A stretch of DNA of 49,518 nt, taken from positions 1 through 49,518 of IMG/VR virus record IMGVR_UViG_3300009151_000103; one strand, 5' to 3'. Each line of letters starts with the position of its first letter. Position 1 is the first letter of the stretch. Made by a program: the position numbers and the translations under genes. Of the stretch, positions 1 to 49,518 are shown one piece after another. The notes beneath the pieces are model-generated. The model worked only from the letters and a program-made list of their open reading frames with translations, had not been told where the DNA came from and did no database searches. This DNA is from a virus.

Positions 1-1
1 A

Positions 2-2197
2 GAATATCAAAATACAATATTAGCGCAATTTCTTAAGGACAAGCTCGATTTAGACGACCAAACTATTAAAGACGTTTGCGAAATCAACCGCAATATTAAC
101 AACGCTTTACCTAAGTTGGAAGTACCAAGAAACTCTATGTGGCTTCCAAAGACATTCGAATTTGAAAATATGTTTAGCTATGGTAAAGGCAATTTTGTGG
201 ACTTTACTAACATGTCGGGAACTTATGGGCTGTTTGCTCCTAACGCTAGCGGAAAGTCTACACTGCTTGACTCTATTACCTATTGTATCTTTGACAAATG
301 TTCGAAGACAACAAAGTCCGCACAAGTCATGAACAACAATTCTGACTCTTTTTCGTGCAAATTGGTCTTCGAATTAAACGGGTTGGAGTATACTATATCA
401 AGAAAGGGAAGCAAACAAAAACTTGGTAATGTAAAGGTAAACGTTGACTTCTACTATAAAGACGAAGAAGGCAATAAAGTTTCCTTGAACGGTAAAGAGC
501 GCAACGATACGAACAAAAGCATTCAGAATTTACTTGGCAACTACGAAGACTTCATACTCACAACGTTATCTACTCAGAATAACAACACTGGATTCATTGA
601 TATGAACCAAAAGGAAAGAAAAGATTTGCTTTCACAATTTTTGGACATCAACGTGTTCGAAGATTTGTACATTTTGGCTAATAACGAGATGAGAGAGGTA
701 AGTGTCTTATTAAAAGAATATCAAAAGGAAGACTACCATCAATTGTTTAAGAAGGCCGAGTTCGACGAAGAAACTTTTGAGATAGCTTTAGACGAAGCAA
801 AAGAAGAGAAGAGAAAAACAGAAGAAAAGAGAGATGAATTAAATGAATCAATACTAAATTATACAAAGCAATTAATTCCAATAGATAAAGATATAGTTGA
901 TATAGATGGATTGGAAGATCAGAAGTCTACAATCGAAGCGGGTATTGCAAAGATAATAAAATACATAGAGACAAATAATAGAATAATCAATCAAGTTGAA
1001 AAAGATATAATAGAACTGAATACTCAAACAGTAAGTAATAAACTAATTAAAGATGTTAACTTAGAGGATTATAGTCAAAAGTTAAAAGATTTTGAAATAG
1101 ATACTAAACAATTAGGCGACAAAAAATTAGAATTACGTCAAGCCAATACCAATTTACAAAATAGTAGAAAGAAAATGGTCAAGTTGGCCGAGCTTAAGTA
1201 TGATCCTAATTGTAGTTTCTGTATGGACAACGTGTTTGTAAAGGACGCCATTGAAACAAAGAACTCCATAGAAGCAGAAGAGCTAGCCGTGAAAGATTTG
1301 GAAACTCAAGTAGAAACTTTAGAAGCCCAAATCAAAACGAACTCTAAAGCTGTAGAAATTAAAGCGGCCAAAGATCAATACAACAAAGATTTACAAGAAT
1401 TAGAGGCACAAAAGAATAGGTTAAACGCAGACGATAACAAGTTAAATAAGAAGTTAAACGATAGTAAGACTTTATTATCAACAATAGAAGCCAAGATAGC
1501 AGCACACAATCAACAAGAGCAAGCAATAGAAACCAATAAGCAACTTAACGAGTCAATAGACAATATTAAAGCCGATTTGAAAACTATTGAGAAGGACTTA
1601 CAGACCAAAAACGATTCAATAGCAGATATTACCGCGAACAAAAGATTGGCCGAGAACTCCAAGATCAAGTATGAGAAGGCAATAGAGAAATTAAAGGACT
1701 TGGAAGCAAAATCAAAAGACTATCAGTACTATTTGCAAGCAGTACACAGAGACGGTTTACCTCACAGACTAATCGCAAACACAATACCACAGATTGAGGA
1801 CGAAATCAACAACATCTTGTCACAATTGGTGGATTTTGCAGTAGTTTTACACGCTGACGATAAAAATATAAACGCATACATCGCTTATGACGAAGATAAC
1901 TTTTGGCCTTTGGAACTTACTTCTGGAATGGAGAAGTTCGTTGCAAGTTTGGCTATCAGAACCTCTCTTATCAACGTATCCACTCTTCCTAGGCCCAACT
2001 TTGTGGCAATAGACGAAGGCTTTGGAGCGCTTGATCAGACTAACCTGAGCTCAATGGTCATGCTATTTGACTATCTTAAGACACAATTTAAGTTTATTAT
2101 GATCATATCCCATATTGACTCTATGAGAGACGTGGTAGATCACCATATAGAGATCAACAAAGTCAATGGTAGATCCAAGATAGAACAGACCGCTTAG
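2..2197 (+). CDS. 46: gp46-like recombination endonuclease subunit (SbcC/Rad50 family), 5' partial
   Basis: The reading frame is open to the left edge, so the true start lies before the window; a TTG at 116 is only an internal candidate. The visible part shows an SMC/Rad50-type ATPase. There is a Walker A motif APNASGKST at 236-262, long charged coiled coils, a zinc-hook CSFC at 1211-1222 in the middle of the coils, a signature-like segment (LTSGMEKF, near 1918), and Walker B VAIDEGFGALD near 2001-2034. In T4 the gp46/gp47 complex processes DNA ends for recombination-dependent replication; by analogy this subunit acts on phage DNA in the host cytoplasm. The partner nuclease gp47 would be expected just upstream, outside the window. 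The family call is firm. Confidence 0.93.
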   Translation, partial: EYQNTILAQFLKDKLDLDDQTIKDVCEINRNINNALPKLEVPRNSMWLPKTFEFENMFSYGKGNFVDFTNMSGTYGLFAPNASGKSTLLDSITYCIFDKCSKTTKSAQVMNNNSDSFSCKLVFELNGLEYTISRKGSKQKLGNVKVNVDFYYKDEEGNKVSLNGKERNDTNKSIQNLLGNYEDFILTTLSTQNNNTGFIDMNQKERKDLLSQFLDINVFEDLYILANNEMREVSVLLKEYQKEDYHQLFKKAEFDEETFEIALDEAKEEKRKTEEKRDELNESILNYTKQLIPIDKDIVDIDGLEDQKSTIEAGIAKIIKYIETNNRIINQVEKDIIELNTQTVSNKLIKDVNLEDYSQKLKDFEIDTKQLGDKKLELRQANTNLQNSRKKMVKLAELKYDPNCSFCMDNVFVKDAIETKNSIEAEELAVKDLETQVETLEAQIKTNSKAVEIKAAKDQYNKDLQELEAQKNRLNADDNKLNKKLNDSKTLLSTIEAKIAAHNQQEQAIETNKQLNESIDNIKADLKTIEKDLQTKNDSIADITANKRLAENSKIKYEKAIEKLKDLEAKSKDYQYYLQAVHRDGLPHRLIANTIPQIEDEINNILSQLVDFAVVLHADDKNINAYIAYDEDNFWPLELTSGMEKFVASLAIRTSLINVSTLPRPNFVAIDEGFGALDQTNLSSMVMLFDYLKTQFKFIMIISHIDSMRDVVDHHIEINKVNGRSKIEQTA

Positions 2198-2205
2198 ATA
2201 TTTAT
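2198..2205 (+). promoter_or_regulatory. ATATTTAT motif, candidate late promoter or leader signal
   Basis: Exact octamer immediately after the gp46 stop, with only 4 nt before the next ATG at 2210. If it is a -10-like box, the transcript would start at or within a few bases of the start codon (nearly leaderless). It is one of thirteen such sites seen upstream of genes in this window. Confidence 0.5.
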
Positions 2206-2209
2206 TACC

Positions 2210-3904
2210 ATGATCAAAACAATCATTGCAATATATCCAGGACGCTTCCAACCATTTGGCAGACACCACGCAGAATCATTTAAGTGGTTAGAATCTAAAT
2301 TTGGTAAAGGTAAAACCTTCATTGCAACATCCGACGTAGTTACAGCTCCTAAAAGTCCTCTTAATTTTAAAGAAAAGAAAGAAATCATAAGCAAATACGG
2401 CTATGGTTCTAGTCTTGTTCAAGTTAAAAATCCCTATCAAGCTCAAGAAATTACCGAAAAGTTTGATCCAAAGACTACAGCGGTTGTTTTCATGGTTGGA
2501 GAGAAAGATATGAAGGAAGATCCTAGATTTAAGATAGGAAAAAAGAAAGACGGAGGAGATTCTTACTTCCAAGCTTACAAACCTGGAATGCAAATGCAAG
2601 GCTACATACAACACGGCTATTTGATCGTTGCTCCTCACACCTCTTTTAAAATTACAGGATTTGGCGAGATGAGCGGCACTACTATTAGACAAGCCTTATC
2701 TTCTAAATCCACACCAGAACAATACAAGAAATTATTTACCGATATCTTTGGTTGGTACGATCCTAAAATTGCAGAAATGTTGAAAAAAAAGTTTTCTCAA
2801 TCTAGTTTAAAAGAGTCCTCTAGTTTTGAGAAGTCTCTTATATTAGAATATCTAGTTTACAATTTATTAAACGAAGGTGGAGCTGCTGGACACATGGCAC
2901 ACCCTTTCGATATTCCTTCTGTAAAAACTGGTAAAGATCTTATCGACGTTTTTAACAAGACAGCAGTAAGTTTAACAAAGAAGCCAGTTCCAGTTAAAAT
3001 AGACGGCATCAATGCTTCTATTAGACTTGGAAAAATAGACGGTAAAGTACAATTTGCAATGGACAGAGGCTCTAATAAGCCGCTAGACGTTAAAGGCGTT
3101 ACTTCTAAAGACCTAACTGATAGATTTGGCGAAGGCCATGGCATGATTAAGATCGGCGGTAAAGTTTTAGAGATATTCAACAAGGCATTGCCAGCTATTA
3201 AAGGAGAACTTGCTCAGTTAGGTATGCTAAAGAATCCAAACATCTTATTTAATATAGAATATGTAGAAGGAAAATCAAATGTACAAGAGTACGAGAGTAA
3301 CTTCTTAGCAATACACAATCTTTTACAGATAGATAGAGTTAGTCCAACTAAAAGAGTGACCAAAGAGATCTCTTACGACAAGAAAGCATTACAGTCTTTG
3401 ATAGAGAAGATGACGCCAATAGCAAAAAAGTACGGATTCGAAGTAATGGGAGAAATTCCTGCCAAGTTAAAAGGCAAACCTAACTTCTCTTCAGCTTTAT
3501 CTAAGAGCTACACAGTAGTTTTAAGTAAAGGAAAGAAAGAAACCAAATCATTGAGCGATTGGTTGAGCAAGGCTAAGAACACAAAGGGCATGAAATTGAA
3601 ATTAAAAGACGGAAAGACTGTCGATGCTCTAAGCAAACAAGTGTTTATGTGGATCATGGATGGAAAACCAGTAGATCAGTTAGTCTCTGACATGAAAGAT
3701 GCTCAGATTGCTATTGATTCTTTTGTAATATACAATGCTACTATGCATTTAGGAGACGTTATCTTGGACAATATGACTTCACCGCTTGGAGACGTTAAAG
3801 ATCAAGAGGGAATAGTAGTAAGAGACAAAGCAGTTTACGACAAACCATATAAAATCACCGGATCCTTTATAGTTAGAGGTTTACAAACCGCATTCGGAAA
3901 ATAA
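2210..3904 (+). CDS. Nucleotidyltransferase (NadM/cytidylyltransferase-like) fused to a ligase-like nucleotidyltransferase domain
   Basis: A 564-aa protein with two apparent domains. Residues 1-190 look like a HIGH-superfamily adenylyl/cytidylyltransferase. The motif near residues 9-20 (YPGRFQPFGRHH) is a variant of GxFxPxHxGH, and SGTTIR at 155-160 matches the late ISSTxxR-type motif. From about residue 225 a second domain begins with GGAAGHMAHPFD. It contains KIDG at 263-266, like the ligase/capping motif I lysine, and EGIVVR near the C terminus, like motif IV; a clear motif V is less obvious. I recall this second part from a marine-phage family of unknown function (possibly DUF6267). Possible roles are NAD or nucleotide metabolism plus nucleic-acid end sealing, neither proven. 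The linker carries LLNE-GG at 219-224, which fits the T4 gp21 cleavage pattern. Confidence 0.7.
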   Translation: MIKTIIAIYPGRFQPFGRHHAESFKWLESKFGKGKTFIATSDVVTAPKSPLNFKEKKEIISKYGYGSSLVQVKNPYQAQEITEKFDPKTTAVVFMVGEKDMKEDPRFKIGKKKDGGDSYFQAYKPGMQMQGYIQHGYLIVAPHTSFKITGFGEMSGTTIRQALSSKSTPEQYKKLFTDIFGWYDPKIAEMLKKKFSQSSLKESSSFEKSLILEYLVYNLLNEGGAAGHMAHPFDIPSVKTGKDLIDVFNKTAVSLTKKPVPVKIDGINASIRLGKIDGKVQFAMDRGSNKPLDVKGVTSKDLTDRFGEGHGMIKIGGKVLEIFNKALPAIKGELAQLGMLKNPNILFNIEYVEGKSNVQEYESNFLAIHNLLQIDRVSPTKRVTKEISYDKKALQSLIEKMTPIAKKYGFEVMGEIPAKLKGKPNFSSALSKSYTVVLSKGKKETKSLSDWLSKAKNTKGMKLKLKDGKTVDALSKQVFMWIMDGKPVDQLVSDMKDAQIAIDSFVIYNATMHLGDVILDNMTSPLGDVKDQEGIVVRDKAVYDKPYKITGSFIVRGLQTAFGK

Positions 3905-3905
3905 C

Positions 3906-4316
3906 ATGACGCCAAAAGAAAAAATAGCAATCATAAAAGACTTTGTTGAATTCTGCGAAAATGAAATAAACATAGAAGAGCTTCCAAAGATTAAATTTAT
4001 TTTGGACAACAAATGGGCAAAACATTTGCATAGTTTTGGCCGATACCGAAACGAAAAGCGAGACGTAACTGTTTACATGGGTAAAAGAAATTTGGCCGAT
4101 ACGCTTAGAACGCTAGCACACGAATTGGTTCATCACAGACAAAACGAACTTGGAAAACTTGACATGAATAGCGGAGACACCGGGTCTAATATAGAAAACG
4201 AGGCCAATTCAATGGCAGGTATATTAATGAGAAAATTTGGAAAAACTCACGAAATGATATACGAATCCAAAAGTTTAAAACTTACCGATATCTTAAAAGA
4301 AATAAAACAAAAGTAG
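3906..4316 (+). CDS. Putative zincin-like metallopeptidase
   Basis: 136 aa. HELVH at residues 72-76 is a classic HExxH zinc site, and the acidic NIENEA segment at 95-100 could supply the third (glutamate) ligand, so this looks like a small gluzincin-type phage peptidase. It begins 1 nt after the preceding stop and ends 1 nt before the next gene, so it is translated in a tight cluster. There is no signal peptide. The C terminus, KLTDILKEI at 125-133, matches the short KLxDILxE segment that starts several genes downstream. The substrate is unknown. A structural zinc protein without protease activity cannot be excluded. Confidence 0.7.
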   Translation: MTPKEKIAIIKDFVEFCENEINIEELPKIKFILDNKWAKHLHSFGRYRNEKRDVTVYMGKRNLADTLRTLAHELVHHRQNELGKLDMNSGDTGSNIENEANSMAGILMRKFGKTHEMIYESKSLKLTDILKEIKQK

Positions 4317-4317
4317 A

Positions 4318-4890
4318 ATGCAACAATCAGTTTTGAAAAAAGAATTTAGCAAGAAGGACGTACAAAGAGCCAGAAACATTATTACTGGTAACACCGGAGC
4401 TGCTACACAGACTTTGGCCGGTTGGGAAAAGAAATCTATAGATCATACAGAAGGAGACGTTTGGGAAGAAGACGGACGCAAATGGACTATATCCAATGGT
4501 ATTAAGCAGAACATTACCAAGATGGACAAGTTCAAAAAGCTAGTGGTCATGCCTTTGTGTTGTCCGAAGTGCAAAAAAGCGATGAAGCTTACTGATCTTA
4601 ATAAGAAAATGTACGCTATTCATGATAGATGCTTTGATTGCGTAATTGAAATGGAAGCAAAGATAAAATTGGACGGAAAATGGGAAGAGTACGAGCGTGG
4701 AATGGTAAAATCCAACGCTAGGGCCAGCTTATTGGACTTCGAAAAAGCAGTAGATGCATGGTACGAGGAAAAAGACACCTTTGTTTCTGAGCAAGGCGAC
4801 GTTGAAAAGTGGTCAGGTGGAGATAAGAATAAGATGTACGAAGAAATTAAAGCCAGACTACAAGAGATCAAAAGTTCCGATATTTATTAA
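4318..4890 (+). CDS. Conserved phage zinc-finger protein of unknown function
   Basis: 190 aa, starting 1 nt after the upstream stop. Two CxxC pairs (CPKC at 82-85 and CFDC at 105-108) should bind one zinc. The N-terminal half has GDVWEEDGRKWTISNGIKQN, which I recognise from conserved hypothetical proteins of marine T4-like phages but cannot tie to a function. The C-terminal third is charged and helical. The last codons, D-I-Y-stop, overlap the ATATTTAT motif used by the next gene. Structural or DNA-binding roles are both possible. Confidence 0.7.
   Translation: MQQSVLKKEFSKKDVQRARNIITGNTGAATQTLAGWEKKSIDHTEGDVWEEDGRKWTISNGIKQNITKMDKFKKLVVMPLCCPKCKKAMKLTDLNKKMYAIHDRCFDCVIEMEAKIKLDGKWEEYERGMVKSNARASLLDFEKAVDAWYEEKDTFVSEQGDVEKWSGGDKNKMYEEIKARLQEIKSSDIY
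4880..4887 (+). promoter_or_regulatory. ATATTTAT motif, candidate late promoter
   Basis: Exact octamer lying inside the last codons of the upstream gene (GAT ATT TAT TAA), 14 nt before the ATG at 4902. The stop codon comes directly after it. Confidence 0.5.
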
Positions 4891-4901
4891 TAAAATTTTC
4901 A

Positions 4902-5903
4902 ATGCCTGCTACATCAATCAAACAACAACAAGCAATGGGTATCGCAAGAGGAATCCAAAAAGGTGAAATCGAACCCAAAAAAGGCACTACTTCAGCTAAA
5001 ATCGCAAAAACAATGAAACCAGGAGACGTAAAAGACTTCGCTTCTACAGAACACGAAGGCTTACCTAAAAAAGCAAAGAAAGAAAGCATTGACGGTGCTA
5101 TCGATACATTATACATGGTTAAAAAGCCTTATTCAGGCTGTCAATTAACTGATCTTGTTCAACCAATCGATCCCTTAGTAGGTCTTGGTGGTTCAGAAAT
5201 AGTTCCAGATCACGTACACGCTGTATTTGCAGATCAAGATCAAGCTCAATCAATTGCAGAAGGTCTTTACGAAGAACACGGTCAAAAGATGGAGGCTTTA
5301 GAAGAAAAGAAAAACGATGTAGCTTCTAAAATTACAAAGGCAATAGAGGAATTTGAAAAGAAAAGAAAGGAACACGTAGATGCAGCTAAAGCAGACCCTA
5401 AAAACGCTAGTCAACACAAAGATAAGATTGCTATGATGGCTACAAAGATCGACGATTTGATGAGTAAGCTTGAAAAAGTTGAAAGATCAAAAAAAATAGA
5501 AGACAAAAAAGAAAAAAAGGTAGTTAAAGAAGCCGTAGCACCTCCAATTCCTTCAATAAACAATAGCACAAGCGGTTTGGCAAAAGCATTTAGACAATAC
5601 GCTCAAGATGTAACTTCTAAATCAGGTATGTCTTCAAAAGAGATCGCAGGTATTGAAAAATTAATTAACACTATTTTATCAAAAGCTTCTGCAGCAGAAA
5701 TTGGAATCGCTATAGATAAAGCCCAAATGGCATTAGATAATTCTACTAAAAATGTAGGTCAAAAACCAGGAATTCCGCCTTTACCAGCAAAAAGTGGATC
5801 TGATAAACCAAAGATTCCTGCAATTCCAGCTTTACCTGCAAAAAAAGCAGACACAAATAAGCCAACAATTCCTGCAATTCCAGCTTTACCAAAGAAAAAA
5901 TAA
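4902..5903 (+). CDS. DUF3008-type phage protein with coiled-coil middle and Pro-rich tail
   Basis: 333 aa. Residues 1-60 (MPATSIKQQQAMGIARG, then a DFASTEHEGLP segment) match the DUF3008 pattern seen in many T4-like phages. Residues 60-130 form a second globular region. Residues 130-210 are lysine/glutamate-rich and probably coiled coil. The C-terminal 60 residues repeat IPAIPALPAKK-like units, a proline-rich tail common in structural or scaffolding proteins. No enzyme motif is visible. It follows an ATATTTAT motif, so it may open a transcript. The family call for the N terminus is fairly good; the role is unknown. Confidence 0.7.
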   Translation: MPATSIKQQQAMGIARGIQKGEIEPKKGTTSAKIAKTMKPGDVKDFASTEHEGLPKKAKKESIDGAIDTLYMVKKPYSGCQLTDLVQPIDPLVGLGGSEIVPDHVHAVFADQDQAQSIAEGLYEEHGQKMEALEEKKNDVASKITKAIEEFEKKRKEHVDAAKADPKNASQHKDKIAMMATKIDDLMSKLEKVERSKKIEDKKEKKVVKEAVAPPIPSINNSTSGLAKAFRQYAQDVTSKSGMSSKEIAGIEKLINTILSKASAAEIGIAIDKAQMALDNSTKNVGQKPGIPPLPAKSGSDKPKIPAIPALPAKKADTNKPTIPAIPALPKKK

Positions 5904-5907
5904 TTAA

Positions 5908-6279
5908 ATGAGTGCAATATCAAAATTTATATCTACTCTTTTAAATTCTAGACAACAAGCTCATGTATTTCATTGGCAAGAACAAGGCGAAGGCTCTGAA
6001 GCTCGCCACTTGGCTCTAGATAACTACTATAATGAAATTATAGAACACGTAGACGGTCTTGTAGAATCTTATCAGGGTCGCTATGGCATCATTAGAGGCT
6101 ATGATTTGAATTTTAGATTAAGAGAAGATAATGATCCTGCTTTTTATTTTAGAGCATTAGTTAAATACGTAGAAGCTGCAAGACAAAAGCTTCCTCAAGA
6201 CTCTTATATTCAAAATCAAGTAGACGAAATAGTAGATTTAATCGAAACAACTAACTATAAATTAGATAATTTACACTAA
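5908..6279 (+). CDS. Small helical phage protein (DUF5856-like, possibly ferritin/Dps-like fold)
   Basis: 123 aa, almost entirely helical. His19 and His22 in HVFHWQ, His34, and acidic residues in the EIIEHVDGLVE segment resemble the spacing in Dps/ferritin-like helical bundles. I recognise the sequence type from conserved marine-phage proteins usually labelled DUF5856. Iron binding or DNA protection is possible but not shown. The stop codon overlaps the next start (TAATG), suggesting translational coupling. Confidence 0.65.
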   Translation: MSAISKFISTLLNSRQQAHVFHWQEQGEGSEARHLALDNYYNEIIEHVDGLVESYQGRYGIIRGYDLNFRLREDNDPAFYFRALVKYVEAARQKLPQDSYIQNQVDEIVDLIETTNYKLDNLH

Positions 6280-6563
6280 TGATTAAATTAGCGGATATAT
6301 TAGAAGAGATTATAGATGAAGCGAAGTATCATGGCAAAAATGTTACTCTAAATCAGCCTCATTTAAGTCCAGATGGTCCTAAAAAGAGATCAGTATACGT
6401 TAAAAATCCAAAAGGAAACGTAGTTAAAGTAAATTTCGGACAAAAAGGAGTTGCAATTAAAAAGCACCTTCCCAAACATAGAAAGTCTTATAGAGCAAGA
6501 CACGGTTGTGATAATCCAGGACCAAAATGGAAAGCAAACTATTGGTCTTGTAAAGCATGGTAA
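6279..6563 (+). CDS. Small basic conserved phage protein with targeting-like N terminus
   Basis: 94 aa, start overlapping the previous stop. The N terminus, MIKLADILEEIIDEA, matches the short KLxDILxE pattern shared with the next genes and contains LEE and IDE sites compatible with T4 gp21 cleavage. The rest is very basic. A C-terminal segment with RARHGCDNPGPKW and YWSCKAW, carrying two cysteines, is typical of a conserved marine-phage hypothetical family. The basic body could bind packaged DNA. Function unknown. Confidence 0.7.
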   Translation: MIKLADILEEIIDEAKYHGKNVTLNQPHLSPDGPKKRSVYVKNPKGNVVKVNFGQKGVAIKKHLPKHRKSYRARHGCDNPGPKWKANYWSCKAW

Positions 6564-6564
6564 T

Positions 6565-7227
6565 ATGATAAAACTAAAAGACATACTATTAGAAATGGGC
6601 GTAGGAACTATAAAACCCATCATGGATTTGTACGATGAAAATCCAGAGAAAGTTTCTAGCGTTATATTTCCAAATAATTCAAAAGCATCAAGACAAGAGG
6701 TAGAAAGAGAATTACGAGGCGCTTCTTACGAAGATTTTAATCAATACAGACAAGAACTTGGAGTAGAAATAGAAGAAAGCAAAGAAAAACCAGGTTTGTG
6801 GGCAAATATTAGAGCGCAAAGAGCTAGGGGAGAAAAACCGGCTAGAAAAGGAACTAAAGCATTTAAACAAGCCGTTAAAGCTGCTGACGATATTAATACT
6901 ATGGATGAACTTAGTCTAAAAAAAATATTAGGAACTACTGCATTAGCTGCCGGTTTAGCAATGTCTCCAAACCAAGCCAAAGCACAAGAGCCAAATAAAG
7001 CTCCAACTACACAAGTTCAAAAACAAGACACAACAACTGGATTTGGCCTTGGAAAATCTTCTCAAGAGCACACTGCTAGAACAATGGCAAGATTAAATGC
7101 TACAAAAGATTTAATGCAAAAATTAGGAAAGACGGAACTAAGCGCAGGCATAGAAATACTAGATTCAAAAACATTTCAAACAAAAAATGGTTACGAAGTT
7201 GAAATGAAAGTTAAAATATCGCAATAA
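6565..7227 (+). CDS. Conserved phage protein with targeting-like N terminus and an internal signal-like segment
   Basis: I place the start at 6565 (220 aa). An upstream in-frame ATG at 6451 would lie deep in the preceding gene, and 6565 follows that gene's stop directly and gives MIKLKDILLEMG, matching the neighbours' N termini. Middle: KPGLWANIRAQRARGEKPA, a stretch common in phage proteins. Residues 118-140 form a signal-peptide-like run: two lysines, a hydrophobic stretch, then AKA-QE. The C-terminal 70 residues resemble LPP20-like periplasmic domains. An internal start at M113 (6901) could yield a separate secreted product; that is speculative. Confidence 0.65.
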   Translation: MIKLKDILLEMGVGTIKPIMDLYDENPEKVSSVIFPNNSKASRQEVERELRGASYEDFNQYRQELGVEIEESKEKPGLWANIRAQRARGEKPARKGTKAFKQAVKAADDINTMDELSLKKILGTTALAAGLAMSPNQAKAQEPNKAPTTQVQKQDTTTGFGLGKSSQEHTARTMARLNATKDLMQKLGKTELSAGIEILDSKTFQTKNGYEVEMKVKISQ

Positions 7228-7238
7228 AATACCAAATA

Positions 7239-8018
7239 ATGAAACTTAAAGACTTACTTAAAGAAGCTATCGGAGAAATCTCTTACAAAAAAGCTGGTTT
7301 ACAACATCCAAACAAAGCGGACTTAAATCACGATAAAGAAATCTCTTCTTACGAAAAGAAAAGAGGCCAAGCAATTGAGAAGAATTTAGAAGAATACAAT
7401 CCACAAGACGATGAAAATAACATTCGTTTTGGTATGGAAGTAAGACCACTACAAACAATGCCTTCACCAGATAATGGAGAAGTACAAGCGATGAATAGCA
7501 ATATGGTGTGCGAACAATGCGGAGCTGCGATGATGTATGAAGACAGAATGTGCTCTGAGTGTGGATATATGCAAGAAGAGGGTGAACAACAACCAAATCC
7601 TCAAGCACCAGATCACGAAGTGTTTATGGCAAAAGCCAGTTTAAAAAGCATTATCAGCAATGCAAGCGAATTGATGAATAAATTGGGTGACGAAGAGATA
7701 GATATTCCTGCTTGGGTTCAAGATCACATTACAAACGCGGATAACTATATTGGTCAAGCAAACGACGGATACTACGAATACGAAGCTGGTGAAGGAAACG
7801 AAACTCCTGACGAAGAAGCATTATACGAAGCAAAACCATCTGCTGGATTAACAAAAAAGCAAAAGAGCGGTATCGAAAAAAAAGCTCATAAAGGCAAAAA
7901 CGTTGGACACGGAGGATTTGATAAATTAGCATCTACCGCTGCAAAAGAATACGGATCTAAAGAAATTGGTAAAAAAGTTGCTGCAGCCGCAATGTGGAAA
8001 GGCATTCATCGTAAATAA
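7239..8018 (+). CDS. Conserved phage protein with EF-hand-like loop and zinc ribbon
   Basis: 259 aa. It begins MKLKDLLKEAIGE, very close in form to the T4 capsid-targeting sequence (MKTYQEFIAEA), with LKE-A as a possible gp21 site. Residues 28-39 (DLNHDKEISSYE) fit the EF-hand/dockerin calcium loop at positions 1, 3, 5 and 12. CxxC pairs at 91-94 and 105-108 form a zinc ribbon. Around residues 145-180, DIPAWVQDHITNADNYI is a segment found in many phage internal proteins. The C-terminal part is Lys/Ala-rich. It is likely a virion or internal protein, but this is inference. Confidence 0.65.
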   Translation: MKLKDLLKEAIGEISYKKAGLQHPNKADLNHDKEISSYEKKRGQAIEKNLEEYNPQDDENNIRFGMEVRPLQTMPSPDNGEVQAMNSNMVCEQCGAAMMYEDRMCSECGYMQEEGEQQPNPQAPDHEVFMAKASLKSIISNASELMNKLGDEEIDIPAWVQDHITNADNYIGQANDGYYEYEAGEGNETPDEEALYEAKPSAGLTKKQKSGIEKKAHKGKNVGHGGFDKLASTAAKEYGSKEIGKKVAAAAMWKGIHRK

Positions 8019-8027
8019 AATAATAAC

Positions 8028-8627
8028 ATGAACTTAGACAAATTAAAAGGCCACATTCCTGATTCAGTTATTTCTCAAATACCAGGAATTCAAGAGAAAT
8101 TTGAAATCAATACTCCATTAAGATTGGCTCACTTCTTGGCACAATGCGGTCACGAATCAGGCGGTTTTAAACTAGTACAGGAGAATTTAAACTACGGCGC
8201 TAAAGGTTTGGTAGGTATTTTTAAGAAGTACTTTCCTGACGAAGCAAAAGCCTTATTATACGAAAGAAAACCAGAAAAGATAGCCAATTTGGTTTACGGC
8301 GGCAGAATGGGTAACGGCGCAGAAGCAACTGGAGACGGTTGGAAATTTCATGGTCGTGGATTTATTCAATTAACAGGTCACGATAACTACAAAGCGTTCT
8401 CTGCTGAAATAAACGAAGACTGCGTAGCTAACCCTGATTTGGTCGCTACAAAATATCCTTTGGCATCAGCTGCTTGGTTTTTCCATAAAAATGGCTTGCA
8501 CAAATTGGCTGACGCCGGAGCTACAGACGCTGCAGTTACTTCAATCACAAAGAGAGTAAACGGTGGAACTATTGGTTTAGAAGATAGAATTAAACACTTT
8601 AAAGAGTATCATACTTTATTAGCATAA
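8028..8627 (+). CDS. Glycoside hydrolase family 19 endolysin (lysozyme/chitinase-like)
   Basis: 199 aa, a whole single-domain GH19 enzyme. HESGGF at 42-47 carries the expected catalytic glutamate (E43). Further family marks are the NYGAKGL segment, the GDGWKFHGRGFIQLTG core, and a C-terminal VNGGTIGLEDR segment. It should cut peptidoglycan glycan strands at lysis. There is no signal peptide, so export would need a holin, and no holin is obvious nearby. Its stop overlaps the next start (TAATG). A virion-associated role is possible because its neighbours look like packaged proteins, but lysis is the simplest reading. Confidence 0.9.
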   Translation: MNLDKLKGHIPDSVISQIPGIQEKFEINTPLRLAHFLAQCGHESGGFKLVQENLNYGAKGLVGIFKKYFPDEAKALLYERKPEKIANLVYGGRMGNGAEATGDGWKFHGRGFIQLTGHDNYKAFSAEINEDCVANPDLVATKYPLASAAWFFHKNGLHKLADAGATDAAVTSITKRVNGGTIGLEDRIKHFKEYHTLLA

Positions 8628-10636
8628 TGAATAAGGACCTAGACATATTAAAAGCAATTCTTTTGGAAGCTGACGAAGATACAAAAGAAACAGAAGATAC
8701 AGAAACTACGGATTCTGAAGTAACTGACGCGAATGCAAAAGCGGACAAACCTGACTCTTCGTTCGATAAAGATCCAATGGGATTTATTCTTAAGAAGTAT
8801 CACTCTCTAAACATTTTATTAGAAGAGTTAATGACTCCTGCTTTTAGAGAATATGTTACGGCTATATTCATACAAGCTCCAAAACCAACTACATTTAAAG
8901 TAGTTTTACACAATAGTCAATTTTTCTATTTGACTTACATGGGAGATAACACTTACGAAGCAGTTATCGCCGGTAAAAGACATTACCTATCTAGTATTGG
9001 TGAGAAAGAAAGAGCGATGAAAGGCATCAGTAGATTATTACAACAAGGAAGTCCTTTAAAAACAAAAGGACCTGATGGAGCTGAACAAGGAACTAGACCC
9101 GAAGGCGAAGACGATGGCAGTTTAAGCGGCGGAAATAATAACGGAGGCGGAGATCAAACAGGTGGAGGATCAACAGAAGCGCCAGCAGAAACTGAACCCG
9201 CAGAAGAGGAAAACGAGCCAATAAAAGAATCAATCATACTAAGAGCTTTGCTTAAAGAAGCGGTGACTCCTGATTTGTTGAAGGCAATTCAAAAAGCACT
9301 TTCAGATGCTAAATATAAAGTATCAATAGAGAATAAAGGCAGTAGAGGACAAGTGTTAAGAACTAATTTTGAAACTTCAAAGAATGTTCAAGCTTTAATT
9401 GAAAAAGCGCTAGGTAAATTATTGCCTAAAGACGCTTTTAAAGTACAAGAATTTCAAAAAAACCAAGGAGAATCCAAATCAGGCACTTATCCTACTTATA
9501 AAGTACAACTAACTAAACCTGTACAAGGCTATAAAAAAGGAGAAACAGTTTTTATAGTAAGTACAGTAAAAGAAGGAGCTTCTACAAAAACAAAAGCACT
9601 AACTCCAGTTAAATTGGGGCTTACTAGCGGTAAATTTAAAAATGCGACCTCATTAGCTAACACGATTAAAAAAAATGTACCTAATGTTACTAATGATAAA
9701 TCGCTTAAAGAACTATTAGATAGTTTAGTTGATGACGTATTAAAAGGCGCAGCTAAAGGTAAATTTGCAGACACTGCTGAAATTACTAAATTCGATCAAG
9801 AAATACCATTAAGCGAAAGAACTAGAAAGGCACTTACTAAAGTTAGTCCACAAGACGTTGGAATGGTTGGATCAGATTTTGGTGAATGTTTAGGAGCAAT
9901 TGCTTTATTAAAAAGTGTAGTCAACGCTGGATCTGGAATTGTATTTCCCGCTGCTGAAGCCAATCCTTTAGCAGATTTTCAATTAGACGGATTTAACGTA
10001 TCGGCAAAATACAACAAAGGCGGAGCAGCAACTATAACAGACACAGTAAAAAATATTAAGCCTGAACAACTTACCACACCAGGACAAAAATCGTTATACA
10101 AATTACTTACGACTATTATACGTGAAGATGGAGTTCAAGGTCCTCTAAGTATTGCAAAAGCATTAAAATTAGACGGAATGGATAAACTCTCTCAAATTAT
10201 AAAAGTCCCAGTTCAAAATATAGATGCACAATCTATAAACGATTATGTTAATAAGATTTTAAAAACAGCAACTACTGACGAACAAAAAGATGCCATCATA
10301 AAAAAGAAATTTGTGCCTTTCTTTGCCGCTATTAAAAAAGCTCCTGGTTTTCCTATAAGATGGAGAGACATATCTCCTAAAGCTTATTATGGAGTAATTA
10401 CTTCTCCATTGGTTAATTACGTAGCTGCTTCCCTAAACTCTAGTAAAGTTTATAAAAAAGCCTTAACCGATATAATGAGCAAATCAGAAGTTAAACAATT
10501 ATATTTAACAATGAACGTTAAACAGAATACTGCTAGATTTAATTTAAAGAGCTTCTCTTCTTCTGAATTTGAATTTGAATCTTCATTGTCAATATACAAT
10601 CCAAAAAATAAGAGGTTGGCCTTTAGAATGCTTTAG
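8627..10636 (+). CDS. Large conserved phage protein, possible packaged or structural protein
   Basis: 669 aa. The N terminus, LDILKAILLEADED (residues 5-18), resembles the neighbours' targeting-like segment and is followed by an acidic stretch. Residues 45-150 (DPMGFILKKYHSLN, then APKPTTFKVVLHN) match a conserved marine-phage protein. A Gly-rich acidic linker follows (about 150-200), then a second segment, IILRALLKEAV at 203-213, and a long C-terminal domain. Within that domain FGECLGAIAL, a DFQLDGF segment and SAKYNKGG could be the acidic and lysine positions of a PD-(D/E)xK-like nuclease, but the fit is loose and I do not assert it. Function unknown. Confidence 0.65.
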   Translation: MNKDLDILKAILLEADEDTKETEDTETTDSEVTDANAKADKPDSSFDKDPMGFILKKYHSLNILLEELMTPAFREYVTAIFIQAPKPTTFKVVLHNSQFFYLTYMGDNTYEAVIAGKRHYLSSIGEKERAMKGISRLLQQGSPLKTKGPDGAEQGTRPEGEDDGSLSGGNNNGGGDQTGGGSTEAPAETEPAEEENEPIKESIILRALLKEAVTPDLLKAIQKALSDAKYKVSIENKGSRGQVLRTNFETSKNVQALIEKALGKLLPKDAFKVQEFQKNQGESKSGTYPTYKVQLTKPVQGYKKGETVFIVSTVKEGASTKTKALTPVKLGLTSGKFKNATSLANTIKKNVPNVTNDKSLKELLDSLVDDVLKGAAKGKFADTAEITKFDQEIPLSERTRKALTKVSPQDVGMVGSDFGECLGAIALLKSVVNAGSGIVFPAAEANPLADFQLDGFNVSAKYNKGGAATITDTVKNIKPEQLTTPGQKSLYKLLTTIIREDGVQGPLSIAKALKLDGMDKLSQIIKVPVQNIDAQSINDYVNKILKTATTDEQKDAIIKKKFVPFFAAIKKAPGFPIRWRDISPKAYYGVITSPLVNYVAASLNSSKVYKKALTDIMSKSEVKQLYLTMNVKQNTARFNLKSFSSSEFEFESSLSIYNPKNKRLAFRML

Positions 10637-10698
10637 TATTGCACTATCACCATAGACTTTAGTTAAAAAGTATCAAGAAATTTTATTAAATTGGTTAT

Positions 10699-10923
10699 AT
10701 GAAAAAGACTATTCACAGAGTTATGAAAACACCGGATGGCATTACGATCCATCTTATTCAAGAACCCGGAAGAAACCCAAGACCTCACAATTTAACTGGC
10801 CCCGCAATGATTTATCCAGACGGGAGACAGGAATACTATATAAACGGGTTAAAATTAAACGCATCTCAATTCGTGTCATCAACTAAGAAGTACGTTCCCA
10901 AGCCTGAGGAAGAAGAAGCTTAG
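10699..10923 (+). CDS. Small conserved phage protein
   Basis: 74 aa. TGPAMIYPDGRQEYYINGL at residues 34-52 is a compact beta-hairpin-like motif found in small phage hypothetical proteins; the C terminus is charged (PKPEEEEA). The 62-nt upstream gap is A/T-rich and contains AATTTTAT near 10678, a poor match to the ATATTTAT signal. No function can be assigned. Confidence 0.6.
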   Translation: MKKTIHRVMKTPDGITIHLIQEPGRNPRPHNLTGPAMIYPDGRQEYYINGLKLNASQFVSSTKKYVPKPEEEEA

Positions 10924-10927
10924 TGAC

Positions 10928-10935
10928 ATATTTAT
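10928..10935 (+). promoter_or_regulatory. ATATTTAT motif, candidate late promoter
   Basis: Exact octamer 16 nt before the ATG at 10952, in the short gap after the upstream stop. Confidence 0.5.
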
Positions 10936-10951
10936 TAGAAAAACAAAAATC

Positions 10952-11647
10952 ATGGTAAAATTAGCAACAAGAGCAATTATAGCCTTAGTCTGTATTATAG
11001 GAGTTTGGCTTATTTTCAAGCAATTTGAAGGCGAAAGATTTCAAACAGTAGCTTACGAACAAAAAATAGATTCTTTAGGTGTGGAAATAAAAGGTCTTCA
11101 CCAACAAAACGATAGCTTAGAAACCACTATCACTGATGAAGAGTACAAGAATCAAGCGTTAACAGTAAAAGCAAACATTTTAAAAGACAACTTAAAAAAC
11201 TTAAAAGAAGACAATTCTAAGTTAAAAGCCGCTGCAGCATACCATCCTCATCAAGTGGATAGTTTCTTCGTAGACAGATACAAAGATCAATATCAAGTAC
11301 AAACTAAAGACACAACTCATTTACCAATTCCAGTATCAAAAGCTGTTGTTGTTGACTTAATTGATTTCGACAGAACAAAAAATATCGTTTTAAATCAAGA
11401 CAGTTTAATTACAAACCTAGAATCTACAGTAACCGGTAAAGACAAAATTATCGTTACATTAAGAACTAAAGAAGGCAACTACGAATCAATCATTCAAAAG
11501 CAAGTTCAACAACAAGACAATTACAAAATTATTGTTGAAGGTTTAAAGGGCGATTTAAAGAAGTCCGATTTAAAAATGAAGAGGAATAAAATTGAAAAGT
11601 TTGTTATGGGTGCCCTTATCATAGGTCTCGTAGTAACGCATAAATAA
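10952..11647 (+). CDS. Membrane-anchored coiled-coil protein, possible spanin
   Basis: 231 aa. A hydrophobic segment at about residues 8-25 (AIIALVCIIGVWLIF) anchors the N terminus. It is followed by heptad-like coiled coil to about residue 95, a central region, a second coiled coil (150-210), and a short hydrophobic C-terminal segment (FVMGALIIGLVV). One TM plus a periplasmic coiled coil is the layout of Rz-type inner-membrane spanins; the second C-terminal TM is unusual. ALVC is not a good lipobox, so a lipid-anchored u-spanin is unlikely. The GH19 endolysin lies 2.3 kb upstream, consistent with a lysis role but not proof. The stop overlaps the terminase start. Confidence 0.6.
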   Translation: MVKLATRAIIALVCIIGVWLIFKQFEGERFQTVAYEQKIDSLGVEIKGLHQQNDSLETTITDEEYKNQALTVKANILKDNLKNLKEDNSKLKAAAAYHPHQVDSFFVDRYKDQYQVQTKDTTHLPIPVSKAVVVDLIDFDRTKNIVLNQDSLITNLESTVTGKDKIIVTLRTKEGNYESIIQKQVQQQDNYKIIVEGLKGDLKKSDLKMKRNKIEKFVMGALIIGLVVTHK

Positions 11648-13248
11648 TGTCAGATAATCAAATCGATATAAAAGAGAGGATCAAGCACGAGTTTATAACT
11701 TGTTCTAAAGATCCTGTGTATTTCATGAAGAAGTACTACATGATTCAACACCCACAAAGGGGAAGACTTCTATTCGATCTTTATCCGTTTCAAGAAAAAG
11801 TTTTAACATTATTTCAAAAGTACCCGGAATCCATAATCAATAAGTCAAGACAGTTAGGTATCTCTACTCTAGTATCCGCTTACTCCTTGTGGTTAATGAT
11901 ATTTTCAAAAGATAAGAACGTTCTTGTAATTGCGACAAAGCAAGATACAGCAAAGAACATAGTTACAAAAGTTAGGTTTGCTTACGATAATCTTCCTAAC
12001 TGGATGAAGATTGGAGCAGCAGCAACTTCTAATAACGCATTAAGTTTAAGACTAACAAACGGTTCTCAAATCAAAGCAGTATCGGCGGCAGGTGACGCAG
12101 GTCGTTCTGAAGCCGTATCTTTACTAGTGATTGATGAGGCCGCGTTTATCGATAACATTGAAACAATTTACACTGCGGCTAAGATGACCTTGGCTACCGG
12201 TGGTGGATGTATAGCTTTATCTACTCCTAACGGTGTTGGTAACTGGTTCCACAAATCTTACACGGACGCACAATTACAAAAGAATAGTTTTTTACCTATT
12301 TCGTTACCTTGGAGTGTTCACCCTGAAAGAGCGCAAGACTGGAGAGATAAACAAGACATGGATTTGGGAATTAGAATGGCTGCTCAAGAGTGCGATTGTG
12401 ACTTTGCAACTTCAGGTAATACCGTAATTCCTCCGGAAATTTTAACTTGGTACGAGGCAAATATGATATCCGAACCTATCAATAGAGAAGGTCAGGAAAA
12501 AGCACTTTGGATTTGGGAATATCCAAAACCAATGAGTTACTATATGGTAGTTGCCGACGTAGCGAGAGGAGACAGTTTGGACTACTCTGCTTATCATGTT
12601 ATAGATACAGAGACACTAACGCAAGTAGCTGAATTTAAAGCTCAGACAGATACCAGAGTGTACGCCAACGAATTGATAGCGATAGCAACTAGATACAATC
12701 AAGCCTTATTGGTTATTGAAAACGCAAATATAGGTTGGGACGTAGTTCAGGGAGTGGTTGAGAGTGGTTACAGCAATATTCATTTTAGTCACAGATCGGA
12801 CAATTCTGGAGACTTTGATAATTATCTAAACGTACACTATGGAAACTCTACCCTAGTGCCAGGATTCACAATGAGTACTAAGGTAAGGCCTTCAGTACTA
12901 GAAAAGATGCGAGATTTTATAGAAAACAAAACGGTAACTATAAGATCGATTAGATTATTAGAGGAGCTTCGCGTATTTATATGGAAGAATGGTAAGCAAC
13001 AGGCCATGTCAGGCTACAACGATGACTTGGTAATGGCTTTTGCAATAGGAATGTATTTGAGAGAGACATCTCTGAGGTTCAAAAGGACCGCTCAGAGTTT
13101 GACCGAAGCCTCTTTAAACTCTTACACAAAAGTTGGAGACGATAGTCCAATGTACCAGTCCTATACCAATTATGGTAACAATCCATGGCAGCAAGAGATT
13201 GCGACGCCAATGGGAAAAACAAATGAAGATTTAACTTGGCTTTTATAA
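11647..13248 (+). CDS. 17: Terminase large subunit (gp17-like)
   Basis: 533 aa. It packages DNA into the prohead using an N-terminal ATPase and a C-terminal RNase H-like nuclease. ATPase: Walker A region NKSRQLGIST at 65-74, Walker B LLVIDEAA at 159-166, coupling motif LSTPNG at 191-196. T4 has a lysine where this protein has Ile72; the lysine at 66 may serve instead, as in other terminases with a shifted Walker A lysine. Nuclease: VADVARGDS near 302, LVIENANIGWD near 358, and DDLVMAFAIG near 460 supply the three acidic positions. No small terminase gene is visible beside it. The next gene is the portal, 9 nt downstream. Confidence 0.94.
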   Translation: MSDNQIDIKERIKHEFITCSKDPVYFMKKYYMIQHPQRGRLLFDLYPFQEKVLTLFQKYPESIINKSRQLGISTLVSAYSLWLMIFSKDKNVLVIATKQDTAKNIVTKVRFAYDNLPNWMKIGAAATSNNALSLRLTNGSQIKAVSAAGDAGRSEAVSLLVIDEAAFIDNIETIYTAAKMTLATGGGCIALSTPNGVGNWFHKSYTDAQLQKNSFLPISLPWSVHPERAQDWRDKQDMDLGIRMAAQECDCDFATSGNTVIPPEILTWYEANMISEPINREGQEKALWIWEYPKPMSYYMVVADVARGDSLDYSAYHVIDTETLTQVAEFKAQTDTRVYANELIAIATRYNQALLVIENANIGWDVVQGVVESGYSNIHFSHRSDNSGDFDNYLNVHYGNSTLVPGFTMSTKVRPSVLEKMRDFIENKTVTIRSIRLLEELRVFIWKNGKQQAMSGYNDDLVMAFAIGMYLRETSLRFKRTAQSLTEASLNSYTKVGDDSPMYQSYTNYGNNPWQQEIATPMGKTNEDLTWLL

Positions 13249-13257
13249 TAACACAAT

Positions 13258-15177
13258 ATGGCAGAAAACAAACAAGACAACCTATTTTCGGCCCTTAGAA
13301 GGCTATTCTCTACCGATATCATTATTAGAGATTCGGGCGGAAAGAATTTAGACGTCATAGATACAGAACACATCCAAACATCGGGTGTGATTCAAACCAA
13401 CTCTTTAATCGATAGATTCCACAAAGTCTATACGACATCTACTGCGTACGGAGCGAATCTTAACCTAGCACAAAACTACCAATCAGCTCGTGTACAAATC
13501 TACGCTGATTACGATGCCATGGATACCGATGCCATCATTGCTTCTGCGTTAGACATTATTGCGGACGAGTGTACTTTAAAGAACGACCAAGGTCAAGTAC
13601 TCCACATTACTTCTGCTGACGAAAATATACAAAATTTACTTGAAAACTTGTTCTATTCTGTAATGAACATAGAATTTAATCTGTGGTCTTGGATTAGAAA
13701 CATGTGTAAGTACGGAGATTTCTATTTAAAATTAGAGATCGCAGAAAAGTTCGGAGTTTACAACGTAATTCCATTCTCTGCTTACAATATCGTTAGACAG
13801 GAAGGTTACAATCCAAAAAATCCAAACGAGGTTAGATTCAAATTTGATCCAAACGCGGCGTTAGGTTCCACGACAGGATTTACATCAGCGTTTAACAATC
13901 AAGATCCAGGAATTTGGTTCGATTTATACGAAATGGCTCACTTTAGATTTATTGGAGACGTTAACTATTTACCATACGGAAGATCTTATTTGGAACCGGC
14001 AAGAAAACTATTCAAGCAATATACTTTGATCGAAGATGCGATGTTGATTCATAGAATTACGCGTGCCCCAGAAAGAAGAACGTTCTACGTTAACGTGGGA
14101 GCCATCCCACCAAACGAAGTGGATAACTATATCCAACGTATGATCGGTAAGATGAAGAAGACTCCATTGATCGATGCACAAACCGGTCAATACAACATGA
14201 AGTTCAACCAACAGAACTTATTGGAAGACTTTTTTATTCCTGTTAGAGGCAACGACCAGTCAACTAGAATTGACACAGCAAAAGGTCTTGAGTACAATGC
14301 GATTGAAGACGTTCAATACTTTAGAGAGAAACTATTTGCTGCTCTAAAGATTCCTAAAGCGTTCATGGGCTACGAAAAGGACTTAACTGGTAAGGCAACT
14401 CTAGCCGCTGAAGACATTCGTTTTGCTAGAACTATCGAGAGAATCCAAAGAATCATAACCTCTGAATTGAAGAAAGTTGCGTTGGTTCACTTGTACGCAC
14501 ACGGATACACAAACGACTCAATTACTAACTTTGATATCTCTTTAACTAACCCTTCAATCATATACGATCAAGAGAGAATCGCAATGTTTAAAGAGAAAGT
14601 TGACCTTGCAAATCAAGCAATGGAAAACTCTTCTTTACCAAGAGATTACATCTGGAAGAACGTATTCCACATCTCTGAGGACGAATTTGATGAGTTAGAC
14701 GACCTTATTGTTGAAGATCAAAAGCGCAAGTTTAGATACAAACAAATAGCCGAGGAAGGAAACGATCCAGCAGAAACAGGCCAAGCATTTGGTACTCCGC
14801 ATCAGATCGCAAGTCTTTACGGAGGCAAGGGTGACGGTCCTATAGACGTTCCAGCAGGCTACGATGAGAAAAATCCTAACGAACCTATAAAGATTCCAGG
14901 AAGGCCTCAGAAGTACAAATCTACCTATGGAACTGACGAAGCTCCATTTGGAAGAAACGGAGTTTACGATATGAAATCCAACGCTGAAACTAAGGAAGAC
15001 GACTACAAAGTCAGCTTTAAAGGAGGCACAATGAACATGGAAGGAACCAAAGCTGTATACCTTCAAAACAAGTCGGCTTTAGAAAAAATGTTCGGCAAAG
15101 AAAACTCGAGAAAGACAAACCTTTTTGAACAATCCGATCTTTTAAGTGAGGATAATATAATCGAAGGCCTAGATTAA
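13258..15177 (+). CDS. 20: Portal vertex protein (gp20-like)
   Basis: 639 aa, somewhat longer than T4 gp20. It forms the dodecameric ring through which DNA is packaged and on which the neck is built. Recognisable segments include the DADAIIASALDIIADE-type helix near residue 85, the SRSYLEPARK-like stretch (here GRSYLEPARKLFKQY) near 243, RITRAPERRTFYVNVG near 270, and the FREKLFAALKIPKAFMG helix near 360. The C-terminal 100 residues are hydrophilic and variable. It directly follows the terminase gene; T4 has the tail sheath and tube genes at this spot. Confidence 0.93.
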   Translation: MAENKQDNLFSALRRLFSTDIIIRDSGGKNLDVIDTEHIQTSGVIQTNSLIDRFHKVYTTSTAYGANLNLAQNYQSARVQIYADYDAMDTDAIIASALDIIADECTLKNDQGQVLHITSADENIQNLLENLFYSVMNIEFNLWSWIRNMCKYGDFYLKLEIAEKFGVYNVIPFSAYNIVRQEGYNPKNPNEVRFKFDPNAALGSTTGFTSAFNNQDPGIWFDLYEMAHFRFIGDVNYLPYGRSYLEPARKLFKQYTLIEDAMLIHRITRAPERRTFYVNVGAIPPNEVDNYIQRMIGKMKKTPLIDAQTGQYNMKFNQQNLLEDFFIPVRGNDQSTRIDTAKGLEYNAIEDVQYFREKLFAALKIPKAFMGYEKDLTGKATLAAEDIRFARTIERIQRIITSELKKVALVHLYAHGYTNDSITNFDISLTNPSIIYDQERIAMFKEKVDLANQAMENSSLPRDYIWKNVFHISEDEFDELDDLIVEDQKRKFRYKQIAEEGNDPAETGQAFGTPHQIASLYGGKGDGPIDVPAGYDEKNPNEPIKIPGRPQKYKSTYGTDEAPFGRNGVYDMKSNAETKEDDYKVSFKGGTMNMEGTKAVYLQNKSALEKMFGKENSRKTNLFEQSDLLSEDNIIEGLD

Positions 15178-15186
15178 AATATTTAG

Positions 15187-15194
15187 ATATTTAT
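15187..15194 (+). promoter_or_regulatory. ATATTTAT motif, candidate late promoter
   Basis: Exact octamer in the 40-nt gap after the portal gene, 23 nt before the ATG at 15218. Confidence 0.5.
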
Positions 15195-15217
15195 TAGCAA
15201 GCCGATCAAACATAGCT

Positions 15218-16072
15218 ATGGCAATAAAACATTCGAAATATCGTAACACCGGTATTTTATTTGAACTTTTAGTAAGACAAACGACTTCTGACCTTTTAAA
15301 CAATCAGGACTCGTTAGCGGTTAAGATATTAAAGAAGCACTTTACCAATACTGATTTGGGAAAAGAGTATAGCTTGTACAGCACTTTTGTTACGAGCCCT
15401 AAACTTTCTGAGACTAAAGCTGAGATTCTTATTTCAACCATTTTAGAACAATATAAGAAACTAGACCACGCAAAACTAAGCAAACTTAAATACCACTTAA
15501 TAAAAGAGATAAAGAAAAACTATAAATTAGACGATTTCTTCAAAGCAAAAATAGAAAATTACAAGCCCTACGCATCAATATACACTATATTTGAATCTCA
15601 GCATAGTCCATTATCAGATACAAAACAGATCGTTTTAAACAAGATTAACCTGTTAGAACACATCACAAAAGAGTCAATTACAGATCTTCAAGCTCCTCAA
15701 TCTATTATGGAAGAGCTAATGAAAGAAGACAAAGAGATCAGGATTCTTACCTACAAAATTTTGGTGGAGAAATTCAACGATAAGTACGAAACGCTTTCTG
15801 ACAAACAAAAGAACATCCTAAAAGAATACATTTCTAGCATTTCCGATAGCTCAAATTTAAGAACTTTCTTAAATAGCAAGTTAAAAGAAATCAAAAAAGA
15901 ATTAACAGAAATCTCCGAGAATTTGGAAGACAAGGTCACAAAGATTAAAGTACAGGAGGTTTTAAAGTTCGTTAAGCCATTAAAAGAAGGCATCGCAGTT
16001 AAAGACGAGACAATCACTGGATTATTACAATACTACGATTTAATAGAAGAACTTAAAAAAGCTTCTAAATAA
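15218..16072 (+). CDS. Conserved T4-like phage protein between portal and protease genes
   Basis: 284 aa, mostly helical, Lys/Glu-rich. The N terminus, KYRNTGILFELLVRQTTSD, is a hallmark of a conserved protein found between gp20 and gp21 in marine T4-like phages. I know of no assigned function. Position suggests a part in prohead assembly or core formation. It has its own upstream ATATTTAT motif, and its stop overlaps the next start (TAATG), so it probably leads a head-assembly transcript. Confidence 0.75.
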   Translation: MAIKHSKYRNTGILFELLVRQTTSDLLNNQDSLAVKILKKHFTNTDLGKEYSLYSTFVTSPKLSETKAEILISTILEQYKKLDHAKLSKLKYHLIKEIKKNYKLDDFFKAKIENYKPYASIYTIFESQHSPLSDTKQIVLNKINLLEHITKESITDLQAPQSIMEELMKEDKEIRILTYKILVEKFNDKYETLSDKQKNILKEYISSISDSSNLRTFLNSKLKEIKKELTEISENLEDKVTKIKVQEVLKFVKPLKEGIAVKDETITGLLQYYDLIEELKKASK

Positions 16073-16773
16073 TGAAGAACTTCAACAATCAATTTGCAAC
16101 TCAGAAATTAAGATCGGAAGATAGCGTTACCGGAGGAAATGCTCCTGCAGATACCGCTGCCACTTTCAAAGCTGGAGACGGAATGCAATACGCTACTAAG
16201 AAAGCTTTCAAAAAGAAAAACGAGGTAAAAGACGTAGAGCCAAAACTAGTTGCAGGCAAAGCTAATAACTACGTAGCAAAAAAATGGGGTTGGAAACCTG
16301 CGCCTTCAATTCCTAATAGACCTTCAAAAGGCGGATTCCAATACAAGCAGATGTTTGAAGACATGGAAGAGGGCACTCTACAACCAGTGGATACTTCGAA
16401 AGACTCTTTGTCTCCAATGGAATATCAACAAGCACAACACTACGAGAACTTTAGCGAAAACGATTGGACCTTTGACGATGTATCCAAAAGATATATCAAA
16501 AAACAAACCGATACTAATGCTGCACCGGTAAATGAGGCTTTAACGTACAATAAATTTAAAAGAGAAGCGGCAACAAGATCCAACAAGGATTCTTTACACG
16601 AGGCTTTGAAATCAATAAACAAAAAGTTACACGAAATAAACAGGTTAATGGAATACTCAACCAACATGAGAATGGAATTGGAAGAGGATTATAGTCCAAG
16701 AACTGGCAAGGTTGTGAATAAGCTAGAAAAGCAACTAGCGGAAATTTACAAAAAGGTTAAAAGTTTAAAGTAA
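16072..16773 (+). CDS. Conserved head-locus phage protein, function unknown
   Basis: 233 aa. The N-terminal half is Gly/Ala/Lys-rich and probably flexible, with VAKKWGWKPAPSIPNRPSK near residues 64-82, a stretch I associate with marine-phage hypothetical proteins of this locus. The C-terminal half forms helices (residues 160-233) likely to coil. Start overlaps the upstream stop. No enzyme motif. A prohead core or internal role is plausible from location only. Confidence 0.65.
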   Translation: MKNFNNQFATQKLRSEDSVTGGNAPADTAATFKAGDGMQYATKKAFKKKNEVKDVEPKLVAGKANNYVAKKWGWKPAPSIPNRPSKGGFQYKQMFEDMEEGTLQPVDTSKDSLSPMEYQQAQHYENFSENDWTFDDVSKRYIKKQTDTNAAPVNEALTYNKFKREAATRSNKDSLHEALKSINKKLHEINRLMEYSTNMRMELEEDYSPRTGKVVNKLEKQLAEIYKKVKSLK

Positions 16774-16774
16774 C

Positions 16775-16909
16775 ATGGCAAAATTAAAGTCGTCAAACAG
16801 TGAAAAGTTGACGTTTGGTAAAAGAAAATCAGGGCAACCTGGAGGTAAAAAAAGTTATAACAAAAACAGCCCAAGACCAAAAGCATATCGCGGACAAGGC
16901 AGATCATAA
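16775..16909 (+). CDS. Small very basic conserved protein (44 aa)
   Basis: Short ORF fitting exactly between two genes: 1 nt after the upstream stop and ending at the ATATTTAT motif. It starts MAKLKSSNSEKLTFGKRK and ends AYRGQGRS, with many Lys/Arg and Gly residues. I recognise this type (KLTFGKR..., ...SYNK..., ...YRGQG) as a small protein conserved in marine T4-like phages near gp21. The position is like that of T4 gp67/gp68, but those are acidic/helical core proteins and this one is basic, so no homology is claimed. Nucleic-acid binding is possible. Confidence 0.7.
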   Translation: MAKLKSSNSEKLTFGKRKSGQPGGKKSYNKNSPRPKAYRGQGRS

Positions 16910-16916
16910 TATTTAT
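16909..16916 (+). promoter_or_regulatory. ATATTTAT motif, candidate late promoter
   Basis: Exact octamer sharing its first base with the stop codon of the 44-aa gene and leaving only 4 nt (AAGC) before the ATG at 16921. It is the second site with near-leaderless spacing. Confidence 0.5.
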
Positions 16917-16920
16917 AAGC

Positions 16921-18342
16921 ATGACAACAGCAATCTTATTCAAGAAACACAGAGCAGGAGAAATTAGCAAGGAGAAATTCTTGTACGAAGTTAGAAGGGA
17001 CCAACAGTTACCTTTTATTACAAATATGACTTCTTACGAAGACGCTATTAAGATACTTAAAAACAAGAGTATCGTTAAAGAAGCGAGTGCTCAAGACAAT
17101 ATACATCCTTACACTTTAAAAAGAGGTGCTGAAGCTGAATTGCTAAAGGGCGGAGAAATTACAAATGTAGCTTACGCAAAAGCGGTTGCAACTGCTACAA
17201 AGAAATTAGCAAAAGATCCAACTGCTTACGACGATTTACATATTTCTAACTCAGCAAAGATCAAAAAAGCTGACGCCAAATTAGGAATGACCCCAGTTAA
17301 AGGCGAGAATTTTGTTGATAAGAATAACGGAATGAAGAAGATTAAAGGCTTCCACGACGTTAAAGCAAATACAAAAGCTTCTAAGAAAGAGAATAAGAAA
17401 GGCAATCCAAAAGGCGTTAAGATGATGAAAGAATCTGTTCTTAGCGAAGATTTACAACACGATTTTTGGGACGATATTAAAGACGGTAAACTTCAAATTG
17501 GAGGTATGTACGTAGTAGACGTAGAAGAAGATAACGTTAGTGTATATTTCCGTTTAGCTGGTCAACCTGCACAATCAGGAGAAAAAACAACAGATATCCA
17601 AAAAGCTGTAGCTACTTACAATAAAGAATCAGGCCAATGGAACTTTTCAGGAGACATAAAGAATAAAGTAACTATGGATCCAGAATCAGAAAAAACTTTA
17701 GACTACATCAAAGGAAAACTTGGTGGAGAAAAAAGTGACAATGGTGGTTTACAAGAGTCTTTAAACATTCTAAAACAACTTCTTTCTAAAAAAAAAGTTA
17801 AGTTAACTGAGGATACAGAAAATATCTACGAAGACACACATCCGGTTTATGGATACGGCCAAGAAGTTCCTTTACCAGAATCTGACGTTAAAGAATTAGG
17901 CGCAAAAACAGCGGTTGTTAAAACTATTGTTGGCGGAACTTTAGAACTAGAAATAGAGAAAGAAGGCCAAGAACCAATGATAATTCACAGACAAGTTAAC
18001 GTTATTAACAAGGCAAAAGACGACTTGGCTTTACAAAGTCAAACTGACGATAAGGTAGATCTTGATAAAAAATGGTCTAATTGGGATAAAAGAGGAGAAA
18101 AAACATTCGCAGGAGTTGTAGATTTTCCTTCTCAAATAGATGCAGACAGACAAAAGAAAACTATGGGAATAGTTGAGAAACTAAGAAAGTTTTTAAAAAA
18201 GGACAAGAAAAAAGAAGTAGACGAAGCTACAGAATTTGACGCAGCTGGAAAAGCAATATTTGTTCCTGATAACGAAGCAAATGGAAAAGAGGCAGAATTA
18301 AAAAAAGCAGGTGTTAAATACACTAAAAAAAGAGTACAATAA
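16921..18342 (+). CDS. Conserved head-locus phage protein upstream of the prohead protease
   Basis: 473 aa. The N terminus (ILFKKHRAGEISKEKFLYEV, then a TSYEDAIKILKNKSIVKEA segment) is a conserved block in marine T4-like phages, ending in IVKE-A, a possible gp21 site near residue 56. Residues 58-160 continue the conserved region (HPYTLKRGAEAELLKGG, then a HDVKANTKASKK segment). The C-terminal half holds charged, variable domains, including LNILKQLLSKKKVKLTED and a PVYGYGQEVPLPESDVKEL block. The stop overlaps the protease start, implying coupled expression. Prohead core or internal protein is the likely class; no enzymatic role is seen. Confidence 0.65.
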   Translation: MTTAILFKKHRAGEISKEKFLYEVRRDQQLPFITNMTSYEDAIKILKNKSIVKEASAQDNIHPYTLKRGAEAELLKGGEITNVAYAKAVATATKKLAKDPTAYDDLHISNSAKIKKADAKLGMTPVKGENFVDKNNGMKKIKGFHDVKANTKASKKENKKGNPKGVKMMKESVLSEDLQHDFWDDIKDGKLQIGGMYVVDVEEDNVSVYFRLAGQPAQSGEKTTDIQKAVATYNKESGQWNFSGDIKNKVTMDPESEKTLDYIKGKLGGEKSDNGGLQESLNILKQLLSKKKVKLTEDTENIYEDTHPVYGYGQEVPLPESDVKELGAKTAVVKTIVGGTLELEIEKEGQEPMIIHRQVNVINKAKDDLALQSQTDDKVDLDKKWSNWDKRGEKTFAGVVDFPSQIDADRQKKTMGIVEKLRKFLKKDKKKEVDEATEFDAAGKAIFVPDNEANGKEAELKKAGVKYTKKRVQ

Positions 18343-18986
18343 TGTCTAAGCAATTACTTATAGAACACGCGCTGTTTCACCCGATCACTAATTTAAACGA
18401 GGGAAAAAGAAACATAAATGGCAACTTAATAGTGCGTGGTCAAGTACAAGCTTGCGACAAACCAAACGCTAACAATAGAATTTATCCTTACGATACTTTA
18501 TACGCTCAAGTAGAAAAATACGTTAACGGACCAATTAGGGAGAACAGAGCTCTAGGAGAATTGGATCATCCTGAAACTTCGGTTATAAATCTAAAGAATG
18601 TTAGCCACAACATCTTAAAATTATGGTGGCAAGATAAGGATCTTTACGGTGAGATAGAAATCTTACCTACACCATCAGGAAATATCTTGACACAATTATT
18701 TGCAAACAACATTACAGTCGGTATCTCTTCAAGAGCTTTAGGATCGGTTAGTCCAATTGGCGAAGGATTCGTTCAAGTTGAGGACGACCTAGATCTTATA
18801 TGCTGGGACTTCGTATCCACACCATCTACTTATGGAGCATACATGAAACCGGCAGGAAGCTCACCAAGTCTTCGAGAATCAGTCGATTTGTCTTTGGCTA
18901 AGGTAAACAGATACGAAAGAGCAAGCCGTCTTATTTCAGACATTATATGTTCCCAGAGCGGTATCTGCTGCTTGAATAACAATTAA
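18342..18986 (+). CDS. 21: Prohead core protein protease (gp21-like)
   Basis: 214 aa, close to T4 gp21 (212 aa). It is a serine protease of the herpesvirus-assemblin type that matures the prohead by cutting scaffold, capsid and internal proteins after (L/I)xE. The catalytic histidine is likely H76 in GELDHPETS and the serine S129 or S130 in VGISSRALGS, matching T4 spacing. DNRIYP-like (NNRIYPYDTL) and WDFVSTPS segments are also family marks. The C terminus carries cysteines (CSQSGICC). Start overlaps the upstream stop. It lies just ahead of scaffold and capsid genes, as in T4. Confidence 0.93.
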   Translation: MSKQLLIEHALFHPITNLNEGKRNINGNLIVRGQVQACDKPNANNRIYPYDTLYAQVEKYVNGPIRENRALGELDHPETSVINLKNVSHNILKLWWQDKDLYGEIEILPTPSGNILTQLFANNITVGISSRALGSVSPIGEGFVQVEDDLDLICWDFVSTPSTYGAYMKPAGSSPSLRESVDLSLAKVNRYERASRLISDIICSQSGICCLNNN

Positions 18987-19021
18987 TTTGCATAATTGTT
19001 TACTTTTTTGGATAAATTAAT

Positions 19022-19029
19022 ATATTTAT
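19022..19029 (+). promoter_or_regulatory. ATATTTAT motif, candidate late promoter for scaffold/capsid genes
   Basis: Exact octamer within the 145-nt gap between protease and scaffold genes, 102 nt before the scaffold ATG. The gap is otherwise A/T-rich and holds only weak inverted repeats, so a long untranslated leader is implied. Confidence 0.5.
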
Positions 19030-19131
19030 TCCAATATGCACCGATTTTTAATTGCGGTCGCTACTAGAAATTTATCTATATATTGCTTCACATTACAATA
19101 AGCAATCGGAACTTACAATCATTTATTACAA

Positions 19132-20385
19132 ATGGAAGACTTGTACAAACAGGCAATCCTTGATGCAAAAGCACTAAGAGCTAGCGCCATGGCTAACGCT
19201 AAAGCTGCATTGCAAGAGGCATTCCAGCCTAAAATTGAAGAAATGCTACGTCAATCTTTATCTGAAGATGAAGAAGAAATGGACGAAGCAAAAGAACCAG
19301 TAGCTGGTAAAAAAGGCGTAGCCTTAAAAGCTGCTGAAAAAGAATCTCCTTTTAAGAAAAAAGTTAAAGACTCTATCAAAGAAGAAGAGGAAGAATTAGA
19401 CGAAACTGAAGAAATGGACGAAACCAAAGAAATGGATGAGTCTGAAGAAATGGACGAAACCAAAGAAATGGATGAATCTGAAGAAATGGATGAGTCTGAG
19501 GAAATGGACGAAGCTGAAGAAATGGACGAAACAGAAATGGACGAAACCTCTTTAGAAGAAATCCTTGGCGAATTAGAAGCTTTGGCTAACGAAGGAAACG
19601 AAATTAGTCAAAACGAAGAAGAGTCAGAAGAAGAGGAAGAATTTGACGAAGCTAAAGCCGAAGAAGAGGGCGAAAGCGACGAAGAAGGTTCAATGGACCA
19701 CGAAGCTGGTGAAACAGCTGGTGAGGAAGATGAAGAAAAAGTCATCACAATCACTTTAGGTCAATTGAAAGATATCCTTGCTCCTTATCAAGCTGATGAA
19801 GAAGGTGCTGAAGGCGCTGAAGGCGACGATGACACTGCAGACATCAACTTAGATGAGATTTTTGCTGAATTAGAGGAAGCTCAAAAAGGTAAAAAAGAAG
19901 ACGAATTGGATGAAGCTGAAGAAGACGAATTAGACGAGAACAACAACTCTATCATGCAACCAGGCGTAGCAGTTCCAGGATCAAATCCAGTAGCCGCACA
20001 AACAAAAGGTAAAAATGTAGGTACAGCTGTTTCTGGTCAATTAAAAGAGGCTAACAAGACAATTCAATATCTTCAAACTCAATTGAAAGAAGTTAATTTA
20101 TTGAACGCTAAGTACTTATTCATGAACAAATTGTTTAAGTCTAAGTCTTTAACTGAATCTCAAAAAATGAAAGCTGTAAACGCTTTCGATAGAGCTACTA
20201 CAGTTAAAGAAGTAAAAAATACTTTTGCTACTTTAAATGAATCTTTCTCTGTGACTAAGAAAAAGTCAATCAACGAAGGTTTCGCATCTCAAGCTGCTGG
20301 TTTAGCACCTAAACAAACGATCGAATCTGATCCTTTTGTTTCTAGAATGCAAGTATTAGCAGGATTATCAAAAACAAAATTTTAA
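19132..20385 (+). CDS. 22: Prohead scaffolding core protein (gp22-like)
   Basis: 417 aa, strongly acidic, sitting between protease and major capsid protein exactly where gp22 lies in T4. An N-terminal helix (YKQAILDAKALRASAMANAK) is followed by LQEA, LDEI and LEEA-type sites open to gp21 cleavage. Residues 92-140 are a run of (E)EMDE(T/S/A) repeats. The C-terminal 120 residues are helical, with SLTESQKMKAVNAF and a TVKEVKNTFATLNE segment typical of this family. It builds the internal core around which the shell assembles and is then degraded. It is longer and more acidic than T4 gp22 (269 aa). Confidence 0.88.
   Translation: MEDLYKQAILDAKALRASAMANAKAALQEAFQPKIEEMLRQSLSEDEEEMDEAKEPVAGKKGVALKAAEKESPFKKKVKDSIKEEEEELDETEEMDETKEMDESEEMDETKEMDESEEMDESEEMDEAEEMDETEMDETSLEEILGELEALANEGNEISQNEEESEEEEEFDEAKAEEEGESDEEGSMDHEAGETAGEEDEEKVITITLGQLKDILAPYQADEEGAEGAEGDDDTADINLDEIFAELEEAQKGKKEDELDEAEEDELDENNNSIMQPGVAVPGSNPVAAQTKGKNVGTAVSGQLKEANKTIQYLQTQLKEVNLLNAKYLFMNKLFKSKSLTESQKMKAVNAFDRATTVKEVKNTFATLNESFSVTKKKSINEGFASQAAGLAPKQTIESDPFVSRMQVLAGLSKTKF
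19408..19550 (+). repeat. Tandem 15-nt/5-aa acidic repeats in scaffold gene
   Basis: About nine near-copies of a unit encoding E-E-M-D-E or K-E-M-D-E with T, S or A spacers. Units of the type GAAATGGACGAA recur with small synonymous changes, so copy number could change by slippage. Confidence 0.8.
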
Positions 20386-20396
20386 TTCCATAAAAA

Positions 20397-22043
20397 ATGG
20401 CAAATTTAGTACAATCATTATTAAATGAGTCCGCTCAGAACGCTCAACAAGCTCAGTTTACTGTAGCTCAGAAGCTTTCTAAGAAGTGGGCAAAATCTGG
20501 CCTTTTAGAAGGTTTAGAGAATCAAGACAAGTCAACTATGTCTATTATCTTGGAAAACCAAGCTAAGCAATTAGTAGTTGAATCTTCTCAAACAGGTGGT
20601 GGTATCACAAACGGTGCTAACTTTACAGCTGGTACTGGTGAACAATGGGCTGGTGTTGCTTTACCGTTAGTTCGTAAGATCTTCGGTCAAATCGCTGCAA
20701 AAGAGTTCGTTTCTGTTCAACCAATGAACTTACCTGCTGGTTTAGTATTCTATTTAGATTTCCAATACGGAAACACTAAAGATCCTTTCACCGCTGGTCA
20801 ATCTTTATACGGTACAAACACAGCTAACTTCGGTAACGCTGCTGCTGGTGCTTTATACGGTGTTGGTCGTTTTGGTTATTCAACTAACCAATTTTCTGCA
20901 TCTTCAGGTGCTGCAACAGTAGCTTCGGCTTCTTCTGCAGAAATCGATTTCAATTCAGATTACACATCTTCTTTAGCTGCTAATGAAATTAAGAAAGTAA
21001 CTTTCAATACTTCATCTTTAGCTAACTTCGATGCTAACGCTGTTCGTTCTTTTATTATCGTTTCTGGTTCAGTAACTGCTGCAAACAACTTGCAACAATT
21101 TGCTTACACTAGCGGTGGTACTATTAGTTTCTTCGTAAGTGGTTCTTCTACTCAAGTATCTCAGTCAAGTGCATTCACTGTTGAATACACTAAAGCTACT
21201 GATTTCAATACAAGAGGTGATTTTGAAGACAGAACTGCAACTCAAGGTTTCTCTGTTCCTAACGCTGCTTCAGCTACTTCAATCGTTATCCCTGAGATCA
21301 ACGTTCAAATGAAGTCTCAAACAATCAGTGCTAAAACAAGAAAATTGAAAGCACAATGGACTCCAGAATTCGCACAAGATTTGAATGCTTACCATTCTTT
21401 AGATGCTGAAGCTGAATTAACAGGTTTATTATCTGAGTACATCTCTTTAGAGATCGATTTAGAAGTAATGGACATGTTAATCTCTAACGCTCCAACAGTA
21501 GAATATTGGTCAGCTAAGGTTGGTGATCAAATCAACGCTGCTAAAACTGCGTTTACTAGTAACACAACTGGTGTTTACTACAACCAAATGACTTGGTTCC
21601 AAACTATTGGTATCAAGTTACAAAAAGTTTCTAACATCATCCACCAAAGAACTTTACGTGGTGGTGCTAACTTCATGGTAGTTTCTCCAGCAGTAGCTAC
21701 AATCTTGGAATCAATCCCAGGATTTGCAGCTGATACTGACGGTGCAGCAGATACAATGAAATATGCATTCGGTGTTCAGAAAGTAGGTGCTTTAAACAGC
21801 CGCTACAAAGTGTACAAAAACCCTTATATGACCGAGAACGTAATCTTATTAGGATTCCGTGGTACTCAGTTCTTAGAAGCAGGTGCTGTATACTCTCCTT
21901 ATGTTCCATTGATCATGACTCCATTAGTGTACGATCCAGCTACATTTACTCCACGTAAAGGTATCATGACTCGTTACGCAATGACTATGATCCGTCCGGA
22001 ATTCTACGGATTAGTAGTAGTATCAGATTTACAAATAGTTTAA
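20397..22043 (+). CDS. 23: Major capsid protein (gp23-like)
   Basis: 548 aa, HK97-fold shell protein. ENQAKQLVVESSQTGG near residues 53-68 marks the N-terminal propeptide boundary; gp21 would cut after E62 (VVE-S), close to the T4 site at E65. VQPMNLPAGLVFYLDFQYG is the conserved gp23 segment. Others are the LRGGANFMVVSPAVAT stretch and the C-terminal block with FTPRKGIMTRYAMTMIRPE. Codon use is visibly GCT/GGT/TCT/TTA-rich, as expected for a highly expressed gene. It is followed by an intrinsic terminator 26 nt downstream. No separate gp24 vertex gene is seen. Confidence 0.96.
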   Translation: MANLVQSLLNESAQNAQQAQFTVAQKLSKKWAKSGLLEGLENQDKSTMSIILENQAKQLVVESSQTGGGITNGANFTAGTGEQWAGVALPLVRKIFGQIAAKEFVSVQPMNLPAGLVFYLDFQYGNTKDPFTAGQSLYGTNTANFGNAAAGALYGVGRFGYSTNQFSASSGAATVASASSAEIDFNSDYTSSLAANEIKKVTFNTSSLANFDANAVRSFIIVSGSVTAANNLQQFAYTSGGTISFFVSGSSTQVSQSSAFTVEYTKATDFNTRGDFEDRTATQGFSVPNAASATSIVIPEINVQMKSQTISAKTRKLKAQWTPEFAQDLNAYHSLDAEAELTGLLSEYISLEIDLEVMDMLISNAPTVEYWSAKVGDQINAAKTAFTSNTTGVYYNQMTWFQTIGIKLQKVSNIIHQRTLRGGANFMVVSPAVATILESIPGFAADTDGAADTMKYAFGVQKVGALNSRYKVYKNPYMTENVILLGFRGTQFLEAGAVYSPYVPLIMTPLVYDPATFTPRKGIMTRYAMTMIRPEFYGLVVVSDLQIV

Positions 22044-22064
22044 TCTATTTAAGATCTATATAAT

Positions 22065-22095
22065 AAAGGACCCAACTTCGGTTGGGTCTTTTTTT
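22065..22095 (+). terminator. Rho-independent terminator after the capsid gene
   Basis: Perfect 8-bp stem GACCCAAC (22069-22076) / GTTGGGTC (22081-22088), closed by a TTCG tetraloop, followed by seven T residues (22089-22095). A/T pairs can extend the stem. It ends the scaffold/capsid transcript and insulates the PhoH gene. Confidence 0.95.
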
Positions 22096-22099
22096 GTGC

Positions 22100-22107
22100 A
22101 TATTTAT
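22100..22107 (+). promoter_or_regulatory. ATATTTAT motif, candidate late promoter
   Basis: Exact octamer only 4 nt after the terminator's T tract and 15 nt before the PhoH start. A terminator immediately followed by this motif is strong contextual support that it starts transcription. Confidence 0.6.
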
Positions 22108-22122
22108 CTAGAAAGGTAGCGA

Positions 22123-22794
22123 ATGACTGATACGAACTCGATTTCAAAAAAGTCTCCAAAAAATCCAATTAAGTTTTTAATTCCACTGAACGAGGAGCAA
22201 AAGCAAGCCAAGTCAATAATTCTCGATAACAAAATAACTGTTCTAAAGGGACAAGCCGGATCCGGTAAGTCCATGTTGGCAGCACAGATCGCCCTAGACC
22301 TTTTGTTTAAAAAAGAGATAGAAAGAATCATTTTAACCAGACCTGCAGTAACTTCTGGAGAAGACATCGGTTTTTTGCCTGGTACAAAAGAGGACAAATT
22401 GGCTCCTTACACGGCTGCCATATACGACAACATGTATAGGCTTTACAACAAAGAAAAGATAGACAAAGAACTATTGGACGGCAAAATAGAAGTGATTCCT
22501 TTAGCGTTTATGAGAGGACGAAATTTGAGCAATTGTTTTGTTGTAGTGGACGAAGCTCAAAACATTACAAACAGACAGATGGAGCTTTTATTGGGCAGAG
22601 TGTGCGTTGGAACTAAAATGATTATATGCGGAGACGGAGCTCAAATAGATCTTAAAGACAGAAAGATGAGCGGTTTTAATTTTATATGCACCAACTTTAA
22701 AGAGGTACCAGGATTTGAGGTAGTGACACTAAAGACCAACCACAGAGACCCAATAGTCGAAAACATATTGGAAATATACAAAGCGTACGAATAA
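22123..22794 (+). CDS. phoH: PhoH-like ATPase
   Basis: 223 aa. Walker A GQAGSGKS at 43-50, the RPAVTSGEDIGFLPG segment near 77-91, Walker B VVVDEAQN near 139-146, and the arginine-finger-like TNHRDPIV near the C terminus all match the PhoH family. PhoH genes are common in marine phages; the host protein belongs to the phosphate regulon and has RNA-linked helicase/ATPase relatives, but the phage role is unsettled. Here it sits alone between a terminator and the neck genes, each side with its own candidate promoter. A weak purine-rich stretch (GAAAGG) precedes the start. Confidence 0.9.
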   Translation: MTDTNSISKKSPKNPIKFLIPLNEEQKQAKSIILDNKITVLKGQAGSGKSMLAAQIALDLLFKKEIERIILTRPAVTSGEDIGFLPGTKEDKLAPYTAAIYDNMYRLYNKEKIDKELLDGKIEVIPLAFMRGRNLSNCFVVVDEAQNITNRQMELLLGRVCVGTKMIICGDGAQIDLKDRKMSGFNFICTNFKEVPGFEVVTLKTNHRDPIVENILEIYKAYE

Positions 22795-22825
22795 TTATAG
22801 TTTTTGGGTTTTACCAATAGCTTAA

Positions 22826-22833
22826 ATATTTAT
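22826..22833 (+). promoter_or_regulatory. ATATTTAT motif, candidate late promoter for neck/tail genes
   Basis: Exact octamer in the 52-nt gap after phoH, 13 nt before the ATG at 22847. Confidence 0.5.
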
Positions 22834-22846
22834 TTGAAAGCATTTA

Positions 22847-24016
22847 ATGGCAAACCCTACAATATACAACGGATCTCCTGTATTTATCACAGGTAGTAGC
22901 ACCCCATTTGGGTACTACGATTTGGATCCTCAATTCGTAGCAGACGCGCCAAAGGTAGCAAATTACTGCGCAAGAAAGCTGGGATTTCCTATAATGGACG
23001 TAGAACTGCAAGACACAAATCTTTTTACCTGTTTTGAAGAGGCGGTTTCAGTTTATTCTGAAGAGCTTTACCAATCAAAGATAAAGGACAATTACTTAGG
23101 GCTTGAAGGCGCTTCTACAGGTTCTCAATTGAATAATACTGTTGTTGTACCTTCTTTGAACTCTATAGTTACCATTGCGGACAACTACGGAGCTCAAATA
23201 GGAATTGGAGGTACGATAGAATTTTACTCTGCTTCTTTAGAACTTTCAGGAAGCCAGCAAGTTTACGACATGCAAAAATGGGCAGTCAACTCTGGAATGA
23301 TAAGTGGAAGCGATAGAATAGTGATACAAGAGGTAATGTACAAGGGAAATCCTGCCGTAAATCAATACTACGATCCGTATTTGGGTGGTTCTATAAATTA
23401 CCAAGGCGCTACAGAAAACTTTGGTTGGGCGAGCTATTCTCCAGGATTGAATTTTACTTTGTTCCCAGTTTATTGGGACATTCAAAGAATTCAAGAGATC
23501 GAGATGTCAAATCAAGTAAGACGCTCTTGGTTCTCTTTTGAATTAACAAACAACAAGCTTACAATACTGCCTAGACCAGAAACCAATGGCATGTACGTTT
23601 GGGTGAAGTACTCTAAGAAATCCGACTTTGCAGATCCAACAAAAAATAGTCCTTACGGAAACGATAAGACTTTGGTTAGCAATCCATCAAATGTTCCTTA
23701 CGGCACAATTACTTATGGACAGATCAATCACCCTGGAAGACAATGGATATTTGAATACACTTTGGCTTTATCTTCAGAATTACTTGGATTAGTTAGAGGA
23801 AAATATGCACAAATTCCTGCACCAGGTTCTGAGGTTACTTTGAATGGAGCCGATTTAATTTCAAAAGGTCAAGCTCAACAACAGGCTTTAAGAGAAAGAC
23901 TTCGTTTAGATTTCGAAGACATGAGTCGCAAAGCTCAATTAGAAAGAAAACAATCAGAAAATCAATCTATATCGAGCACTTTATCAGAAGTACCGATGTT
24001 TATATACATAGGATAA
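22847..24016 (+). CDS. 13: Neck protein (gp13-like)
   Basis: 389 aa (T4 gp13 is about 309). The N-terminal part (GYYDLDPQFVADAPKVANY, then a RKLGFPIMDVELQD segment) matches marine gp13-type neck proteins. The middle has EVMYKGNPAVNQYYDPYLG and IQRIQEIEMSNQVRRSWFSF, and the C terminus is helical with DLISKGQAQQQALRERLR. gp13 completes the head after packaging and, with gp14, forms the docking surface for the tail. The gene is followed 1 nt later by the gp14 candidate. Confidence 0.82.
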   Translation: MANPTIYNGSPVFITGSSTPFGYYDLDPQFVADAPKVANYCARKLGFPIMDVELQDTNLFTCFEEAVSVYSEELYQSKIKDNYLGLEGASTGSQLNNTVVVPSLNSIVTIADNYGAQIGIGGTIEFYSASLELSGSQQVYDMQKWAVNSGMISGSDRIVIQEVMYKGNPAVNQYYDPYLGGSINYQGATENFGWASYSPGLNFTLFPVYWDIQRIQEIEMSNQVRRSWFSFELTNNKLTILPRPETNGMYVWVKYSKKSDFADPTKNSPYGNDKTLVSNPSNVPYGTITYGQINHPGRQWIFEYTLALSSELLGLVRGKYAQIPAPGSEVTLNGADLISKGQAQQQALRERLRLDFEDMSRKAQLERKQSENQSISSTLSEVPMFIYIG

Positions 24017-24017
24017 C

Positions 24018-24509
24018 ATGGCAATATTTGGATCTTTACGAGACATATCGACGTTTAAAGGAATTACAAGAGAACTTGTAGAGAACGTAGTGTCTCAACA
24101 AATTGGCTATTACAAGTATCAATTAAACGATACTACTGTAAACGTGTACGGCGAAGGTATAGCTAGATATTATATAGGACCGGTATTAATAAACTGTTTG
24201 ATAGAAAGAGGAGATTATTCTGCAATATTAAAGGATCACGTAGTAGATATTGATAGAGCTGTAACTTTTAGATTTTTTAGAGATCATTTAGTTGACGCTA
24301 ATATAGTTCCTGAAGTTGGAGATGTTTTAATGTACAACGAATCCTATTACGCTGTTGATAACGTTAACGAAAATCAATTAATCTTAGGAAAAGACGATGG
24401 TTATGCGTATTCAGAAGGATTACAAAATTTTGGTACTTCTTATTCGATTATATTAACAACACACTATACCAGTGCGGATAGAATTGGTATTAAACAAGAA
24501 CGCTTATAA
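24018..24509 (+). CDS. 14: Neck/head-completion protein (probable gp14-like)
   Basis: 163 aa, shorter than T4 gp14 (256 aa). INCLIERGDYSAI, RFFRDHLVDANIVPEVGDVL and the YYAVDNVNENQLILGKD segment follow the pattern of gp14 core strands. Its place directly after gp13 supports the call. Its stop overlaps the next ATG. If gp14, it seals the portal with gp13 and receives the tail. The short length means the T4-specific N- or C-terminal extension is lacking. Confidence 0.65.
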   Translation: MAIFGSLRDISTFKGITRELVENVVSQQIGYYKYQLNDTTVNVYGEGIARYYIGPVLINCLIERGDYSAILKDHVVDIDRAVTFRFFRDHLVDANIVPEVGDVLMYNESYYAVDNVNENQLILGKDDGYAYSEGLQNFGTSYSIILTTHYTSADRIGIKQERL

Positions 24510-25759
24510 TGAATCAGACAGTAAGACCTCAGAATAGAAGAGAGTTCATGAATAAATTAGTAGCTCCGTACGACGAAAAGACGGGCAATCCTAATTCCGT
24601 ATTCTCTGAAACAACAAAATTAGGTCAACCTGAAATAAATAGAGCAAAACAGATTAGTGTTAAGGGCGATACTGACAAAGATTTTTATGTAGGTATAAAA
24701 GATATTGACGAGGCTTTAATGTATTATTTTACAGACGTATTAAAGCTATCAACAATACAAAACAATACGCTTATAAATGTTCCTATATTATACGGTACAC
24801 CAGAAAACTGGAAAGGCATTCAAAGGGACGGTTTTTATAGAGACACTAATGGAAAGATTTTGTATCCGTTATTAATGTTTAAAAGAAACAACGTAACACA
24901 AAATAGAGGGTTGGGAAATAAATTGGACGGAAATTTGGTACACAACGTTCAACTATTTGAGAAGAGATATTCAAAGAGAAACAACTACGGTAACTTTGGA
25001 ATTCTAACCGAAAGAAGTCCTGAAACTGAGTATATTGTAGTGGTTACTCCTGATTACGTTACATTAGAATACGAGTGCATTGTTTGGACTTATACCGTAG
25101 AACAGATGGACAAGATAGTAGAATCTTTGAATTTTGCCTCTAGATCTTATTGGGGAGATCCTAATAAATTTCAATTCTACTCTTCTATAGAGTCATTCAG
25201 TGACAACATAAGTTACGATGTGGGACAAGACAGAGCTGTTAAGTGTACGTTTACTTTAGTTTTGAACGGATATTTAATACCAGACAGCGTCAACAAAAAG
25301 ATCGCAAATGCCAATAGATACTTCGGGGTATCTCAAGTAGTTTTCGGTCTAGAAACAGCCGCAAGCGCAGAACAACAACAAGCAAACATGAGAATAATAC
25401 AACCAAAGAAGATCAGCAGTGTATTAGCGGCGGATTCTGTCAACAATACTTTTACGTCGGGAATAGACATTGCTACACTTATTTACTTAAGTACAAGCTT
25501 ACAAGTTTCAGGAACTTACGTAAACTCAACGACTGCAACTTTCAACAAATCTTGGGGATTGACACCGACAGGACTTCCGGCAAATGGCATAGACAATTTC
25601 AATTTCTTTGTAAACGGTCAATATATTGAAGCGTCTGCAATTACAAGCTGGACAGACAACGGTATTGGAACTTCTACTTTAGTTATTAATCCATCAGTTT
25701 TGACATTTAGTTTTGAATCAACAGACTTAATATTAGCAGTAGGTAAATTTAAACCTTAA
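24509..25759 (+). CDS. Virion structural protein in the neck/tail-completion position
   Basis: 416 aa. The N-terminal two-thirds (KDFYVGIKDIDEALMYYFTD, ILYGTPENWKGIQRDGFYRD, a TVEQMDKIVESLNFASRSYWGD-type helix) is a conserved marine-phage structural protein. The C-terminal 110 residues are a beta-rich Ig-like or decoration domain (SSTLVINPSVLTFSFES-like strands). In T4 the next neck gene is gp15 (sheath terminator), but I see no clear gp15 signature, so I only infer a tail-completion or connector role. Its stop overlaps the first fibre start (TAATG). Confidence 0.6.
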   Translation: MNQTVRPQNRREFMNKLVAPYDEKTGNPNSVFSETTKLGQPEINRAKQISVKGDTDKDFYVGIKDIDEALMYYFTDVLKLSTIQNNTLINVPILYGTPENWKGIQRDGFYRDTNGKILYPLLMFKRNNVTQNRGLGNKLDGNLVHNVQLFEKRYSKRNNYGNFGILTERSPETEYIVVVTPDYVTLEYECIVWTYTVEQMDKIVESLNFASRSYWGDPNKFQFYSSIESFSDNISYDVGQDRAVKCTFTLVLNGYLIPDSVNKKIANANRYFGVSQVVFGLETAASAEQQQANMRIIQPKKISSVLAADSVNNTFTSGIDIATLIYLSTSLQVSGTYVNSTTATFNKSWGLTPTGLPANGIDNFNFFVNGQYIEASAITSWTDNGIGTSTLVINPSVLTFSFESTDLILAVGKFKP

Positions 25760-28700
25760 TGGCACAATTTTATAATAAACAGCTACACTTTCCGTTATCG
25801 GGTTCTTTTACAGGTTCCTTTAGTGGGTCGTTCTTTGGTAATGGTTCAGGAATAACAAATATTTCTGCGAGCAATATTGTTGGTTTAAACCTTTCTCAAA
25901 TAGCTAGTGGTAGTTATACTGCATCCATATCTCCAAACAATGGATTCGTTGTTAATACGAGCGCTTCATTTACAGGTAGTTTGGACGTAAGCGGAAACAT
26001 AACCGCTTCTAATGCTGTATTTACTGGAACTATAACAGCTCAAACCCTAGTAGTTACTACCATTAGCTCATCAGTAATTTACAGTTCAGGATCTAATCTA
26101 TTTGGAAACAGTTTAGCTAATACTCAGACTTTTACTGGATCTGTAAACATAACAGGAAGTCTTACTTTAAAGGGCAACGAAATAGTATCAGGCAGTTTAA
26201 TTGTTACTGGTGGTATTTCTGGTTCTTTATTTGGAACGGCTTCGCAGGCTACTTCTGCTTCTTATGCGTACACGGCAAGCTCGGCAATTTTAGCGTCCTC
26301 TTCATTGATTGCTATTTCAGCTTCTTATGCATACACCGCTAGTTCCGCAATAGTTGCCTCATCGTCATTAATAGCTATTAGTGCATCGTATGCTTATACA
26401 GCTAGCTCTGCAATTTTAGCATCAGCTTCTTTAATCGCAACATCTGCTTCTTACGCTTACACAGCATCAAGTGCAATTAGCTCTTCTTTTGCAAATACTT
26501 CAAGTGTAGCCTATTCAGGAACAGGTTCTTTTACTGGATCTTTTATAGGAGTTCATACCGGATCTCTATTTGGAACTGCATCTCAAGCCATTTCCGCATC
26601 TTACGCTTACACGGCTAGTTCCGCAATTAGCGCAAGTTTATCTCAAACGGCATCTTTTGCCATAAGAGGTAATGGTAGCTTTACTGGATCTTTTACTGGG
26701 TCTTTCTTTGGTGACGGTAGCGGATTGACTAACATCTCTGCGAGCAATATCGTTGGTTTGAATCTTTCTCAAATAGCGAGTGGTAGTTATACAGCTTCTA
26801 TATCTCCAAATAACGGATTTGTTGTTAATACGAGCGCTTCATTCACAGGTAGTTTGGACGTAAGCGGAAACATTACAGCTTCTAATGCACTGATAAGAGG
26901 AACTTTGACAGCTCAAACCTTAGTAGTTCAAACTATTAGTTCTTCTATAATTTACAGCTCTGGTTCAAACATATTCGGTAATTCAACTGCAAATACTCAA
27001 ACATTTACAGGATCTGTCAATATTTCTGGTTCTTTAAATTTGACAGGCAGCGCAACGATGAATGCTGGACTTATTGTCTCTCAATCAATAAATGCATACA
27101 ATATAAACGCAGGATATCCAACATCAAATCAGTGGCAAACTAATTTAGGTGGATCTTATTTTAATAACTTTACAACTCAAACAGACGTGTCAGAGATACT
27201 TAGATTTTTGGCTGGATTGCTATCTGCTTCTGCTCCTGACGCAAGTCCAAACACAAGAACTTTTGGATCTTATACTGCCAATGCTCAAAACACTACAACA
27301 GGCACAGTTACTGCTGGTAGCGTTCCTCAAAGTACTAGTAATGCGACCATAACATATCTACAGGGCAAAGGATTCGCGACAGCAGGAAGCACGATATTCT
27401 CAGGTATTACGCCTATATATACTTCTACAAGTTACGGATACACTTACACTAGTGTTGCGTCTGGAACTACAGTAGCAACCTCTTCTGCAGATGCTCAATT
27501 ATTTGGACTCGGTACACTACTAAGTGGAAATGCAACTAATTTCAAGGTTTCTGGATCTTTTAATTTCAAATTTTTAAATAGCTCAACTAAAGCAACGACT
27601 GCTACGTCTTCATCAGCTACTTTAATTACTCAAACAGGAGCCGGTACAACATCAGGAGTAACTTTAGCCAAGATCAATACCGCTAATCCAGCAGTAATTC
27701 CAGCTGCATATCAAGACGGTAAATTTGCTTCTGTATTTTCTCCGGCAGTATACGGAGCTTCTACAGATTATACAGGTTCAGGTTATTATCACATATCGGC
27801 ATCTATTATAATAGCAAGTGGGTCTAGTCCATATACTTCGCCAATTAATAGTAACGCCGAGATATTCTACGCTCCATTAACTACAATATCTACAAACGTT
27901 CCAGCAAATACAATTACTGCGGCGGCAGCTTCTGCTTCTCTATCTGCAGTTTCAAGATCTTTAAGTGGAGCTCCTTATTTGAGTGGTTCTACTTACAACG
28001 TTTCTAGTTCTGTTACAGGCGCTTTTAATCCTCTTTATTTTGCCGGCACCAACTTAGCATATCAAACAGTTTCAGGAACTGGATTAACGCAAACTTCTGG
28101 AACTACTACTATTTCTACAGCTGGTGGAACTATACAAACCGCAAATGCCGTATATGATTCCACGGGCGTAACTGCTAGAGCGACTTCAACAATTCCTTTC
28201 GAAACAGACAGCGTTAAATTAAACGGTCTTTATACATTTGCTGCTAGTACAAATACCAATATAGCTCAGATAGGTTTAACTCCTGTTACTTTCACAGTTA
28301 CAACAAATGCTACCAATAAAAACGCAGCCGCTTCAACTTACGATACTCAAACGATCTACTATCACTCTACTGGATCATTTGGTCAAAACGCAACCAGCGG
28401 ATCTTTAGCATACTTCGGTAGAGGTCAAGGTACAGATACTTCTACCGCTTTAATTGAATCATTCTTGGGTGAAAGTTATCGTTTACAATTAAGCGATACC
28501 GTTTTAACTTTCAGTGGATCTTTTTGGAACACTGGATCTGTTTATGGTAACTTAGGCGCAACTGATCTTCAAGTAAAACCTGGATACTTAGTAAAACCTG
28601 GAGGCGCTTACGGATATTGGTTGCCAAATCCATCTTCTGCGAGCGCTTACAAATACTACGTTAGAAAGTTCACGACTTCTGGAACTAAGACTTCGATGAC

Positions 28701-29067
28701 CTTAAATTTGGGTCAAACTTTGGTTAACTGGGACGCAACCACTGCGACAGCAATATCAGTAGCATTACTATTCGAATCTTCAAACAGTTCAATATACACG
28801 CCTGCTAGATTTTACGACCCAGCAAACTTGTTATCGAATTTAGTTTCAGGAAGTATTACAGCAAATACTGACGGTAAAAATCCATTTGGTTCTGCTATAG
28901 CTCTTTATGGTAATACTGGTGGATCTTTAGCAAGCACTACTTATACTATACCGATTAGAAATGCTGATGGAATGATTTTAAACTCACAATACGACGAAGT
29001 ATACGTTATAGTTAAGTACAACGGAGACCCGACTCCAATAACGGGAATAACAGTAACATTTAGTTAA
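25759..29067 (+). CDS. Large fibre-like structural protein with duplicated repeat modules
   Basis: 1102 aa. Residues 1-430 are Gly/Ser/Ala/Thr repeats: GSFTGSFSGSFFGNGSG units, four ASYAYTASSAI units, and two copies of a 121-aa module. Residues 440-1100 change character: SQWQTNLGGSYFNNFTTQTD and DVSEILRFLAGLLSASAPDA begin a large domain with SGSF..., AYGYWLPNP and YVRKFTTSG segments, known to me as a common marine-phage virion protein. No enzymatic or S74 chaperone domain is visible. It likely forms a trimeric fibre or baseplate-associated structure at the head of the fibre locus. Confidence 0.75.
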   Translation: MAQFYNKQLHFPLSGSFTGSFSGSFFGNGSGITNISASNIVGLNLSQIASGSYTASISPNNGFVVNTSASFTGSLDVSGNITASNAVFTGTITAQTLVVTTISSSVIYSSGSNLFGNSLANTQTFTGSVNITGSLTLKGNEIVSGSLIVTGGISGSLFGTASQATSASYAYTASSAILASSSLIAISASYAYTASSAIVASSSLIAISASYAYTASSAILASASLIATSASYAYTASSAISSSFANTSSVAYSGTGSFTGSFIGVHTGSLFGTASQAISASYAYTASSAISASLSQTASFAIRGNGSFTGSFTGSFFGDGSGLTNISASNIVGLNLSQIASGSYTASISPNNGFVVNTSASFTGSLDVSGNITASNALIRGTLTAQTLVVQTISSSIIYSSGSNIFGNSTANTQTFTGSVNISGSLNLTGSATMNAGLIVSQSINAYNINAGYPTSNQWQTNLGGSYFNNFTTQTDVSEILRFLAGLLSASAPDASPNTRTFGSYTANAQNTTTGTVTAGSVPQSTSNATITYLQGKGFATAGSTIFSGITPIYTSTSYGYTYTSVASGTTVATSSADAQLFGLGTLLSGNATNFKVSGSFNFKFLNSSTKATTATSSSATLITQTGAGTTSGVTLAKINTANPAVIPAAYQDGKFASVFSPAVYGASTDYTGSGYYHISASIIIASGSSPYTSPINSNAEIFYAPLTTISTNVPANTITAAAASASLSAVSRSLSGAPYLSGSTYNVSSSVTGAFNPLYFAGTNLAYQTVSGTGLTQTSGTTTISTAGGTIQTANAVYDSTGVTARATSTIPFETDSVKLNGLYTFAASTNTNIAQIGLTPVTFTVTTNATNKNAAASTYDTQTIYYHSTGSFGQNATSGSLAYFGRGQGTDTSTALIESFLGESYRLQLSDTVLTFSGSFWNTGSVYGNLGATDLQVKPGYLVKPGGAYGYWLPNPSSASAYKYYVRKFTTSGTKTSMTLNLGQTLVNWDATTATAISVALLFESSNSSIYTPARFYDPANLLSNLVSGSITANTDGKNPFGSAIALYGNTGGSLASTTYTIPIRNADGMILNSQYDEVYVIVKYNGDPTPITGITVTFS
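25801..26163 (+). repeat. 121-aa direct repeat, copy 1
   Basis: Encodes GSFTGSF through TGSVNITGSL. The second copy lies exactly 873 nt (291 codons) downstream. The copies agree almost throughout in protein but differ at many synonymous bases. Confidence 0.85.
26257..26472 (+). repeat. 63-nt tandem repeats (21-aa ASYAYTASSAI unit)
   Basis: Units begin at 26257, 26320, 26383 and 26446 (the last partial). The protein units are nearly identical, while codons for the same residues differ from unit to unit. Confidence 0.9.
26674..27036 (+). repeat. 121-aa direct repeat, copy 2
   Basis: Second copy of the module at 25801-26163, from GSFTGSF to TGSVNISGSL, in the same frame. It includes ASNIVGLNLSQIASGSYTA and the TAQTLVVQTISSS segment. 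Confidence 0.85.
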
Positions 29068-29074
29068 TATTTAA
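29067..29074 (+). promoter_or_regulatory. Degenerate ATATTTAA, weak candidate of the same motif
   Basis: One mismatch from ATATTTAT, overlapping the last base of the upstream stop codon and 5 nt before the ATG at 29080. Listed because position fits; sequence support is weak. Confidence 0.25.
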
Positions 29075-29079
29075 TATAG

Positions 29080-30087
29080 ATGGCAATAGATAGCGTAAAA
29101 AAATCCTCCAGGTTCCTACAAAGTAGAAGGTATACTCATGAAACGCTCTTAGATTCTCAAGAAGCGTTTACTTCTACGTTGGACATAAACTCTAGCGAAG
29201 TTTATACGGATGCAGCTTTGATCCCATCTAGCAGTTTACCTTTTAGTGGAAGCTCCCAAGATTTATCTGTATACAGCTCTGGCGGTAAGCCGGTAATGAA
29301 GTATTACTATCGCAAGAAGTTAACCAAATCCGACTTAAACAACGAGGTTTGGTTCTTTACAACTCCAAGCGGATCGAGTAGTGGTATTGGTGCTCAGCTA
29401 TTGGACTCGGGTCAGCAAGGCAGTTTTGTATCTCCAAAGTATTCTGTTCCAGCTTTGTCCAACGCAAATACGGAAGACAACCCAGCCGGTTATTTGGCAA
29501 AAGTATTCGTTTCAACAAATGCGAGTACGCCTGCTAACGCGGATCAAATCTCCGTTAACAACTACGCTTTCGATTACAAGACAGGCGTTTTAGAGTTCAG
29601 CTCTTCTGCCGTAATGCCAAGCGTTAGTCAATACGTTTACATCTCTGTTTATCAATACGTAGGAAGTACGCTAAACACTTCTCTAGGATCTTTGACAGGT
29701 TCTTTTACTGGATCTTTCTTTGGAAACGGAGCTGGATTAACAAACATATCTGCTAGTAGCATTAACGACCTCAATCTATTCAGAATAGCGACAGGAAGCA
29801 TATCAGCAAGCGTTAACGTAGGTCCAACTATATTTACAATAGTTTCTGCAAGCAGCACCATATTTAGCTTGAGCAACAGTGGAAGCGTAACAGTGAATGC
29901 TACAGGATCAGTTCCCCACTTCTTTTTAATTACAAGCGGTAGCAAAAACGTTTTTAAAATAAATAATGAAGGAACTGTAGAAAATAAAGTATTCGAAAGC
30001 GGTTATATTCCAATTCCCCAGTACGGCGGTATCTATTTTACCAGTCAATCTGTTTATGTTGGATTAGACCAGGCTACATTTAGCTAA
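29080..30087 (+). CDS. Virion structural protein with C-terminal fibre repeat
   Basis: 335 aa. Residues 1-200 (KKSSRFLQSRRYTHETLLDS, PVMKYYYRKKLTKSDLNNEV, NYAFDYKTGVLEFSSS) form a domain I have seen in marine-phage tail proteins. Residues 205-240 (SLTGSFTGSFFGNGAGLTNIS) match the repeats of the preceding gene. The C-terminal 100 residues are beta-rich, ending PQYGGIYFTSQSVYVGLDQ. It probably assembles with the neighbouring fibre. Function beyond structure is unknown. Confidence 0.65.
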   Translation: MAIDSVKKSSRFLQSRRYTHETLLDSQEAFTSTLDINSSEVYTDAALIPSSSLPFSGSSQDLSVYSSGGKPVMKYYYRKKLTKSDLNNEVWFFTTPSGSSSGIGAQLLDSGQQGSFVSPKYSVPALSNANTEDNPAGYLAKVFVSTNASTPANADQISVNNYAFDYKTGVLEFSSSAVMPSVSQYVYISVYQYVGSTLNTSLGSLTGSFTGSFFGNGAGLTNISASSINDLNLFRIATGSISASVNVGPTIFTIVSASSTIFSLSNSGSVTVNATGSVPHFFLITSGSKNVFKINNEGTVENKVFESGYIPIPQYGGIYFTSQSVYVGLDQATFS

Positions 30088-30094
30088 AGTCTCA

Positions 30095-30102
30095 ATATTT
30101 AT
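30095..30102 (+). promoter_or_regulatory. ATATTTAT motif, candidate late promoter
   Basis: Exact octamer in the 38-nt gap, 23 nt before the ATG at 30126. Confidence 0.5.
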
Positions 30103-30125
30103 AAGTAGTTTAAAAACAAATACAC

Positions 30126-31541
30126 ATGCCAGCAGCCTGGAAAAAAGTCATTGTCAGTGGATCGTCCGCTGAATTAGCCAATTTAAACGTTAATAATCAG
30201 ATTGTTGGTAGTGGCTCTATTTCCGCGGCAACCTCTGTCGGTGTAATAACTCAACAAATATCTGCATCAAGTGCGGGTACTTTTTTAACGGGTAGCTTTA
30301 CAGGATCTTTCTCTGGTACTGTAACCGGTACAATTTCTGCCACTGCATCTTACGCAGTTTCTGCTTCTTATGCTTATACGGCTAGTTCTGCTATTAATGC
30401 TTCGGCATCACTTATAGCAGTTTCTGCTTCTTACGCCTACACTGCGAGTTCAGCGATAAACGCAACTTCTGCTCTAACGGCTTCTTCGGCTGATAACTTC
30501 GTAGTTAGAAACTCATTAACAGCTTCAAACGCTTTAATACAAAATACGCTTACTGCTCAAACTTTAATAGTAACAACTATTAGTTCTTCAGTAGAATATT
30601 CATCAGGATCTAACATTTTCGGTAGCTCTACTGCCAATACACAGACCATGACCGGTTCTGTTAACATTACAGGTAGTTTAAACATAGTAGGACCAGTTAG
30701 TGGATCTTTAGGTTTTACGGGTTCTTTTTCAGGATCTTTTAGTGGAGCACACACAGGATCTTTATTTGGAACCGCATCTAACGCCTTTTCTGCTTCTTAT
30801 GCTGTAACCTCTAGCGTAGCTTATTCAGGTACAGGTTCGTTTACCGGTTCTTTTTTCGGAGCCGTATCTGGTTCATTTAGCGGATCTTTATTTGGAACCG
30901 CATCTAACGCTGGTACAGCTTCTTATGCAATTCAAACGATCGCAACACTAACTCAAGGCACAGGAATTACTGCATTTTCTTATAACGGATCCTCTTCTGT
31001 AGCCATTTCTGTATCAGGCGCGGCTGCTTTAACTACTAACACGCTTCCTAAGTGGACAGGCACAGCATTTGCCAACTCAAATATTAGTGATACTGGTACA
31101 GCAATTAGCGTAGCCAGTAACGTTCCAGTCACTATTAATAATAACTTAACCGTAGCTGGTGACTTAACAGTTCAAGGTACGGCTAGTTTCCAAAATACAC
31201 AAAACGTATTAATTGCAGATCAGTTCATCTTATTGGCATCAGGATCTAACTCGTTGGTAGACGGCGGTTTCATTATTGCTACATCAACAGGCCCTGGATA
31301 CGCTTCTGGATCTGCATTCTATTTGGAATCATCAAGTACAGGTCTTTACGGTCGTTTTGCAGTAGCGTACAACGTAAGTGCAACAGCCTCTTCAGTAGTA
31401 GCAGACGAATACGTAAATACCACTAAGATAAGCGCCACCAATCCTAGTAACGCTACTCCTCCAACTTATGGATCTACTACTAACGGTATTGGTAACACAT
31501 GGATAAACACAACAACAGACGACATTTATATTTGGGCATAA
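30126..31541 (+). CDS. Repeat-rich tail fibre protein
   Basis: 471 aa. The N terminus MPAAWKKVIVSGSSAEL is shared in form with the fibre at 31878 (MPSWKKVLASGSDA), suggesting a common attachment segment. Residues 45-290 hold ASYAYTASSAI, TAQTLIVTTISSS and GSFTGSF/GSLFGTASNA repeats. The C-terminal part (VLIADQFILLASGSNSLVDG, then a GIGNTWINTTTDDIYIWA end) forms a distinct tip-like domain. Repeats of this kind are widespread in uncultured marine phages. Likely a long fibre or adhesin shaft with a C-terminal binding or trimerisation domain. Confidence 0.75.
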   Translation: MPAAWKKVIVSGSSAELANLNVNNQIVGSGSISAATSVGVITQQISASSAGTFLTGSFTGSFSGTVTGTISATASYAVSASYAYTASSAINASASLIAVSASYAYTASSAINATSALTASSADNFVVRNSLTASNALIQNTLTAQTLIVTTISSSVEYSSGSNIFGSSTANTQTMTGSVNITGSLNIVGPVSGSLGFTGSFSGSFSGAHTGSLFGTASNAFSASYAVTSSVAYSGTGSFTGSFFGAVSGSFSGSLFGTASNAGTASYAIQTIATLTQGTGITAFSYNGSSSVAISVSGAAALTTNTLPKWTGTAFANSNISDTGTAISVASNVPVTINNNLTVAGDLTVQGTASFQNTQNVLIADQFILLASGSNSLVDGGFIIATSTGPGYASGSAFYLESSSTGLYGRFAVAYNVSATASSVVADEYVNTTKISATNPSNATPPTYGSTTNGIGNTWINTTTDDIYIWA

Positions 31542-31559
31542 TAAAACTTTTAAAACGTT

Positions 31560-31760
31560 ATGGGATTTTCATTCTCTGGTAAAAAAGAATCTGAATTACA
31601 ACCGGTTCAACAACAGACAACTCAGTTACAGCTTTCAAAAGGCGAAGTAGAGGCTTTGCTTACAATGATCAAATCCATGAATTTCCGTGGTGATCAGATT
31701 GAGGACGTATACAATCTAGTACTCAAGTTACAAGAGTATTACATCTCACTAAAGGATTAG
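31560..31760 (+). CDS. Small helical conserved protein in fibre locus
   Basis: 66 aa. The C-terminal 45 residues (LSKGEVEALLTMIKSMNF, then a LVLKLQEYYISLKD end) form two amphipathic helices. I recognise this small protein from marine-phage tail-fibre loci but know no function; an assembly chaperone or cap is conceivable. It is followed by an ATATTTAT motif and a long structured leader. Confidence 0.65.
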   Translation: MGFSFSGKKESELQPVQQQTTQLQLSKGEVEALLTMIKSMNFRGDQIEDVYNLVLKLQEYYISLKD

Positions 31761-31764
31761 TCAG

Positions 31765-31772
31765 ATATTTAT
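31765..31772 (+). promoter_or_regulatory. ATATTTAT motif, candidate late promoter
   Basis: Exact octamer 105 nt before the fibre ATG at 31878, leaving a long leader that contains a foldable element at 31813-31857. Confidence 0.5.
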
Positions 31773-31812
31773 TTACAGCAAACTTGTTAATTAGTTTCTA
31801 GAAATAGAATCT

Positions 31813-31857
31813 GGTTATTGGCCACGAGAGTGGAAGTGGGCAGTAATAACTGTAACC
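31813..31857 (+). promoter_or_regulatory. Possible three-way-junction RNA leader
   Basis: Outer stem GGTTA (31813-31817) / TAACC (31853-31857). Inside it are hairpins CCAC-GAGA-GTGG (31822-31833, GNRA-type loop) and CAGT-AATA-ACTG (31841-31852), the latter stacking directly on the outer stem. All pairs are Watson-Crick. It is 20 nt before the fibre start. The stems are short, so chance is possible. Confidence 0.4.
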
Positions 31858-31877
31858 AACCGTAATTAGAAGAAAAT

Positions 31878-33059
31878 ATGCCATCATGGAAAAAAGTCTT
31901 AGCTTCTGGGTCTGACGCCAGTTTTAGCTCGGTATCGGTAGACACATTCGTCAGCGCTAGTTCGTTCAAAGGATCTTTTACCGGATCTTTGCAAGGAACC
32001 TCAAGTCAGGCAATTTCTTCTTCTTATGCACTCACGGCTTCATACGCTTTAAACGGTGGTGGAGGCGGCATTTCAGCAATTTACATTCAAGACGAGGGCG
32101 CTACTCAAGGCACTGCTTCTTATTTCAATTTTACGGGCGCAGGAGTCACTGCCACTGTAAGCAATAGCACAGCTTCAATAAACATTCCAGGCGGTGGATC
32201 AGGAGCTGGATTTCCTTTCACCGGTTCTGCTCAAATTACTGGTAGCTTAGGAGTTACTGGTTCTATCAATTCTACCGGAAACATCACCACAACTGGAACT
32301 CTAACTGCTCAAACACTTGTAGTACAAACTGTTACTTCATCTATAATTTATAGTTCAGGCTCAAATATATTTGGTAATAGCACAGCTAATACTCAACAAT
32401 TTACTGGTTCTGTTTTAATGACGGGTTCCTTAAATGTATTAGGTAATACTACTATTACAGGCTCTTTAAACATATCAGGTAGTATTACAGGTTCTGCAAA
32501 TGCTCGTTTTTTAGGATCTATAACATCATCCGCAGCCTTAATTTCAGGATCAGGAACGCAAAGATTAGTTGTTGTAGGTTCAGGTTCAGCGCAACCAATA
32601 TTTACAGTTCAAGGTTCACAAGGCGAGTTGTTCTCAGTAACAGATAATTTATCAGGATCTTTATTCAGCGTAAACGATTTATCCGGTTTACCAATACTAG
32701 AAGTATTCTCAGACAACACAACACTTGTAGGCAGTTATTTAGCACCAGCATTAAATACAACAAATAAAATTACAACTACTAACAGTGGTAGCTTTGTAAT
32801 ATACTCAGTACCAACATCATCTTACGATGGTGTATTTGTAGATTACACAGCAAAATCAGGCTCGAGCGCTAGAGCAGGAGTATTCGCAGCTATTTGGTCA
32901 GGATCGAGCGTGAATTACATGGACAACTCAACAACAGACTTTGGAAATACTTCATTATTAACTTTGGCGGCATCAATATCAGGCGGTAACATGGTAGTAA
33001 CAGGATCAGTAGCTACAGGTAGTGGATGGACAGTAAAAGCAATTATAAGATCAATATAA
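31878..33059 (+). CDS. Repeat-rich tail fibre protein
   Basis: 393 aa. It begins MPSWKKVLASGSDASF, like the fibre at 30126. After GSFTGSLQGTSSQA repeats comes a glycine hinge (GGGGGIS), a compact domain (YIQDEGATQGTASYFNF), the TAQTLVVQTVTSS module, and the LFSVTDNLSGSLFSVND module shared with the fibres at 45621 and 47272. The C-terminal 90 residues (YDGVFVDYTAKSGSSARAG to WTVKAIIRSI) are homologous to the end of the fibre at 40920, a C-terminal domain common in marine-phage fibres. Likely a trimeric adhesin. Confidence 0.75.
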   Translation: MPSWKKVLASGSDASFSSVSVDTFVSASSFKGSFTGSLQGTSSQAISSSYALTASYALNGGGGGISAIYIQDEGATQGTASYFNFTGAGVTATVSNSTASINIPGGGSGAGFPFTGSAQITGSLGVTGSINSTGNITTTGTLTAQTLVVQTVTSSIIYSSGSNIFGNSTANTQQFTGSVLMTGSLNVLGNTTITGSLNISGSITGSANARFLGSITSSAALISGSGTQRLVVVGSGSAQPIFTVQGSQGELFSVTDNLSGSLFSVNDLSGLPILEVFSDNTTLVGSYLAPALNTTNKITTTNSGSFVIYSVPTSSYDGVFVDYTAKSGSSARAGVFAAIWSGSSVNYMDNSTTDFGNTSLLTLAASISGGNMVVTGSVATGSGWTVKAIIRSI

Positions 33060-33063
33060 CGTT

Positions 33064-33711
33064 ATGGGATTTAATTATTCACCTAAAATAGTAACAGACG
33101 GTTTAGTACTGTACTTGGATGCGGCTAATTCTAAGTCATATCCTGGTAGTGGAACTACATGGAGTGATTTAAGTAGAGGAGGAAATAATGGAACGTTAGT
33201 AAATGGTCCTTCTTATAATTCTACTTATGGAGGAGTATTAAATTTTAATGGAGGTAGTACATACACATCAACAACATATGCACAACCAGCATATGGTACC
33301 GGAACTTCATTTACTTGGAATTTATGGATTATTCCTGATGCTGCAAGTGGTACGGCACCAATACTCGGTAATAGAGGAGGCGCAGAATTAGTTTTTACTA
33401 AACTAACATTTCAAGCACTTGAATATTATCCTACAGTATTAACATACAGTATGACTGCGAACATATGGCAAAATATATGTGTTGTAAAAAATGGAACTAC
33501 ATTAACATATTATCAAAATAGTGTTTCTGTTGCATCAACAACATCCTCAGTAACAAAAGCATCAGCCGCTTTTTATATTGGAGGTGATCCAGTTGCTGGT
33601 GAATATTCAACAAGTACTATATCAAATGTTCAAGTATACAATCGCGCCCTCACCGCAACAGAAATCCAACAAAATTATAACGCAATAAAATCACGCTTCG
33701 GCTTAATATAA
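33064..33711 (+). CDS. LamG/concanavalin-like adhesin, paralog 1
   Basis: 215 aa. Starts with a conserved block (IVTDGLVLYLDAANSKSYPG, then GTTWSDLS and NNGTLVNGP), continues through a variable beta-sandwich core, and ends VYNRALTATEIQQNYNAIKS-RFGLI. This is the pattern of LamG-like carbohydrate-binding folds. It has no signal peptide, as expected for a virion protein. It starts 4 nt after the fibre gene and overlaps the next paralog (TAATG). Probably a fibre-associated glycan binder; its target is unknown. Confidence 0.8.
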   Translation: MGFNYSPKIVTDGLVLYLDAANSKSYPGSGTTWSDLSRGGNNGTLVNGPSYNSTYGGVLNFNGGSTYTSTTYAQPAYGTGTSFTWNLWIIPDAASGTAPILGNRGGAELVFTKLTFQALEYYPTVLTYSMTANIWQNICVVKNGTTLTYYQNSVSVASTTSSVTKASAAFYIGGDPVAGEYSTSTISNVQVYNRALTATEIQQNYNAIKSRFGLI

Positions 33712-34409
33712 TGGCAGGAAGAATCGCATATTACGGAGGCATAGTCAAAGACGGATTAGTACTGGATTTGGATGCTGCTAAGAAAGATTCTTATGCTGGT
33801 AGTGGAACTGTATGGAATGATTTAAGTGGGAATGTGAATAATGGAACACTAACTAACGGCCCTACATTTGATAGTGGTAATGGAGGTTCAATTTTTATAA
33901 ACGGAGTAAATCAGTACATTACCTCTCCATATTTTGGAAATACAACCGATAGTTTTACATTTGCGCTTTGGTTCAAAAACGATAACTACTCAGAAGCTAA
34001 ATATCCCTTAGTTAGAGGTAGAGACCAATCAGGAAATGGATGGTCATTATTAATAAGTGCTTGGACAGACGGAACATCATTTTCTGGTGTCGTAACTACT
34101 TCTGGAGGCAATACTCAATTTAATGCTGTGGGAACTTCAATATTACCATTAAATACATGGTACTATTTAACAGGAGTTTGGACTGCTGGCGTATCTATTA
34201 AACATTATGTAAATGGCGTATTAGAAGCTACTACCAATACATCAAGTACAAATTTAAGAACATCTACAGCCGGGTGGAATATGGGAACAGTAGATAGCAC
34301 AACTTTTACTAGCGGATATAACGCAATAGCTCAAATATATAATCGCGCCCTCTCCGCAGCCGAAGTCACCCAAAACTATAACGCACAAAAATCAAGATTT
34401 GGACTATGA
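33711..34409 (+). CDS. LamG/concanavalin-like adhesin, paralog 2
   Basis: 232 aa. N-terminal IVKDGLVLDLDAAKKDSYAG, TVWNDLSGNVNNGTLTNGP; C-terminal IYNRALSAAEVTQNYNAQKS-RFGL. The core (SFTFALWFKNDNYSEAKYP, then NTWYYLTGVWTAGVSIKHYV) is only distantly like paralog 1. It overlaps both neighbours by 1 and 4 nt, so the three genes are a translationally linked set. Confidence 0.8.
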   Translation: MAGRIAYYGGIVKDGLVLDLDAAKKDSYAGSGTVWNDLSGNVNNGTLTNGPTFDSGNGGSIFINGVNQYITSPYFGNTTDSFTFALWFKNDNYSEAKYPLVRGRDQSGNGWSLLISAWTDGTSFSGVVTTSGGNTQFNAVGTSILPLNTWYYLTGVWTAGVSIKHYVNGVLEATTNTSSTNLRTSTAGWNMGTVDSTTFTSGYNAIAQIYNRALSAAEVTQNYNAQKSRFGL

Positions 34410-35089
34410 GTACAGTAAGTGGAACATGGCGAGGACCAAATATAATAAAGGACAGTAGTTTAGTATTGTACTTGGATGCATCGGCTAAGAATTCATACAA
34501 TGATTTGGTGAATGCTGGGACGTGGAAGGATATGAGTGGAAATGAATTAAATGCAGTTCCATCAGGGTCTGGTTTTCCTAGTTATAATACAGGAAATGCT
34601 GGTAATCTTGTTTTTAATACTAACCCACTAAATGTAGGAAACAGGTCTATTCTTAATTTAACTAATTTAACACTTTCTGTTTGGTATAAAACAACTACTA
34701 CTACCAATCAACAATTAATAGCTAAAAATTACGCTACTTCGTATTATTTAAACATTGCGCCTGCTGCTAATAGTTTTTCTTTATGGACAAATGGCGGGGA
34801 TTTAAACTCACCAGTTATAACAACATTAGGTAATGGAAACTGGCATAGTATATCGGCAACAATGTCTGGAACTACTAAAACACTTTATTATGATGGTTCT
34901 CAAGTATCAACAGGAGCAGGAACAATACCTGCTGTTGATAGTTTTAATTTAGTAATAGGAAGTACGGGAGGAAATAATCCTAATCCTTTTATAGGAAGCA
35001 TAGGAAATATTTTAATGTATAACCGCGCCCTCACTGCAGCCGAAGTCACACAAAACTTCAACGCAACACGAGGAAGATTTGGAATATAA
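34406..35089 (+). CDS. LamG/concanavalin-like adhesin, paralog 3
   Basis: 227 aa, starting in an ATGA overlap with paralog 2. IIKDSSLVLYLDASAKNSYN and TWKDMSGNELNAVPSG are the altered N-terminal block; the usual PGSGTTW is replaced by NDLVNAGTW. The core has NLTLSVWYKTTTTTNQQL and NGNWHSISATMSGTTKTLYY. The end MYNRALTAAEVTQNFNATRG-RFGI keeps the family signature. It closes this three-gene block. Confidence 0.8.
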   Translation: MSTVSGTWRGPNIIKDSSLVLYLDASAKNSYNDLVNAGTWKDMSGNELNAVPSGSGFPSYNTGNAGNLVFNTNPLNVGNRSILNLTNLTLSVWYKTTTTTNQQLIAKNYATSYYLNIAPAANSFSLWTNGGDLNSPVITTLGNGNWHSISATMSGTTKTLYYDGSQVSTGAGTIPAVDSFNLVIGSTGGNNPNPFIGSIGNILMYNRALTAAEVTQNFNATRGRFGI

Positions 35090-35103
35090 AAAAATAACTT
35101 AAG

Positions 35104-35111
35104 ATATTTAT
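35104..35111 (+). promoter_or_regulatory. ATATTTAT motif, candidate late promoter
   Basis: Exact octamer 14 nt before the ATG at 35126. Confidence 0.5.
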
Positions 35112-35125
35112 AAACAAAAGAAAAA

Positions 35126-35284
35126 ATGATAATAGATAGTCCAGTAGTATCAGGTTCCATGCAAATATCTGGAAGCGTGATTATCTCAGGGTCCCTTTCA
35201 ATGAGTGGTAGCGCTCTTACTTCAGGAGGAACCATCGCAAGTCAAGTGGACGCAATTTCTTATTCAATAGTATTCGGAGGATAA
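35126..35284 (+). CDS. Small fibre-like protein (52 aa)
   Basis: Short ORF between an ATATTTAT motif and the 996-aa structural gene. It reads MIIDSPVVSGSMQISGSVII, then SGSLSMSGSAL, ending YSIVFGG. The SGS-repeat style is the same as the large fibres, so it may be a minimal fibre, a cap, or the remnant of a longer one. It ends 10 nt before the next ATG. Size makes the call moderate, but composition and position support translation. Confidence 0.65.
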   Translation: MIIDSPVVSGSMQISGSVIISGSLSMSGSALTSGGTIASQVDAISYSIVFGG

Positions 35285-35294
35285 AACAAACAAA

Positions 35295-38285
35295 ATGGCA
35301 AAAAAATTACTCAGGAATTACACCTTTACAGCCGCTTCAAAAACAGTCGTAGTGGATGGGTACGTTACACTTACTAACCTACTTTTGATTACTAACACGA
35401 CAAGAAACGTTATTATTTACAACTTTGCTAACTCATCTTTGGGCGGTTCAACCTCTTTCAATAGTGCAACCAATCAGACTACTATTACATTAACTTTTAA
35501 TACTGCTGGTCAAGCTGACGCCGATAGGTTACAAATCTACGTAGACGATCTTTACAACACAATGAGACCTGACGAAACGCTGATGGACCCGGTTGATAAG
35601 ATGAGAGTTTCTGAGCCTCAAGCCTTGATCGATACAGACTTTGAATATAGCACGCAAATCACTAAGTGGGAAAACTTGGCAATGACCAACAATCGACCTT
35701 TTGGATTTGCTGTTCCTACTCAAATTCCAAACATAAGTTCTATCACAATGAACGCTAACTCAAGAACTGTTACGGTAGTATTGGGTGTAGGTAATGCTCC
35801 ATCTAATGGAACTCCAATAACAGTTCAAGATACCTATTTAACTATTGCAAACGGTACCTATATTATTGAGACCGGCGGTTTAACTAGCACTTTTACTTAC
35901 ACAGCTAGATCTACTAATACTACTAATATTACGGCAATATTCGATCAAAATAAAACTAATATTTTTAGAGGTACTATTTTTACTGCCGCTAACATTGGAA
36001 CTAATCCCAATCTGTCTTATACAGGATCTTTAATTAACGTGACTTGTAGTGTTCCTCACGGTCTTTCTATAGGCAACGAAATAGCAGTAACTGGATCTGT
36101 AGCAACAACAAATGCGCCTAACGGATCTTTTACTGTTGCAAGTATTTCAAGCACAGCGTCATTCTCTTATTACACTCCTTTTGGAACTCCAACTGGTGTA
36201 TTATCTGGAACCACTGCTTTGATTTATCCAAGACCTCAATCTCAATTCTTACACAGACCTTTCGACGGTGGAGTCTTATTCTCAAGTAACGGTAGTTCTA
36301 ACATGGAACAAGCGGTAAGACAAACAAGACGTTACTTTAGATATCAATCAGGTAAAGGCATTCAAATGAGTTCTGGTACTATATTAAAACCTGACTTACA
36401 AATCGACTCTTTAAAAGCCTCAGGCACAACCGTTACAGTTCAAACAAAAGAGCAACACAATATTCAACCTGGAACCACTATTACTATTCTTGGCGCAAAC
36501 GAACCAGAGTATAACGGCACATTCGTAGTCTCTTCAGTTACAGGATACAACACATTCACCTATACAGCTTTATCAGCTCCATCAGTAACTATGGCTTCTG
36601 GTATTTTCTATGTAGCTATTACTGGATGGTACGGAGCTTCCAATAAACTCGGTATTTTCGATCAACAAAATGGATTATTCTGGGAGTTCGATGGTCAAAA
36701 AGCTTACGTAGGCAGAAGAAACTCCACTTTCCAAGTATCAGGCAAAGTGTCAGCAGTAACTGGATCTAATTATATTTCACAAACTAGTATCTCTTTCCCA
36801 ACAGAATTTTCAAAACAAATTACTCCTGGAGATTACGTAGTTATTCGTGGATGTTCTTACAGAGTCTTGGGTATAGATAGCGATGTGAGTATGTCAATTA
36901 GTCCTTCTTATAGAGGCGCTACTACTCAATTTGCTGTAGTTTCTAAAACAATCGATACAAGATTTTCTCAATCTCAGTGGAATATAGATAGAATGGATGG
37001 AACAGGTCCTTCTGGTTATAATCTTGATCTTTCTAAAATGCAAATGTTCTTTATTGACTACGCATGGTACGGAGCTGGTACAATTAGATGGGGCTTAAGA
37101 GGCGCTAATGGAGCTGTTACCTACGTACACAAAGCGCAACAAAACAATTTGAACACGGAAGCTTACATGAGATCTGGTAACTTGCCAGGCAGATACGAAT
37201 CTTCTACTATTCCGCCGTATACAACATTGTCTGCTAGTTTATCCAACGTCGCTACAACAATGAATGTATTAAACACTGACGGTTTCCCCGTTTCTGGTAC
37301 TTTAGCAGTTAAGAGCGGCTCTGTTGTAGAATACGTTAACTATTACGGAACCAGTTCTACTACATTTACTAATTTAACAAGAGGTCAAGCAGGTAACTCT
37401 GCATTGGCTTTAACAATAGCAAACGGTTCTAACATAGCGACAGTAGGAAGCACTGCGGGTCTTCAAATTGGCCAAAGAATCATTAGTTCAAGTGCATTTC
37501 CAGATGGAACTTTCATTAGCAACATCGTAAGTACCACTCTAACTCTAAGTCAAGCGGCAACTGCAACTAACCCAACAGTTATAGCTGCACCAATGGGAGC
37601 AATTCAAGGCACAACATTTAGTTATTCAGGGTCTGCTCCTGTTGCAGTAGAATTGGCCTATCCAACTTTTGCCCCTTCTATATCTCACTGGGGTACTTCT
37701 GCTATCATGGACGGTAAGTTCGACGACGATAAGTCCTTGATCTTTACTTACGGACAAACTACCTCAACTACATTGACATCTGGATCTACAGCTGCGCTAT
37801 TCTCTATTCGCGTATCTCCGTCGGTTGATAACGGTATACCTGCAGCATTTGGAGCCAGAGAGTTAACGAACAGAATGCAATTAGTATTAAGTCAATTGGA
37901 CATTACGTTGAGCACTCCAACAACAATGCTAGTAAGAGCCTATTTGAACGGCACACCTAGTTCTAATAGAGTTTGGACTAATGCTGTTGGAGACTCTACA
38001 AACGTTGTAAACTCTAGTTTGGCTCAAATTGCGGATTACTCGGGTACTTCAACCACAGTAGCTGGAGGTGAGGTAACAGAGGGATTCTTCGTAAACGGTA
38101 CAACTTCTGCTGATCTAACAAAAGTGCGTGATTTAGGTAACTGTATTTTGGGAGGCGGAGGAGCAACGGCAAACACGCAAATTTACCCAGACGGACCTGA
38201 CGTTCTTACGATCGTGGTAACTAATTTGAGTACTACATCTACAAACGTACTTGGTCGTATCGCATGGACAGAAGCACAAGCTTAA
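35295..38285 (+). CDS. Large virion structural protein of the tail/fibre locus
   Basis: 996 aa. The N-terminal domain (KKLLRNYTFTAASKTVVVDG to LQIYVDDLYNTMRPDE) is followed by DKMRVSEPQALIDTDFEYS and TKWENLAMTNNRPFGF, a segment I recognise from conserved marine T4-like structural proteins. Repeated Ig-like strands (VTVQTKEQHNIQPGTTITIL) follow, then a large conserved core (KLGIFDQQNGLFWEFDGQKA, SFPTEFSKQITPGDYVVIRG, FIDYAWYGAGTIRWGLRGAN). It is not made of the GSF/TAS repeats, so it is probably a baseplate- or fibre-hub-type protein on which adhesins mount. Confidence 0.75.
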   Translation: MAKKLLRNYTFTAASKTVVVDGYVTLTNLLLITNTTRNVIIYNFANSSLGGSTSFNSATNQTTITLTFNTAGQADADRLQIYVDDLYNTMRPDETLMDPVDKMRVSEPQALIDTDFEYSTQITKWENLAMTNNRPFGFAVPTQIPNISSITMNANSRTVTVVLGVGNAPSNGTPITVQDTYLTIANGTYIIETGGLTSTFTYTARSTNTTNITAIFDQNKTNIFRGTIFTAANIGTNPNLSYTGSLINVTCSVPHGLSIGNEIAVTGSVATTNAPNGSFTVASISSTASFSYYTPFGTPTGVLSGTTALIYPRPQSQFLHRPFDGGVLFSSNGSSNMEQAVRQTRRYFRYQSGKGIQMSSGTILKPDLQIDSLKASGTTVTVQTKEQHNIQPGTTITILGANEPEYNGTFVVSSVTGYNTFTYTALSAPSVTMASGIFYVAITGWYGASNKLGIFDQQNGLFWEFDGQKAYVGRRNSTFQVSGKVSAVTGSNYISQTSISFPTEFSKQITPGDYVVIRGCSYRVLGIDSDVSMSISPSYRGATTQFAVVSKTIDTRFSQSQWNIDRMDGTGPSGYNLDLSKMQMFFIDYAWYGAGTIRWGLRGANGAVTYVHKAQQNNLNTEAYMRSGNLPGRYESSTIPPYTTLSASLSNVATTMNVLNTDGFPVSGTLAVKSGSVVEYVNYYGTSSTTFTNLTRGQAGNSALALTIANGSNIATVGSTAGLQIGQRIISSSAFPDGTFISNIVSTTLTLSQAATATNPTVIAAPMGAIQGTTFSYSGSAPVAVELAYPTFAPSISHWGTSAIMDGKFDDDKSLIFTYGQTTSTTLTSGSTAALFSIRVSPSVDNGIPAAFGARELTNRMQLVLSQLDITLSTPTTMLVRAYLNGTPSSNRVWTNAVGDSTNVVNSSLAQIADYSGTSTTVAGGEVTEGFFVNGTTSADLTKVRDLGNCILGGGGATANTQIYPDGPDVLTIVVTNLSTTSTNVLGRIAWTEAQA

Positions 38286-38304
38286 CAATTTAAAATTATA
38301 CAAT

Positions 38305-38514
38305 ATGTTATTCGAAGTACAAATGCAATTTATACCAGGAAACGATCAAATTTGGGTCGCTAGATTAAATCCTGAAGATCCCATCTATCAATACGATAAC
38401 GAACCAGAAGCGCAAGCAAAAGCCGACGAGCTTCAAGCTGCCGATCCAACAGGCAGATTATATAGAGTAACGCAATTAGAAGCGGCAGCTCCAACAGAAG
38501 AAACTCCGGCGTAA
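38305..38514 (+). CDS. Small acidic protein in fibre locus (69 aa)
   Basis: The start is placed at 38305, after the upstream stop; an in-frame ATG at 38251 lies inside the preceding gene and is rejected. It begins MLFEVQMQFIPGNDQIWVAR and has an Ala/Glu/Pro-rich tail (LEAAAPTEETPA). It is compact, without known motifs, and precedes a LamG gene by 1 nt. It may be an accessory or assembly factor; unknown. Confidence 0.6.
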   Translation: MLFEVQMQFIPGNDQIWVARLNPEDPIYQYDNEPEAQAKADELQAADPTGRLYRVTQLEAAAPTEETPA

Positions 38515-38515
38515 T

Positions 38516-39160
38516 ATGTCATTTGGAAACGGCCCTAGAATAGTAACAGATGGATTAGTCCTATCGTTAGACGCAGCGGATAAAAATAGCTATCCTGGGT
38601 CTGGAACTGTGTGGACAGATTTGAGTGGAAATGGATATACGGGAACTTTAACAAATAGTCCAACATTCAATAGTGCTAACTCCGGTTTTTTTACTTTTAA
38701 TGGTACTAATCAATATACCACAACAACATACAGTCAACCAGCTTACGATACAGCAACTTCTTTTACTTGGAATATTTGGGTTAATCCTGGAACAGCAGGA
38801 AATCTAGATTCTCCAATTATAGGGAATAGAACAGGCGCTACTTGGACAAAATTAACTAGAAATAAATTTGAATATGCAGCAGCGCTGTTAATTGATAATT
38901 CGTTAATCGCAAATGTTTGGCAGAATATATGTATTGTAAAAAACGGTACTAATTTTAGCTACTACAAAAATAACATTGTTATTACTACAGCTACATCTAG
39001 CGCAACACAAGTATCAAGACCCTTTTTTGTTGGAGGTGATAATGGATTTAGTGAGTATTTTGGAGGAAGCATAGCTAACGTTCAAGTTTATAATCGTGCA
39101 CTATCAGCAACCGAAATCGCACAAAACTATAACGCAATAAAATCAAGATTCAACTTATAA
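38516..39160 (+). CDS. LamG/concanavalin-like adhesin, paralog 4
   Basis: 214 aa. IVTDGLVLSLDAADKNSYPG, TVWTDLSGNGYTGTLTNSP; end VYNRALSATEIAQNYNAIKS-RFNL. The core shares SFTWN(L/I)W and NVWQNICIVKNGTNFSYYKN with paralog 1, so these two are the closest pair although they are 4.8 kb apart. Confidence 0.8.
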   Translation: MSFGNGPRIVTDGLVLSLDAADKNSYPGSGTVWTDLSGNGYTGTLTNSPTFNSANSGFFTFNGTNQYTTTTYSQPAYDTATSFTWNIWVNPGTAGNLDSPIIGNRTGATWTKLTRNKFEYAAALLIDNSLIANVWQNICIVKNGTNFSYYKNNIVITTATSSATQVSRPFFVGGDNGFSEYFGGSIANVQVYNRALSATEIAQNYNAIKSRFNL

Positions 39161-39173
39161 AAAAATACAAATT

Positions 39174-39434
39174 ATGAATAACACGTACATGATCTTTAAC
39201 GTATCAGAATTAGAACAAATTGATTTTACTCAAGTAAAAGAAACCGCAATCGACACGGTTCGCAAATCAATAGATGGTACAAAAACATTCGTTAAATGGG
39301 AAGGTGAAATACCACAATGCGTATCAGAACTTACAAGCAAAGAAGGTCCGTACACATACGAAGAAGTATTAGCAATTTTAAGTAATGATTTATGGTATGC
39401 ATCGACTGTGCCTGATGAAGTGATTGCGATATGA
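39174..39434 (+). CDS. Small conserved protein of marine-phage tail loci (86 aa)
   Basis: MIFNVSELEQIDFTQVKETA, then DTVRKSIDGTKTFVKWEG and KEGPYTYEEVLAILSNDLW, is a compact conserved sequence that I have met repeatedly beside marine-phage fibre genes. Its function is unknown. It sits between two LamG paralogs, as the 69-aa gene does upstream, which hints at a recurring accessory role such as assembly or attachment. Confidence 0.7.
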   Translation: MNNTYMIFNVSELEQIDFTQVKETAIDTVRKSIDGTKTFVKWEGEIPQCVSELTSKEGPYTYEEVLAILSNDLWYASTVPDEVIAI

Positions 39435-39452
39435 TAAACAATATAAAATAGA

Positions 39453-40142
39453 ATGGCAACACAATACGCAAATGGAAAAATAGTAACCGATGGATTAGTA
39501 TTGGCGCTAAACGCTGCCGATAAAAATAGTTATCCTGGGTCTGGTACTACATGGACTGATTTAAGTGGTTTGAATAATAATTCCACTTTGAATGCTGCAA
39601 CTTTCGATACTACAAATGGAGGTCGTATTATATTTAATGGTTCTTCAACATATATTAGTATACCATCAAATACTGATACAAGATTACTAAATAACTATCA
39701 AACTCTTAGCCAATGGGTCTACATAACTTCTGTAGGACCTAACGGATACTCAGAATTATATTATTCAGGCGCTCAATATAGTAACTTTACAAGTATTAAA
39801 TGGCTTTCAGTAGGCATAACTTTTGATGTCACTCTTAACGTAGAATACACGATAGCCATGACAAACAATTATAGCGAATGGATGAATATAACATGCGTTA
39901 TTGATAAAGTAGGTAATACTTTTGCTGTCTATAAAAATGGAAATTTTATTAATTCCATTTCTTTTACAACATTTTCTGTTTCAGGAACGACTACTAGAAT
40001 AGGATCTAACTTAATAACAGGAAATAGTGGAGACCCAATGAAAGGATCAATAGCTACCACATCAATATATAATAAATTACTATCAGCTTCAGAAATCGCA
40101 CAAAACTACAACGCACAAAAATCACGCTTTAATCTAACATAA
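39453..40142 (+). CDS. LamG/concanavalin-like adhesin, paralog 5
   Basis: 229 aa. IVTDGLVLALNAADKNSYPG, TTWTDLSGLNNNSTLNAAT; end IYNKLLSASEIAQNYNAQKS-RFNLT. The usual LDAA is LNAA here. The core (QTLSQWVYITSVGPNGYSEL, then NITCVIDKVGNTFAVYKNG) is unlike the other copies. The gene ends 1 nt before paralog 6. Confidence 0.8.
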   Translation: MATQYANGKIVTDGLVLALNAADKNSYPGSGTTWTDLSGLNNNSTLNAATFDTTNGGRIIFNGSSTYISIPSNTDTRLLNNYQTLSQWVYITSVGPNGYSELYYSGAQYSNFTSIKWLSVGITFDVTLNVEYTIAMTNNYSEWMNITCVIDKVGNTFAVYKNGNFINSISFTTFSVSGTTTRIGSNLITGNSGDPMKGSIATTSIYNKLLSASEIAQNYNAQKSRFNLT

Positions 40143-40143
40143 C

Positions 40144-40863
40144 ATGGGAATAGCAGGCGGACCATACATAACAAGGGACTCATCATTAGTGTTGGATTTG
40201 GACGCATCTGATAAAAATAGTTATGTAGGATCTGGAACTACTTGGGCTGATTTAAGCGGAAATAGTAATACTAATACATTATTTGGTTCTCCTACATTTA
40301 GTAGCACTTTTAATGGAGGTTTAGTACTTAACGGAACTAGTCAATATACTACTGCATCTGATAGCACTAGTCTTAGACCCGCATCATTTAGTATTGATGT
40401 TTGGTTTAGGCCTACTTCTTTTAATTTATATAGTTGTATATTAGCAAAACCTTTTAATGGCCCTACCTGGACTCCTCCTTATTTATCTTATATGATAAGA
40501 TTAGGTAGTACTGGAACTATATTAGAATGTAGTACAAGCACTGGAGGTACATATAGATCTCTAACTCCAAACTATACTTTTGTAGCTAATACTATTTATA
40601 ACGTAATTTTTACATTTAATAGTTCTACAGGAGCTGCTGTAGCTTATATAAATGGAGCTGTATTATCATCAGGAAATCTTACAGCGGGGTCTATATCATA
40701 TTCAACTCCTCCTTTAATAATAGGAGCCGGATACGGAGCAAGTCCTTTAGGCGAGTATTTCCCTGGAAGTATTTATAGTGTAAAAATATATAATACTATA
40801 TTATCCGCATCACAAGTTACTCAAAACTATAACGCGGTAAAATCAAGGTTCAATTTAACATAG
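40144..40863 (+). CDS. LamG/concanavalin-like adhesin, paralog 6
   Basis: 239 aa. ITRDSSLVLDLDASDKNSYV, TTWADLSGNSNTNTLFGSP; end IYNTILSASQVTQNYNAVKS-RFNLT. The core shows SFSIDVWFRPTSFNLYSCIL and AVAYINGAVLSSGNLTAGS. This copy has drifted furthest in the conserved NRAL tail (NTIL). Confidence 0.8.
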   Translation: MGIAGGPYITRDSSLVLDLDASDKNSYVGSGTTWADLSGNSNTNTLFGSPTFSSTFNGGLVLNGTSQYTTASDSTSLRPASFSIDVWFRPTSFNLYSCILAKPFNGPTWTPPYLSYMIRLGSTGTILECSTSTGGTYRSLTPNYTFVANTIYNVIFTFNSSTGAAVAYINGAVLSSGNLTAGSISYSTPPLIIGAGYGASPLGEYFPGSIYSVKIYNTILSASQVTQNYNAVKSRFNLT

Positions 40864-40866
40864 TCG

Positions 40867-40874
40867 ATATTTAT
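40867..40874 (+). promoter_or_regulatory. ATATTTAT motif, candidate late promoter
   Basis: Exact octamer 45 nt before the ATG at 40920; a hairpin lies between the two. Confidence 0.5.
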
Positions 40875-40886
40875 ATATAAACCTGC

Positions 40887-40911
40887 ACCTCAGGGAAATG
40901 GGAACTGAGGT
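40887..40911 (+). promoter_or_regulatory. Leader hairpin upstream of MANEF fibre
   Basis: ACCTCAG (40887-40893) pairs with CTGAGGT (40905-40911), with an 11-nt loop GGGAAATGGGAA-like (40894-40904). The ATG follows 8 nt later. A similar hairpin with a different stem but a related loop precedes the fibre at 45621. Confidence 0.55.
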
Positions 40912-40919
40912 ACTAGAAC

Positions 40920-43535
40920 ATGGCAAACGAATTCGTAGCAAGAAATGGCGTCATAGCCCAAAACAACTCTGTAGTATCCGGATCTTTAGTAGTAACTAAC
41001 GGCATAACCGGTAGCCTGTTTGGTACCTCAAGTCAAGCGGTCTCTGCTTCTTACGCTACTACAGCTAGCTATGCTGTAACAGCATCTTACATATTGGGCG
41101 GTGGTGGATCTGGCGTTGGATTTCCTTATTCAGGCTCTGCTCAAATTACAGGTTCTTTAGGTATCACTGGTTCATTGAATGTCACTCTAGGAATTACGGG
41201 TTCTCTATTCGGTACAGCATCTCAAGCTCTAACTGCATCTTACATATTGGGAGGAGTATCAGCACAGGTATTTCCTTATTCAGGTTCTGCTCAAATCACA
41301 GGAAGTTTGGGAGTTACTGGCTCTATAAACTCTACAGGCAACATCACAACTACAGGAACTCTAACTGCTCAAACACTTGTAGTTCAAACTATCACGTCTT
41401 CCATTGAGTATAGTTCTGGTTCCAATATCTTTGGTAGTCAATTGACCGACAGACAAACAATGACTGGTTCTGTTAACATCACCGGCAGTTTAAATATAGT
41501 TGGTACAGTCAGTGGATCTGGAGGTTTTACAGGTTCTTTTTCAGGATCTTTTAGTGGAGTTCATACTGGTTCTTTATTCGGTACAGCATCACAAGCGATT
41601 TCGGCTTCCTATGCCTACACTGCAAGTTCTTCTGTATCCGCTTCGTATGCTTATACTGCTTCTAGCGCTGTAAGTGCAAGCTATGTATTAAACGCTATAT
41701 CCAGTTCTTACTCATTCACAGCAAGCTCAGCAATTAGTTCCTCTTTCGCAAATAGTTCTAGCGTAGCCTATTCTGGAACTGGTTCATTCACAGGATCTTT
41801 TATTGGAGTTCATACAGGATCTTTATTTGGAACTGCATCTCAAGCTTTAACGGCATCCTATTTATTAGGCTACATTTCGCCTTTTCCTTTTACTGGATCT
41901 GCTCAAATTACCGGAAGTCTTGGCGTAACTGGTAGCTTCTCAATTTCAGGAAGTACTGGAACCGTATTCTCTTCTAACGCCGATACTTTACTTATTACAG
42001 GATCTTTAATCATTACGGGATCTGGAGCTTCAATTACGGGCTCTTTGAATGTAAGCAATGGAATCACAGGATCTTTATTCGGAACGGCATCTCAAGCTCT
42101 TACTGCGTCTTACTTATTGGGAGGAGGCGCCGGTGGAGTAGCTTTCCCTTATTCAGGTTCAGCTCAAATAACGGGTTCTTTGGGTATCACTGGTTCCTTG
42201 AATGTTACTCTAGGAATTACTGGGTCTTTATTCGGTACAGCGTCTCAAGCGATAACTGCATCTTACGCGTTAGGAGGAAGCGCAAGCTCGATCCTATACC
42301 AAACTGCTTCTGCTGCAACTACTTGGTCTTTCAATCACTTCTTACAAACTCAGTATCCGGTATTCACAATATACGATAGCAACAATAACATAATCATACC
42401 TCAGAGAGTTTACGCACAGGACACTTCCTCTGCTTTTATATATTTCTCTACTCCAACTACGGGTGTTGCTGTGGCTTCCAAAGGCGGTTACTCTGCGTCT
42501 GTGGTGACAAGTGCTACCACTGCAAACACTGCAATCACAGCATCTTACGCCCTATTCGCTCTTTCTGCATCCAATGCACCCGGCTTCACTGTCGCGTTCA
42601 GTCAATCAAGCGCGGCAACTACTTGGTCGCTGAATCACAACATGAACACGAGAACGCCATTAGTTCAGGTGTACGATTTGAACTATAAACAGATCATACC
42701 CAACGAAATTGCAAGCATTACGCAAAACTTGACCGAAGTAAGATTCGATTACGGTCAAAACGGTTACGCAATTCTTTCAAGTGGAGGAGCTAACTACGTT
42801 ACCGGTTCCACTTCTTTCTTGAATCAAACCACTCCTGCAGTTACTTGGTCGTTCCAACACAATCTAAACAATCAGTACAATACTTACCAGGTATACGATA
42901 CTAACAACTACGTTATTATTCCATCTGCGATCAAGGTCATAGACAGTAATAACACAGAAATACATTTAAACTACTCCTCTTCAGGTAAAGCAGTAGCCAG
43001 TTTCTCAGGTATCAACGGATCTCCCAACGCAGCAACGGCCTCTTACGCCATAACTTCGTCTTTCGCAGTAACAGCTTCTTACGTATTGGGCGGTGGATCT
43101 GGAGTTGGTTTTCCTTTCACTGGATCCGCACAAATTACGGGAAGTTTGGGATTGAGTGGATCGATGAATATTACCTCAGGATCTTTAACTTTATTAACAG
43201 GCTCTTTAACTTTAACTTCTGCTTCTTTAACTTACCAACAGAATTTATCCGTAGCAGCAGGCGGTTATCAAGTAATCGCATCAGCAGCAACAGCATCTTA
43301 TAGAGCGGCATTCTTCGACTACGTAATGTTCTCAGGTTCAATCGTAAGAGGTGGCACAGTTACTTCTACATGGTCAGGATCTTCAACAGAATACTACGAA
43401 AACTATACTGCAGATTTGGGAGGCAGCACATCAGGAGTAACTCTACAAACGGCATTAAGCACAGGAAGTATACAGCTTCAAGCCAGCGCATCGACTGCGA
43501 CTTGGACAATTCGTTCACTAATAAGACTGTTATAA
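40920..43535 (+). CDS. Long repeat-rich tail fibre with three WxFxH-type domains
   Basis: 871 aa. The N terminus MANEFVARNGVIAQNNSVV resembles that of the fibre at 45621 and may be an attachment segment. Residues 20-460 are GSLFGTASQA, ASYAYTASS and FPYSGSAQITGSLG(I/V)TGS repeats plus one TAQTLVVQTITSS module. Residues about 460-700 contain three related units: TTWSFNHFLQTQYPVFTIYD, TTWSLNHNMNTRTPLVQVYD and VTWSFQHNLNNQYNTYQVYD, each followed by an IIP segment and a gly/ser strand. The C terminus (AAFFDYVMFSGSIVRGG to WTIRSLIRLL) matches that of the fibre at 31878. Likely a receptor-binding trimer. Confidence 0.8.
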   Translation: MANEFVARNGVIAQNNSVVSGSLVVTNGITGSLFGTSSQAVSASYATTASYAVTASYILGGGGSGVGFPYSGSAQITGSLGITGSLNVTLGITGSLFGTASQALTASYILGGVSAQVFPYSGSAQITGSLGVTGSINSTGNITTTGTLTAQTLVVQTITSSIEYSSGSNIFGSQLTDRQTMTGSVNITGSLNIVGTVSGSGGFTGSFSGSFSGVHTGSLFGTASQAISASYAYTASSSVSASYAYTASSAVSASYVLNAISSSYSFTASSAISSSFANSSSVAYSGTGSFTGSFIGVHTGSLFGTASQALTASYLLGYISPFPFTGSAQITGSLGVTGSFSISGSTGTVFSSNADTLLITGSLIITGSGASITGSLNVSNGITGSLFGTASQALTASYLLGGGAGGVAFPYSGSAQITGSLGITGSLNVTLGITGSLFGTASQAITASYALGGSASSILYQTASAATTWSFNHFLQTQYPVFTIYDSNNNIIIPQRVYAQDTSSAFIYFSTPTTGVAVASKGGYSASVVTSATTANTAITASYALFALSASNAPGFTVAFSQSSAATTWSLNHNMNTRTPLVQVYDLNYKQIIPNEIASITQNLTEVRFDYGQNGYAILSSGGANYVTGSTSFLNQTTPAVTWSFQHNLNNQYNTYQVYDTNNYVIIPSAIKVIDSNNTEIHLNYSSSGKAVASFSGINGSPNAATASYAITSSFAVTASYVLGGGSGVGFPFTGSAQITGSLGLSGSMNITSGSLTLLTGSLTLTSASLTYQQNLSVAAGGYQVIASAATASYRAAFFDYVMFSGSIVRGGTVTSTWSGSSTEYYENYTADLGGSTSGVTLQTALSTGSIQLQASASTATWTIRSLIRLL

Positions 43536-43536
43536 C

Positions 43537-44208
43537 ATGGCATTTAATAGAGGCCCAAAAATAGTTACTCAAGGACTCGTACTGGCTTTGGATGCTGCTA
43601 GTAAAAATAGTTATCCTGGGTCTGGAACTACTTGGACTGATTTGAGTGTGAATAATAATAACGGAACTCTAGTAAATGGACCTACGTTTAGTTCTGCTAA
43701 TGGTGGTAGTATTGCATTTAATGGTAGTACTAATTATGTATCTGGTACTGTTAGTATAGCAAGTAGCCCTTTTACTATTATGTGTTGGGTATACCCTAAT
43801 GTAACTCCATCTACTAATGTTTATTTTAGTGTTGGTTCTGTTGCAGGAGATAGAACTGCTATACATTTAAGATTAGTAAGTGATACAAGTTTTTTATTTG
43901 GTATGTATAATGATGATTTATCAGCAACAGTATCTTCCGTAACAAATAAATGGAATTGCTTCGCCGTTACTTTCACCTCAGGATTTGTCCAAAGTGCATA
44001 TCAAAATGGAGTATTAGTAGGTAGTCCTAGAACTGCAGCAGGTTATTTTACTGGAGATACAACATATAATATAGGCAGATGGGGTCTAAGTGCTGCAACG
44101 CAATATATCAATGCTAATGTAGCAACTAGTCAAGTCTACAACCGCGCTCTCTCGGCAACAGAAGTTTTACAAAACTACAACGCAACAAAATCAAGATTCA
44201 ACCTATAA
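43537..44208 (+). CDS. LamG/concanavalin-like adhesin, paralog 7
   Basis: 223 aa. IVTQGLVLALDAASKNSYPG, TTWTDLSVNNNNGTLVNGP; end VYNRALSATEVLQNYNATKS-RFNL. The core has SPFTIMCWVYPNVTPSTNVY and NKWNCFAVTFTSGFVQSAYQ. It follows the fibre by 1 nt and overlaps paralog 8 (TAATG). Confidence 0.8.
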   Translation: MAFNRGPKIVTQGLVLALDAASKNSYPGSGTTWTDLSVNNNNGTLVNGPTFSSANGGSIAFNGSTNYVSGTVSIASSPFTIMCWVYPNVTPSTNVYFSVGSVAGDRTAIHLRLVSDTSFLFGMYNDDLSATVSSVTNKWNCFAVTFTSGFVQSAYQNGVLVGSPRTAAGYFTGDTTYNIGRWGLSAATQYINANVATSQVYNRALSATEVLQNYNATKSRFNL

Positions 44209-44897
44209 TGTACACAGGAGGAAACATAATAAGAAATGGATTGGTGTTAGCTTTGGACGCTGCTAGTAGGAATAGTTATCCTGGCTCTGGAACTACGTGG
44301 ACAGATTTGAGTGGAAATAACAATAACGGAACATTAGCAGGAAGTCCAACGTATACTAGTAACCCAGGTTTTTTTACTTTTGCTCCATCAACTAAAAACG
44401 TATCAACTGCTTTAAGTAACATCTCTTTATCAGCTGCAACTTTTATCGCTTGGGCCTATCCTACTCAAACACAAGGAAATTATACGGCAGTTATATTTAA
44501 TAGAACAGGTTTTGGAGGAAGTACTGCACTAGCAACAGGCATGGATTTATACACAAGTAATTCTGTTGGATATCATTGGAACGATACTATAGCAAGTTAT
44601 AACTGGAATTCTGGATTATATATGCCAAATAATCAATGGTCCATGATTGTTATGTCTATTAATTCGAGTACAGCAACAGCTTATTTATGTCAATCTAGTG
44701 GAATAACATCAGCAACAAACACCGCTTCTCACGTCTCTTTATCAGGACTTAATTTTTATATTGCCTGTGATCCTGCAGATCTTCCATTAAGAACCTTTAC
44801 AGGAAATATAGCTATAGCACAAATATACAATCGAGCTCTATCAGCAACAGAAATAGCTCAAAACTTCAACGCAACAAAATCAAGATTCAACTTATAA
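44208..44897 (+). CDS. LamG/concanavalin-like adhesin, paralog 8
   Basis: 229 aa. IIRNGLVLALDAASRNSYPG, TTWTDLSGNNNNGTLAGSP; end IYNRALSATEIAQNFNATKS-RFNL. The core (SLSAATFIAWAYPTQTQGNY, then NNQWSMIVMSINSSTATAYL) is distinct. Its first blocks are almost the same as those of paralog 7, its upstream neighbour. Confidence 0.8.
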   Translation: MYTGGNIIRNGLVLALDAASRNSYPGSGTTWTDLSGNNNNGTLAGSPTYTSNPGFFTFAPSTKNVSTALSNISLSAATFIAWAYPTQTQGNYTAVIFNRTGFGGSTALATGMDLYTSNSVGYHWNDTIASYNWNSGLYMPNNQWSMIVMSINSSTATAYLCQSSGITSATNTASHVSLSGLNFYIACDPADLPLRTFTGNIAIAQIYNRALSATEIAQNFNATKSRFNL

Positions 44898-44898
44898 C

Positions 44899-45561
44899 AT
44901 GGCAACAATAGGAGGCGCAAACATAGTAAGAAACGGACTTGTATTAGCTTGGGACATAGCGAATGCGAACAGTTACCCGGGGTCTGGCAATACTGTATTT
45001 GATTTATCTGGAAACGGAAACAACGGAACTATTACCGGAGGAGTTACTTACAACGCAGCAACCGTTAAAGGCGTTCTAACTACAAACGGTACAACTGGGT
45101 ACATAAGCTCGACTACTCCCAATTTGGCTTCTACCAATTACACTGTGATGGGAGCCGCTAGATACAACGGAGCTACAAGAGGTAGAATGATTAATGCTTA
45201 CGGTAACAACTGGTTATTGGGACATTGGAGCGATAGTGTTTCTAACTACTACGCTGAAGGTTGGGTCAGTCCAGCAGCGGCAACAGGGGGAAACGATAGC
45301 TTTTGGAGAATATACACCGGAACTGGAAATATAGGTGGAGACAGTTACTCATTCTATATTAATAGCCTACTAACAAACGGACCAAACAACGCAGGATCTG
45401 CAGGACCAAACGGGATGGTAGTTGGAAGACAAGGTCCTGGTATAGGCTCTGGAGAATACAGTACGGGAGATTTTAGCTTTGTATTAATGTACAATAGAAT
45501 TTTATCGGATCAAGAAATCGCACAAAACTACAACGCAACTAGAGGACGTTTTGATTTATAA
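44899..45561 (+). CDS. LamG-like adhesin, paralog 9 (divergent)
   Basis: 220 aa. IVRNGLVLAWDIANANSYPG, NTVFDLSGNGNNGTITGGV; end MYNRILSDQEIAQNYNATRG-RFDL. It is the most divergent at the ends (AWDIAN for LDAA). The core has ASTNYTVMGAARYNGATRGR and NNWLLGHWSDSVSNYYAEGW, which resembles another marine-phage concanavalin-like group. It closes the last adhesin block. Confidence 0.8.
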   Translation: MATIGGANIVRNGLVLAWDIANANSYPGSGNTVFDLSGNGNNGTITGGVTYNAATVKGVLTTNGTTGYISSTTPNLASTNYTVMGAARYNGATRGRMINAYGNNWLLGHWSDSVSNYYAEGWVSPAAATGGNDSFWRIYTGTGNIGGDSYSFYINSLLTNGPNNAGSAGPNGMVVGRQGPGIGSGEYSTGDFSFVLMYNRILSDQEIAQNYNATRGRFDL

Positions 45562-45570
45562 GAATTAGTT

Positions 45571-45588
45571 TCACATATTTATATGTGA
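45571..45588 (+). promoter_or_regulatory. Palindromic ATATTTAT site
   Basis: TCACATATTTATATGTGA has 7-bp arms around TTTA, with the ATATTTAT motif (45575-45582) in its centre, 38 nt before the ATG at 45621. Unlike the other twelve sites it is symmetric, so it could also be an operator. Confidence 0.5.
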
Positions 45589-45589
45589 G

Positions 45590-45611
45590 CCTTTTGGAAA
45601 ATGAAAAAAGG
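45590..45611 (+). promoter_or_regulatory. Leader hairpin upstream of second MANEF fibre
   Basis: CCTTTT (45590-45595) pairs with AAAAGG (45606-45611); the loop reads GGAAAATGAA. The ATG follows 9 nt later. Its stem differs from that at 40887 by compensatory pairs, while the loop GGRAAATGR is kept. Confidence 0.5.
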
Positions 45612-45620
45612 ATAAAATAA

Positions 45621-46130
45621 ATGGCAAACGAATTTAAAGTCCGCAAAGGACTCGTAGTAAACGGATCCGGTTCCGTATTACTAGACATACAAGGATCTCA
45701 AGGACAGTTATTCTCGGTAACTGATCAACTTTCTGGGTCCCTATTTTCCGTAAGCGATATATCGGGGATTCCTGTCATGGAAGCCTTCTCCGACAACACT
45801 GTAAAAATAGGAAGATACGGATTCGAGGCCATCAAAGTCTCAGGGTCTGCAGCTTCTGTTACAGGCTCTTTTAGTGGATCTTTTTCGGGCTCATTCTTTG
45901 GTTCGGGATCTCAATCCGTTTCTGCTTCGTACGCATTGACTGCTAGTTTTGTTTTACCGTTAAGTCAAAGCTTTGCGCTATCAGGCAGTTTCACTCAAGC
46001 CGGTTATCACATACTAACAACAGTTTCTCAAAGTTTGAATTACGTTGACGATGTAGCGGCTGCAGCAGGAGGAGTTCCATTAGGAGGACTTTACAGAAAC
46101 GGTAACTTCATATTAATCAGACTTTCATAA
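45621..46130 (+). CDS. Short tail fibre protein
   Basis: 169 aa. MANEFKVRKGLVVNGSGSV begins it, followed by the LFSVTDQLSGSLFSVSDISG and EAFSDNTVKIGRYG module, a short GSFSGSF/SASYALTAS stretch, and a C-terminal domain YVDDVAAAAGGVPLGGLYRN-GNFILIRLS, an extremely common end in marine-phage fibres. It is the minimal version of the fibre plan: anchor, module, short shaft, tip. Confidence 0.8.
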   Translation: MANEFKVRKGLVVNGSGSVLLDIQGSQGQLFSVTDQLSGSLFSVSDISGIPVMEAFSDNTVKIGRYGFEAIKVSGSAASVTGSFSGSFSGSFFGSGSQSVSASYALTASFVLPLSQSFALSGSFTQAGYHILTTVSQSLNYVDDVAAAAGGVPLGGLYRNGNFILIRLS

Positions 46131-46139
46131 TTATAATAT

Positions 46140-47255
46140 ATGCCAGTATCACTATCAGGATCAATACTTATCACAGGTTCTTTAACAACTTCCGGAACCA
46201 TCACTGCGCAAACCTTGGTGGTACAAACAATCACGTCGTCTATAGTTAACATGACCGGTAGTAACATTTTCGGAAGTCAATTGACCGATAGACAGACTTT
46301 TACTGGTAGTTTGAATGTTACAGGTAGTCAAACAGTTTTCGGAAATTTAGGAGTAGGAGGAGCGGCAGGTGAAAAATTTGCTGTAACTGGACCTTTAGGA
46401 CTTCAAGGCTTTATAAGATGGAGTGATGGTGTTACTACTTCTGCTTTTTTGGGTATAACAGGTAGCACTGCTTTTATTCATGGTAATAACTTTTCTTTAG
46501 GGTTAGGCGCGAATGGCAGCAATAACTATTCTCCTACGATAATGATCAGTGGTAGTAATGTAGGAATAGGCACAACGAGTCCAATAGGCGCATTACATAT
46601 TAAAGCGGGAGCAAATACGCAATATGGTGTATATGACTCACCAACAAGCGGATATGGTTATCAAGAATATAGACATAATGGAACTACGTATGGCTACATA
46701 GGACAAGGTTCAGCATTAGTGAGCGCAGGAAGTCCAACAGATATGGCAATTAGTTATATTAATAATTTAGCATTTTCAAGTGGAGCATCTACAGAAAGAA
46801 TGCGTATTACTGGTAGTAGCGGTAATGTAATGATAGCCGGATCAACAGACTACGGCCAAAAGTTGCAAGTAATGGGATCCACTTTAATAACTAATGGATA
46901 TACCAATTTCCAACAATCAACAAAGACAGCTGCTTCAGCTGCTAATACTACATTTACTATGGGTGGAGATTATGGACAAGCAACTATAAATGATAACATA
47001 GGAGGTTTAGTTGTAATAAACATATCTCAAGCTAATACTAATATAGCACTTGGAAACGGCGTATGGGTAGGAACGGTTATTAATCCTAGAGGAACAAGTG
47101 CAACTGTAACACAAATATCTAAAACATTGGGAGGTGGCGTTACTGCTTTAACAGTATCGGCTTCAGGTAATAATATTGTTGTTAACGCTACTATATCCGA
47201 TGGAAGTAGTTATAGAGCTTCAATGACATTTATTGGAGGCGCAGGAACGTCATAA
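46140..47255 (+). CDS. Tail fibre protein with GIGTTSP motif
   Basis: 371 aa. Lacks the MANEF or WKKV anchor and starts MPVSLSGSILITGSLTTSG, going straight to the TAQTLVVQTITSS module. The middle contains NVGIGTTSPIGALHIKAG and MRITGSSGNVMIAG, repeats typical of fibres that often carry an S74 chaperone, but no S74 domain is visible. The C-terminal 110 residues (TMGGDYGQATINDNIGGLVV to RASMTFIGG) form a separate domain. Confidence 0.75.
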   Translation: MPVSLSGSILITGSLTTSGTITAQTLVVQTITSSIVNMTGSNIFGSQLTDRQTFTGSLNVTGSQTVFGNLGVGGAAGEKFAVTGPLGLQGFIRWSDGVTTSAFLGITGSTAFIHGNNFSLGLGANGSNNYSPTIMISGSNVGIGTTSPIGALHIKAGANTQYGVYDSPTSGYGYQEYRHNGTTYGYIGQGSALVSAGSPTDMAISYINNLAFSSGASTERMRITGSSGNVMIAGSTDYGQKLQVMGSTLITNGYTNFQQSTKTAASAANTTFTMGGDYGQATINDNIGGLVVINISQANTNIALGNGVWVGTVINPRGTSATVTQISKTLGGGVTALTVSASGNNIVVNATISDGSSYRASMTFIGGAGTS

Positions 47256-47271
47256 TAAAAAACAAATAAAG

Positions 47272-48915
47272 ATGATACTCAACTCACCATACATAACAGG
47301 ATCGATCAACGTATCAGGAGTCATAACCGGCTCTCTGTCAGGATCGGTTACAGGATCTCTATTTGGAACTGCAAGTCAAGCTACTTCGGCTTCTTTGGCC
47401 GCAACCTCTAGTGTGGCTTATTCCGGCACAGGTTCTTTTTCTGGCTCTTTTAGTGGATCTCTATTTGGAACTGCAAGTCAAGCGTTAACTGCGTCCTATT
47501 TGTTGGGTTACGTTTCCCCGTTCCCTTTCACAGGCTCGGCTTCTATTACCGGTTCATTGAGAGTTTCGGGCTCTACTAACATGTCTGCTTCTTCTTACGC
47601 TTTAGCAATGCTAGGGTCAGGATCAGGAGTATTCACAGTAGACGGCACTTCGGGCAGACTTTTCCAAGTGGACGACTCTTTGTCAGGATCGCTATTCTCG
47701 GTTAACACTGCAGCAGGTCTTCCGGTCGTAGAAGCGTTCAGCGATAATACGGTCAGAATTGGGCAGTTCGGACAAAAGGCTTTATTTGTATCTCAATCAA
47801 AGGTTGGAGTTGGAACAGAGACTCCGGTGACTAATCTGGACGTGTCTGGATCTGCAAGAGTAACAAACGGATTGAGCGAGACCGGATCTGTGAATATTTC
47901 AGGTAGCATTACAATGACCGGCTCTTTTACTACAAGTGGAACTATCACAGCGCAGACTTTGGTGGTACAGACGATTAATGTTACTCAATCTTACTCAAGT
48001 GGATCTAATATTTTTGGAAGCTTGTTGACCAATACGCAGACTTTTACAGGTAGCGTGAATATTACTGGAAGTTTAGCTTTAGGTGGAAATATTGCTATTC
48101 AAACAGGATCTGTAACTCAACCTTATGTTTTACATACTGTAAGATACGGAGGCAGTAGCGGTAATTTACTATTAGAAGGTAATGATACAGTTGTAGGTCA
48201 ACCCGCTATAACATTCAAAAATAATAACGGTAATATTACTAACAATATTAGTCAATTAGGGGGTGCAGGTGGATTAAATTTAAATAGTATTTTATATATA
48301 ACAGCTAGTAATGTTGGAATTGGAACAACTTCTCCGACTTACAAATTAGAAGTATCAGGTTCAAGCGGAACTTTTTCATTCAATCCAAATCAAGCGAGTG
48401 CTATGATTATTAGAGGTTCTGTAACAGGAAACTTTGATATAAATAATGAAGCGGCTAGTGGTGTTATGAGATTATATGGAACTTCTATTCAATTAAGAAC
48501 CGCTGCAGTAGATCCTGCTGTAACTATTACAGCAGCTGGTGGTTTACAAACAAATCTTTCAACAATATCTTCATTTTATAGCACGCCTGGTAACGTTGCT
48601 AGTGCAGGAACTACAACATTTGTATACAACCAAACATCTGCAGAATATGCAGTTGCCTTTGAATACTGTATAATAGGTTTATATGCACCCTCAGGAACTA
48701 ATCTATACGGAATAGCTCATGGATTTGCATACTTTATGGCAGATGGTGCAACTAATGCCTCATATATATCACAAAATATTGCAAATGGTTGGTCTGTTGC
48801 TGTATCAGCAACAAATGCCGGTGTATTTACTATAACATTTACAAATGGTGGTGGTGCTACAATGTCTAATATAAACATTAGAACTAGAAAGATAAACAGA
48901 ATAGGCGCAGGGTAA
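47272..48915 (+). CDS. Repeat-rich tail fibre protein with GIGTTSP motif
   Basis: 547 aa, start placed at 47272; an in-frame ATG at 47233 lies inside the previous gene and is rejected. MILNSPYITGSINVSGVITG begins it. GSLFGTASQA repeats, the LFQVDDSLSGSLFSVNTAAG and EAFSDNTVRIGQFG module, the TAQTLVVQTINVTQS module, then NVGIGTTSPTYKLEVSGSSG. The C-terminal 110 residues (ATTFVYNQTSAEYAVAFEYC-type to IRTRKINRIGAG) are a distinct beta-rich tip domain. No S74 domain is seen. Confidence 0.75.
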   Translation: MILNSPYITGSINVSGVITGSLSGSVTGSLFGTASQATSASLAATSSVAYSGTGSFSGSFSGSLFGTASQALTASYLLGYVSPFPFTGSASITGSLRVSGSTNMSASSYALAMLGSGSGVFTVDGTSGRLFQVDDSLSGSLFSVNTAAGLPVVEAFSDNTVRIGQFGQKALFVSQSKVGVGTETPVTNLDVSGSARVTNGLSETGSVNISGSITMTGSFTTSGTITAQTLVVQTINVTQSYSSGSNIFGSLLTNTQTFTGSVNITGSLALGGNIAIQTGSVTQPYVLHTVRYGGSSGNLLLEGNDTVVGQPAITFKNNNGNITNNISQLGGAGGLNLNSILYITASNVGIGTTSPTYKLEVSGSSGTFSFNPNQASAMIIRGSVTGNFDINNEAASGVMRLYGTSIQLRTAAVDPAVTITAAGGLQTNLSTISSFYSTPGNVASAGTTTFVYNQTSAEYAVAFEYCIIGLYAPSGTNLYGIAHGFAYFMADGATNASYISQNIANGWSVAVSATNAGVFTITFTNGGGATMSNINIRTRKINRIGAG

Positions 48916-48931
48916 TAAATAAAATCAAATA

Positions 48932-48939
48932 ATTTTTAT
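48932..48939 (+). promoter_or_regulatory. Degenerate ATTTTTAT, weak candidate of the motif
   Basis: One mismatch from ATATTTAT, 16 nt before the ATG at 48956. Position fits the exact sites, but an A/T-rich gap can produce this by chance. Confidence 0.25.
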
Positions 48940-48955
48940 AAGAAACAAATAACAG

Positions 48956-49518
48956 ATGGAAATACAAAACGCAATACTAACAGGGTCAACATCTGTATAC
49001 GGAAATATGGGTATTGGAATCGCAAACCCTATTTACAAATTGGACGTATCCGGAGACGCTAGAGTAAGTGGAACTCTATTCGGAACTGCTTCCTATGCTT
49101 TAAGCGCAGGAGTATCAAGTAACGCTACCGGTTCTTTTACCGCCCAATCGGTTTGGACTTTTTCGCACAACTTAAATAATCAAAACGTAGTAGTACAAAC
49201 TTACGATTTGGGCTACAATCAAATTATACCGCAAAACATCCAACTAACAAACGTTAATACAGCTGTTATAACTTTCCCTTCGAGCATAAGCGGATACGCG
49301 GTCGCTTCTATGGGAGGAGTGTCAGCATCTCCGGTTTCCTCTTCTTACGCTATAACCTCGTCTTTTGCTTTGACCGCTTCATACGCCTTAAACGCTGGAA
49401 GTAGTGGAGGAACTACGGGAATAGTGGCATTCAATACGCAGACCGGTAGTTACACTCTAGTAGCGGGAGACGTCGGCAAAATAGTTCGCATAAGTAGTAG
49501 CGTGTCCTGCTCGGTAAC
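48956..49518 (+). CDS. Tail fibre protein, 3' partial
   Basis: The first 187 codons are visible; the gene runs off the right edge. Begins MEIQNAILTGSTSVYGNMGI, with IGIANPIYKLDVSGDARVSG (a GIGTTSP-like motif), then LFGTASYALSAG, one VWTFSHNLNNQNVVVQTYD unit homologous to the three in the fibre at 40920, and a SSYAITSSFALTASYALNAG repeat. The final part, FNTQTGSYTLVAGDVGKIVR, is the start of a common fibre tip domain. Confidence 0.75.
   Translation, partial: MEIQNAILTGSTSVYGNMGIGIANPIYKLDVSGDARVSGTLFGTASYALSAGVSSNATGSFTAQSVWTFSHNLNNQNVVVQTYDLGYNQIIPQNIQLTNVNTAVITFPSSISGYAVASMGGVSASPVSSSYAITSSFALTASYALNAGSSGGTTGIVAFNTQTGSYTLVAGDVGKIVRISSSVSCSV

Follow-up and report, generated by a model that had tools for sequence, protein, structure and literature searches.

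In phage T4, mutagenesis of the capsid-targeting sequence (CTS) has shown that residues 4 and 7 govern targeting and residues 8 and 10 govern processing, and the CTS is enough to package a foreign protein (PMC9026906). A propeptide of 10 residues has likewise been documented for gp24 (PMC9958956). That the CTS serves T4-like phages as a loader of varied proteins is already known from the T4 literature (PMC9026906). In this study, we analysed a window of 49,518 nucleotides (the whole of the DNA stretch considered here), a fragment that carries head and tail genes of a T4-superfamily myovirus, with gp17, gp20, gp21 and gp23. We propose that short recurrent segments in this window are very probably T4-type capsid-targeting/propeptide tags cut by gp21, with head-delivered cargo and carrier-payload exchange. 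The features whose coordinates are given below as tags, junctions, domains or sites lie on the + strand, as does gp21.

Tag-like segments and the T4 register

The pattern Φ-x-x-Φ-Φ-x-E opens four head-side genes of the window, and the tagged genes lie directly upstream of the terminase. Packaging tag 1, MIKLADILEE (6279..6308; motif LADILEE, residues 4-10, 6288-6308), stands on a basic protein of 94 aa (6279-6563) and has the register L4/I7/L8/E10 as in T4 IPIII; relatives have 11 distinct versions of it, all of the form [M/V]IKLxx[IL][IL]xE and several with a GTG start, and the protein body matches phrog_7595. Packaging tag 2, MIKLKDILLE (6565..6594; motif LKDILLE, residues 4-10, 6574-6594), on a 220-aa protein (6565-7227), shows the same L4/I7/L8/E10 register and is retained by nearly all orthologs among the matches listed. 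Packaging tag 3, MKLKDLLKE|A (7239..7268; motif LKDLLKE, residues 3-9, 7245-7265), precedes a 259-aa EF-hand-like/zinc-ribbon-like protein (7239-8018). Packaging tag 4, MNKDLDILKAILLE|A (8627..8671; motif LKAILLE, 8648-8668), is the first tag of a 669-aa protein, here called the carrier, and a loose form of the motif occurs at 33 of 36 distinct carrier N-termini, followed by a variable linker. The T4 register 4/7/8/10 is exact in the 94- and 220-aa proteins and is offset by -1 in the 259-aa and by +4 in the 669-aa protein. Two further copies are LTDILKE, at residues 126-132 of a 136-aa protein (4281..4301), and LRALLKE, at residues 205-211 of the carrier (9239-9259). In the structure model the tags are helices adjoining low-confidence linkers; at the carrier N terminus a helix spans residues 3-14 and is followed by low confidence up to residue 50.

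The preliminary description had listed six tag-like segments, and all six were found in place. It had called the tagged genes consecutive, but an untagged endolysin (8028-8627) separates the third from the fourth. The tag of the protein at 8627 is present, but that protein does not begin with LDILKAILLEA as had been written; it starts MNKDLDILKAILLEA, so the motif sits at residues 8-14. Its labels for the protein bodies held less well: for the zinc ribbon of the 259-aa protein Pfam gave only a match below threshold (PF08271, E 0.008), and in the 220-aa protein the Pfam search matched no LPP20 domain. Family searches found no similarity of the tagged bodies to T4 internal proteins. The T4-like layout itself was borne out by the register in two tags and by a positive control, in which the rule recovered the T4 gp21 substrates ipII and ipIII (MKTYQEFIAE|A), gp24 (MAKINELLRE|S) and Alt.

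Tag2 of the carrier as a domain-exchange junction

The carrier has a conserved domain (residues 45-140, 8759..9046); a profile of it recovered 103 segments from related loci, with 44 unique full-length proteins among them, and a homolog is present in Flavobacterium phage immuto. The carrier is conserved up to its internal tag, tag2 (KESIILRALLKE|A, 9224..9262), and behind tag2 relatives bear one of four payload groups, between which no sequence similarity was detectable. Relatives diverge inside tag2 or directly after it; in one pair (L023/L024) the proteins are 98% identical before tag2 and unrelated after it. Tag2 is a domain-exchange junction between carrier and payload, and we propose that it is a cleavable linker as well; in the model it lies within residues 142-213, which are of low confidence and include a short helix at 202-208. 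Phage Melnitz encodes one payload type separately, as a gene of its own that bears the tag MQGFKTFLSE|A, and the alignment of this payload to the L023 protein begins inside the tag (E=1e-64). Stand-alone payload homologs of cyanophages S-RIM44, S-RIM32 and S-CAM1 show no tag. In cyanophages, stand-alone homologs lie in the replication region, adjoining mazG and cytidylyltransferase.

LTDILKE is the C-terminal tag of a peptidase-like protein (3906-4316) and is retained in close orthologs, and in two pairs of relatives (L032/L083 and L069/L058) more domains follow the tag region in a single polypeptide. The extra copies at the peptidase C terminus and inside the carrier therefore fit the tag reading, the former because relatives fuse further domains there and the latter as a junction with exchangeable payloads. 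A 564-aa nucleotidyltransferase fusion (2210-3904) has an internal VYNLLNE|GG junction (2855..2875), with LLxE|GG in most orthologs; its L032 homolog shares 85% identity across residues 1-224 and is unrelated beyond. Homology of the second domain of this protein (KxDG) to a cyanophage 400-aa KWDG protein was considered and rejected, as it had no BLAST support.

The payload of the window (residues 212-669 of the carrier, 9260..10636) contains E420...D450...S459-x-K461, residues invariant in 17 sequences. Patterns similar to E420/D450/S459/K461 occur in two other aligned payload groups, and the immuto payload shows GDVKIGTQDIEIKV. Judged by this residue pattern, the payloads may be nuclease-like. 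A PDB fold search with the model of the window's carrier/payload returned nothing significant, the best hit for one payload was Hjc 1gef at a non-significant level (E 0.19, prob 0.35), and no fold match of the payload to a solved PD-(D/E)XK member was found. In a viral structure library its structural relatives were uncharacterised viral proteins only, sequence searches in Pfam, PADLOC and PDB gave no confident family, and three payload groups match PHROGs families without known function. Comparing the profiles of the payload groups with one another gave nothing significant, and we therefore make no claim that the payloads share an origin.

The tags may be genuine packaging tags while the carrier C-terminal domains are DNA-processing enzymes of the head or of assembly rather than effectors. 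The nuclease-like residue pattern and the head gene neighbourhood both agree with this, but wholesale domain exchange between close relatives is typical of conflict-system effectors and not of assembly enzymes, and the stand-alone homologs sit by mazG and cytidylyltransferase in the cyanophage replication region; we regard such a role as unlikely.

Probable protease sites, virion detection and enrichment in relatives

The gp21 homologue claimed in the preliminary description was confirmed as a gp21-type prohead protease (18342..18986) by its match to phrog_207 (E 6e-44). Its N terminus, MSKQLLIE, resembles the LIE-9 of T4 gp21, and [QE]LLIE is retained in 15 of 17 homologs among the matches listed. 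Alignment to T4 gp23 places in the N-terminal region of the window's gp23 (20397..20582) a tag-like MANLVQSLLNE|S and a putative maturation site, QLVVE|S (20568-20582); the site form Q[LI][VI]xE|[SAT] is common to all clade members and immuto. The specificity of the clade gp21 would accordingly appear, from the conservation of these sequences, to be hydrophobic-x-E.

Virion mass spectrometry data have been published for cyanophage S-CREM2 (PMC10665884), and the pre-set rule, applied out of sample, marked 5/26 virion-detected non-structural proteins vs 4/167 undetected proteins (p=0.0026). The five are a SAM hydrolase, a kinase, a cytidylyltransferase, gp13 and gp136. The association was weaker over all 52 detected proteins (5/52 vs 4/167, p=0.037), and most detected proteins have no tag, as expected for tail proteins. 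A broader N-terminal pattern was not significant (p=0.32), therefore the pre-set pattern alone was used. Propeptide cleavage is not reported in the portion of the S-CREM2 virion literature available (PMC10665884). For the clade of the window, our literature search found neither virion proteomics nor N-terminal peptides, and it gave nothing on immuto virions, a paper on Baltic Flavobacterium phages making no mention of immuto.

These results bear on a second alternative, in which the segments are prohead-protease sites that have no targeting role and the proteins are core or scaffold proteins degraded by gp21, like T4 gp67/gp68, and never delivered. Every gp21 substrate shares hydrophobic-x-E, which the gp21 and gp23 of this clade also carry, and the position of the tagged genes directly upstream of the terminase would suit such proteins; but the extra hydrophobics at 4 and 7 are retained, the cargo is predicted to have long folded domains, and tagged proteins occur in S-CREM2 virions, which makes this alternative improbable.

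In the window, the strict motif lies near the N terminus of 4/47 + strand genes, and shuffles of three kinds (2000 each) gave a mean of 0.09-0.22 genes with the motif and never reached four, a chance figure that is optimistic because the motif was defined after the tags were seen; this is a smaller problem for tests on other genomes (T4, relatives, S-CREM2). The preliminary description had suggested searching related genomes for the tag on unrelated proteins. In relatives, motif starts peak at residues 3, 4 and 8, and the strict motif occurs in 18/764 body clusters vs 3.2 expected (maximum 8 in 500 shuffles), the T4-like form in 41 vs 10.8 expected (shuffle maximum 20); these clusters are approximate, since single-linkage clustering can merge families, and the simple gene caller used missed GTG starts. 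Some matches outside the head region resemble ordinary coiled segments, e.g. in a 157-aa gene at 94106 of a 174-kb relative (G001). That the segments are homologous remnants of a single ancestral N-terminal segment, or generic amphipathic helices for oligomerisation or membrane/scaffold contact, is very improbable, for although KLxxLLxE-type helices are known elsewhere and the motif has a base rate of 4/167 among undetected S-CREM2 proteins, the position-specific peak at residues 3-8, the enrichment over shuffles of the same N-terminal residues, the T4 register with its controls and the association with virion detection in S-CREM2 all speak against it.

The transferable-tag reading is thus supported by the T4 register and controls, the enrichment on unrelated bodies, the gp21/gp23 sites and the S-CREM2 virion proteome. 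For the phage of the window we infer packaging, cleavage, injection and payload activity along the following lines. Each tag would form a short amphipathic helix and, through the first two hydrophobic residues of that helix, attach its protein to the prohead core; gp21 protease would cut the hydrophobic-x-E end during head maturation, and the cargo, freed inside the head, would leave along with the DNA. The tag would be used N-terminally in the 94-, 220-, 259- and 669-aa proteins and probably gp23, C-terminally in the 136-aa peptidase, and between domains in the 669- and 564-aa proteins, each packaged chain of which would yield two cargo domains. Tag2 of the carrier would double as the exchange point joining a conserved carrier to one of at least four payloads with a nuclease-like pattern. 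Whether in T4-superfamily phages of aquatic bacteria the tag is a general cassette joint (label, cleavable linker and recombination point) for polymorphic capsid-delivered nuclease-like effectors is, in our judgement, an evenly balanced question.

Comparison with described systems

If our reading is correct, a ten-residue rule would help to predict, from sequence, the phage proteins that accompany the DNA into the cell, an exchangeable payload system would be delivered from the head, and the question of what phages inject during the first minutes of infection would become testable in cultured phages such as immuto, Melnitz and S-CREM2. The rule would span T4-like phages whose virion enzymes were, in the parts of the reports available, described without a packaging signal. 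Such cyanophage enzymes (cytidylyltransferase T4-GC190, kinase, SAM hydrolase) have been detected in virions (PMC3037559, PMC10665884), and several bear a tag of the kind seen in the window, whereas the parts of the reports available explain them as metabolic or regulatory and mention no tag (PMC3037559, PMC10665884). SPN3US/phiKZ also have N-terminal propeptides on several head proteins cleaved by a prohead protease (PMC5694885, PMC10052503), but theirs are mostly >100 residues, the SPN3US motif is A-x-E, and they belong to another phage lineage. Polyvalent proteins, described from phages and conjugative elements, resemble the carrier in being multi-domain, with proposed DNA co-delivery, proteolytic separation and domain shuffling; their separation is attributed mainly to built-in metallopeptidase domains (PMC5512222), whereas the window junctions are gp21-type sites. 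The T4 CTS (IPII/IPIII) and gp24 propeptide share with the window the hydrophobic/Glu spacing, the register 4/7/8/10 in two tags, the L/I-x-E cut-site class, a gp21 gene and unrelated proteins behind the tag. The T4 CTS has Y/F where the window tags have L/I, and the window, unlike T4, has more tagged proteins and bears the tag internally and C-terminally as well.

Tagged genes of the viral contig

The + strand of the 49,518-base viral contig carries a T4-type head cluster comprising terminase gp17, portal gp20, prohead protease gp21 and gp23 (11647, 13258, 18342 and 20397, each with a PHROG match) and a scaffold-like acidic protein (19132); downstream of this cluster comes a long tail/fibre region. 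By gp23, the nearest isolates include Flavobacterium phage immuto, Microcystis phage Mel-JY01 and Rhodothermus phage RM378. The tail/fibre region (25759-49518) has numerous SASYALTASYA-type repeats and encodes a family of 214-239-aa proteins that resemble one another (DGLVL.LDA...NYNA..SRF).

The preliminary description had proposed T4-type capsid-targeting-like segments on non-homologous proteins, opening the genes at 6279, 6565, 7239 and 8627, ending the peptidase gene (4278-4304) and lying inside the 669-aa protein, and all six were found at these positions. The strict form, [LIF]xx[IL][LI]xE starting within the first ten residues, occurs in 4 of the 47 + strand genes, a number never reached in three kinds of shuffles (2000 each; mean 0.09 to 0.22 genes). 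Since this pattern was derived from the window tags themselves, more weight is placed on tests in other genomes. Across 156 related loci, motif starts peak at residues 3, 4 and 8, with few elsewhere. Grouping the relatives' proteins by the body that follows residue 20 gave 764 body groups, of which 18 carry the strict form (3.2 expected) and 41 a T4-like form (10.8 expected). The 94-aa protein keeps the tag in the same register in eleven distinct versions, several with a GTG start. Among the tagged genes lies a DUF5856 protein (PF19174; 5908-6279) without a tag, which also matches a PHROG named starvation-inducible regulator. Well behind its tag, the 220-aa protein carries a segment resembling a signal peptide (KKILGTTALAAGLAMSPNQAKA; 6919-6984), and a similar stretch, likewise behind the tag, occurs in an immuto protein (gene at 1803).

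Tagged proteins in cyanophage virions

The published virion proteome of cyanophage S-CREM2 (PMC10665884, Table 3) was compared with its annotated genes using the pattern fixed earlier in the body-group count. Following the structural/other split of that table, with its two large endolysins put under structural, the tag is present on 5 of 26 virion-detected non-structural proteins, namely a SAM hydrolase (MKDFDSFLEE), a kinase (MKRFDAFLTE), a cytidylyltransferase (MKNFSSFLTE/A, the slash marking the proposed cut), gp13 and gp136, versus 4 of 167 proteins that were not detected (p=0.0026). For all 52 detected proteins taken together p was 0.037, and a broader pattern gave p 0.32 in S-CREM2; a layout-specific comparison (5 versus 0, p=3e-5) was defined after the hits had been seen and serves only as description. 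The cytidylyltransferase group T4-GC190 was also found in S-SM1 virions in an earlier proteome (PMC3037559), and the S-SSM7 member of this group begins VKSFGQFLTE/A. The virion-detected, Cas9-like gp12 of S-CREM2 (L217:7704-10313) has FASFMAE/A at roughly residues 19-26, which may be an off-register tag.

Joints and exchangeable payloads

In the 669-aa protein (from 8627), tag1 and an acidic linker precede a conserved carrier domain (aa 45-140), after which come an acidic/Gly linker, tag2 (IILRALLKE/A, aa 203-211) and a 458-aa payload; in the AlphaFold model tag1 is helical, both linkers are of low confidence, a short helix spans 202-208 and the payload is mostly confident. A profile search with the conserved domain recovered 44 unique full-length proteins, whose C-terminal parts fall into four groups that share no detectable similarity with one another. 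Between the related loci L023 and L024, identity is 98% as far as LTEAAILKG inside tag2, and beyond it the sequences are unrelated; L032/L179 and L030/L179 break in the same pattern at 93% identity. In immuto a longer protein ends in the carrier domain, and the gene after it encodes a separate 353-aa protein with GDVKIGTQDIEIKV.

Three payload groups have homologs encoded as stand-alone genes in T4-like cyanophages, in pelagiphage HTVC008M and in Methylophilales phage Melnitz; many of these genes lie close to mazG, gp41 and a cytidylyltransferase. The Melnitz gene starts MQGFKTFLSE/A, and its alignment with L023 begins inside the tag (E=1e-64); the tag is absent from the S-RIM44, S-RIM32 and S-CAM1 versions. 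E420, D450, S459 and K461 are kept in 17 of 17 aligned window-payload sequences, and D...S-x-K in two other payload groups, a layout resembling that of PD-(D/E)XK nucleases. Sequence and fold searches did not confirm this assignment, and nuclease activity is a candidate function, a lead from the residue pattern.

The same joint occurs in other proteins. The 564-aa protein joins a nucleotidyltransferase and a second domain at VYNLLNE/GG; an L032 homolog matches it at 85% identity as far as this joint and then carries other, unrelated domains, of which one lies behind a further GLLLE/A. The L032 chain reads nucleotidyltransferase, GDLDLAV-type and KWDG-type, with LLNE/GG after the first and LLLE/A before the last. 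In the 136-aa peptidase only four residues follow the terminal LTDILKE, and in L069 a nucleotidase comes after this region; in immuto the nucleotidase is encoded by a gene of its own, which starts MKKVMGNLADLLLEE. Four unrelated immuto proteins (L168:1803-2318; L167:8807-9355, 22632-23633 and 23633-23932) share a longer N-terminal segment around FDLKKFLVENKLT, possibly a second tag type.

Comparison with T4

In T4 IPIII, residues 4 and 7 mainly govern targeting and 8 and 10 processing, gp21 cleaves after L/I-x-E, and the targeting sequence may be a means by which T4-like phages load varied proteins (reviewed in PMC9026906). The T4 sequence is MKTYQEFIAE. In the window, MIKLADILEE and MIKLKDILLE have hydrophobic residues at positions 4, 7 and 8 and Glu at position 10, matching these targeting and processing positions. 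Scanned over T4, this rule picks ipII, ipIII, gp24, which has a documented 10-residue propeptide, and Alt, together with a number of other early-position matches. In the clade, gp21 mostly starts [QE]LLIE (T4 counterpart LIE-9), and gp23 conserves Q[LI][VI]xE/[SAT], variable at P2, close to where its N-terminal region ends.

The T4 register with its controls, the enrichment on unrelated bodies and the S-CREM2 virion proteome thus support the capsid-targeting reading first proposed from the sequence, and the window segments are most likely T4-type capsid-targeting tags, with putative roles in packaging, cleavage and injection in this phage. While the general principle of such tagging is already known from T4, its breadth in this aquatic clade, the element's role as both an internal and a terminal joint, and payload exchange at that joint appear to be new within the literature searched.
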